Part shown: positions 1 to 39,867 of the stretch, one piece after another
Layout of the letters: each line of letters opens with the position of its first letter
Position numbering within the stretch: position 1 is the first letter of the stretch
DNA from: Nitrospirota bacterium
GTDB taxonomy: Bacteria > Nitrospirota > Thermodesulfovibrionia > Thermodesulfovibrionales > UBA6898
Assembly (NCBI GenBank): GCA_012026685.1
Contig: VEOY01000138.1
Location: 1 to 39,867, forward strand
Direction: 5' to 3'
DNA length: 39,867 nucleotides
Program-made: the position numbers and the translations under genes
The notes under the pieces: generated by a model
What the model was told of the DNA's origin: nothing
The model's database searches: none
The model's input: the letters and a program-made list of their open reading frames with translations, nothing else

Positions 1-331
1 GTTATTCCACGCCATCGTCCCCTCCACATTGTGAAAGTATAAAGCAGATCAGGGCACATTCTCAAGGGAAACGATCGGCAAAAATCTCAGGTTTGAACGG
101 CAGCTAACAGCTCTATGAGCAAAGGTTCTTCTACGGTGAGCCTAAGGAAAGATCGATCAAGAAGAAGCGGCATCAGCACAAATTTCCAAAAGTAACCTGT
201 CTTGCCGCAGAAGGTCCACTGCCTCCGGGTTTCTGTGAGAATACCACTGGCAAGATCAAAAAAGAGCGGCCCGCGGTAATTGCAGCTGTCGCTGTTTTCG
301 GCAAATATATATGGCAAGCTCAAATAATGAT
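1..331. other. left edge, no convincing gene
   Basis: A 78-codon minus-strand frame exists at 87-323, but it would start with TTG directly behind the terminator hairpin at 332-358. It shows no ribosome binding site and no recognisable motif. It could be a remnant or chance. Nothing else readable was seen here. Confidence 0.4.
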
Positions 332-358
332 AAAGGCCGGGCGATGTGCCCGGCCTTT
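332..358. terminator. Rho-independent terminator, possibly bidirectional
   Basis: A perfect 11-bp stem (aaaggccgggc pairing with gcccggccttt) with a 5-nt loop lies about 30 bp past the stop codon of the ferritin-like gene. The A/T ends of the stem give short U runs in both directions. Confidence 0.85.
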
Positions 359-390
359 ATTTACCCTGCTGCCGACCCAGTGCCCTTCGA

Positions 391-816
391 TTATTTCCCC
401 AGAGCCTGCTCGAGGTCCATGGCGTGTTCCTGCTCAATGGCAAGGATGTTCCGCAACTGTTGGGCCAGGTGGTAGAGGTTCAGGTCCTCTGCCTGACGTA
501 TCCGCGCGATATACCGCGCGATAGCATCATTCTCTCCCGCCAGGTCCTGTTTCAGCATCGTAACGTTGTCTCTCGAGATCTTTGCCGGGGGCATATCGAC
601 CGTCGGCACTCCGCCCAGATAATCGATCTGGGCAGCCAGGATGATCGCGTGCTGCAGTTCCTCCGTGGCGTGAATGGCAAGCTCCTTCTGCATGCTCTGG
701 TACATGGCCCCTTTCAGCACGCCCTGATGCTGGGTATACTGCACCATTGCGGTATATTCAAGGCCCAGGTCCTTGTTCAGCAGCTTGATCAACTCGGCTT
801 TCGTTATCTTTGCCAT
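391..816 (-). CDS. Ferritin-like di-iron protein (bacterioferritin type)
   Basis: A 141-residue four-helix ferritin-like protein, likely binding and oxidising iron in the cytoplasm. The di-iron ligand pattern is complete: Glu20, Glu53 with His56 (EELQH), Glu95, and Glu128 with His131 (EQEH). It is shorter than classical bacterioferritin (about 155-160 residues) and resembles the short ferritin-like proteins often annotated as bacterioferritin. I chose the ATG at 816 because a strong AGGAGG lies just upstream. The same frame can be extended to 915, but that extension has no binding site and looks non-coding. A strong terminator follows, so the gene is probably monocistronic. Whether it stores iron or protects DNA or against oxidants cannot be told from sequence. 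Confidence 0.9.
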   Translation of the reverse strand: MAKITKAELIKLLNKDLGLEYTAMVQYTQHQGVLKGAMYQSMQKELAIHATEELQHAIILAAQIDYLGGVPTVDMPPAKISRDNVTMLKQDLAGENDAIARYIARIRQAEDLNLYHLAQQLRNILAIEQEHAMDLEQALGK

Positions 817-1025
817 CTTATCCTCCTGATATTTAAAGATTAAATTTACACGCTCTCCAACACATATTCTCTTTCTATCATGAAATCCGACCACCGTCAA
901 GGAGAACACAGGCAAACAAGAGATCGCGACGATCCTGAGTCAACAGTCAGAAGCATGCAAAGGCAGAAATAATGAATAAAACTTAATGCCCCTTTTGGTG
1001 ATCCCTCAGATATACTAACAATGTA

Positions 1026-1364
1026 GTGAAAAAACATTTCTTCATCTTATCTCTATCTTTCCTGATATGTTCCATCATATGCATTTCTTTTCCTTCAGAA
1101 ACCTTTGCCGCATCTCCTCAGGATGGTCAGGATGAGGCAGCCTCATTCCTGCAGCTCAAGGCAACCGGGCCTGTGGCGTACGGACAACATATTGCCGCTG
1201 AGAAGAGCGGGGAGCATGATGTTACGCACATGGTCAGCATACCGGTAAACAGCGGCCTTAACGCTTTTTTCGACTTTGCAAAGACAAATCCTCAGGAAAT
1301 CACGAAAAAGAACAATGCCATGGATTTCCGGACGGTCTTCGGTTTCCATATCACCCTGAACTGA
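1026..1364 (+). CDS. Small secreted protein of unknown function
   Basis: A 112-residue protein with a clear Sec signal peptide: two lysines, a hydrophobic stretch of about 20 residues and a cleavage-like ETFAAS at about 25-30. The mature part has no cysteine and no motif I recognise. The start is GTG at 1026. The nearby ATG is followed at once by TAG, and no good ribosome binding site is visible. A TATACT at 1011-1016 would give an almost leaderless transcript. It is divergent from the ferritin-like gene and convergent with the DUF445 gene. The signal peptide makes a real gene likely, but there is no family support. Confidence 0.5.
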   Translation: MKKHFFILSLSFLICSIICISFPSETFAASPQDGQDEAASFLQLKATGPVAYGQHIAAEKSGEHDVTHMVSIPVNSGLNAFFDFAKTNPQEITKKNNAMDFRTVFGFHITLN

Positions 1365-1524
1365 CATCTTCCCCTTTCCTCGTCCTGCGCGTTGCTGCTC
1401 TTTGTCGTCCGCGGTGCGCGCCATAACTGCCTTACCTGAAGACAACAAGCCTCCGAATGGTCCCGCAGAACTTTTACGGACGCGGTGTCGTTCCTGCCAC
1501 GTATCAGCCGGCACGCAGTCCGGC

Positions 1525-2400
1525 TCATGAAGGGAACGCCGCCGTAACCAGCAAAAGCGCTCCGGAGCAGATCATGCCGAGGATCACGCCGAACACTTCA
1601 AGCCAGAGCAGGTGCGCACGTATGTTGTCCTCAATAATGTCCCTCACCTGAGAAGGCTCATATGAGGAAAGGCGGTCGATCACCATCTGTCTGATATTGA
1701 TCTTCTCAAAGACGAGCTGTATCAGTGACCGCTCTGTTTGATAATGCTTCATCAGGAGCTCGTTGTGCGGTCTGAAGAGGAAATCCTCGAGCGTCCCCAT
1801 CCGCTGAATGGTCTTCACAAGCATCTGCTTTGATACCCGGAACCCGGAAAGTCTCGACTCGAGCTCGGCTATGATGGTCTCCGTCATCTCCTCATATTCC
1901 TTGATGCGCGTCACATTCAGGAACTTTCCGAGGAAGCCCAGATTATCCCTGAGGCCGGAGGCGATCTCCTTCCGGGTCCCGTCTGATCGCAGATACCCGA
2001 TGACATCGTCACGGAACTCATCAATGACACTGTTCATGATCTTCTCTGCGTTCTCGATCTTCACGGGCTGAAGCAGCTTCCTGATCTCTTCCTGGATCAT
2101 CTCGCTGTTTATAAGGTGGGACTCCACGGTCTCCGCCAGGGAATGAATGATCCTGCGGTGTTCTTTCAGCAGCACACCGGAACCGGGAAGGAACCATTTC
2201 CGCTCAAACAGCATCGTGATCGCGATCTTATTGGTAATGCCGCCGATAAAGCCTCCCAGCAGCAGTTGGACGATCACCGGGGCATACGGCACCGGCAGAC
2301 CGACGAACGATGAGAGCAGCACGGCCGCCAGAAAGAGAAACACGATGAAATTCAGATACGGGGCCGTCATATCGACCAGTCTGCGCACACGCATGCCCAT
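1525..2400 (-). CDS. DUF445 family membrane protein
   Basis: A 291-residue protein of the DUF445 type. An N-terminal membrane segment (about 14-35) is followed by a Gly-rich hydrophobic stretch (about 43-62, LLGGFIGGITNKIAITMLF) typical of the family. A long charged, helical domain follows and a C-terminal membrane segment (about 264-286) closes it. The family's function is not established. The LGGxxGxxTNxxAixMLF motif is its hallmark. The assigned start is ATG at 2400; an ATG eleven codons in is also possible. The gene lies about 60 bp downstream of the cytochrome c gene on the same strand, so they may be co-transcribed. Confidence 0.85.
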   Translation of the reverse strand: MGMRVRRLVDMTAPYLNFIVFLFLAAVLLSSFVGLPVPYAPVIVQLLLGGFIGGITNKIAITMLFERKWFLPGSGVLLKEHRRIIHSLAETVESHLINSEMIQEEIRKLLQPVKIENAEKIMNSVIDEFRDDVIGYLRSDGTRKEIASGLRDNLGFLGKFLNVTRIKEYEEMTETIIAELESRLSGFRVSKQMLVKTIQRMGTLEDFLFRPHNELLMKHYQTERSLIQLVFEKINIRQMVIDRLSSYEPSQVRDIIEDNIRAHLLWLEVFGVILGMICSGALLLVTAAFPS

Positions 2401-2463
2401 GGGTACCGTCCTCCGGTAATTCGCTGCGCCGGCAGACCGCGGGAGCCGCCCCGAGCAACCGGT

Positions 2464-2880
2464 TTATTTCCTGAGGCTCCTGATGAAGGCGATGATCTTC
2501 CAGATCTCATCGTCCTTCAGGTCACCGCTCCATGAGGGCATGCCGGCCGGCCGCCCCTTCAGGACCGTGACGAAGATCTGATAGTCGGATCCTCCGCAGA
2601 GCCAGTCGTTGTCGGTCAGGTCTGGCCCGCTTCCTCCGGTACCGTCGCCATGACATTCCGCACAGTTGCGGTTGAACAGCTTTTTCCCCTCCGCGATTGC
2701 CGCGGGATCGCCCGTGTACGGACAGGTCACGCCGGGGTTTGCCGGAATGGTGTTATCGGCTGACACCGGCGCGCCGGATGCCGTGAGCAGACCCAGTGCG
2801 CCACAAAGGACGATAACAGCCGCCAACATGGCAATGGTCGACTTCCTGCTGAATGATGCGAATCCGCGATGTACCTTCAT
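2464..2880 (-). CDS. Exported monohaem c-type cytochrome
   Basis: A 138-residue protein with an N-terminal signal or anchor segment (about 15-36), so periplasmic or membrane-tethered, acting as an electron carrier. A single haem-binding CAECH is at 73-77 and the likely axial Met is Met114 in the AGMPSW loop. The C-terminal helix (DDEIWKIIAFIRSL) is typical of class I cytochrome c. Cys53 and Cys95 lie outside the haem motif and could form a disulfide. The ATG at 2880 is preceded by AGGAGGT, which decides the start. A longer reading frame to 3171 overlaps the upstream hydrolase gene and is not needed. No oxidase or reductase partner is adjacent. Confidence 0.92.
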   Translation of the reverse strand: MKVHRGFASFSRKSTIAMLAAVIVLCGALGLLTASGAPVSADNTIPANPGVTCPYTGDPAAIAEGKKLFNRNCAECHGDGTGGSGPDLTDNDWLCGGSDYQIFVTVLKGRPAGMPSWSGDLKDDEIWKIIAFIRSLRK

Positions 2881-3032
2881 GCCAGACCTCCTGTATCCTT
2901 TTTTCCCCGTAACCGGCCTCAGGAAAAGATGCCACGATACGACATGCCCGGCCAGCAATGAAACAAGCCGGGCCGTCTTTCTCCATTTTATCAGGATAAG
3001 AAAGAGTTTGCACCTGCTTATAACGATCCGGT

Positions 3033-3809
3033 TCAGATCTCGAGGATTTCGGAAGGTGCGTATCTGCTGGCCACGTAGAGGGGCATACGCGAATGAACAA
3101 TGCTGCGGTGCGTCGCAATGGCCAGCGAAGCCCTGTTGTTCTGCTCGGAGAGATGCGCAAGACAGGCCCATTTCAGCCTTCGTGCGGACGCGTCCTGCAG
3201 AAGTTCCGCTGCTTCGGCGTTCGAAAGATGGCCTTCGGGACCTCTGATGCGTTTCTTCAGAAACGCCGTGTACGGTCCTTTTGCGAGCATGTCAGGGTCA
3301 TAATTGCTCTCGATAAAAACGGCGTCCAGTGTCGAGACCACGTCACCGAGACCATCAAAGACATGCCCCAGGTCGGTCATGATGCCGAGCCGCTTGCCGC
3401 CCGATGAGATGACAAAGACCGAGCCGTCGGCACTGTCATGCGGTGTGGGTATGGAGTGCACGCTGACCGACCCGAACTCCATGACACCGCCCGAGCAGAA
3501 ATGACGAACGTCATGGAGCTTGCCGATCGGGTGGCGTTTGGCTGCTGTGTCCAGGGTCTTTACAGTGACGTAGATCGGCAGTCCGTATTTCCGTTGAAAG
3601 ATACCGGCATACCTGACGTGGTCACCATGGTCATGGGAGATGATCACCGCGTCGATATCGCTCATCGAGCGGCCGCGGGCCGCAAGCTTCTTTTCAGCCT
3701 GGACACCGTTAATGCCGGCATCAAAAAGGAGCCGCACCCCTCCGGTTTCCACGTAGATACAGTTGCCGTTACTGCCTGATTGCAGAGAAAATGCCCGCAT
3801 ATTCGGCAT
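3033..3809 (-). CDS. Metallo-beta-lactamase-fold hydrolase, YycJ/WalJ-like
   Basis: A 258-residue cytoplasmic metallohydrolase. The N-terminal LQSGSNGNC and the metal motif HDHGDH (59-64) match the YycJ/WalJ-type MBL group, whose members are thought to act on nucleic acids or to be phosphodiesterases. Further candidate metal ligands are the histidine of TPHDS, the Asp of MTDLGH and a late His in LAHLSEQNN. Length is normal for the group. An ATG three codons further in (3800) is an alternative start; neither has a strong binding site. It sits between the cytochrome c gene and a small secreted protein gene on the same strand, with no obvious functional link. Confidence 0.85.
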   Translation of the reverse strand: MPNMRAFSLQSGSNGNCIYVETGGVRLLFDAGINGVQAEKKLAARGRSMSDIDAVIISHDHGDHVRYAGIFQRKYGLPIYVTVKTLDTAAKRHPIGKLHDVRHFCSGGVMEFGSVSVHSIPTPHDSADGSVFVISSGGKRLGIMTDLGHVFDGLGDVVSTLDAVFIESNYDPDMLAKGPYTAFLKKRIRGPEGHLSNAEAAELLQDASARRLKWACLAHLSEQNNRASLAIATHRSIVHSRMPLYVASRYAPSEILEI

Positions 3810-3862
3810 ATATTATCAGTCCCGGCCATGTGATTAGTCAACAAAACCGCTCGGACCGGCAG

Positions 3863-4165
3863 TTATCGGGCCCTGAAGGTGAATGACTCTATCTTATCGA
3901 TCCGGACGATCGCGTCGTAGAAATCCTTTCCCGCAAGTTTCGCGATATGCACATTGTGGTCCCCTACCCGTGCAATAGTGCCGTCGAGCGTATCCCCTGA
4001 TTCGGTCCTGATGGCAACGCGCTTACCGACATTCACCAGAAAGTTCTCCTTGATCCCCACATAGGGGTTGAATTCGGACTTCTCTTCGGCAATAGCTCCC
4101 CCCTGCCATAGGATGAATCCGGCCACAATGATGAGCACTCCGCGAATGATTCTGTGCAGACGCAT
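3863..4165 (-). CDS. Small exported protein with an LSm-like barrel pattern
   Basis: A 100-residue protein with a signal peptide or N-terminal anchor (hydrophobic 8-26, GGAIAEE at the likely cleavage site). The mature part (about 45-100) reads as consecutive beta strands (VGKRVAIRTESG, LDGTIARVGDHNVHIAKL, DAIVRIDKIESFTF). This resembles the small LSm/SH3-like barrels, but the resemblance is by eye only. A strong AGGAGG about 8 nt before the ATG fixes the start. No function can be assigned. It is probably a single gene or the distal member of a minus-strand group. Confidence 0.7.
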   Translation of the reverse strand: MRLHRIIRGVLIIVAGFILWQGGAIAEEKSEFNPYVGIKENFLVNVGKRVAIRTESGDTLDGTIARVGDHNVHIAKLAGKDFYDAIVRIDKIESFTFRAR

Positions 4166-4264
4166 ACCGTGTCCTCCTTTTTTTGCATGTTATCCGGTAA
4201 AGGTGCTTCTGACACTTACTGTACTCTTTTTTGCCGCAGGTGTGAAGAGGGGAGAGTGCCGGTG

Positions 4265-5074
4265 TCAGCGCAGGACCAGCGAAATGGCACGCGCGGGACA
4301 GGCCCTCCGGCAAAGACCGCAGCCAAAGCATTTTCGGATATCAATGCGGGACAGAATACGGCCCTCCAGCGAAATGCTGCCGATCGCCCGGAAATGACAT
4401 GCCGCGTCGCAAAGACCGCATCCGTTGCAGAGCGACGCATCGACCCTGGCGACATGCTCTGCCCTCGCCATGGTTTCGACATTGATCCGGGAAAGGGTCC
4501 TCATGGCAAGACAGCCTTCAGCAGAACAGTTGCAGACCGCGCCGATGAACGGGGTCATGAGCGTCCATATGGTATGGACAGCGCCCTGCTCTTCCATGGT
4601 CTCCATCTGCTGCACAGCAGCCTCTGCGGTCAGGGACTCCAGGCCCTCATCAGATGCCTTTCCAAAATAGCTCATATCGATGCTGTCATACCAGGCTTCG
4701 GGCCCATAGCTGACCGCGTAACAGCAGCGCTCTTCTTTTTTCTCAATGTCCCAGCGGCAGGCGCAGGGCATGCGCACTACGGTCCTGGCCTTCTGCACCA
4801 GTCCGCTGATCTCCTCGATCGGCAGCACCTGACCGAAATGCTCTTTCCTGGCCCTGGCGACCAGTGAGGCCTCCACGGCTTTCGGGAGGCGCCCCTTTTT
4901 CCGGTAGATGGTCTCAAGCCTGCCGAGGGTCTGGAAACCCTCAGCGAACGCAGAGGTCAGAAAGTTTTCGATGTACCTGCGGCGGTTCAGGTCGGACAAA
5001 AGATCACGGGCGTAGTTGGCAGCGTTCTTGTACCAGATCTTCCCTTCACCATGTGTCGTGCAGAACTCACACAT
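4265..5074 (-). CDS. Iron-sulfur protein with C-terminal 2x[4Fe-4S] ferredoxin domain
   Basis: A 269-residue protein. The last ~60 residues form a bacterial-type ferredoxin with two complete cluster motifs: Cys216/219/222/226 (CNGCGLCDAAC) and Cys249/252/255/259 (CFGCGLCRRACP). The N-terminal ~200 residues begin with CEFC and contain further cysteines around 105-120 (CACRW, CCYA). This part is likely a separate metal-binding or redox domain that I cannot name. Its role is presumably electron transfer in the cytoplasm. The start at 5074 follows a GGGGGT sequence; upstream frame extension to 5236 crosses the divergent promoter region and is rejected. It is divergent from the cysteine-rich gene at 5218. 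Confidence 0.85.
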   Translation of the reverse strand: MCEFCTTHGEGKIWYKNAANYARDLLSDLNRRRYIENFLTSAFAEGFQTLGRLETIYRKKGRLPKAVEASLVARARKEHFGQVLPIEEISGLVQKARTVVRMPCACRWDIEKKEERCCYAVSYGPEAWYDSIDMSYFGKASDEGLESLTAEAAVQQMETMEEQGAVHTIWTLMTPFIGAVCNCSAEGCLAMRTLSRINVETMARAEHVARVDASLCNGCGLCDAACHFRAIGSISLEGRILSRIDIRKCFGCGLCRRACPARAISLVLR

Positions 5075-5104
5075 CTTCTCTACCCCCGGGACGTCATTTC
5101 TGAT

Positions 5105-5134
5105 ATTGTACGCTCTTCTGCAGGACCGCAGCAA
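5105..5134 (-). promoter_or_regulatory. Putative sigma70-type promoter for the Fe-S protein gene
   Basis: Read on the minus strand: -35 TTGCTG, 18-nt spacer, -10 TACAAT, about 30 nt upstream of the start at 5074. The match is moderate and was found by eye. Confidence 0.45.
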
Positions 5135-5148
5135 TATCCAGAAGAGGC

Positions 5149-5178
5149 ATGACTTAAAAGGTCGCTCGCGGGTATACT
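5149..5178 (+). promoter_or_regulatory. Putative sigma70-type promoter for the Cys-rich gene and greB
   Basis: -35 ATGACT, 18-nt spacer, -10 TATACT, about 40 nt upstream of the ATG at 5218. It is back-to-back with the minus-strand promoter at 5105-5134, so any shared regulator could act on both. Confidence 0.5.
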
Positions 5179-5217
5179 TTCTGTATCCATACGGGAGATC
5201 GGCAACAGGGAAACGAT

Positions 5218-5886
5218 ATGCAGGACAACAGAACATATGCCTCGTACGCAGTGATGTGCGAACTGAACAGCAGGGAATTCAGGAGACGCCTTGCCCTCTT
5301 CCCTGACGAACAGCGCTATCACGTTGTCCTTGCGACCGGGATCATCGGCGCGGAAAATGCCAAAAGGATCGAAGAGACCCCGGCCGCCATTGTCGATGAT
5401 GGAGTTGCATTTGTCGAAAAGCTGCTGGATGTTGCAGGCCCTGTACAGGACGGGCCGTTCAGGGATGTCCTTGAGACCTGCCTGATCGCGGCCATGAACG
5501 ATGAGCTGAGATATTGCTGCGCCAACTGCATGGGCTTTCACACCTGCCTCGATCTGGACAATACGCCTGTCGGGGAACTTTTCCGCCGACGGGCTGAAGG
5601 AGAAGATACCGATGAACTGAGAACGGCATGCTCACAGTGCGTCGGCCAGGCGCTGCAGCGAACACCGCATATCGACACGGACAGCGCGCATATTCTCTGC
5701 GGCAAGTTCCGGCATCATTACCCTGCGACTTCCATCGGCGAGGTATTCAACCGCTACGCCGATATCGCCGCTGAACTGCAGCGCACCTATTCCCTGGACT
5801 ACCGGAAGATCCAGGGGGAGATGCTCCGGATCAATATGGACTTTGTCGAAAAAGGTCTGCAGGCAGAGCCCCGGAAACAGGATTGA
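5218..5886 (+). CDS. Unrecognised cysteine-rich cytoplasmic protein
   Basis: A 222-residue protein that I do not recognise. It has no signal peptide or membrane segment. Cysteines cluster in the middle: Cys88, Cys100, Cys101, Cys104, Cys110 (CCANC...C), then Cys138 and Cys141 (CSQC) and Cys161, with His166-His167 close by. That spacing suggests a zinc site or Fe-S cluster, though this is inference. The N-terminal 90 residues look helical. The ATG at 5218 is weakly supported by an upstream CAGGGAAA. Its stop codon overlaps the putative TTG start of greB, so the two are probably co-transcribed. It is divergent from a ferredoxin-domain protein, which makes a redox or metal-related role plausible but unproven. 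Confidence 0.75.
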   Translation: MQDNRTYASYAVMCELNSREFRRRLALFPDEQRYHVVLATGIIGAENAKRIEETPAAIVDDGVAFVEKLLDVAGPVQDGPFRDVLETCLIAAMNDELRYCCANCMGFHTCLDLDNTPVGELFRRRAEGEDTDELRTACSQCVGQALQRTPHIDTDSAHILCGKFRHHYPATSIGEVFNRYADIAAELQRTYSLDYRKIQGEMLRINMDFVEKGLQAEPRKQD

Positions 5887-6398
5887 AGCCCCTTTACCAT
5901 GCGCAAGACGTCATGACGGGACATCACCCCAAGAGATCACCGTATATCACGCCGGAAGGTCATAGACGGCTGAGCGATGAACTTTCCTTCCTGTGGAAGA
6001 CGAAACGCCCTCAGGTCACACAGGCTGTTGCCGAAGCTGCAGCGATGGGCGACCGCTCGGAGAACGCCGAGTACATCTACGGGAAGAAACAGCTTCGGCA
6101 GATAGACTCCCGTATACGCTTTCTCTCAAAGAGACTGAGCGAACTGAAGGTCATCGACAGGAAACCGGCCGATACGTCGAAGGTCTTCTTCGGTGCCTGG
6201 ATCGAGATTGAGGACAGTGACGGAGCGGTCCGCACATACCGGATCGTCGGTGCTGACGAGACCGACGCTGAAAAGAACTTCATCAGCATCGACTCGCCGA
6301 TGGCCCGGGCCCTCTTGCGCAAGACAGACGGCGATGACGTGACCGTAAGCAGTCCGGGCGGCACCTCTGTCTTTGTCGTGCTCTCCGTCCGGTACTGA
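5883..6398 (+). CDS. greB: Transcript cleavage/elongation factor GreB
   Basis: A GreA/GreB-family factor that binds in the RNA polymerase secondary channel and stimulates cleavage of backtracked RNA. The N-terminal coiled coil carries the family's acidic tip motif (GDRSENAEY) and the GreB-typical YIYGKKQLRQID. The C-terminal FKBP-like domain (WIEIEDSDG, YRIVGADETD, ISIDSPMARAL) is intact. The start could be TTG at 5883, overlapping the upstream stop, or ATG at 5913. The protein is then 171 or 161 residues, both close to the usual ~160. The overlap with the cysteine-rich gene suggests translational coupling. Confidence 0.92.
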   Translation: MKPLYHAQDVMTGHHPKRSPYITPEGHRRLSDELSFLWKTKRPQVTQAVAEAAAMGDRSENAEYIYGKKQLRQIDSRIRFLSKRLSELKVIDRKPADTSKVFFGAWIEIEDSDGAVRTYRIVGADETDAEKNFISIDSPMARALLRKTDGDDVTVSSPGGTSVFVVLSVRY

Positions 6399-6410
6399 CG
6401 CACTGCTTAT

Positions 6411-6430
6411 GCGGTCATTTGCCTGACCGC
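6411..6430. terminator. Hairpin between convergent greB and malQ
   Basis: A perfect 7-bp stem (gcggtca pairing with tgaccgc) with a 6-nt loop lies where the two genes converge, overlapping the malQ stop. It has no U run, so a terminator role is only possible. Confidence 0.3.
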
Positions 6431-8628
6431 TCCCGGAAAACTTCTTTCAGACCCCGGAACCTGTCATCACTGAAAATGGCTTCGAGCGTCAGGGGGGTCC
6501 TCTGAACCCAGTTCGGATGCTGGTCAACGGTGCCGGGCAGGTTCTGCTGGTCCATGGTACCGATGACGTCGTCGAGGCTCACCAGCGCCATCCTGCAGGA
6601 CGTTCTTGCCAGGTACCGGTAGATAGAACTGCACAGCAGGGGGGTCATGTGAGGCACCATCGCCGGATCTTCAGGGAAACCGTCAGGAAGCAGGTTCTCC
6701 TGCCTCAGCGCGGACAGAAGAAGTCCCCGGTCCCGTTGCCGCGCAGCGCGGTCCTGTTCCCGCGCATCATCATCCGCATAGATGCCTATCCGGCCCTTTA
6801 CCGCAATATCGTGCCCTTCCCAGTATCCGTACAGCGTGGGCAGATCATGGGTCGTGACCGCGCACAATGCCGTGGGAACATACTGCCCCGGCAACTTGAA
6901 GGACGGGTCAGGATAGTTCCTTTCAAAATACAACAGCCGGTATGAGAACACCCTGAACCGCTGCAGCATCTCCCTGAACTCCTCATCGATCGTGCCGAGG
7001 TCCTCGGCTATGACGATCGTCCTGTTCCGCCGGCTTTCGAGCGCGATGATCCTCAGAAGATCGCGCGCAGGCTGACGGACGTATCCTCCCTGCTTCGGGG
7101 ACATACCTGAAGGGATCCAGAAAAGGCGGAACAGACCGAGCGCGTGGTCGATCCTCAACGCACCGCCATGCCGCATATTCTGCCTCAGGGTCTCGATGAA
7201 CAGTTCATATCCCGTCTCCCTCAGTTTTTCGGGGATGAGCGCGGGGAAACCCCAGTTCTGCCCGTTGGGATTGAAATCATCCGGTGGTGCACCCACATCG
7301 GCCCCTCCGGCAACATCCTGATACATCCAGATATCACTGCCGCCGCCAATCGCCCCTACGGCAAGGTCGTGGTAAAGCCCCACGTTCATACCCGCGCTGC
7401 AGCAGGCGGCCTGGACATCGGCAAGCTGCTTGTCAAGAAGCCACTGGACATAGCTGTGGAACAATATCTCCAGATCATGGTCATGACGGAATTGCCTGAC
7501 CGCGTCCTGTTCGTGGCCACGGTACGCGGCAGGCCAGTCCTGCCATGCATAGACATTTTCGGTACGCATAAAATGTTCACGGAGCTCGAGATACAGGCCG
7601 AACGACCTGAGCGTCTCTCCTTCTGTTTCCAGATATGCCCTGAACTCCCTGCCCCGCGCAGTATCCGAAACATACGACATGTCATGAAAATGCCTGAAGG
7701 CGTGCCGCAGGATACTCATTTTCAGGGAAGCTACCTTCTCATAGTCCAGCAACGACGCGTGCCGGAGTTCATTCAATGCGGTCCTGAACGATCTGTCATC
7801 CATGGCAGCACGCGCAGCTGCCGATTCAGCGACGTCCTCGACTGCTTCGACATCGAGATAGATCACATTCCTGAACAGTCTGCTGATCGGTGAATAGGGG
7901 CTGAGTCCGTACGGTCGCGTATTGGGAATTGCATGAAGAGGATTTAAGCCCACAAAACTGCCGTTCATTGCGGCAACGTGCCTGCACAGCTCCCCGAGGT
8001 CGGTGAAATCACCGACGCCCCAATTCCGTCCGGAGCGTATCGCATACAGGTTCACGGCAAGTCCCCACAGGCCGCTCTCGCAGATATTCTCCGGCAAATA
8101 GCAGGTTTCCGGCGCAATGATCACTTTCGCTTTCTTCCAGAGCGTGCCGGAACTGCCGGCACCGTTGCGGACAGTGACCGTGAGCGTGTAATATCCCATC
8201 GGTCGTCTGGCAGTATCGGTCAGCAGGGTCCTGACATACCTCTTCCCGTCGATGACCATTTCACCGTCCATGGACAGCGCATCTCCAGACAACAGGACTT
8301 CGTCGGACCTGCCCTCCTCGTCATCCATAGCGAATGACACCGAAAGCCCGCCTTCCCCGCCTTTTTCAACAGGGATAAAGACCGGCACGGCCAGTGGCTG
8401 CTCATGTTCGGCTATCACATGGACCGGGGCCAGAAAAGATTTCCACTGGCCGGTCTCCTTTGCCCGGATCTCCTGTTCGATATCTTCAGCAGATCCAACC
8501 TTCAGTCTCATTGCGGCAAGGACGCCTTTTTTCGTCTCAAGAGTTGCGGCATGCCAGGTCCCGAATATGTCCCAGAAGCCGGGGAGCACCTCATAAAGCT
8601 CGGCCAGCCTGTCGATGAGCTGTTTCAT
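6415..8628 (-). CDS. malQ: 4-alpha-glucanotransferase (amylomaltase, GH77)
   Basis: Transfers alpha-1,4-glucan segments between glucans in the cytoplasm during glycogen or maltodextrin metabolism. The GH77 signature regions are all present: NWGVGDFTDL, GLYHDLAVG, the nucleophile region LRIDHALGL, the acid/base region IAEDLGTI, and the transition-state Asp in TTHDLPTLYGYW. About 180 N-terminal residues precede the catalytic barrel, as in MalQ of enterobacteria, with a beta-rich segment. Length (737 residues) is normal for this subtype. I chose ATG 8628 because an AGGAAG precedes it; ATG 8649 seven codons upstream is equally open but has no binding site. No other glycogen gene is adjacent. Confidence 0.95.
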   Translation of the reverse strand: MKQLIDRLAELYEVLPGFWDIFGTWHAATLETKKGVLAAMRLKVGSAEDIEQEIRAKETGQWKSFLAPVHVIAEHEQPLAVPVFIPVEKGGEGGLSVSFAMDDEEGRSDEVLLSGDALSMDGEMVIDGKRYVRTLLTDTARRPMGYYTLTVTVRNGAGSSGTLWKKAKVIIAPETCYLPENICESGLWGLAVNLYAIRSGRNWGVGDFTDLGELCRHVAAMNGSFVGLNPLHAIPNTRPYGLSPYSPISRLFRNVIYLDVEAVEDVAESAAARAAMDDRSFRTALNELRHASLLDYEKVASLKMSILRHAFRHFHDMSYVSDTARGREFRAYLETEGETLRSFGLYLELREHFMRTENVYAWQDWPAAYRGHEQDAVRQFRHDHDLEILFHSYVQWLLDKQLADVQAACCSAGMNVGLYHDLAVGAIGGGSDIWMYQDVAGGADVGAPPDDFNPNGQNWGFPALIPEKLRETGYELFIETLRQNMRHGGALRIDHALGLFRLFWIPSGMSPKQGGYVRQPARDLLRIIALESRRNRTIVIAEDLGTIDEEFREMLQRFRVFSYRLLYFERNYPDPSFKLPGQYVPTALCAVTTHDLPTLYGYWEGHDIAVKGRIGIYADDDAREQDRAARQRDRGLLLSALRQENLLPDGFPEDPAMVPHMTPLLCSSIYRYLARTSCRMALVSLDDVIGTMDQQNLPGTVDQHPNWVQRTPLTLEAIFSDDRFRGLKEVFRERSGK

Positions 8629-8786
8629 GGAATCTTCTTCCTGTGCCATGGATTTATCATACGTTACCCGCCATCCGAGCGCAACTGCGGAAAACAGATT
8701 CTTCTTCCATCATTCATCAAGCCTTTCCCCGGCATGCACTGCAATAAAACCGTGCCGCTTTCCCCGTCGGCCTGTTAGAATATGCT

Positions 8787-8996
8787 ATGACCTCTGCAAA
8801 GAAAAAACGTCTTCGGCCGGTGGCTGATCCCGGCAGCGGTGATCGCGCGAAAGGCCCTACTGAAGAGCGCAGTGAGGGAGAAGGTGCTGAGGACAGCTGC
8901 AGATGCAAGGAAGTATCACAGAAGACCTTCCCGGACCTGCTGAGACTCATGATCAGCGATCTCGCCTTCTGGAAAAAGAACAAGAGACGGACATAA
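8787..8996 (+). CDS. Small basic hypothetical protein
   Basis: A 69-residue frame, very rich in Lys, Arg and Glu, with a CRC motif at about 38-40. Its C-terminal helix ends in KKNKRR. It has no recognised family. The ATG at 8787 lies only a few bases past a TAGAAT-like -10 element, and no Shine-Dalgarno is visible, so the transcript could be leaderless. It is divergent from malQ. The C-terminal half reads like real coding sequence; the low-complexity N-terminus is less convincing. Confidence 0.4.
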   Translation: MTSAKKKRLRPVADPGSGDRAKGPTEERSEGEGAEDSCRCKEVSQKTFPDLLRLMISDLAFWKKNKRRT

Positions 8997-9085
8997 AGAC
9001 ATGCTGTCGTCTTCGTCAGAGGCCGATAAGCCGGCGGCTGAAGCTCACGAATACCGATGCGTCGCTTTCAGAACATTCGTGATTG

Positions 9086-9094
9086 TGGTATTAT
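9086..9094 (+). promoter_or_regulatory. Putative extended -10 promoter
   Basis: TGG followed by TATTAT, about 45 nt upstream of the small gene at 9139. No good -35 is visible, as is usual for extended -10 promoters. Confidence 0.4.
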
Positions 9095-9138
9095 TTTGCA
9101 GACGACTTTGAGCACGCCGGATTGAGGACGGAGGGGAT

Positions 9139-9396
9139 ATGACCATGATGCCGAAAGCAGTTGAACTGTTTGAAAAGGAACGTGATACCATGGACCAGTT
9201 CGCATCCATTGCCATGGAACATCCGCTGGACAGGCTGAAATATCATATTTTGCAGACCAGGGGAAAGATAGTGAAATCCGAGTTCTCAAACGATGGAACA
9301 GCCTATGTAATATGGGAGAGCCAGGGCAGGCAATACCGGGCATGGAGTTCGTGGCCTGATCATGAGTACAAGATAAACTGGAAACCGCTGACATAA
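9139..9396 (+). CDS. Small hypothetical protein
   Basis: An 85-residue soluble protein with no recognised family. The N-terminal ~30 residues are helical and acidic. The remainder looks like a small beta sheet (GKIVKSEFSNDGTAYVIWESQG, QYRAWSSWPDHEYKINW) rich in Trp and Tyr. The start is firm: GGAGGGG lies just before ATG 9139. It converges with the kinase gene at 9434. The clean ribosome binding site and upstream promoter-like element make it a good candidate for a real gene. Confidence 0.65.
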   Translation: MTMMPKAVELFEKERDTMDQFASIAMEHPLDRLKYHILQTRGKIVKSEFSNDGTAYVIWESQGRQYRAWSSWPDHEYKINWKPLT

Positions 9397-9433
9397 GGTG
9401 CAAAGCCCGGGACCGGAGTACCGGAACCGGTTC

Positions 9434-11416
9434 CTACCGATGTTGTTTGTCTGCCTGAGAACGTAATTTTTTGATAAGTTCGCCGGCTTTCCCTCTTCGA
9501 TTATCGTCCTGACGGCAATGCTTCAGGAATTCTTCAAAAGCACTTACCGCCTCGCGGAGCATAGCTTTCCTGATGAACGCAAGACCGAGATTGTAATGGG
9601 CATCCCCGTATTCCGGTCTGACCGCTATAGCCTTCCCGTAAGCCCTGATAGCATCGTCAAGCAAATTCTTCCTGATGAAGACCGCGCCAAGATTGTTGCT
9701 GGCCTCGGCATGCCCGGGAGCAGCCCGCAGCGCCTCCCTGTAGGCGCATATTGCCTCGTCCATGTGGTCTGTTGCAGCGAGAGCATTGCCAAGACGGTAG
9801 TTCGCATCGGCAAGATCGGGCTCGATCCTGACAGCATCCCGGAATGCCCTTATTGCCTGGGCCATTGCTCCTTTTTTCTGGAACGCCACACCGAGGTTCA
9901 GGTATCCCATGGCAAAAAAGGGATCGGTCCTTATGGCTTCGCTGTAAGCAGCGATCGATTCTTCAAGATGACCCGCCCTGAACAGCGTGATGCCGAGATT
10001 GAAGTGTGCAGCGGTCAGATCAGGCTCGATCCTGACAGCCTCCCGGTATTCCCTGATGGCGTCTGCGGAATGGCCCTTCTGTGCCAGAGCATTTCCCAGA
10101 TTATAGTGCGCGTATGCATTCCCCGGATTCAGCCGTATGCTCTCCCGATAGTTACGGATGCCCTCATCAATGAGACCGAGATTGGCAAAAGACATGCCTT
10201 TATTGATCAGGTCGGCTTCCCTCAGATCCTCATGATGCGGCGGTGCCGGCGGCAATTCCCCTGTTTTTCTGGTGATCTCGGAGGCAAAGACCTCTTCAAG
10301 GTCCCGCCTCAATACGCTGAAATCGTCATATCTCTTATCGCGGTGTTTTTGCAGACAGGTTTGTATAATTCGCTCAAGTGCCGCTCCTTTCCCTGATATC
10401 CGGGTGAGAGGATATTCCCTGTGTGCGACCCTCCAGGAATCTCCACGACGCGGCTGAAAAGGAAGTTCTCCGCTGTTGACCATCTGGAACAGAACGATAC
10501 CGAAGCTGTATATGTCGCTCCTCAGCTCAGCCACACCGTAAAACTGTTCTGGCGCCATCCACGGGGGCGAACCTGCAACGAGCCTCCTGTCAGCCGGTGC
10601 AAGGAATGTCAGGGCTTCCTGATTCTTTTGCATCAGGTCCCTGATCTCGCCGGAGCTCCGGTTCTTGTCCCCTAAGCCCACCAGGCCAAAATCGGTGATC
10701 TTCACATCCCCGTCCATCGTGATCATGATATTATCCGGCTTTATGTCCCGGTGCGGGGTTACCCCTCGGGAGCACGCATATTCCATTCCGTGGCAGAACT
10801 GGATCGCCCACCCCAGTATCCGCTTCAGGGAAAAGGCACTCTTCAAATATGGCGCAAGCGTGTTGCGTCCGGCCGCATCTGGAGCAATGTACTCACAGGC
10901 TATGAACATGTGATGGTCGATCTCACGGACCCAGTAGGCCCTCACAATATGGGGATGTTTCTCCAGATGTATCCACGCGAGAGCCTCTTTCTTAAAGGCA
11001 TCGCGGGTCTTTATTGAATCGAGATACCTGCCCTGCACCGTTTTCAGGGCAAGAAGCCTGTCGTGCTCACGGTCATGACACACGTACACTATCCCCATGG
11101 AACTCTTGCCTTCACCGCCGAATACATCCTGGACCCGGTATCTGCCGGCAATCAGTTCGCCGCTCTCATATGTCCTTCCCTGAGCACCACGGTCAGATGT
11201 CCTGTCAGAACTTCGTTCATACGATGTCGTTTCAGAAGACCGACCGGAAGATTCTGCCGGGTGAGGATGAGGAGGGGCAACAAGGAGGGAGCCGCATTTC
11301 CCGCACTTTGGACATTCGGACATCCGCGATTTCGGGATCCTGTTTTTCACCTGACAGCTGCGACAGGTAACAAGCGTGAAATCCGCAGGGGTTCCGTTTC
11401 CGTCCGGCATGTTCAC
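9434..11416 (-). CDS. Cytosolic Ser/Thr protein kinase with zinc ribbon and TPR repeats
   Basis: A 660-residue three-part signalling protein. Residues 18-41 carry a zinc-ribbon-like CRSC...CPKCGKC. A low-complexity Ser/Arg linker (55-85) follows. The Hanks-type kinase domain (about 92-370) has Lys125 (LLALK), Glu144, catalytic HRDIKPDN with Asp224, DFG at 242-244 and an APEQFYG activation-segment end, so it should be active. From about 400 to 650 there are roughly seven TPR repeats (AYxxLGxxxxxxG pattern), probably for partner binding. No membrane segment is visible, unlike PknB-type receptors. GTG 11416 abuts the phosphatase stop; ATG 11410, with AGGTG in front, is an equally good start. It is co-transcribed with its likely cognate PP2C phosphatase. 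Confidence 0.93.
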   Translation of the reverse strand: MNMPDGNGTPADFTLVTCRSCQVKNRIPKSRMSECPKCGKCGSLLVAPPHPHPAESSGRSSETTSYERSSDRTSDRGAQGRTYESGELIAGRYRVQDVFGGEGKSSMGIVYVCHDREHDRLLALKTVQGRYLDSIKTRDAFKKEALAWIHLEKHPHIVRAYWVREIDHHMFIACEYIAPDAAGRNTLAPYLKSAFSLKRILGWAIQFCHGMEYACSRGVTPHRDIKPDNIMITMDGDVKITDFGLVGLGDKNRSSGEIRDLMQKNQEALTFLAPADRRLVAGSPPWMAPEQFYGVAELRSDIYSFGIVLFQMVNSGELPFQPRRGDSWRVAHREYPLTRISGKGAALERIIQTCLQKHRDKRYDDFSVLRRDLEEVFASEITRKTGELPPAPPHHEDLREADLINKGMSFANLGLIDEGIRNYRESIRLNPGNAYAHYNLGNALAQKGHSADAIREYREAVRIEPDLTAAHFNLGITLFRAGHLEESIAAYSEAIRTDPFFAMGYLNLGVAFQKKGAMAQAIRAFRDAVRIEPDLADANYRLGNALAATDHMDEAICAYREALRAAPGHAEASNNLGAVFIRKNLLDDAIRAYGKAIAVRPEYGDAHYNLGLAFIRKAMLREAVSAFEEFLKHCRQDDNRRGKAGELIKKLRSQADKQHR

Positions 11417-12136
11417 CTATATTTCCACCGCTATCGCGGAGATATTATCTCTGCCGCCCCTGCTGTTCGCGTCGCGGATAAGGATGTCCAACATTCTGCC
11501 AAGGCTGTCCCTGTGCCCTCTCATAATGCTTCCGATCTCATCATCGCTCAGCATGCCCGTAAGTCCGTCAGAGCAAAGCAGCAGGATATCCCCCTGTTCA
11601 AGCTCAAGCACCTTCTTGTCCGGGACAGGACATTCACGCGCCCCGAGCGCCTGAGTGAGCATATGCCACAGATACGGAGGAACTTCTTCGCGTTTCATAT
11701 TCCCCCGCCCGACATACGAGCCACCAAGGTTATGGTCCCTGGTGAGTACCTGCAGCGTCCCACGAAAGAGATATGCCCTGCTGTCACCGACATGACATAT
11801 ATACGCGGTGTTCCCCTGCAGGAAAAGCTCGACAAGCGTGGTCCCCATGCCCTCCAGGCTGCTGTCGGTCATCGCCTTTTCCTGTATGACACGATGTGCC
11901 CGCAGAATCGCTCCTTCCAGGATGCCGGAGACGTCAGGATCATCTGTCGTACGGGAAAGTTCCTTCCGTATGAAGGCAAGGGCCTCGTTTACGGCAAGAG
12001 CGCTCGCAACGTCTCCTGCTCTGTGCCCACCCATACCGTCGGCCAGCAGAAATATCCCGTGCGCCTCATCAACGAGAACAGCGTCCTGATTATTTATTCT
12101 CACAAGACCGGTATCTGTCTTCCAGGCTGCGTTCAT
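11417..12136 (-). CDS. PP2C-family Ser/Thr protein phosphatase
   Basis: A 239-residue bacterial PP2C (Stp/PrpC type) that removes phosphate from Ser/Thr residues using two or three Mn/Mg ions. Metal and catalytic motifs are intact: RINNQDA at the N-terminus, LADGMGGHRAGDVAS, GMGTT, HVGDSRAYL, LCSDGLTGML and GGRDNISAI. It has no membrane segment. It lies directly upstream of the kinase gene with no spacer, the classic kinase/phosphatase pairing, so it probably opposes that kinase. Transcription likely starts from the extended -10 element at 12241-12251. Confidence 0.94.
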   Translation of the reverse strand: MNAAWKTDTGLVRINNQDAVLVDEAHGIFLLADGMGGHRAGDVASALAVNEALAFIRKELSRTTDDPDVSGILEGAILRAHRVIQEKAMTDSSLEGMGTTLVELFLQGNTAYICHVGDSRAYLFRGTLQVLTRDHNLGGSYVGRGNMKREEVPPYLWHMLTQALGARECPVPDKKVLELEQGDILLLCSDGLTGMLSDDEIGSIMRGHRDSLGRMLDILIRDANSRGGRDNISAIAVEI

Positions 12137-12240
12137 GCCATGAGGCTCCCGACAAACAGACGAATCTCTGGCCAGGCAGGATCCATGACTATGTTCCGTG
12201 GGGCTGCGTCATATGGACCGGCTGAGGTCTGCACATCCAC

Positions 12241-12251
12241 ATTGTAGCATA
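12241..12251 (-). promoter_or_regulatory. Extended -10 promoter for the phosphatase-kinase pair
   Basis: On the minus strand the sequence TATGCTACAAT fits the TRTGnTATAAT extended -10 pattern with one mismatch, about 105 nt upstream of the phosphatase start. A 66-codon frame in the leader overlaps the phosphatase ATG (ATGA) but has no other support. Confidence 0.5.
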
Positions 12252-12428
12252 CCAGGAACTCTCCGCCCTGCATGATCAGAAGCGCGGTGAGGGGGACAGG
12301 GAAATGCCGGCAGGACCGGAAGATGCCGGACATCTGTTCATCACGGCTCTCCCGGGTTTTGTGCAGTACACGCCTGATCGGGATAGAAGCAGGGTTAACA
12401 GGACCCCTCCGGAAATTTCTGAAAAGCT
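12252..12428. other. intergenic stretch, nothing recognised
   Basis: I see no gene, repeat or hairpin terminator with a U run between the phosphatase promoter region and the small gene at 12429. Confidence 0.4.
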
Positions 12429-12737
12429 TTAATCGGCAGGGGAAGGGCTTGCGATCGCCCGGTACAGAACAGCATATTCCCTGTTCAGAGGCTGCCCCTT
12501 ATATGTCGGGCCGACATCTGCATATCCTTCCACATATTCCCAATAGGCCCGTCCGTCTTTCCCGCAATAGACCCGCCTCTCTCTTTCCGAACGGGCTTCC
12601 CGGGGATCGCCGCCGTCTCTTTTACAGGCGGAAAAAAACTCCGGTGCATAGCTCCATCCGGCGGCGTTCACTGCGGCACGGGCAGCATCTGTTTCCATGA
12701 CATCATGCCTGATCTTCGTCGGGCTCTTTTCCTTCAT
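12429..12737 (-). CDS. Small charged hypothetical protein
   Basis: Up to 102 residues, with starts possible at ATG 12737 or ATG 12698. It is soluble and charged, with two cysteines (CKRDGG, YCGKDG) and a central RAYWEYVEGYADVGP. I recognise no domain. It lies about 100 bp downstream of another small gene that follows the M3 peptidase, on the same strand. There is no strong ribosome binding site. Real coding is plausible from the residue composition, without family support. Confidence 0.4.
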   Translation of the reverse strand: MKEKSPTKIRHDVMETDAARAAVNAAGWSYAPEFFSACKRDGGDPREARSERERRVYCGKDGRAYWEYVEGYADVGPTYKGQPLNREYAVLYRAIASPSPAD

Positions 12738-12839
12738 GGTGTTAAAGGTGATGCTGAGAATATAAAAACCATCCTGCAGACTGTCGCAAAGCCCCGTTGT
12801 CGTGCCAGGCGCAACTGCCTGGTCTGTGAGGCACCCCTT

Positions 12840-13073
12840 TCATGTGGACCTGTCGATCCATCCGATGAGCCTGCGTTTAAAATCTCCTTCAGCGATCCTT
12901 TCCAGCAGGATTTCTCCGTACGATTTCTCAGGGTCGTCTTTTTCGATCGCATCAACCGAGAGACGCTCCGCGGCCGCCGGCAGAGGCCAGCTCACAGCAC
13001 ATACCGCCGCAAAAAAAAGAAAGACAAGGCAGAAAATGCTCAGGTTTCCTGCCGCTGATATGCGCCGGTTCAT
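12840..13073 (-). CDS. Small exported protein following the M3 peptidase
   Basis: A 77-residue protein with an N-terminal hydrophobic segment (about 10-33, ending LPAAAE, a good signal peptidase site). It has a short acidic mature part (VDAIEKDDPEKSYGEILLERIAEGDFKRRL). The ATG at 13073 is only 3 nt past the peptidase stop, with AGGA just before it, so it is very likely translated from the same message. I recognise no family. The amphipathic mature region could be a single long helix. Confidence 0.55.
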   Translation of the reverse strand: MNRRISAAGNLSIFCLVFLFFAAVCAVSWPLPAAAERLSVDAIEKDDPEKSYGEILLERIAEGDFKRRLIGWIDRST

Positions 13074-13076
13074 GTC

Positions 13077-14915
13077 CTACGCTCTCCTTCCCGTGATCTT
13101 CTTCATCTTCTGCGCGAGTGCTCTTGTTTCCTGAAGAAGGACCTCGACCTCGTCAAGTCCCTTGTTCCAGAACCCCGGATCGGATATGTCTATGCCGAGG
13201 GCACTGAAGATATTCTTCGGGCTGTCGGAGAGACCGGCGGAAAGGAACCCCTTCACCTTGGAGATAAACGCAGGCTGCCGGTGTACCGAATTCTGGAGGG
13301 ACTTCGATATCAAAAGGCCGCTCGCATAGGAGTAGACGTAAAAGAACTGCCGGATATGGCTCCAGTAGACCCACCAGTTCTGCGAGCCGGCGGACTGTTC
13401 CACCGAGGGTCCCATATAATCCGCCATGTGTTCCCGGAACAACCGGCCGATCTCCTCTTTCGAAAGATAGCCCTTGTCCCTGAACGCCCGGTGAAGCTCC
13501 TGCTCGAACCGGTAGCACGCGATCTGCCGGAATATCGTCGACACGTCGTCTTTGAGCTTCATCATCATGATGCTGAGTCTCAGTTCATCGTCCGCGCGGC
13601 GCAGGATCTCCCTGAGCACGAAATCTTCCATGAACGTACTGGCGACCTCGGCGGTCGAAGTCGGCGTGCCGAAATCCAGACTGTGCTGCTTCTCGCGAAT
13701 CAGCTCGTTATTGATGCCGTGTCCGAGTTCATGGGCAAGGGTCAGGACATCGGCAAGCTTGTTTGTATGGTTCAGGAGGATATAGGTCGGCTGCGATATC
13801 AGGTGATGCACGCAAAAGGCGCCACTGCTCTTCCCTTTCCTCGGGTATACATCGAACTGGCCGTTGCTGATGAACTTATCGTAGATATCCGCAAACTGCG
13901 GATCCAGCCCGGCAAAGACCGCCCTGACAAGCCTCACGGTTTCATGATAGGGATATCGCCTGTCGATCTTTCCGTATTCCACGTTCCGTTCATGATATCG
14001 GAGCCTCTTCACGCCCATCAGCTCTGCCTTGAGCTTATAGAACGCGCGGGAAATGGAGAAGCGGCCGGACACGGCGCTTACCAGCGCATCGACGGTACTG
14101 CTTTCCACGTCATCGCTGATGTGCCTCGGGAGGTCAGGCCGCGGCACGCTCCTGATCTCATCGTCCACCTTCTTGTTCGCAAGAACGGAGTTGATCTCGA
14201 TCTCGGCGATGTCGACATTATTCACCAATATATCATTGAATGCCCGGTTCGCCCTGTCCCGCACATTCCTCCTCTGGCTGTTCATCAGGCTCAGGATCTC
14301 GGGCAGCGGCTTCATGGCTGCTGATCCGTCTTCCAGCAGCACCCTGCGCTCCTCGCGCGAAAGAAAATCAGAGGTCATCCTGACCCAGTTGCCGTATGAG
14401 GTCGTGGACTTGAGATTCATGATCTTCTCTTCGGGCTCACTGAGCAGGTACCGCGACTCGGCAAAAATACGCTCAAGAAAATGACGGTATTTCCGAAGCC
14501 CCCCGTATGCGAGAAATTTCTTCTGGAGGGACGGGGGGATCTTCGCGATCCTCAAATGAAAGAACTGGATATCATTGCCGATCTTCTTGCTGAATTCCTC
14601 GATCTTGTTATACTTTGCCTTCAGGTCGGTATTGTTCCTGTCGATCTGGGACCTCAGCCAGAAGTAATATCCGGGATTGCCGTCAGTCCCGCAATCGCGC
14701 ATCCAGCGTTCGTATCCGTCAAGAGCGCGGGCAAGCAGAGCAGGGTCCTTCAGGTAATCCCCGCGGCCCTTCCACGTATTGATGAACGCATAACTGCGTT
14801 TTCGTATCTCCATCTTCTGTTTTTCGATGCGGGGGTCGTCGTCCCCTGCAAAAAGAGGCCGCAAGTCCCATGTTGCGTGCACAGCACCAGAAGGTTTATC
14901 GGTCTTTTTCGTCAT
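13077..14915 (-). CDS. M3-family oligoendopeptidase (PepF-like)
   Basis: A 612-residue cytoplasmic zinc metallopeptidase that degrades oligopeptides. The zinc site HELGHGIN is at about residue 392, the downstream Glu lies in the TSTAEVASTFMEDF helix, and C-terminal elements (QNWWVYWSHIRQFFYVYSY) match the oligoendopeptidase F group. Length is normal (about 600). The ATG at 14915 is preceded by CGGAG. No signal peptide is seen. It heads a minus-strand group with one or two small genes behind it. The exact substrate is unknown. Confidence 0.92.
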   Translation of the reverse strand: MTKKTDKPSGAVHATWDLRPLFAGDDDPRIEKQKMEIRKRSYAFINTWKGRGDYLKDPALLARALDGYERWMRDCGTDGNPGYYFWLRSQIDRNNTDLKAKYNKIEEFSKKIGNDIQFFHLRIAKIPPSLQKKFLAYGGLRKYRHFLERIFAESRYLLSEPEEKIMNLKSTTSYGNWVRMTSDFLSREERRVLLEDGSAAMKPLPEILSLMNSQRRNVRDRANRAFNDILVNNVDIAEIEINSVLANKKVDDEIRSVPRPDLPRHISDDVESSTVDALVSAVSGRFSISRAFYKLKAELMGVKRLRYHERNVEYGKIDRRYPYHETVRLVRAVFAGLDPQFADIYDKFISNGQFDVYPRKGKSSGAFCVHHLISQPTYILLNHTNKLADVLTLAHELGHGINNELIREKQHSLDFGTPTSTAEVASTFMEDFVLREILRRADDELRLSIMMMKLKDDVSTIFRQIACYRFEQELHRAFRDKGYLSKEEIGRLFREHMADYMGPSVEQSAGSQNWWVYWSHIRQFFYVYSYASGLLISKSLQNSVHRQPAFISKVKGFLSAGLSDSPKNIFSALGIDISDPGFWNKGLDEVEVLLQETRALAQKMKKITGRRA

Positions 14916-15109
14916 GGTTGCTCCGTTTTTTAATTTTGGTCCTCATGCCGCGAACGGATTCGCAGAAGGTTCTTCTGTGCTTATGCCCTCAGTTGTCCGG
15001 CCCGGCCTGCGAGCTTCTCTGCAGGGAAAAATTACCTATGAACTGCGGTCAGGCTGGTATCGAAAGCGGCAAACGCTGCCGCGTCAGCCGGTCTTCAGAT
15101 GTTCCCCCG

Positions 15110-15445
15110 TCACTTCCCGGTCAGCAGGTTCTTTTGAATGCAGGAATTTCTCATCAGATAGGCGGCAGAGTTGTCCTGCGCGTCCCTGATATTATCCAGT
15201 ATGCATTCGATGGCCTTGCTGTTCGGATACCGGCAGTTGCTGTCATATTTGCATTTGCATGTCTCGGCGATAATATACGTTGCCGCCTGGCACTTGGCCT
15301 TTTTCTGATAGTGGGCAACGCAATCGTCTTTGCCCGATGCTTCCGCAGATACCTCACATAAGAGAAATGCCGAGACAACAGAAAAAATCAGCAACATCGC
15401 TCCGGCTGCATGACCCTTGAGCACTGAAACCCGATTGCCATTCAT
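15110..15445 (-). CDS. Small secreted cysteine-rich protein
   Basis: A 111-residue protein. A signal peptide spans about residues 1-36 (SAFLLCEVSAEAS near the cleavage site). The mature part has seven cysteines (DDC, AKC, ETCKC, SNC, IEC, NSC), suggesting disulfides in the periplasm. I do not recognise the family. The longer frame to 15496 is rejected because GGAGGAG lies just before the ATG at 15445. It stands alone, with about 190 bp of empty sequence on each side. Confidence 0.75.
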   Translation of the reverse strand: MNGNRVSVLKGHAAGAMLLIFSVVSAFLLCEVSAEASGKDDCVAHYQKKAKCQAATYIIAETCKCKYDSNCRYPNSKAIECILDNIRDAQDNSAAYLMRNSCIQKNLLTGK

Positions 15446-15640
15446 TATGTTCTCCTCCCCGGGGTATTTCACGGATTCCCGGATGTTGATCTGCATGATT
15501 TTACCACATGCACCATTGCGGCGGTAAAATCATACACAGCCGGGAAATTCGGCCTGTGGGGTGCGCACGCCATCAGCATGCGGCAGTCAACTCCGTCTCA
15601 CCCTGGACGGAAAAGATCCGGTGCAGGACAAAGGACCTCT

Positions 15641-16162
15641 TCATTCATCTATAACGCTGCTTCCGCCGTAGATCAGTCTTTCGATCGTCGGGTCAAGCCG
15701 TATATAGGCGACGGCCTTATCGCCATTCAGCCAGTAGTCGACGTTGAGCACATCACCGGCTCCGTATACGAACGGGGCATAGACAGGCCGCACCTCATAT
15801 CCCAACGCCTGGCCGTTGGGAGCTATGATCCTCTTCACCTGCGACCCCTGGAATGCCGTGCTGCAACGAAGGAAGCCTTCAATGTGTGAAAAAGCATCCC
15901 TGGCATCAACTCCCTTCTTCACCCGGTATTTGAAATCCGGGGCAAATGGCTCAATGGTATACTGATCGCCTTCCCTGTCGAGAAAAACCACGGTCTCAAG
16001 ATCTTCGCTGAAATTGCAGCCGTAGTAGATCACCGTGTACGTTCCCGACACCCCGCCCTGCCAACTCTGTGAACTCAGGCGAACTCCCGGAGTGCAGGAA
16101 ACGCAGGACAAGATCAGCACCAGACATGCCGTATGGATGAAAATACGCGCAGATCGTTTCAT
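15641..16162 (-). CDS. Predicted lipoprotein
   Basis: A 173-residue exported protein. The N-terminus (MKRSARIFIH, then a hydrophobic run) ends in LILSCVSCTPG; either Cys20 (after ILS) or Cys23 could be the lipidated cysteine. The mature part is beta-rich (YTVIYYGCNFSEDLETVVFLDREGD). It has no recognised domain and no membrane segment beyond the signal. The start is firm: AAGGAGG about 6 nt before ATG 16162. It is probably anchored in the inner leaflet of the outer membrane. It is transcribed alone, with about 190 bp gaps on each side. Confidence 0.75.
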   Translation of the reverse strand: MKRSARIFIHTACLVLILSCVSCTPGVRLSSQSWQGGVSGTYTVIYYGCNFSEDLETVVFLDREGDQYTIEPFAPDFKYRVKKGVDARDAFSHIEGFLRCSTAFQGSQVKRIIAPNGQALGYEVRPVYAPFVYGAGDVLNVDYWLNGDKAVAYIRLDPTIERLIYGGSSVIDE

Positions 16163-16352
16163 GGCATCCTCCTTACCTGCAGTATATCACGTTCCGGAAC
16201 CTTTTCCTTCTGCTTCATCGGCATCGTGCACAGCAGGATTCAGGAGGGAAAAGGCATATCGGACAGACACGTCCGGGAACTTCAGGCGCCGTACCCGGCC
16301 AAAGGAGAAAAGCTTTTTTTCCAGGCGCGACCGCCCGGTTCGCAGGTATGCG

Positions 16353-16664
16353 TTACACCAGCGGCAACTGCTCAGACAGCATGTGGTCCGGAGCGTAACA
16401 CTCTGCCCCGATCTTGTAACAGCCGCCGACCTGCTTTATCCATCGAACAACAGCGGTGCCGGCAAAGTTTGGCAGATTACTGAGGATCTTTATCTCCTGT
16501 CCGATGTCGAGAGGTTTCGACACGAACAGGCCAATTCCTGAACTGCTCAAATTAACTATCGCGCCCTGAAGTATTTCATCGGTCGCCGGAGGATCCAGCA
16601 CATATTCCGCGTTCACGAGATAGGTGTAACGGGCATCTTTTCTCTGTTCGTTTTCTGACCACAT
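16353..16664 (-). CDS. PilZ domain protein, likely c-di-GMP binding
   Basis: A 103-residue single-domain PilZ protein. The N-terminal Arg motif R8-x-x-x-R12 (RKDAR) and the NLSSSGIG strand (about 38-45) are the two c-di-GMP binding elements, and both are intact. The C-terminal VVRWIKQVGGCYKIGAEC is the usual closing strand region. The start at 16664 is supported by AAGGAGGGG. Stand-alone PilZ proteins usually act as effectors or adaptors for motility, exopolysaccharide or secretion, but no such gene is adjacent. The target is unknown. Confidence 0.9.
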   Translation of the reverse strand: MWSENEQRKDARYTYLVNAEYVLDPPATDEILQGAIVNLSSSGIGLFVSKPLDIGQEIKILSNLPNFAGTAVVRWIKQVGGCYKIGAECYAPDHMLSEQLPLV

Positions 16665-16746
16665 ATCCCCTCCTTAGGCAGATAGTATCATCAGAATGCC
16701 TATACCGTCAATGCCCTATATGCCCCCGTCATATTCCCCTGGGCCG

Positions 16747-17898
16747 TCATTTCGTTTTTCTGCTTCCCTGATAAAGCTCATACTCCAGCAGCCTGCACTC
16801 TATCGGTCCATTGAAGAACAGCAGTTTTCTGTTGGTCCGCAGCCCTATCTTCTTCGCCAGCTCCGGATTTCCCGTAAAGACATAGCCGCGGTACCCCCCG
16901 CATTTCTGCTTCAGGAAGTCCCCTATCCGGCGGTAGATATCCTCAAGCTCTGAAACCTTTCCCAGCCGTTCGCCATATTCCGGGTTCATGAGCACGACAC
17001 CGCCATCCTGAGGAATTTCGGTATCGGCAAAAGCGCATGCCCGGAATTCGATCAGGTGTTCGACGCCTGCAGTGCGCGCGTTCTTCCTTGCCGTATCGAC
17101 CGCATCCGCACTGATGTCCGTTGCAATGATCCTTCCCGGGAAGGTCTTTCTTCCCTCGGCCCGCGCTCTGTCCCTCAGCTTCTTCCAGTCATCTTCACGA
17201 AAATCCCTCAGGTGCATGAAACCGAAATTGTCCCGAAGTATTCCTGCCGGCCTGCCTGTGCCGATCAGCGCTGCCTCGATGGCAAGCGTACCGCTGCCGC
17301 ACATGGGGTTCACAAAGTTACCCGTGCCATGCCAGCCCGAAGCCATGACAAGGGCGGCTCCCAGAGTCTCCTGCAGCGGGGCCTTCCAGGGCATCCTGCG
17401 GTATGCCCTCTTTGAAAGCGGCTCTCCGGAGGTGTCAATATAGACCTTGCACTGATCCTCCTGCCAGTGAAGATGAATAACGGACCTGTCCCGCTCAGGG
17501 CCGGAATCAGGGCGCCTGCCGATCTTGTTCATGAAACGGTCGGCGACCGCGTCCTTGCATTTCTGACTCGCAAAGCGGCTGTTGTCAATGGTGGGCGTCT
17601 GGACCGTCGACGTAATGCTGAAATGACCGTCGAGAGGGATGATCTTTTCCCAGGGCATGGCGGTTACCTTCCGGTAAAGGTCGTCCGGGTCGCGCGCCGT
17701 GAACTCCGCCAGGAGAAAAAGCACCCTGAGCCCTGTCCTGAGGTGCAGGTTCAGTTCCATGGCATCTTCCATGCTGCCCTCGGTCTCTATCCCTGCCGCT
17801 GTTCTGGCCAGGACAGGAAATCCAAGGGAAGCAATCTCCTGCTCGAGCCACGCATCGACACCACGGCTGCAGGTTATGAACAGTTTGCTCTTCGTCAC
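16747..17898 (-). CDS. rlmL: THUMP-domain class I SAM-dependent RNA methyltransferase (RlmL-like)
   Basis: A 383-residue protein matching the RlmL half of E. coli RlmKL, which methylates N2 of a guanine in 23S rRNA. The N-terminal part (about 1-165) is ferredoxin-like plus THUMP. A Rossmann methyltransferase follows, with NPMCGSGT (about 197) as the SAM motif and NPEYGERLG (about 302) as the N-P-P-Y-type catalytic motif, here with Glu in place of the second Pro. No RlmK half is fused. The start is GTG at 17898, 17 bp after the LOG-family stop, so the two are likely co-transcribed. The exact target base is inferred from homology only. Confidence 0.88.
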   Translation of the reverse strand: MTKSKLFITCSRGVDAWLEQEIASLGFPVLARTAAGIETEGSMEDAMELNLHLRTGLRVLFLLAEFTARDPDDLYRKVTAMPWEKIIPLDGHFSITSTVQTPTIDNSRFASQKCKDAVADRFMNKIGRRPDSGPERDRSVIHLHWQEDQCKVYIDTSGEPLSKRAYRRMPWKAPLQETLGAALVMASGWHGTGNFVNPMCGSGTLAIEAALIGTGRPAGILRDNFGFMHLRDFREDDWKKLRDRARAEGRKTFPGRIIATDISADAVDTARKNARTAGVEHLIEFRACAFADTEIPQDGGVVLMNPEYGERLGKVSELEDIYRRIGDFLKQKCGGYRGYVFTGNPELAKKIGLRTNRKLLFFNGPIECRLLEYELYQGSRKTK

Positions 17899-17915
17899 GG
17901 TTCCGTTATCCGGGA

Positions 17916-18596
17916 TCAGGAGTCCGGCGGATTCTTTGCCCCGCCCTGCGGCCGGATACCCCCAAAGACCCTGAAATGCTCATTGATGAGGAACCGGATC
18001 TCTTCAGGTTTGTCTACGATGGAAAAGAGTGCAAAGTCCGCCCTCTCGATGGTCCCGTTCGCAACCAGTGTCGACTTCATCCAGTCGATGAGGCCCTTCC
18101 AGTACTCCGAACCATACAGGATGATCGGGAACGACTTAATGCGCTTTGTCTGTGCGAGGGTGAGCGCTTCGAACAGTTCGTCCATGGTCCCGAAACCGCC
18201 CGGGAAGATAATGTAAGCAATGGCATATTTAATGAACATGAGCTTGCGGATAAAAAAATACCGGAAAGAAAGGCTTATGTCCTGGTATTGGTTCGGGACC
18301 TGTTCTGAAGGTATCTCGATGTTCAGCCCGACGGAATGGGCCTTTCCTTTCTTGGCGCCTTTATTGGCACCTTCCATGACACCGGGGCCGCCTCCCGTGA
18401 TGATGGCAAACCCGTCATCAGCGAGCATCTTTGCCACGTCCACGGCATCGTCATAGTACTTATGTCCGGGGCCCAGGCGGGAACTGCCGAAGATCGAGAC
18501 GGCCGGCCCGATGTCGTTCAGGGTCTCAAACCCCTCCACGAGTTCTGACTGTATTCTGAACACACGCCATGTTTCGGATGTCTTGAGGTCTTCCAT
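17916..18596 (-). CDS. LOG-family (TIGR00730-type) nucleotide phosphoribohydrolase-like protein
   Basis: A 226-residue cytoplasmic Rossmann-fold protein. Family motifs GGGPGVMEGANKGA (about 70) and PGGFGTMDELFEAL (about 133) are intact. Members cleave the ribose-5-phosphate from cytokinin-type or other nucleoside monophosphates, while many bacterial ones act as nucleotide housekeeping enzymes. In bacteria a lysine decarboxylase label is common but generally wrong. ATG 18596 has AGGAGA just upstream. It is divergent from hpt (a purine salvage gene) and upstream of rlmL, which fits a nucleotide or RNA context without proving a link. Confidence 0.9.
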   Translation of the reverse strand: MEDLKTSETWRVFRIQSELVEGFETLNDIGPAVSIFGSSRLGPGHKYYDDAVDVAKMLADDGFAIITGGGPGVMEGANKGAKKGKAHSVGLNIEIPSEQVPNQYQDISLSFRYFFIRKLMFIKYAIAYIIFPGGFGTMDELFEALTLAQTKRIKSFPIILYGSEYWKGLIDWMKSTLVANGTIERADFALFSIVDKPEEIRFLINEHFRVFGGIRPQGGAKNPPDS

Positions 18597-18788
18597 CTGG
18601 TCGCTCTCCTGTTATCGTAGTTTCAGCGCGGCGAGAAGCCTGCAAGCTTCTCAGACCAGCCCCTGCTCCTGTCGGACCTGCGTACCCGCAGATGTCCCGG
18701 AAACGGGGAACCTGGCACGCTAAAATCATACTAAAGAACAGGGCATATGGCAAGGATGCCGGCGGTCGCCGTCCCGGGGTCAGGGCAG
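18597..18788. other. divergent intergenic region upstream of the LOG gene and hpt
   Basis: No gene, repeat or riboswitch is recognised in this part. The hpt promoter candidate lies at its right edge. Confidence 0.4.
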
Positions 18789-18817
18789 TTGCGATTAATG
18801 CTCAGGAACGTTAATAT
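18789..18817 (+). promoter_or_regulatory. Putative sigma70-type promoter for hpt
   Basis: -35 TTGCGA, 17-nt spacer, -10 TAATAT, about 33 nt before the hpt ATG. Each hexamer has four of six consensus bases. Confidence 0.5.
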
Positions 18818-18850
18818 ACAAGCGAATATTCATAATGCCCGGAGGTATGC

Positions 18851-19372
18851 ATGGTCGTAGGAAAGCCGTTTCTCACCGTAGAGCAGATTCATCAAAAGAA
18901 CAAAGAGCTTGCCGACAGGATCTCTGCCGACTACAAAGGGAGCAACCTTCTCGCCGTCGGTATCTTGAAGGGGGCCTTCATCTTCTTCAGTGACCTGGTG
19001 AGACTCATCAGGGTCCCGCTGACGATCGATTTCCTCGTTGCCTCAAGCTACATGAAGTCCGAGACCTCCGGAGAGATCAAGCTGCATTACAACATCAGGG
19101 AAGAGATCGCCGACAAGGACGTTCTTCTCGTCGAGGACATCGTTGACACCGGCATCACCCTGAACTACCTCCGGGAGCGCATCCTGAACGAAGGACCGCG
19201 AAGCCTGAAGATCTGCACGTTCCTCGACAAGAAGGGACGGAGAGAGGTAGACGTGCCCATCGATTATGTCGGCTTCGAGATACCGAACGAATTCGTTGTC
19301 GGCTACGGCCTTGACTACGACATCAAATACCGGAACCTCCCCTACATATCCATCTTCAAGAAGACCGCATAA
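18851..19372 (+). CDS. hpt: Hypoxanthine phosphoribosyltransferase
   Basis: A 173-residue purine salvage enzyme converting hypoxanthine (and usually guanine) plus PRPP to IMP or GMP. The PRPP loop LLVEDIVDTGITL (about 97-109) and the flexible-loop region ASSYMKSE are present, with the C-terminal DYDIKYRNLPYI typical of bacterial Hpt. GGAGG lies just upstream of ATG 18851. It is the first gene of a plus-strand run: hpt, queD, pmbA and the AOR gene follow with gaps of 17 bp or less. Confidence 0.95.
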   Translation: MVVGKPFLTVEQIHQKNKELADRISADYKGSNLLAVGILKGAFIFFSDLVRLIRVPLTIDFLVASSYMKSETSGEIKLHYNIREEIADKDVLLVEDIVDTGITLNYLRERILNEGPRSLKICTFLDKKGRREVDVPIDYVGFEIPNEFVVGYGLDYDIKYRNLPYISIFKKTA

Positions 19373-19389
19373 TACCACGGAGGAGATCC

Positions 19390-19761
19390 ATGTTTGAACT
19401 TTCGATCGAAGTCTCTTTTTCTGCAGCCCATCAGCTCAGGGGCTACAAGGGCAAGTGCGAGAACATGCACGGCCACAACTGGAAAGTGCAGGTCAACGTC
19501 ATGGCCGACACCCTGAATGACATAGATATCGCGATGGACTTCCATGACCTCAAACGGATGGCCCGTGAAGTGATCGCGCCTCTTGACCACGCGTACCTCA
19601 ACGATCTGTTCCCCTTCACTGAAAAGAATCCCTCTTCGGAGAATATTGCGAAATGGATATTCGACAGCCTGAAGAAGAAGATCACGGAGGAGCATGTCAG
19701 GGTCTCTGCAGTGACCGTCTGGGAATCGGACACTGCATCAGCAACCTATTATGAGCCTTGA
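19390..19761 (+). CDS. queD: 6-carboxytetrahydropterin synthase
   Basis: A 123-residue enzyme of the PTPS/QueD family, making 6-carboxy-5,6,7,8-tetrahydropterin from 7,8-dihydroneopterin triphosphate in queuosine and 7-deazapurine synthesis. Zinc ligands His14, His27 and His29 (HGH), catalytic Cys23 (CENMHGH) and the late VTVWES Glu are all present. The C-x3-H spacing matches QueD rather than eukaryotic PTPS. A GGAGGAG precedes ATG 19390. Its 3' end overlaps pmbA by 11 bp. No queC or queE is nearby. Confidence 0.94.
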   Translation: MFELSIEVSFSAAHQLRGYKGKCENMHGHNWKVQVNVMADTLNDIDIAMDFHDLKRMAREVIAPLDHAYLNDLFPFTEKNPSSENIAKWIFDSLKKKITEEHVRVSAVTVWESDTASATYYEP

Positions 19762-21091
19762 TCCGGGCATGGCCGCGGACATCGTGTCCCGTGCGCTCAG
19801 AGGCGGGGCTGACCAGGCCGAGGTGTTCTTCAAGTCCTACCGGAACGTATCGGCCGAGATAAAGGACCAGGCAGTAGAATCCCTCTCCACATCGTTCAGT
19901 TCGGGATACGCCGTGCGGGTGATCAGGAACAACAGGCTGGGGTTTTCCTTCTCTACGGAAATCCGGGATTCCGGCGAGGTCGTCATGCGGGCGCTGGAAG
20001 CAGCGGGTTCGGTCGACGAAGATCCGTTGCTCACCTTTGCGCAGGCATCTCCGGCATCCGAGGTCCTGGTCTTCGATGATGCCGTCCGGGACGTCAACGA
20101 AGACGACGCCATCCGCATGGCCATGCTGGTGGAGAAGGCCGCCTACGAAACTGATGACAGGATAAAGCGCGTGCGGAAGCCCGCTGCCTCATTCACGGTT
20201 TCGGAGACCGTCATCGCCAACTCCTGCGGCGTAGCAGCGCGATATCAGGCCACCTCGTGCTCGGCCCAGATAACCGCAGTCGCCGAATCAGGCTATGAAA
20301 ACCAGACAGGATGGGATTTCATGGGCTCGCGTTTCCTGAAGGACGTCTCGTTCGAGCAGGTCGGCAGGACTGCGGCAGCAGCGGCTGTCAGGCTGCTCGG
20401 GTCCCGGAAAATGCAGGGCATGAAAACGGATGTCATACTCGATAATGCCGTTGCAAATGATTTCCTCGGCGTCTTTGCTTCCTCTCTCTCTTCCGATGCG
20501 GTCCAAAAAGGGAAATCACTTCTCGCTGACAGGGTCGGCACCGCTATCATCAGCGCCCGGCTCAACATCATTGACAGCGGTCTCCTTCCCGGCCGGCTCG
20601 GCAGCAAGCCTCTGGACGACGAAGGCTCAGCAACTCAGACCACACCGCTGGTCCATGAAGGCGTGCTTCGGTCTTACCTGTTCAACACCTACACGGCTCG
20701 CAAGGGCAACGCAGCGTCAACGGGCAATGCTGTTCGCGGAAGTTTCACGGCACTGCCCGGCGTAGGCGTCACAAACCTGTTTATCGAACCGTCCGGCGCT
20801 GCAGCCTCCATCCCCCGTGACAGGCTTTTCGGTGCACTGGGGAAAGGCCTGTATATTGTTGACGCCATGGGGGTCCATACGGCAAATCCCATATCGGGCG
20901 ATTTTTCGATCGGCGTTTCGGGCATATGGATCGAGAACGGCAAGGCCGCTTACCCCGTAAAGGAGGCCGTCATCTCCGGCAATCTGCTCGATTTCTTCAA
21001 CAAGGTCTCGGGCGTGTCCGATGACCTCCGGTTCTACGGCGCTCTCGGTTCACCCAGCCTGATCATATCCGATGTAGATGTAAGCGCCTGA
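19751..21091 (+). CDS. pmbA: TldD/PmbA family protein (PmbA/TldE-like)
   Basis: A 446-residue protein of the PmbA (TldE) branch, which pairs with TldD to form a heterodimeric protease involved in microcin maturation and removal of unfolded peptides. It lacks the HExxxH zinc site, as expected for the PmbA partner. Family segments LADRVGT, LDDEGSATQTTPLVHEG and GLYIVDAMGVHTANPISGDFSIGVSG are intact. The start overlaps the end of queD, indicating coupling. No tldD is seen here, so the catalytic partner must be elsewhere in the genome. Confidence 0.92.
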   Translation: MSLDPGMAADIVSRALRGGADQAEVFFKSYRNVSAEIKDQAVESLSTSFSSGYAVRVIRNNRLGFSFSTEIRDSGEVVMRALEAAGSVDEDPLLTFAQASPASEVLVFDDAVRDVNEDDAIRMAMLVEKAAYETDDRIKRVRKPAASFTVSETVIANSCGVAARYQATSCSAQITAVAESGYENQTGWDFMGSRFLKDVSFEQVGRTAAAAAVRLLGSRKMQGMKTDVILDNAVANDFLGVFASSLSSDAVQKGKSLLADRVGTAIISARLNIIDSGLLPGRLGSKPLDDEGSATQTTPLVHEGVLRSYLFNTYTARKGNAASTGNAVRGSFTALPGVGVTNLFIEPSGAAASIPRDRLFGALGKGLYIVDAMGVHTANPISGDFSIGVSGIWIENGKAAYPVKEAVISGNLLDFFNKVSGVSDDLRFYGALGSPSLIISDVDVSA

Positions 21092-21101
21092 ACCTCTGTC
21101 C

Positions 21102-22856
21102 ATGTACGGGTACACATCCAGAAGCCTCCGCATAGACCTTTCCACCGGCAGTGCGACGGTCATCGGCACCCCGCCGGACATAGTGTCAAAGTTCATCGGC
21201 GGCAGAGGGGCCGGCATTGCCCTCGCAGGCAGGAGGCTGACCGGAAACTTCGACGATCCCGCGACGCCGCTCATCATCGCGTCAGGCCCCCTTGTCGCAA
21301 CGGAAGCGCCGACATCCGGACGGGCCTCGGTCATATCTCGTTCCCCCCTCACCGGGACCGTACTTGACTGTTCCGTGGGCGGCAAGTTCGGCACGGAGCT
21401 CAAGCATGCCGGCTTCGACATCATCGAGATCACCGGGATCGCCCCAACATGGTCTTTGATCACCATTGAGGACCAGAAGGTTACCATTTCGGACGCTTCC
21501 GCTCTCGCAGGGAAGAACGTGACCGATGTGCGGACAGCTCTCGGCACGGACGGAGCTGATGCCGTTATCGGGGTCGCCGGAGAAAAACAGGTCAGGTTCG
21601 CTTCCATCGTCTTTGACGGACACTATCTTGCGGGGAGGGGCGGCATGGGCGCTGTCATGGGGGCGAAGAAGCTCAAAGCGATCCGGGTCAGGGGAAACGG
21701 CACATTCGACATCTTTGACAGAGCAGCCCTGAGGGCAAGCCGTGAGGAGATCATGAGGCTGCTCAGGGCGTCGCAGGCCGTGTTCGGAGAACTGGGCCTA
21801 GCGGAATTCGGGACGGCGGCGCTTGTTGACCTCATCCATGCCCGGCGGATGGAACCGACCGGCAACTTCAGGCAGACCTTTTACGATCACTCGTCCTCCT
21901 ATGCCGGGTATGCCCTGAAGCATATCTACCGGACAAAGAAGACCGGGTGCAGGGGATGCCCTATCCTCTGCAAGAAGATCGGTCAACATGGCGAAGTGAT
22001 CCCCGAGTATGAGACGGTCTCCCATTTCGGCGCGCTTAACCTCAACAACGACGCCGCCTCCATCGTGGAAGCCAACAGGCTCTGCAATGAATACGGCATG
22101 GACACGATCAGCACCGCGGCGACCATTGCCTGCTACGCAGAGATAGAGGACAGGAAGCTTACGTCCGAAGACATTCTTGATACCATCCGGGCAATAGGCG
22201 AACGGAGGACCGGGCTGGGGAATCAGCTCTCCGAAGGATCACATCGGTACGCGAATGCCTCCGGCAGGCCCGGCGCGACCATGTCGGTCAAAGGACTTGA
22301 ACTGCCTGCGTATGATCCCCGGGGCGCGTGCGGCATGGCGCTCGCTTATGCGACCTCAAACCGTGGCGGCTGCCATCTGCGGGCCTACCCGATCAGCCAC
22401 GAGATACTGCGCAAGCCGGTAGCCACGGACCGTTTCTCCTTTGAGGGAAAAGCCAGGATCATCAAGATCGCCGAGGACATGAATGCGGTCATCGACTCGC
22501 TGACCGCCTGCAAGTTCGTCTTCTTTGCCGCTTCTCTCGAGGAATACGCAAAGGCGGTATCAGCAGTCACGGGCAGGGAATACGATACGCAATCGCTGCT
22601 CAGGACCGGGGAAAGGATCTACGTTCTCGAGCGCTACCTTAACTCGCTCAACGGCTTCGACGCGGATGACGACGATCTGCCGGGGCGGTTCTTTACGGAA
22701 GAAGGCACATCGTCACCGAACATCAGGATAAAGCCTCTTGTCCGGCAGGAGTTCCTTGATGCCCGGAGCAATTACTACAAGATCAGGGGATATGACGCCC
22801 ATGGCAAGCCGACCGCAGAGCTCATGGAGAAACTGGGGCTGGGAGAATATGTGTAA
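21102..22856 (+). CDS. Aldehyde:ferredoxin oxidoreductase family tungstoenzyme
   Basis: A 584-residue AOR-family oxidoreductase, expected to carry a tungstopterin and one [4Fe-4S] cluster and to oxidise aldehydes with ferredoxin (or the reverse). The N-terminal domain has GGRGAGIALAGRRL and the pterin-binding GRGGMGAVMGAKKLKAI (about 180-195). Cluster cysteines are CRGCPILC (about 283-290) with a distal Cys near 469 (TACKF). The family RGGCHLRAYPISHE is present. Length is close to the usual 600. No pterin synthesis genes or ferredoxin are adjacent; the ferredoxin-type protein at 4.3 kb is a candidate partner only by co-residence. Substrate is unknown. It is followed by an aldolase-like gene. 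Confidence 0.93.
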   Translation: MYGYTSRSLRIDLSTGSATVIGTPPDIVSKFIGGRGAGIALAGRRLTGNFDDPATPLIIASGPLVATEAPTSGRASVISRSPLTGTVLDCSVGGKFGTELKHAGFDIIEITGIAPTWSLITIEDQKVTISDASALAGKNVTDVRTALGTDGADAVIGVAGEKQVRFASIVFDGHYLAGRGGMGAVMGAKKLKAIRVRGNGTFDIFDRAALRASREEIMRLLRASQAVFGELGLAEFGTAALVDLIHARRMEPTGNFRQTFYDHSSSYAGYALKHIYRTKKTGCRGCPILCKKIGQHGEVIPEYETVSHFGALNLNNDAASIVEANRLCNEYGMDTISTAATIACYAEIEDRKLTSEDILDTIRAIGERRTGLGNQLSEGSHRYANASGRPGATMSVKGLELPAYDPRGACGMALAYATSNRGGCHLRAYPISHEILRKPVATDRFSFEGKARIIKIAEDMNAVIDSLTACKFVFFAASLEEYAKAVSAVTGREYDTQSLLRTGERIYVLERYLNSLNGFDADDDDLPGRFFTEEGTSSPNIRIKPLVRQEFLDARSNYYKIRGYDAHGKPTAELMEKLGLGEYV

Positions 22857-22941
22857 AAGCGGCATATGGCGCGGAACAAAAGCAAAAGGCCGGAAAGGGC
22901 GCGGCGTAAGACAACACCTCCGACAGACAAACTGAATACTC

Positions 22942-24120
22942 ATGAAGAAACTCATCGATAAATACGTCGGCAAGATCGTAAGTCAGGGACTGGCAGAGAG
23001 AGAGAGCATTGCCCTTATCGGCCTTGATGCAGAGTTCACGGCGAACAGGAGCCTTTCAGATATCGACCCCGAGCTGCTCAAGGTCTTTGACCGCATGAAC
23101 ATAAATGCCCTTCTCTATGCTGAACCCGCAGAGCCGTACAGGAGCATCCTGCGGTATCTTGCGGCTCATCATAATGGGTGTCTGGTGCCTACAGACTGCG
23201 AGACGCGCACATTTCTTCATGATATCCCCGTTATCCCCGTCCTCTCGGCAGAAGCGGTTGTCACGGCACTGTCACACCGCAAGGCAGCGATCGTCGGGGA
23301 TAAGGGTATCATCTCCTTCGGCACCGTAAGCCCTGAACAGGCGTTTGTATCGTTCAGTTCCGTCTGCTTCTCGACATTCGTGAAGTTCTTCACGGACGTG
23401 ATGTACCATCTTGACGACCTTGCGGGCCGCAGAGCCGACAGGAATGCGGAACTTCTGGAGGCTTACCGGGAAATATCCGGAAAGGTCCCGGCTCCGGTCC
23501 TCGGCTGCGATGCCGTCCCCCTCTCCCCACCCGCTGAAATTGATGAAATATATCGGCAGATGGCCGATACCGGCAAAGAGCTGGTGAGACAGAGACTGGT
23601 TGATTCGTATTTCGGCAATATCTCCTATATCTACGGGGACACCATTTACATAAGCCAGACGGGAAGTTCCATGGATGAGCTTGAGGCCTGCATCGATGCT
23701 GTCCCCCTTGATGGTTCATCCTCTTCCGGGATCACTGCTTCATCCGAACTGTCCGCGCACATCAGCATCTTCAGAAGGACCGGAAGGCGTGCCATCATAC
23801 ACGGTCATCCGAAGTTCACGGTCATCATGTCCATGTCCTGCAGAAAGCAGGGATGCGACATGTCGACCTGCTACCGGTCCTGCAGAACGGAGCGGTCGGT
23901 CTCGGGCATGCCTGTCGTTTCCGGAGAGATAGGCACGGGGCCAACCGGGCTGGTCCATACGGTGCCTGAAGCCATGACCCGAGGAAAGGCTGTACTGGTC
24001 TTCGGCCACGGCATTTTTTCCGCGAGCGGGGACAACTTCAGTCCTGCCTTCGATCTCCTCCGGTCCGCGGAGGAGACGTGCAGAAAGGAATATTTCAAGA
24101 AAATTCAGGCACTTATATAA
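22942..24120 (+). CDS. Tandem class II aldolase/adducin-like protein
   Basis: A 392-residue protein made of two aldolase-like halves. The C-terminal half (about 205-390) has the four zinc ligands of class II aldolases: Glu in SSELSAH, the HGH in IIHGHPK (about 287) and the His of VFGHGIF (about 354). It could therefore cleave a sugar phosphate or related aldol. A four-cysteine insert (CRKQGCDMSTCYRSC) right after HGH is an oddity and may bind metal. The N-terminal half has related spacing but no complete metal site and looks degenerate or structural. The start ATG 22942 has a weak binding site. Placement 85 bp after the AOR gene suggests that an aldehyde released here could feed that enzyme. 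Confidence 0.85.
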   Translation: MKKLIDKYVGKIVSQGLAERESIALIGLDAEFTANRSLSDIDPELLKVFDRMNINALLYAEPAEPYRSILRYLAAHHNGCLVPTDCETRTFLHDIPVIPVLSAEAVVTALSHRKAAIVGDKGIISFGTVSPEQAFVSFSSVCFSTFVKFFTDVMYHLDDLAGRRADRNAELLEAYREISGKVPAPVLGCDAVPLSPPAEIDEIYRQMADTGKELVRQRLVDSYFGNISYIYGDTIYISQTGSSMDELEACIDAVPLDGSSSSGITASSELSAHISIFRRTGRRAIIHGHPKFTVIMSMSCRKQGCDMSTCYRSCRTERSVSGMPVVSGEIGTGPTGLVHTVPEAMTRGKAVLVFGHGIFSASGDNFSPAFDLLRSAEETCRKEYFKKIQALI

Positions 24121-24121
24121 T
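24093..24121 (+). promoter_or_regulatory. Putative promoter for the acyl-CoA dehydrogenase gene
   Basis: A perfect -10 TATAAT with a 17-nt spacer to a weak -35 TTTCAA, overlapping the end of the aldolase-like gene and about 95 nt upstream of the dehydrogenase start. Confidence 0.5.
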
Positions 24122-24214
24122 ATTATTCCTTTCAAAAATCTGCAGGTATCTGGTAGAATGTTCGATAACGTTTCTTTCTTGCTGTTTGAGACTTTAAAAG
24201 CCGGAGGACTAACC

Positions 24215-25375
24215 ATGGACTATTTTTTGACTGAAGAGCAGATAATGATACGGGATCTTGCCAGGCAGATCGCCGAAGAGAAGATCGTTCCGGTAAGGGG
24301 CGAACTGGATGAGACCGGCGAGTTCCCCTGGGAGATCATGAAGGTGCTCGCTCAGTCAGATCTTTTCGGTCTTTTCATCCCTGAGGAGTACGGTGGCCTC
24401 GGCAAGGGATGCCTGGAACTCTGCATTGCGGTCGAAGAACTTTCCCGCGCCTGTGTGGGCGTGTCGACGTCCTATGCTGCCAACGCGCTCGGTACGTATC
24501 CGCTCCTGCTCTTCGGCTCCGATGCCCAGAAGAAGAAGTTCCTGTCCGATATTGCAGCAGGCAAAAAGCTGGTCGCGTTCGGCCTTACCGAGGCAAATGC
24601 CGGAAGTGATGCCAGCGGCATCCAGACAACGGCAAAACTCGATGGAAATGAATATGTGCTGAACGGCACGAAGCAGTGGATCACGAACGGAAGTGTAGCC
24701 GATGTCTACACGATCATAGCGATCACCGACCGGGCGAAGGGGCCCCGCGGCGCGTCCGCCTTTGTCGTGGAAAAAGGGACACCCGGCTTCAGCTTCGGCA
24801 AGAAAGAGAACAAAATGGGCATCAGGGCATCCATAACCACTGAGCTCGTGTTCGATAATTGCCGCATCCCGAAGGAAAACCTTATCGGAAAGGAAGGCAT
24901 GGGCTTTATCGTTGCCATGAAGACCCTTGACAGCTCCCGTACGGGTGTCGGTGCCCAGGGCCTCGGCGTTGCCCAGGGTGCGTTCGACGAGGCGGTGAAG
25001 TTCGCACGTAAAAGGGTCCAGTTCGGGCATCCGATCATCAGCTTTCAGGCGATCCAGCATATGCTTGCGGATATGGCCACCTCCATCGAAGCAGCCCGTG
25101 CATTGATATATTCCGTGGCCCGTTATGTGGACAGCGGGGCAAAGGAAGTATCCAAGGTCTCTGCCATGGCAAAGTGTTTTGCCACCGATCTCGGCATGAA
25201 GGTGACGACCGATGCGGTACAGATCATGGGAGGCTCCGGATATATGAAAGAATACCCGGGCGAGAAGATGATGCGTGACGCAAAGATCCTTCAGATCTAT
25301 GAAGGCACGAACCAGATACAAAGGAATGTCATCGGCCAGGAGATCATCAAGGAATTCGCCCGGAACAACAAGTAA
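24215..25375 (+). CDS. Acyl-CoA dehydrogenase (short/medium-chain type)
   Basis: A 386-residue flavoenzyme that introduces the alpha-beta double bond in acyl-CoA, passing electrons to electron-transfer flavoprotein. Family features: LTEANAGSDASGIQTTA (FAD/substrate loop), WITNGSVADVY, KMGIRAS and C-terminal GGSGYMKEYPGEKMMRD followed by QIYEGTNQIQ. In that last segment Glu363 is the catalytic base of the butyryl/short-chain group. ATG 24215 is preceded by GGAGG; the frame extension to 24158 has no support. It has its own promoter candidate and a clear terminator. No etfAB or other beta-oxidation gene is adjacent, so its acyl substrate cannot be named. Confidence 0.95.
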   Translation: MDYFLTEEQIMIRDLARQIAEEKIVPVRGELDETGEFPWEIMKVLAQSDLFGLFIPEEYGGLGKGCLELCIAVEELSRACVGVSTSYAANALGTYPLLLFGSDAQKKKFLSDIAAGKKLVAFGLTEANAGSDASGIQTTAKLDGNEYVLNGTKQWITNGSVADVYTIIAITDRAKGPRGASAFVVEKGTPGFSFGKKENKMGIRASITTELVFDNCRIPKENLIGKEGMGFIVAMKTLDSSRTGVGAQGLGVAQGAFDEAVKFARKRVQFGHPIISFQAIQHMLADMATSIEAARALIYSVARYVDSGAKEVSKVSAMAKCFATDLGMKVTTDAVQIMGGSGYMKEYPGEKMMRDAKILQIYEGTNQIQRNVIGQEIIKEFARNNK

Positions 25376-25398
25376 TCCTGCTGTCTTTAAATGAAAAT

Positions 25399-25437
25399 AA
25401 AGACCTGCCGTTTTCATCACGATCGGCAGGTCTTTTT
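25399..25437 (+). terminator. Rho-independent terminator after the acyl-CoA dehydrogenase
   Basis: A perfect 12-bp stem (aaagacctgccg pairing with cggcaggtcttt) with a 13-nt loop runs into a U-rich tract (tctttttg). Confidence 0.88.
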
Positions 25438-25466
25438 GTTGTATACTGGTTCAAGAGGACTGAGCC

Positions 25467-25628
25467 ATTGACCAGGACAAGGAGATCCAGGAGATCAGCG
25501 AGATCGAAGAGATCAAGCATATGATGATCGAGATCATGAAGACGCAGGAAACCATCCTTGACAGACTTGAGCACATCTCTCAGAGCATCGGCAAGCTGAA
25601 ACACTTTTCCTCAGGGAAAAAGAAGTAG
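25467..25628 (+). CDS. Short coiled-coil protein with possible ATT start
   Basis: A 53-codon frame ending in TAG at 25626-25628. It reads as a regular amphipathic helix: DKEIQEISEIEEIKHMM, then TQETILDRLEHISQ, and a basic tail (SSGKKK). The heptad-like Ile/Leu spacing and acidic-to-basic composition look coding. The only candidate start that keeps the whole helix is ATT at 25467, behind AGAGGA; the TTG one base later is in another frame and soon meets TGA. The first in-frame ATG is at 25521, which would leave 35 residues. No family is recognised. It is short and easily missed, lying between a terminator and the rhamnose cluster promoter. Confidence 0.5.
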   Translation: MDQDKEIQEISEIEEIKHMMIEIMKTQETILDRLEHISQSIGKLKHFSSGKKK

Positions 25629-25761
25629 TTCCCCTTCTTATCTTTCTTCAGACTCTTCCTGAATTTTTGTATTACATGCCGGATTGAGTCAGAAGGAGGT
25701 TGCGGGATTCCCCGAGAGCTTTTTTTTCATAAGGCACTCTCATCTTATCTGTTCAAAGGAT

Positions 25762-25769
25762 GGTATACT
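25762..25769 (+). promoter_or_regulatory. Extended -10 promoter for the rhamnose/glycan cluster
   Basis: TGG followed by TATACT, about 28 nt upstream of the GTG start at 25797, with no good -35. It is a candidate for the promoter of the whole run to 32624. Confidence 0.55.
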
Positions 25770-25796
25770 ATCAGCATATTTCATCAGGGAGGTCGC

Positions 25797-26237
25797 GTGG
25801 ACGGCGTTCTTATCAAAGAGCTGAAGCAGTTTCATGACGAACGCGGATGGCTTATCGAGTCGTTCAGGGAGGACGAGATCGATTTCGTTCCTGTCATGTC
25901 GTATGTCTCGATGACCAGGCCAGGGGTGGCCCGAGGGCCTCATGAACACCTTGAGCAGTCTGACTATTTCTGCTTTTTGGGGAACTTCAGGCTCTATCTC
26001 TGGGACAACAGGAAGGATTCCGCGACCTATCAGCAGCATGTGGTCTTCGATACCAAGGGAACGCCGCACATTGCGATCGTTCCTCCGAAGGTCGTTCATG
26101 CGTACCGGAACATCGGCGAAACGGACGCTCTCGTGATCAATATGCCGGACAAGCTCTACAAGGGATGGGACAAGGAACTGCCGGTGGACGAGATCAGATA
26201 CGAAAACGACCCGGCTTCACCCTACAGGATCGATTGA
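25797..26237 (+). CDS. dTDP-4-dehydrorhamnose 3,5-epimerase-like cupin
   Basis: A 146-residue RmlC-type cupin that probably epimerises the dTDP-4-keto-6-deoxyhexose made by RmlB. The family outline is visible: ARGPHEHLEQ with the catalytic-region His, GNFRLYLWDNRKDS, the VVHAY strand, and the late YKGWDKELPVDEIRYENDP. It is about 35 residues shorter than classical RmlC (about 180) and the motifs are looser. It may be a variant epimerase, or an isomerase for a different deoxysugar (FdtA-type 3,4-ketoisomerases are related cupins). The start GTG 25797 follows GGGAGGT. Its stop overlaps the ATG of rmlB. Confidence 0.8.
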   Translation: MDGVLIKELKQFHDERGWLIESFREDEIDFVPVMSYVSMTRPGVARGPHEHLEQSDYFCFLGNFRLYLWDNRKDSATYQQHVVFDTKGTPHIAIVPPKVVHAYRNIGETDALVINMPDKLYKGWDKELPVDEIRYENDPASPYRID

Positions 26238-27262
26238 TGAAGATCCTGGTCACCGGTGGCGCAGGCTTTATCGGCTCGAACTTCATCAGGTATCTCCTTG
26301 CTGCGCATCCCGAACACACGGTCGTCAACATCGACAAGCTCACCTACGCGGGCAACCTCGAAAATCTCCGGGATATCGAGCACCTGCCAAGCTATACTTT
26401 TGTAAAAGGCGACATCTGCGACAAGAAGCTTATCGAATCCCTCGAGTTTGATGCGATCATACACTTTGCGGCTGAAAGCCATGTCGACCGCTCTATCCTT
26501 GATTCCTTTCCTTTCCTGCAGACCAACATTATCGGTACGCAGAACCTGCTTGAGGCTGCGCGTAAGCGGGACTGCCGCATGCTGCACGTTTCAACAGATG
26601 AAGTGTATGGTTCGATCGGGCACGGCCTGTTCACTGAACGGTCTCCCATCGTCCCGAACAGCCCCTATGCAGCGAGCAAGGCATCCTCCGACCTCCTTGT
26701 CCGCGCATACCACGAAACCTACGGCATGGACCTGCTCATCACACGCTGCTCGAACAACTACGGCCCCTACCAGTTTCCCGAGAAGCTGATCCCTCTCGTC
26801 ATTTCCCATGCGCTCCGGGGAAAGACGATCCCGGTTTACGGCGACGGTCAGAACGTGCGTGACTGGATCCATGTGCTTGATCACAATCGGGCCGTTGACA
26901 TAGCATTCCATCGGGCAAAAGGCGGCGATATTTATAACATCGGCGGCAGGAACGAGCAGAAGAACATCGACATCATCCGCGCTCTTCTTGGGATCATTGC
27001 CGAAAGGACCGGCAGGGACAGGGAAGGCCTGTTCGGACTCATTACCTTTGTCAAGGACCGGCCCGGTCATGACCGCAGATACGCGATCGATCCCTCAGCA
27101 CTGGAGGCGGCCCTGGGATGGAGACCTGAAATACCCTTTGACCAGGGCCTTGCCGACACGGTCGCATGGTATATTGAGAACAGGCGCTGGTGGGAGCGCG
27201 TCATCTCCGGCGAATATCTCGAATACTACCAGCTTCAGTACGGGGGGAGGCTGGAAGAATGA
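26237..27262 (+). CDS. rmlB: dTDP-glucose 4,6-dehydratase
   Basis: A 341-residue extended short-chain dehydrogenase/reductase that converts dTDP-glucose to dTDP-4-keto-6-deoxyglucose using bound NAD+. The NAD motif TGGAGFIG is at 6-13. Catalytic Thr120-Asp121-Glu122 (STDEVYG) and Tyr144-x3-Lys148 (YAASK) are all present, and RDWIHVLDHNRA is typical of RmlB. The start at 26237 overlaps the upstream stop (TGATG), with AGGA about 8 nt before. It is the second gene of the glycan cluster and overlaps rmlD. Confidence 0.95.
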   Translation: MKILVTGGAGFIGSNFIRYLLAAHPEHTVVNIDKLTYAGNLENLRDIEHLPSYTFVKGDICDKKLIESLEFDAIIHFAAESHVDRSILDSFPFLQTNIIGTQNLLEAARKRDCRMLHVSTDEVYGSIGHGLFTERSPIVPNSPYAASKASSDLLVRAYHETYGMDLLITRCSNNYGPYQFPEKLIPLVISHALRGKTIPVYGDGQNVRDWIHVLDHNRAVDIAFHRAKGGDIYNIGGRNEQKNIDIIRALLGIIAERTGRDREGLFGLITFVKDRPGHDRRYAIDPSALEAALGWRPEIPFDQGLADTVAWYIENRRWWERVISGEYLEYYQLQYGGRLEE

Positions 27263-28092
27263 ATGTGGCGCTGACCGGTGCGGACGGCATGCTCGGCCAT
27301 GCTGTCAGAAGGACCTTCTCCGACCTCAATCTCATTCCATTTTCCCATGCAGAGCTTGATGTGACCAGCCTCGACGATGCAGTAACGAAGCTGCGGGATG
27401 CACGGCCTGATTATCTGATCCATGCCGCTGCGTTCACGAACGTCGATGCCTGCGAGACAGAACCGGAGGCCGCATACCTGGTGAACGGCATCGGGACAAG
27501 GAACGTTACGATAGCCTGCGAAGAAACGCGCTGTCCAATCATCCATATCAGCTCCGACTATGTGTTCGACGGCATGAAGACCTCGCCCTACGACGAATGG
27601 GACACGCCGCGGCCGGTCAGCAAGTACGGCATATCGAAGCTTATGGCAGAAGAGTTCGTCTCTTCCCTTACGAACAGGTTCTACATCGTGCGCACATCAT
27701 GGCTGTACGGCAGCAACGGCAAGAACTTCGTCGATACCATCATCCGTCTCCTTGCAGAGCAGGATACCCTTCGGGTGGTGAACGACCAGTTCGGTTCACC
27801 TACCCTTACGGACGATCTCGCGCGTCTGCTCAGAGAACTCATAGGACACGGATACGGCATCTATCATGCGACAAACTCAGGCGTCTGCACCTGGTACGAG
27901 TTCGCGGTCGGGATCATGGAGAAACGTGGTATCAGCAAGAAGATACTGCCGGTGACATCCGAGGAGTTCAACCGCCCTGCCAGACGGCCGGCAAATTCGG
28001 CGCTGAACGACACCATGCTGCGGCTTGAGGGCATCCCGCCACTCCGGCATTGGGAAGACGCCCTTGACGAATACCTTTCGCGCAATTCATGA
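27259..28092 (+). CDS. rmlD: dTDP-4-dehydrorhamnose reductase
   Basis: A 277-residue NAD(P)H-dependent reductase that completes dTDP-L-rhamnose. The N-terminal GADGMLG nucleotide motif, SSDYVFDG, the YGISK catalytic Tyr-Lys pair and RTSWLYG are typical of RmlD. The ATG at 27259 overlaps the rmlB stop (ATGA), and its own stop overlaps the start of the next glycosyltransferase. With rmlB and the RmlC-like cupin this gives three of the four rhamnose steps; rmlA is not in the window. Confidence 0.95.
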   Translation: MNVALTGADGMLGHAVRRTFSDLNLIPFSHAELDVTSLDDAVTKLRDARPDYLIHAAAFTNVDACETEPEAAYLVNGIGTRNVTIACEETRCPIIHISSDYVFDGMKTSPYDEWDTPRPVSKYGISKLMAEEFVSSLTNRFYIVRTSWLYGSNGKNFVDTIIRLLAEQDTLRVVNDQFGSPTLTDDLARLLRELIGHGYGIYHATNSGVCTWYEFAVGIMEKRGISKKILPVTSEEFNRPARRPANSALNDTMLRLEGIPPLRHWEDALDEYLSRNS

Positions 28093-29126
28093 CCTGCCCC
28101 TCTGACCTTACGGTCTCTGTCATTGTTCTGAACTATAACGGAAAACATCTTCTTGAAGAGTGCATGGAATCGCTCTTCAGTCAGTCTTGTCCGCCTCTTG
28201 AGATCATCGTCGTGGACAACGGCTCCACAGACGGCTCCGTACCGTACCTTGAGGAGCGGTACGGAACACGCATACGGCTTATCAGGAACAGCGCGAACCT
28301 CGGCTTTGCTGAAGGCAACAATATCGGCATCGCCGCAGCCGCCGGCTCTCACATCGCGCTTCTCAACAATGACGCTGTCGCTGACCGCCGCTGGCTGGAA
28401 GGACTGGTATCAGCAGCACAGGGCTCTGACAGCACATTCGGCATGTGGGCGTCGAAGATCCTTTTTTATGACAGAAGAGACATGATCGACACGGCCGGCC
28501 ACCTCATCTATCCCGATGGGCTGAACAGAGGCCGCGGCAAAAATGAGATCGACCGGGGACAATATGACCTGCAGGAAGAAATCTTTTTCCCGAGCGGCTG
28601 CGCTGCCCTCTACGCAAAAATGATGCTGGATGAGATCGACGCCTTCGACCCTGATTTCTTTGCCTATGGGGATGACACGGACCTCGGCCTCAAGGCCAGG
28701 CTCGCAGGCTGGAAATGCCTTTTCGTGCCGGCATCGGTCGTCTATCACCGCTCATCGGCAACCGCGGGGACCTATTCGCCGTTCAAAGCGTATCTCGTGG
28801 AGAGGAACAGGGTCTGGGTGCTTATTAAGTACTTCCCGTTCACGGATATCCTGCTCAGCCCCTGGTACACCCTCGTCAGACTGACACTTACCGCATATGC
28901 AGCGCTGACAGGCAGGGGAGCTGCCGGGAGGTTCATTGAGGGCAGTTCAGCCCCTGGTCTCATGAAGGTGCTCTTCCGTGCCTATGCCGATGCACTGAGG
29001 AAGTTGCCGCTTATGATACAAAAACGCAGGGATTTCCGCCCCCGCATCAGGACAACGGTGCGCGATTTCCATAAATGGCTCAGGAAATATAAAATATCCG
29101 CGGCAGAAATATCGCTGAAAGATTAG
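28089..29126 (+). CDS. Family 2 glycosyltransferase, possibly a rhamnosyltransferase
   Basis: A 345-residue GT-A-fold glycosyltransferase. It opens with VSVIVLNYNGKHLLEECMESL, then VVDNGSTDGS and ANLGFAEGNNIGI, and has the nucleotide/metal-binding NND (LLNNDA). The acceptor-side ED-type region is YGDDTDLGLKARLAGWKC. This pattern matches the WbbL/RfbF rhamnosyltransferase-like GT2 group. A C-terminal hydrophobic patch (about 250-280) suggests membrane association. Genes for dTDP-rhamnose directly upstream make rhamnose the likely donor sugar; the acceptor is unknown. ATGA overlap with rmlD indicates coupling. Confidence 0.9.
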   Translation: MTCPSDLTVSVIVLNYNGKHLLEECMESLFSQSCPPLEIIVVDNGSTDGSVPYLEERYGTRIRLIRNSANLGFAEGNNIGIAAAAGSHIALLNNDAVADRRWLEGLVSAAQGSDSTFGMWASKILFYDRRDMIDTAGHLIYPDGLNRGRGKNEIDRGQYDLQEEIFFPSGCAALYAKMMLDEIDAFDPDFFAYGDDTDLGLKARLAGWKCLFVPASVVYHRSSATAGTYSPFKAYLVERNRVWVLIKYFPFTDILLSPWYTLVRLTLTAYAALTGRGAAGRFIEGSSAPGLMKVLFRAYADALRKLPLMIQKRRDFRPRIRTTVRDFHKWLRKYKISAAEISLKD

Positions 29127-29135
29127 GGGAACTGA

Positions 29136-30509
29136 TTGAGAGCACTTTTCATACAGCCTCCGCCGCGGGAGATCAGAAAAGAAGATATTGTGGTGCCGCC
29201 GCTTGGCATCGCATATCTCGCGGCAGTGCTCGAGCGTTCGGGCCACACGGTCGGGATCATAGACGGTTTCGCGGAAAAGCTGGATTTCCCCGGTCTTGAA
29301 GAGCGGATCAGGAAGTTCTCACCTGACCTCGTCGGCATCACGGGCATGACGCCGGTGATCGACAATGCCTTCAGAGCTGCGGCGGCGGCGAGGAAATACG
29401 CGAAGCATATCATTATCGGCGGACCGCATGTCTCGGTCTATCAGCAGAAAGTCTTTGAGCAGGCCCCTGATATCGACGCTGCCATCCAGGGAGAAGGCGA
29501 GGTGAGCATCAGTCTGCTCGCAGATGCTCTTTCAGCAGGAAAGGATTTCAGCAAGGTCCCCGGGCTGATCACGCGCGATTTCGTGAACCCGCCTGCGCCG
29601 TATATTGAAGACCTCGACACCCTGCCCCTGCCCGCGCGTCACCTCCTGCCGAACGACAGATACACGTATCTCCTGTCAAAAGGCAGGGTCACAACGCTCT
29701 TCTCGTCCCGCGGCTGCCCCTACCAGTGCATTTTCTGCGACAAGGCAGTGTTCGGTTCCCGGTGGCGGGCGCGTTCGGCAGAAAGTGTCCTTGAAGAGCT
29801 CGATCACGTGGTCAGGGAGTTCGGCGTCAGGTCCGTGGTCTTCTATGACGATCTCTTTACGGTTAAGAAAGATCGCGTTGTGGACATATGCCGCGGCATC
29901 ATCGAGCGAAAGCTCCACATTGAATGGAAGTGCGAAGGCCGCGTGAACATCGTCGACGAGGAAACACTTTCATGGATGAAGCGAGCCGGCTGTTCCCTGA
30001 TCGCCTATGGCGTTGAAAGCGGAAACCAGAAAGGACTTGATTACCTGAACAAAGGCACAAAGGTTGAGCAGATCCGCGAGGCCTTTGAACTCACCCGCAA
30101 GGCAGGCATCAAGCCCATGGGCTATTTTGTGCTCGGCATCCCGGTCGAGACCTTTGAGGATGAGATCAATACCATTGAATTCGCAAGAGAGATCCGTGCA
30201 GCCTACGCCCAGTTCAGCGTGCTGTCACCGACACCCGGAACGCGGCTCTATGATGACGCGGTAAGAATGGGATGGTACCGGGAAGTGGAGGCCATGAACC
30301 CCATGGACAAGGAGACCAGACGGCCCGCTATCCTGAACGAAAACTGGGACCAGGAAAAACTGACCAGGATACTGAAGGAAGCTCACCGGCGGTTCTATCT
30401 CAGTCCGTGGTATATCTGGCAGCGGCTGAAAGAAGTCGGAAGTTTCAAGGAACTCCGTGATAAGATATCCGCGGGCATGAGGCTCTTACAATGGTATATG
30501 CGGAGGTAG
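29136..30509 (+). CDS. B12-binding-domain radical SAM protein
   Basis: A 457-residue radical SAM enzyme of the cobalamin-domain class. The N-terminal ~140 residues form a Rossmann-like B12 domain (PPLGIAYLAAVLERSGH, IIIGGPHVS, IQGEGEVSI) but lack the DxHxxG motif of base-off cobalamin binding. The radical SAM core has Cys194-x3-Cys198-x2-Cys201 (CPYQCIFC). Such enzymes methylate or rearrange unactivated carbons. A TTG start at 29136 is favoured by AGGGGA upstream. Its place between a glycosyltransferase and a YdcF protein suggests modification of a glycan, lipid carrier or aglycone, but the substrate is unknown. Confidence 0.92.
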   Translation: MRALFIQPPPREIRKEDIVVPPLGIAYLAAVLERSGHTVGIIDGFAEKLDFPGLEERIRKFSPDLVGITGMTPVIDNAFRAAAAARKYAKHIIIGGPHVSVYQQKVFEQAPDIDAAIQGEGEVSISLLADALSAGKDFSKVPGLITRDFVNPPAPYIEDLDTLPLPARHLLPNDRYTYLLSKGRVTTLFSSRGCPYQCIFCDKAVFGSRWRARSAESVLEELDHVVREFGVRSVVFYDDLFTVKKDRVVDICRGIIERKLHIEWKCEGRVNIVDEETLSWMKRAGCSLIAYGVESGNQKGLDYLNKGTKVEQIREAFELTRKAGIKPMGYFVLGIPVETFEDEINTIEFAREIRAAYAQFSVLSPTPGTRLYDDAVRMGWYREVEAMNPMDKETRRPAILNENWDQEKLTRILKEAHRRFYLSPWYIWQRLKEVGSFKELRDKISAGMRLLQWYMRR

Positions 30510-30510
30510 C

Positions 30511-31119
30511 ATGTTCAGACTGCTAAGACTCGTTATCCTGGTCGCAATCGTCGGGGGACTGCTCTATTTCACCCACGGTTTCATCCTTACCGAGGCAGGC
30601 GAGCTGATCGTCAGGAAGGATGAGATGAAACCTGCCGACGCCATTGTCGTCCTTGCCGGCGAAGAGACAGAACGCGTCGAATACGGGGTAAAGCTTTACA
30701 AGAACGGCTGGGCGCGGAAGGACGTGATCATCATGGCAGGAGGCCCCGTAGTCTGGAAATATACGTGGGCCGGCCTGATGAAGGACCATGCTGAATCTCT
30801 CGGCGTGCCGTCCCGGAGCATCCTCCTTGAGGACAGGTCACGCTCGACGGAAGAGGACGCGGTCTATACGAAAGAGCTCCTTCAGAAAAACCGGATATCA
30901 TCCATCATCCTTGTCACCTCGCCTTACCATAGCAGGCGTGCCTCGATCATTTTTGAAAGAGTGCTGGGCAGGGATTTTACGATCATCAATGCCCCGGCGG
31001 AGAACAGCTGGTTCAAGCTTGATGAATGGTGGAAGAGACGGCGCGACAGGGCGATGGTACTGAACGAGTTCTCGAAATACATCTGGCTCTGGATCTTCGG
31101 CGTGCAGGGCAAGGCATAG
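30511..31119 (+). CDS. YdcF/ElyC-type DUF218 membrane protein
   Basis: A 202-residue protein with one N-terminal membrane segment (about 5-25) and a DUF218 domain. Family features are DAIVVLAGEETERVEYGVKLY, the LLEDRSRSTEEDA motif and VTSPYHSRRA. E. coli ElyC and SanA of this family affect envelope and lipid-carrier metabolism; the chemistry is unsettled. GGAGG precedes ATG 30511, one base past the radical SAM stop. The context supports a role in envelope glycan assembly. Confidence 0.88.
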   Translation: MFRLLRLVILVAIVGGLLYFTHGFILTEAGELIVRKDEMKPADAIVVLAGEETERVEYGVKLYKNGWARKDVIIMAGGPVVWKYTWAGLMKDHAESLGVPSRSILLEDRSRSTEEDAVYTKELLQKNRISSIILVTSPYHSRRASIIFERVLGRDFTIINAPAENSWFKLDEWWKRRRDRAMVLNEFSKYIWLWIFGVQGKA

Positions 31120-31131
31120 GTCAACCGCGCC

Positions 31132-31872
31132 ATGGTCATCGTCAAAGCCGAACATCTGGTCAAGCACTACGGGAACCTCTGCGCTGTTGACGACATCAGC
31201 TTTGAGATCACGAAGGGAGAGTGCTTCGGTTTCCTCGGTCCCAACGGCGCAGGCAAGACTACGGCTATGGGCATCGTCTACTGCTTCATGCCTCCCACAT
31301 CGGGTAGGGTCACGGTATTCGGTCTTGATGTGACCGAACAGCCAAGCAGGATCAAATCACGCATCGGCGTCATGCCCCAGGACGACAATCTCGACCCCGA
31401 TCTTTCGGTCCTTCAGAACCTCATTGTCTACGCGCGCTATTTTGACATTCCCCGGAGAACATCCGAGCCGCACGCGTGGAAGCTGCTCGACTTTGTTGAG
31501 CTGCGGGATAAGGCACAGGTGAACATAAAGAGCCTCTCGGGCGGCATGAAACGGCGCCTCCTGCTCGGCCGGGCGCTTCTGAACGATCCGGAGCTGCTGA
31601 TCATGGACGAGCCGACCGTCGGTCTCGATCCGCACAGCCGGCGTTCTGTCTGGGAAAACCTTGCCCATCTCAAGGCGCAGGACACGACCATTATCCTGAC
31701 CACCCACTACATTGAAGAGGCCGAAAGGATCTGCGACAGGGTCGCGATCATGGACAGCGGGAAGATCGTTGAGACCGGTACCCCGGCAGACCTCATGTCC
31801 CGTTACGGCGGCAGCCTCGAGGATGTCTACCTCAAGCTCACGGGCAAGAGGCTCAGGGAGGAGATAGCATGA
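31132..31872 (+). CDS. ABC transporter ATP-binding protein, NodI/ABC-2 type
   Basis: A 246-residue ATPase with Walker A GPNGAGKTT (about 36-44), signature LSGGMKRR, Walker B LLIMDEPTVGLDP and the switch His (LTTHYIEEAERI). It is closest by eye to the NodI/DrrA exporter group. It overlaps the permease gene by ATGA, so the two form one exporter. The cargo is probably the rhamnose-containing glycolipid or polysaccharide made by the genes upstream, but the cluster has no Wzt-type C-terminal carbohydrate-binding domain. Confidence 0.93.
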   Translation: MVIVKAEHLVKHYGNLCAVDDISFEITKGECFGFLGPNGAGKTTAMGIVYCFMPPTSGRVTVFGLDVTEQPSRIKSRIGVMPQDDNLDPDLSVLQNLIVYARYFDIPRRTSEPHAWKLLDFVELRDKAQVNIKSLSGGMKRRLLLGRALLNDPELLIMDEPTVGLDPHSRRSVWENLAHLKAQDTTIILTTHYIEEAERICDRVAIMDSGKIVETGTPADLMSRYGGSLEDVYLKLTGKRLREEIA

Positions 31873-32624
31873 ACCTGAGGCAGGCATTCCGGGTCTTCCA
31901 GCGCAACCTCACGGTCTTCACCAAGCTCTACAAGTCGAGCCTTGCGCTCAATTTCGCTGAGCCGGCCCTCTACCTCTGGGCTCTCGGGCTGGGACTCGGC
32001 GCTTACGTGAAAGAGATCAACGGCATGCCGTACATCAACTTCATCGCGCCCGGCATGATCGCGTCATCGGCCATGTTCGCAGCGGTCTACGAAACGACCT
32101 ACGGCACGTTCGTGCGAATGACGTATCAGAAGACCTTCGACGCGATCCTGGCCACGCCGGTGAATATCTACGACCTTGTTGCAGGAGAGCTCATGTGGGG
32201 AGCGGCGAAAAGCGTTCTTTACGGTGCGATCATCATGCTGGTGATCACGGTCTTCGGGCTGGTGGACTCTGCAGCGGTCATCGCCGCACTCCCCCTGATC
32301 TTTGTCAGCGGCATCATCTTTTCCGAGATATCCATGATCTTCGTGGCCATTGTCCCGGGCATCGATTCCTTCAATTACTTCTATACCCTGTTCATGACGC
32401 CCATGTTCCTTTTTTCGGGCATATTCTTCCCGCTCGACAATCTTCCTCCTCTGGTGGCAAAGATCGCGTTCTTCACCCCCCTCTATCACATGGTAAATGT
32501 CTGCAGGTCGTTCGCGCAGGGTCATGTAGTGGCTGTGTGGCAGGACATCCTCTGGCTGCTGATCGTCGCTGCCATCCTCGCGCCCTACCCCTTCAGGCTG
32601 ATGAAGAAGAGGATCGTTAAGTAA
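31869..32624 (+). CDS. ABC-2 type permease, NodJ-like
   Basis: A 251-residue inner-membrane protein with about six membrane segments and the ABC-2/NodJ-type central region (FNYFYTLFMTPMFLFSGIFFPLDNLPP), typical of lipooligosaccharide and polysaccharide exporters. The start overlaps the ATPase stop. It is the last gene of the cluster and converges with hicA nine bp downstream. Confidence 0.93.
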   Translation: MNLRQAFRVFQRNLTVFTKLYKSSLALNFAEPALYLWALGLGLGAYVKEINGMPYINFIAPGMIASSAMFAAVYETTYGTFVRMTYQKTFDAILATPVNIYDLVAGELMWGAAKSVLYGAIIMLVITVFGLVDSAAVIAALPLIFVSGIIFSEISMIFVAIVPGIDSFNYFYTLFMTPMFLFSGIFFPLDNLPPLVAKIAFFTPLYHMVNVCRSFAQGHVVAVWQDILWLLIVAAILAPYPFRLMKKRIVK

Positions 32625-32633
32625 CGTCCCTTG

Positions 32634-32807
32634 TTATGTCAGTTCCTTCAGAATATGCTTTGCGAGATTTTCGTTGATTTCGCTATGTCTCGGAATGGGC
32701 TGTTTCTTACCGGTGGTGGGATTCTTGTATAAATCATGCCGGCTTCCGTGCCGCTCAAGGATACATCCGGCATCAGTCAACCTCTTGAGGAGGTCCTTTC
32801 TTTTCAT
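32634..32807 (-). CDS. hicA: HicA-type toxin, mRNA interferase
   Basis: A 57-residue HicA toxin, a dsRBD-fold translation-independent mRNA endonuclease. It has the family's MKRKDLLKRLTDAGC start, the catalytic-region RHGSRHDLY with His20 and His24, and the IPRHSEINENLAKHILKEL end. It overlaps the antitoxin stop by ATGA. It is shorter than many gene-calling cut-offs but full length for HicA. No disruption is seen, so it should be active. Confidence 0.9.
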   Translation of the reverse strand: MKRKDLLKRLTDAGCILERHGSRHDLYKNPTTGKKQPIPRHSEINENLAKHILKELT

Positions 32808-33001
32808 ACACTGAGTGTCAGTTCCTTCACTTTATGCTTATGCGGGACATCATCCATTGTCATAAGCATATACGCGTCCTTCATGTTCTCCTCAAGTTCT
32901 TCCAGGGTCTCGCCCTGCGTCATAATTTCAGGATGTTCGAGAAGTTTCCCCACCCAGAATTTCTCATCTTTCCAGTAAATCATCTTCAGCTTGGTTTTCA
33001 T
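32804..33001 (-). CDS. hicB: HicB-family antitoxin
   Basis: A 65-residue antitoxin of the HicB fold (MIYWKDEKFWVGKLLEHPEIMTQGETLEELEENMKDA), which binds HicA and blocks it. It is the compact form without a recognisable C-terminal DNA-binding domain, so autoregulation may be weak. ATG 33001 has GAGGTG at good spacing; GTG 33007 sits on top of that site and is rejected. It precedes hicA, so the order is hicB-hicA, reversed from the classical E. coli order. Confidence 0.88.
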   Translation of the reverse strand: MKTKLKMIYWKDEKFWVGKLLEHPEIMTQGETLEELEENMKDAYMLMTMDDVPHKHKVKELTLSV

Positions 33002-33057
33002 TATCACACCTCACGCTTTGAAATCCGACGACTTTTAGAAATATGATAGCACAAATA

Positions 33058-33327
33058 TCACGTCCCCAGTCTTCGCGCAGCACGCGCCCAGGCCTTTGCG
33101 AGTTCTTTTGCCCGGCTCCTCGGCGGCGCCGTTGTTTCAAGCGAGTTTAGAAGCCTTCCGGAGGCCGCAGCTATCTCGTCAACAGCGGCAAGGAATGCTG
33201 CCTCGTTGGCCTTCGAGGGTTTGTTGAAACCGCTCACTTTTCTGACGAACTGCAGTGCCGCCGCATGGATCTCTTCCTCCGTCACCGGCGGATCGAAATT
33301 AAACAGGGTCTTAATGTTTCGGCACAT
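33058..33327 (-). CDS. DUF2277 family protein
   Basis: An 89-residue protein that opens MCRNIKTLFNFDPPVTEEEIHAAALQFVRK, the hallmark of DUF2277. It then has KPSKANEAAF and an Arg/Ala-rich basic tail. The single Cys near the N-terminus is conserved in the family; function is unknown. I chose ATG 33327 because GGAGGT lies just in front of it; an ATG five codons upstream overlaps that site. It is transcribed toward hicBA with a 56-bp gap. Confidence 0.88.
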   Translation of the reverse strand: MCRNIKTLFNFDPPVTEEEIHAAALQFVRKVSGFNKPSKANEAAFLAAVDEIAAASGRLLNSLETTAPPRSRAKELAKAWARAARRLGT

Positions 33328-33454
33328 AACCTTTACCTCCATTTTTCAAGAGCAAGCACCGACCATGCTCAGGGGCGCGCCGAGCGATGCAAGGGTAAAC
33401 AAAAAACACGATTTTGGTCGTCCGGTGGCGCGCATCGTGTTCAAAAACAACTCC

Positions 33455-34057
33455 TCAGGACCCTAAATCTCTGAGTCCCTGTACCTCACCGAGTCTGTCG
33501 CCGGATGCCAATGAGCAAATTCCGTGATTGGTGATAATCCATATAGACGCAAATTCGTCTTTGTATTTCCGGACAGCTTCACACAAAGCTTGATAATCCA
33601 TGTCGTGTGCAGTGAAATTCGCATATACCAACAGGTTTAGGATTTTCGCTGTTGAATATCGTTTTTCTACCTTTCCCTTTACCGCTGCCGCGACCCACTC
33701 GGGTCCTTCAATACGACCTCTCTCTGGTTCGTAAGGCCGGGGCGGAAGCGTCCCATCAGGGTCTGAAACGTAGTCATCGCCCATTCGCCTTTCAGGCACG
33801 TCAGCAACACAGGTCTGAAATGGAAAGTCTCCTGCATCTGATCTGAGAATAAAATCGGAGTCACTATTTTCTTCGAGATCAACGCAGATCAAACATGGCC
33901 CAACAAATTTCTCATATCCAAGCCCGAAACGAGCCGCACACCACATCTCCTTAAGACCTTTATGCAGCGGTTTTCTTATGAAATCAGAAGGTGAAACATT
34001 TTGCGCCTTTTCCTCAAAGATCGTTTCTAATTCTTTTGGTTTATGGAATTTTTTCAT
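33455..34057 (-). CDS. Unrecognised protein, possibly PD-(D/E)xK nuclease fold
   Basis: A 200-residue cytoplasmic protein of unknown function. The middle reads SDSDFILRSDAG, FPFQTCVADVPERRMGDDY, a D...FxxQ pattern followed by basic and acidic residues. It weakly resembles restriction-endonuclease-like folds, although the key Lys/Glu of PD-(D/E)xK is replaced or absent, so this is speculative. The C-terminal half has RYSTAKILNLLVYANFT and SIWIITNHGICSL, a Rossmann-like core. The start ATG 34057 is a choice; the frame opens to 34099 across a palindrome. It sits in the accessory segment. Confidence 0.55.
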   Translation of the reverse strand: MKKFHKPKELETIFEEKAQNVSPSDFIRKPLHKGLKEMWCAARFGLGYEKFVGPCLICVDLEENSDSDFILRSDAGDFPFQTCVADVPERRMGDDYVSDPDGTLPPRPYEPERGRIEGPEWVAAAVKGKVEKRYSTAKILNLLVYANFTAHDMDYQALCEAVRKYKDEFASIWIITNHGICSLASGDRLGEVQGLRDLGS

Positions 34058-34064
34058 GAGCTCT

Positions 34065-34100
34065 AATGCGGCAGTTAAGCCGCCGCGCAACTGCCGCATT
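34065..34100. repeat. Perfect 12-bp inverted repeat
   Basis: aatgcggcagtt and aactgccgcatt separated by 12 nt, a strong hairpin immediately upstream of the 33455-34057 gene. It overlaps the next palindrome by four bases. Confidence 0.85.
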
Positions 34101-34127
34101 CTCCCTGAGCGAAGCGAAGGGAGAATG
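34097..34127. repeat. Perfect 10-bp inverted repeat, REP-like
   Basis: cattctccct and agggagaatg separated by an 11-nt loop (gagcgaagcga). Similar GC-loop palindromes occur as dispersed intergenic repeats in some genomes. Confidence 0.8.
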
Positions 34128-34289
34128 GTAAAAAATAAGGCGCGGGGGCAAAAGCCTTGAATGAAAAATGAAAAAGCATTATTACCCGGCGCCTTGATTG
34201 TAGTGTTATACGCTGTCTCATTATCTTTTGATTTCCATGTAACATTCCCAGTACAAAAAAAGCCCAGGCAGGTTCGGCTACATGTTTTT
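34128..34289. other. AT-rich intergenic stretch, no gene seen
   Basis: Between the palindromes and the next inverted repeat I see no convincing ORF. The stretch is visibly richer in A and T than the flanking genes. Confidence 0.5.
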
Positions 34290-34312
34290 GCAATGAATTA
34301 GCCGTTCATTGC
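34290..34312. repeat. 8-bp palindrome around TTAGCCG
   Basis: gcaatgaa and ttcattgc flank the loop ttagccg, a perfect 8-bp inverted repeat downstream of the cupin gene. Confidence 0.75.
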
Positions 34313-34346
34313 GGCATTTGTCAAGAAATCAAACTATTGCATTCCC

Positions 34347-34727
34347 CTACTTCTTCAGTTCGATAACAATAGTATGGCTACCATCAGTCCCTATAGTCTC
34401 GATCGCGTGAGTAGTTGCTTCACTGAATGATACCTCTCCAGCTTTACGGGCCTTCTCAGTGGTTTTACCCTCTGGGGTAGTGACCTTCACCTTGGTATCG
34501 CTCAAGTTAACTGAGACATAAGCCGGATGCGAATGCATTGGCTCTTTCACACCTGGTTTGTGCGTAACATCAAGTACGCGTACCCGATCATTGTCAACTA
34601 ACACTTTAACATCATCCGGCATAACTTTTACCAGGTCATCTGCTGCCATAACCATCTTTGTGTCAAAGGCCAATGTTAATGCGACTAAAACTAAAATACT
34701 CAAAATACAACAGGTTACTTTTTTCAT
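34347..34727 (-). CDS. Small secreted cupin-domain protein
   Basis: A 126-residue exported protein. A signal peptide covers about 1-28 (MKKVTCCILSILVLVALTLAF, ending VMAADD). The mature part is one cupin barrel: DNDRVRVLDVTHKPGVKEPMHSHPAYVSVNLSD has the MHSHP metal-type His pair, and the C-terminal strands end in SHTIVIELKK. Single-domain periplasmic cupins of this kind have varied or unknown roles. AAAGGAG precedes ATG 34727, so the longer frame is rejected. It is AT-richer than its neighbours and is bracketed by a 15-nt inverted repeat, which suggests transfer. Confidence 0.8.
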   Translation of the reverse strand: MKKVTCCILSILVLVALTLAFDTKMVMAADDLVKVMPDDVKVLVDNDRVRVLDVTHKPGVKEPMHSHPAYVSVNLSDTKVKVTTPEGKTTEKARKAGEVSFSEATTHAIETIGTDGSHTIVIELKK

Positions 34728-34781
34728 AATTAATTCTCCTTTTCTAAGTTTGTCTAAATCAAGTGGCTCTGAGCGCAAAAC

Positions 34782-34787
34782 ATTATA
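34782..34787 (-). promoter_or_regulatory. -10 element for the cupin gene
   Basis: A perfect TATAAT on the minus strand about 55 nt upstream of the cupin ATG; no convincing -35. Confidence 0.4.
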
Positions 34788-34922
34788 CTGTGCATTATTT
34801 AAGCTTCGCACCTCCCTCTGTGCAACGAGCGGCTAACACATGCACATAAACGAATAGCGTCATTTATTGGCATTTCATTTAATACGTACAACATTGTTTT
34901 TTCGGCCTCATCCTACGACACA

Positions 34923-35933
34923 TCAGGCAGCCTGCACGCACTCCAGTATACTGACATCAGATGCGGTCGGAATGCCCCGGTTGAGCTTCAACCCGGCAGC
35001 GGAAAACAATCGTCGGTACTCTTCCCCGGTCCGTTCGCGTCCGCCGACGAGCATCATCATGAGATCGAGCCACTTCCCGAAACCGGGTTCGTTGCCCGGC
35101 GGAACGACCATTTCGACTACAAGCACTTTTCCCCCGGCATTCATCGCCTCCCGGCAGTTGCGGAGGATGGTGACCGCCTCGCTGTCCTCCCAATCGTGGA
35201 TGACGTGCCGCATTACGTATGCATCTGCGCCTTCAGGGACAGAGGAAAAGAAATCCCCGCCCTCGACCCGGCAGCGGCCAGACAATCCGGAATCCGCGAT
35301 GAAAGAGTGTGCACGCTCAGCTACAGCCGGCAGGTCGAACAGAATGCCCTGTGTTCCGGTATGGCGTTCGAGGATAGCTGCCAGGGTCGACCCATTGCCA
35401 CCGCCGATGTCCGCCACGGTCCGGAATTCTTCAAAATGATAAGCGTCCAGCATGGGCCCGGTCTCGACGCCGTGGATCCCATGCATTGCAGCATCGTAAA
35501 TGCTGTGCCGTTCGGGATGCTTTGTCATATACTCGAAAAATGTCATGCCGAACCCCTTCCGGAATCCCTGCTCACCCGTCCGCACCGTGTGCAGCAACTC
35601 GCCCCAGGTCGTATGAAACTCAGCCCCCATCATAATGGCAAATGCCCGTTGGGAACCTGCCACGTCGCTTCTTAGCATATCGCTGATCGGCGTGAGCGAA
35701 AAGCGGTTGTCTGCATCCTGAGCAAATATGCCGACACTGGCAAGCGCGCGCATTACGCGATAGAGGGCATCAAAGCGCGCATGCGTCTGTTCCGCCAGTT
35801 CCTCAGCTGATTGCGGCCCCTTCGCCAGAATATCTGCAATGCCAAGCTCGGCAACTACCCAGACACCCTGCGTTATCCATGCTCCGCCGAAGACCTGCCT
35901 GAAAAACTGCATAATGGACTGGTCGCCTGTCAT
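34923..35933 (-). CDS. SAM-dependent O-methyltransferase (CrtF/TcmN/ASMT-like)
   Basis: A 336-residue methyltransferase of the plant-ASMT/CrtF class. The N-terminal winged-helix dimerisation domain (about 10-100, ITQGVWVVAELGIADILAKGPQSAEELAE) is followed by a Rossmann domain. It has SAM motif VADIGGGNGSTL and the catalytic-His region RHVIHDWEDSEAVTIL. Length is normal for the family. Substrates in this class are phenols, polyketides or carotenoids. No pathway gene adjoins it, so the substrate is unknown. AAGG lies about 8 nt before ATG 35933. It may be part of the accessory segment. Confidence 0.9.
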   Translation of the reverse strand: MTGDQSIMQFFRQVFGGAWITQGVWVVAELGIADILAKGPQSAEELAEQTHARFDALYRVMRALASVGIFAQDADNRFSLTPISDMLRSDVAGSQRAFAIMMGAEFHTTWGELLHTVRTGEQGFRKGFGMTFFEYMTKHPERHSIYDAAMHGIHGVETGPMLDAYHFEEFRTVADIGGGNGSTLAAILERHTGTQGILFDLPAVAERAHSFIADSGLSGRCRVEGGDFFSSVPEGADAYVMRHVIHDWEDSEAVTILRNCREAMNAGGKVLVVEMVVPPGNEPGFGKWLDLMMMLVGGRERTGEEYRRLFSAAGLKLNRGIPTASDVSILECVQAA

Positions 35934-36233
35934 AAGGAATACCTTCCCTTGTACTTATAATGCACCTATACATCCCCGGTCCTCTCGTGTCCTCTGAGGG
36001 ATGCGCCTCGTGTCCTTAACTTGCGGAGTCGGGCTCCCGTAAAATCATTCTAGCAAAAGTTCATGCATCATAAAGCGAGTGAACGGACCCCAAGGGATCA
36101 ACATTGCTGCGCGAAACGTTTTCCCTTAATTTATGTTTTATTTATGGACAGTTACGATCCGGGAAGTATAAAGCTGGAATCACAGGATGGGAGAGAACGC
36201 GGCGCTGGTGATAGGGTCAAACTCGACCTGCGA
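35934..36233. other. intergenic region, no gene
   Basis: Only non-coding-looking shadow frames are present. A 6-bp palindrome (cctgcg/cgcagg) at 36227-36242 overlaps the copA stop but lacks a U run. Confidence 0.45.
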
Positions 36234-38702
36234 TCACGCAGGCCTGAACTTCCTGAGCCGGAGCGCGTTCGTCACGACGGTAACGGATGAGAAGCCCATG
36301 GCGCCCGCAGCGAGCATGGGGTTCAGGAGGATGCCGAAGAACGGGAACAGAACACCGGCGGCGACAGGGATAAGGATAACGTTATAGGCAAAGGCCCAGA
36401 AGAGGTTCTGTCTGATATTCCTCATCGTTGCCCGTGAAAGCGCGATCGCTGTTACGACACCCTTGATGTTTCCGGAGATGAGCGTTATATCAGATGCCTC
36501 CATGGCAACATCAGTTCCGGTACCTATGGCTATCCCCACATCTGCCTGGGCAAGCGCGGGAGCGTCGTTGATCCCGTCACCGACCATCGCAACGACCTTG
36601 CCTTCTGCCTGCAGCTTCTTCACCTGGTCCGCTTTTTCCTGCGGGAGCACTTCCGCAAGCACCCTGTCTATTCCTGCCTGTCTGCCTATCGCCTGACCGG
36701 TGCGCCTGTTGTCTCCGGTGATCATGATAACTTCAATGCCGAGGTCATGGAGCTGTCTGACCGCCTGCACCGACTCTTCCCTGAGCGTATCAGCGACAGC
36801 GATGACGCCTGCAGCCCTGCTGTCAACGCTGATGAACATGGGGGTCTTGCCCTGCCCTGAAAGACGTTCTGCCTCAGCAGCCAATTCACGAATGTCTATG
36901 CCTTCGTGCTCCATGAGCTTCGGGTTGCCAAGCAGGACCGTTTTCCCCTGGACCACAGCCCTGATACCGTGCCCGGGGATCGCCTGAAACTGTTCGGGAT
37001 CAGCGATCTTCAGATTGTCTTCCGCAGCCTTCCTGATGATCGCCTCTCCGAGCGGATGCTCAGAACCCTTTTCCGCAGACGCTGCAAAGAATATGATGGT
37101 CTGAGCACCGCCCTCCCGGGGGAAAACGTCCGTCACTTCAGGCCTTCCCCTGGTAAGCGTGCCGGTCTTGTCAAAGACCACTGCGGTTATGGTATGCGCC
37201 TTTTCAAGCGCCTCGCCGCTCCTGATGAGAATGCCGTTCTCCGCACCCTTCCCGGTGCCGACCATGATGGACGTAGGCGTGGCAAGCCCGAGCGAACACG
37301 GGCAGGCGATGATCAGCACGGCAATGAAGTTCAGGACAGCGTAGGTAAAGGCCGGAGTCGGGCCGAACGCATACCAGACAATGAAGGTGACCGCGGCAAT
37401 ACCGATGACCGCGGGCACGAAGTAAGATGCTATCACGTCCGCAAGCCGGGCAATGGGAGGCTTGGACCCCTGCGCAGACTGGACCATGTCGATGATATGC
37501 GAAAGCATGGTCTCTTTTCCGACCTTCGTTGCCTCGAACCTGAAGGTGCCGGTCTTGTTTACCGTGCCGCCGATCACATTGTCTCCCTTGTTCTTTTCCG
37601 CAGGGATCGATTCGCCGGTTACCATGGACTCGTCGACCGCTGAATATCCTTCAACGATCACGCCGTCAACCGGCACTTTTTCACCCGGCCGCACCTGGAC
37701 AACATCCCCGATCTCCACGTCCTCGATCGGCACGTCCATCTCCCTGCTATCCTTGATGACACGGGCGGTCTTTGCCTGCAGACCGATCAGTTTCTTGATC
37801 GCCTCCGAGGTCCTGCCCTTTGCGCGTGCTTCGAAAAGCCGTCCGAGCAGAATAAGCACAATGATCGTTGCGGATGTATCGAAATAGACATCGGCCGAAT
37901 AGCCCTTGATCTCAAAGAGAGACGGGAAGAATGTGGCCACAATGCTGTAGATGTAGGCCGAAGACGTCCCGATGGCGATCAGCGTGTTCATGTTGGTCGT
38001 CCTGTGGCGCGCTGCAGCCAACGCTCCCGTATAGAACTGCCTGCCTATCCAGAACTGGACCGGCGTAGCAAGTACGAGCTGTATCAGGTGGTTCGTCTGC
38101 AGGGGAAGATGAAACCATCCGCCAAAGAGATGGTGCCACTGCATGAGCACCATGATGGGGACCGCGAGCACGGCGCCGGTAATCACTTTTGCGCGGAGTT
38201 CTCTGTAGGCCCTTTCCCGTTCCTGCTGCTCCTTCTCTACAATGTCCTCTCCCTGTTCTGCTTCAACCACTTCATACCCGGCTTCCCTGACCGCTCTTTT
38301 GAACTCCCTGATACCGACCTGAGCGGGGAAGTATTCTATCGTCGCTTTCTCGGTCGCAAAGTTCACTGCCACGGAAACAACCCCCTCAAGCCCCCTGAGC
38401 GCGTTTTCCACAGCAGATACGCATGCAGCGCAGGTCATGCCCCTGATCGGCAGAGTTATGCGCGAAACAGCAACACCGTAACCCTGATCAATAACCGTCT
38501 TCATGAGGTCCGCGACAGAAACAACAGATGGGTCGTAGACAACGGCAGCCTTCTCGGCAGCAAAATTCACGGATGCCTCGGTCACGCCCGCCCGTTCTGA
38601 CAGCGCATTCTGAACATGGCTCACGCATGAGGCGCAGGTCATGCCGGTAACCGGGATGTCAATACGGACAGTGTTCTGCCCTCTGTCCGCTTCCGTGCTC
38701 AT
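36234..38702 (-). CDS. copA: Cu(I)-translocating P1B-type ATPase
   Basis: An 822-residue copper exporter of the inner membrane. Two N-terminal heavy-metal-binding domains carry GMTCASC (Cys23, Cys26) and GMTCAAC (Cys91, Cys94). About eight membrane segments follow, with the metal-path motif [10 protein letters not shown] (CPCS rather than the commoner CPCA). The cytoplasmic domains have the phosphorylated DKTGTLTRG, the His-Pro motif ([10 protein letters not shown]) and [10 protein letters not shown]. It is full length and intact. It is translationally coupled to the upstream glutaredoxin-like gene (ATGA overlap), so both probably answer to copper or redox stress. No copper regulator is in view. 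Confidence 0.96.
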
Positions 38703-38947
38703 TTCTTCATTTCCTTCACCAATTTCTCAATTTCAGCGCGGTTCCGGGCAAAGCCCCAGAACGTTCTCTCGCCGATGACCGCGAGGGGAGTTGCCATGCG
38801 GCCGAACTTCGAGATCATCTCGTCGCGCACATCTTTGTCCGTAACATTCTTATCCGCAAAACTGACACCCTTCTCCGAGAGGAAATCTCTCAGTGCATGG
38901 CAGTCATGTCATTTCGGCGCCGTATATATGATGATGTCGCTGTTCAC
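38699..38947 (-). CDS. Glutaredoxin-like selenoprotein with in-frame UGA (Sec13)
   Basis: An 82-residue glutaredoxin-fold protein read through an in-frame UGA at codon 13 (38909-38911). The sequence [19 protein letters not shown] places selenocysteine exactly at the first redox Cys of the CxxC motif, giving UxxC. The rest is a normal glutaredoxin: a helix, [12 protein letters not shown], the cis-Pro motif MATPLAVIG and a final helix. GTG 38947 follows AAAGGA. Its stop overlaps the copA ATG. I recall an NCBI family called Uxx-star glutaredoxin-like (seleno)protein, which this fits, but I could not check. A nonsense mutation or sequencing error at that very codon is the alternative. An ordinary gene caller would split or drop it. 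Confidence 0.82.
38875..38893 (-). promoter_or_regulatory. Candidate bacterial SECIS hairpin
   Basis: A 7-bp stem (ctgagag with ctctcgg, one G-U pair) with a 5-nt loop begins 15 nt after the UGA; the loop is 22 nt away. An outer 5-bp helix could pair the UGA region with TGTCA at 38863-38867. The spacing fits bacterial SECIS elements; the loop has no G at its first two positions unless the closing pair opens. Confidence 0.5.
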
Positions 38948-38987
38948 TCGATCCTTTCCCGGAGTTAAAGAGTTCCGCATCTCTTTG

Positions 38988-38996
38988 ATTATACCA
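38988..38996 (-). promoter_or_regulatory. Extended -10 promoter for the selenoprotein-copA operon
   Basis: On the minus strand TGG is followed by a perfect TATAAT, about 40 nt upstream of the GTG start; the -35 is weak (TTTCCC at 17 nt). I saw no CueR-like spacing or dyad. Confidence 0.6.
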
Positions 38997-39072
38997 TGGC
39001 CATCACCGCAGGGAAAAACGGGTTATTACCGGATCGAAGATAAAAGCTGCGACAGGCGGGTTATAGCTGCAC

Positions 39073-39867
39073 TCAGCGATCGTGCACTTCGACGCTCGAC
39101 TTCTTGCAGGCAAAGTGCCTCAGATTGCCGTTATAGTCTCCAACGGACATCTCGATAATGCCATTTTTCAGATATGCCGAGGGTGAACTATGATTGTTCA
39201 CCTGTATGCCGTTGAACAGCGTATCTTTTTCAAACACCGGTGTCGGACTGTTCCTGGCAGTATACAGGTTCATGCTGCCGTCCTGCCCGCCCACGAAAAG
39301 ATATATCTTCTCCGCGTCCCTGATCAGCGCGGGCGAGGCATAGCGGTCGACATGCACGTTAGCAAAAACGTTCTCGATCTTTTTCCATTTCGGGTTCGTA
39401 GCGCCGGGATCATCCACGCGATATGCCGACACTTTACCGTCCACGTCGCCGACAATGAGTTCCCAGTTGCCGTCCCCATCCAGATCGAACACGGTCGGGG
39501 ATGCATGAAATGTCTTCGGCACCCCTGTGAAAAAATCCTTCCGCTCCTTCCATGAAGGCCGCTCAGCAGTCCCTGCATTCATGAATGCACGTACAAAGCC
39601 GTCCTGCTGCCCTGTGATGAGAAGGTCGCGCCCCCCCCATACCGTCAAGATCCCCTTTGAAAACCCGGACAGTTTTATTCCCCGGAAAAAATCCGGACGT
39701 TCGGTCCAGGGAAGAATTTCCGCGTACGGACGGAACTCAAACAGCTTCAACTCGCCGTTAATATTTCCGGTGACCATACAGGACTTGCCGTTCACGTCTC
39801 CGAGCGATGGGGTACACGCGGGGCCCGGCATGATCCTGCCGGCAAAGAAGGTGTAGATCTCCTCCCA
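39073..39867 (-). CDS. FG-GAP/VCBS-type beta-propeller protein, partial
   Basis: The C-terminal part of a repeat protein that continues beyond the right edge; the frame is open to the last base. At least four blades are visible, each with the strand-loop pattern (DLDGDGNWELIVGDVDGKV, FVGGQDGSMNLY, MSVGDYNGNLRHF). The Asp-rich DLDGDGN loop is a calcium-binding FG-GAP signature. Such proteins are generally secreted or surface-exposed and bind ligands or form scaffolds. The N-terminus and any signal peptide lie outside the window. The ATG at 39831 is internal and not the real start. It reads toward the selenoprotein operon on the same strand, with 125 bp between. Confidence 0.8.
   Translation of the reverse strand, partial: WEEIYTFFAGRIMPGPACTPSLGDVNGKSCMVTGNINGELKLFEFRPYAEILPWTERPDFFRGIKLSGFSKGILTVWGGRDLLITGQQDGFVRAFMNAGTAERPSWKERKDFFTGVPKTFHASPTVFDLDGDGNWELIVGDVDGKVSAYRVDDPGATNPKWKKIENVFANVHVDRYASPALIRDAEKIYLFVGGQDGSMNLYTARNSPTPVFEKDTLFNGIQVNNHSSPSAYLKNGIIEMSVGDYNGNLRHFACKKSSVEVHDR

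Follow-up and report, generated by a model that had tools for sequence, protein, structure and literature searches.

The window, i.e. the whole 39,867-nucleotide stretch of DNA analyzed here, encodes an enzyme of the aldehyde:ferredoxin oxidoreductase (AOR) family and, after a gap of 85 bases and on the same (forward) strand, a two-domain class II aldolase. In the mostly uncultured bacteria that carry them, these two enzymes nearly always form a co-inherited two-enzyme module, in which known enzyme families occur in a combination that a literature search did not turn up and with an unusual aldolase architecture. The explanation that best accounts for the whole, to which we give a probability of about two in three, is a co-inherited module in which an aldolase with a split active site would be fed by MtnP and MtnA, and in which the AOR would oxidize the aldolase product. 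AOR-family enzymes are widespread and, to our knowledge, the physiological aldehyde of many of them is not known; for one AOR clade, an aldolase that almost always accompanies it would be a concrete source of that aldehyde. One active site apparently shared between a dead and a live half, together with a four-Cys site, is moreover unusual in a well-studied fold.

An AOR clade and its aldolase partner across the phylum

The AOR gene (21102-22856, forward strand) encodes a catalytic subunit of 584 aa with matches to both AOR Pfam domains, AFOR_N (PF02730; E 2e-58, 198 bits against a cut-off of 29.8) and AFOR_C (PF01314; E 1e-108, 364 bits against a cut-off of 27). The nearest PDB entry was the AOR from P. 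furiosus (1aor; E 8e-118), the alignment spanning the whole length and placing E304 (22011-22013) and H425 (22374-22376) at the positions of E313 and H448 of the P. furiosus enzyme, which we take to be residues near the tungsten. The predicted [4Fe-4S] ligands are C283-x2-C286-x3-C290 (21948-21971), which each of the motif variants listed shows as CxxCPxxC, and C470 (22509-22511), found as DSxxxC in orthologues. All of these residues (C283, C286, C290, C470, E304 and H425) are present in the window AOR and kept among its orthologues. Judged by its family membership, the protein would be a tungsten enzyme, or possibly a molybdenum one, oxidizing an aldehyde with ferredoxin. Two more, distant AOR-family genes are encoded in the same genome (an assembly of 3.0 Mb in 213 contigs), at G000:C58:3052-3666 and G000:C71:1519-2109, with ~30% identity to the window AOR.

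The survey of the pair began with 61 relatives and was extended to 295 genomes of the phylum Nitrospirota, with the AOR clade delimited at an identity of at least about 45%. Both genes were found in 32 of the 295 genomes, the AOR alone in two, the aldolase alone in none and neither gene in 261 (Fisher 8e-41, a value that ignores the relatedness of the genomes). In the two AOR-only cases, the AOR gene ends exactly at the contig end (G005) or the genome is 85% complete (G119). The genes are adjacent on the same strand in 19 of the 32 pairs, separated by 1-3.3 kb of one contig and on opposite strands in three, and unlinked or on different contigs in ten; some of these separated pairs may be assembly breaks, and in the one-contig genome G031 the genes are far apart. 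Five genera (g1, g6, g15, g22 and g105) each include species having both genes and species having neither, and these within-genus changes, together with the unlinked cases, are a stronger argument than the Fisher value. Paralogous AORs (24-36% identity), which serve as an internal control, are common without the aldolase, and the link is therefore specific to this AOR clade. The AOR and aldolase distance matrices correlate with an r of 0.90, and of 0.91 among eight unlinked genomes, a correlation that partly reflects plain shared descent.

Given the near-perfect co-occurrence, unlinked genomes included, and the mirrored divergence of the two proteins, functional coupling of the AOR clade and the two-domain aldolase is strongly supported. 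The first-pass annotation of the window had named an AOR gene followed by an aldolase gene, had left the conservation of the pair to a gene-neighbourhood survey, and had proposed that the aldolase may release an aldehyde which the AOR oxidizes to an acid. Both open reading frames (21102-22856 and 22942-24120) were confirmed, and the counts given above bear out the conservation of the pair. As for the proposed route, its functional coupling is upheld by the co-occurrence and the correlated distances, whereas the aldehyde product and its oxidation to an acid with ferredoxin are read from the enzyme families. Outside this survey, a search of wider genome contigs with a single sequence found one relative, and viral contigs and plasmids yielded none. 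In a literature search, AOR was not found together with either ‘class II aldolase’ or Nitrospirota, and for AOR and fuculose together only a general Clostridia review was retrieved.

A third partner was sought by clustering all neighbourhood proteins, and none was common beyond close relatives, bar a generic ABC-type ATPase cluster. Upstream in the window, and outside the conserved pair, hpt, queD and a gene for a PmbA/TldD-type protease (18851-21091, forward strand) run in the same direction and with tiny gaps straight into the AOR gene, an operon-like arrangement kept in families f1 and f12 only. The acyl-CoA dehydrogenase gene downstream of the aldolase gene (24158-25375, forward strand) is likewise kept as a neighbour in near relatives (f1 and f12) only. 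In three genomes of family f23, a gene just past that of the AOR encodes a small protein in which the motif TGxTCGAVTGxLxVIGL occurs (L119:2559-2855, L120:9814-10254 and L121:9613-9978). An Rfam search of the window gave no match.

Aldolase architecture and a putative split active site

The aldolase gene (22942-24120, forward strand) encodes a protein of 392 aa with a single Pfam Aldolase_II match (PF00596), found at residues 205-381 with 81.5 bits against a cut-off of 22.2. The match falls in the C-terminal half (C-half; residues 198-392, 23533-24117; E 9e-23), which is the predicted catalytic domain. Its residues were compared to those of FucA, in which Asn29, Thr43, Gly44, Ser71 and Ser72 bind the substrate phosphate (PMC11841055), and conservation was counted over 32 full or near-full orthologues. 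The equivalents of FucA N29, T43 and G44 are N226 and T240-G241 (23617-23664; N and T in 32/32, G in 21/32), and those of S71, S72 and the catalytic E73 are S267-S268-E269 (23740-23748), invariant in all 32 orthologues. The metal-binding histidines H92 and H94 of FucA correspond to H287-G-H289 (23800-23808), and the third, H155, to H356 (24007-24009), again in 32/32. The metal site of one Glu and three His (E269, H287, H289 and H356) is complete in the C-half of every orthologue and missing from the N-terminal half (N-half), where the positions of the two motif His are mostly occupied by Y/F and E/R in the orthologue alignment. This conservation points to an intact, putative metal site in the C-half.

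The N-half (residues 1-180, 22942-23481) was recognized with hhalign as a diverged domain without metal ligands. In profile comparisons it matched the single-domain aldolases L017 and L021 of the same order with an E of 2e-8 over 119 columns and its own C-half with an E of 8e-5 (column-shuffled controls, 0.1-0.5), and the Pfam Aldolase_II model catches the N-half weakly in two orthologues. On the strength of these profiles it is a diverged second copy of the aldolase domain. An AF2 model of the aldolase from two sequences (the window protein and L022) reached a pLDDT of 35 and a pTM of 0.26 and is not interpretable. The two single-domain aldolases (L021, G037:C1:6349-6837; L017, G033:C14:1929-2435) are near the NCBIfam family NF006413 and have no four-Cys segment of the kind described below; G037 carries both a single-domain and a two-domain aldolase. 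Family f3 (G028, G040, G060, G182, G185 and others), which is without the pair, encodes different proteins of ~700 aa with an Aldolase_II match, perhaps fused dehydrogenase-aldolases.

The division of labor between the two halves is suggested by a loop of the N-half, D85-C-E87-TRTFL-H93-DI-P96 (23194-23229, forward strand), which the profile alignment places at ‘PVDTEAPILIG’ of the single-domain relatives. D85, E87, F91 and P96 are conserved in 32/32 orthologues and H93 in 31/32. The ‘PxDxE’ loop is thus common to the N-half and the single-domain relatives of the same order, and at its place the C-half holds four Cys. In FucA, Tyr113 works in the active site of the adjoining subunit (PMC11841055), and by sequence position this residue falls in the same loop. 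The loop alignment and the known quaternary structure of FucA together suggest that the active site is split, the N-half loop completing the metal site of a C-half, and each half would keep only what serves the one live site.

The four Cys of the C-half (C300, C305, C310 and C314; 23839-23883, forward strand) form two pairs, C-x3/4-C and C-x3-C, joined by a linker whose length varies between 4 and 18 residues. This pattern is complete in 30 of the 32 orthologues, with varied spacing, and is therefore no chance run. In genus g38 (L143 in G176 and L148 in G202), the segment (residues ~300-314) is shorter and retains just one of the four Cys, and the catalytic residues and the adjoining AOR are kept despite this loss. 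That the Cys are lost jointly and that the linker is free in length would fit a metal knuckle with four ligands, dispensable for catalysis, with Zn and Fe-S as the candidate metal centers. If this putative metal binding, which is plausible, is true, the cluster would be a metal site new to the class II aldolase fold. The first-pass annotation had described two aldolase-like halves with a full Glu/His site in the C-terminal one only, a reading with which the present data agree. It had also placed a Cys insert right after HGH, suggesting that it may bind metal; the four Cys proved real but stand 11 to 25 residues past the second His, and metal binding by a set kept as four ligands retains its plausibility with the reservation that one genus does without it.

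In the mechanism that we propose, H287, H289 and H356 of the C-half would hold a divalent metal, such as Zn, Mn or Fe, and E269 would act as the base in the splitting of a ketose 1-phosphate, the products being DHAP and a short aldehyde. The N-half would be a catalytically dead copy, and its kept loop, corresponding to the loop that in tetrameric class II aldolases reaches into the active site of the adjoining subunit, would complete the live site of a C-half. Two chains would form a pseudo-tetramer, half of whose four sites would be live and half dead. The four-Cys segment, located on the C-half's own loop, would face a dead site and most likely act as a structural metal knuckle. The AOR would turn the aldehyde into the acid, with ferredoxin being reduced.

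Substrate of the pair and competing explanations

The most likely feed would be 5-deoxyribulose-1-P or methylthioribulose-1-P, formed via MtnP and MtnA from 5'-deoxyadenosine or methylthioadenosine, and the whole route would be a variant of the DHAP shunt linked to ferredoxin. In that shunt, DHAP and either acetaldehyde or methylthioacetaldehyde arise from 5'-deoxyadenosine or methylthioadenosine through a nucleoside phosphorylase (or a nucleosidase plus a kinase), MtnA and an aldolase of class II (PMC10986504, PMC6079011, PMC8102628). All 18 pair genomes searched for MtnP encode it, and MtnA is missing from just one of the 32 (G097). As a tracker of the pair, MtnA fails to discriminate, being found in 277 of the 295 genomes, pair or no pair. 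Among the 18 tested pair genomes, FucI was found in none and an OtnK-type kinase in one, which disfavors the fucose and 3-oxo-tetronate routes. The mtn genes were not among the common neighbours of the pair, mtnP and mtnA being located elsewhere in the genomes, and the clustering of a DHAP shunt (mtnK, or mtnP and mtnA, beside the aldolase gene) was not observed. In the sampled pair genomes of the order, G037 excepted, the two-domain aldolase is the sole Aldolase_II protein; as MtnB is a member of that family, ordinary methionine salvage past MtnA looks blocked there. Many MtnA-bearing genomes of the order are without any class II aldolase.

With MtnP and MtnA present and FucI absent, we put forward these two ketose phosphates as a tentative feed only, at odds well short of even; the DHAP shunt is our best guess among the available feeds, though an enzyme as widespread as MtnA cannot prove it. 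In its fullest form, this would be an anaerobic DHAP shunt in which 5'-deoxyadenosine, a radical SAM waste product, would be converted to DHAP and acetaldehyde by a split-site, pseudo-heterotetrameric aldolase, a dedicated tungsten AOR would oxidize the acetaldehyde and yield low-potential electrons, and the four Cys would constitute a new metal site; that all of these parts hold together is unlikely. If the DHAP-shunt reading is true, a toxic by-product of radical SAM enzymes would serve anaerobes as a source from which both carbon and electrons of low potential are recovered.

A serious contender, with odds somewhat below even, is that the pair acts on another phosphorylated substrate, e.g. 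a deoxyketose 1-phosphate giving lactaldehyde or glycolaldehyde, in which case MtnP and MtnA would be irrelevant. The phosphate-site residues of the C-half would suit any ketose 1-phosphate, and the presence of MtnA irrespective of the pair is equally in its favor; on the other hand, the lack of FucI in 18/18 and of an OtnK-type kinase in 17/18 pair genomes, and the lack of any sugar kinase or isomerase among the common neighbours, argue against such a substrate.

The sequence of the aldolase-fold protein itself leaves room for another reaction, such as that of an epimerase, decarboxylase, dehydratase or dioxygenase. The protein scored under every NCBIfam cut-off, with 142 bits (126 in another run) against 203 for NF006413 (PRK08660) and low scores including 22-36 bits against 250-400. 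The position of FucA Tyr113 is without a clear match, and the superfamily includes enzymes of other function, e.g. pyruvic oxime dioxygenase (PMC11841055). However, the equivalents of Glu73 and of the phosphate-binding residues are kept, which pyruvic oxime dioxygenase is without (PMC11841055). The protein is in addition tied to an aldehyde-using enzyme, and we regard a reaction other than aldol cleavage as rather improbable.

The reactions of AORs and aldolases are reversible in their families, and the pair is kept in settings without any catabolic cluster, both of which would agree with an AOR running reductively, from acid to aldehyde, and an aldolase joining the aldehyde and DHAP into a deoxyketose phosphate. 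Acid reduction, however, demands electrons of very low potential, and no biosynthetic partner gene is common to the neighbourhoods, making this direction decidedly improbable. Finally, the co-occurrence might stem from shared ancestry only, without a functional link between adjoining genes, and the relatedness of the genomes and the adjacency inherited by many of them would agree with this. However, both genes are kept though unlinked in ten genomes and are jointly present or absent inside five genera, and we regard this explanation as very improbable.

Relation to known enzymes

The preferred reading, a co-inherited module of a split-site aldolase and an AOR oxidizing its product, draws on features shared with characterized systems. 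The window AOR has the [4Fe-4S] Cys pattern and the E313 and H448 equivalents in common with the P. furiosus AOR (1aor), is ~20 residues shorter and, unlike that enzyme, belongs to a bacterial clade tracking an aldolase gene. The aldolase C-half shares the metal ligands, the Glu base and the phosphate-site residues with FucA; FucA is a one-domain homotetramer, whereas the window aldolase is a fusion with a presumably dead N-half, and the loop of the FucA Tyr113 region is swapped for the four Cys in its C-half. The top-scoring NCBIfam model for the C-half was NF006413, the aldolases of which are of a single domain, in contrast to the window protein, which would split the metal site and the DxE loop between its halves. 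DrdA and Ald2 (PMC6079011, PMC10986504) have the same class II aldolase fold, the same proposed reaction and the same proposed use of the MtnP/MtnA product as the window aldolase, but these enzymes are single-domain and encoded in clusters with mtn-type genes, whereas the window aldolase is partnered by an AOR, with the mtn genes found elsewhere.
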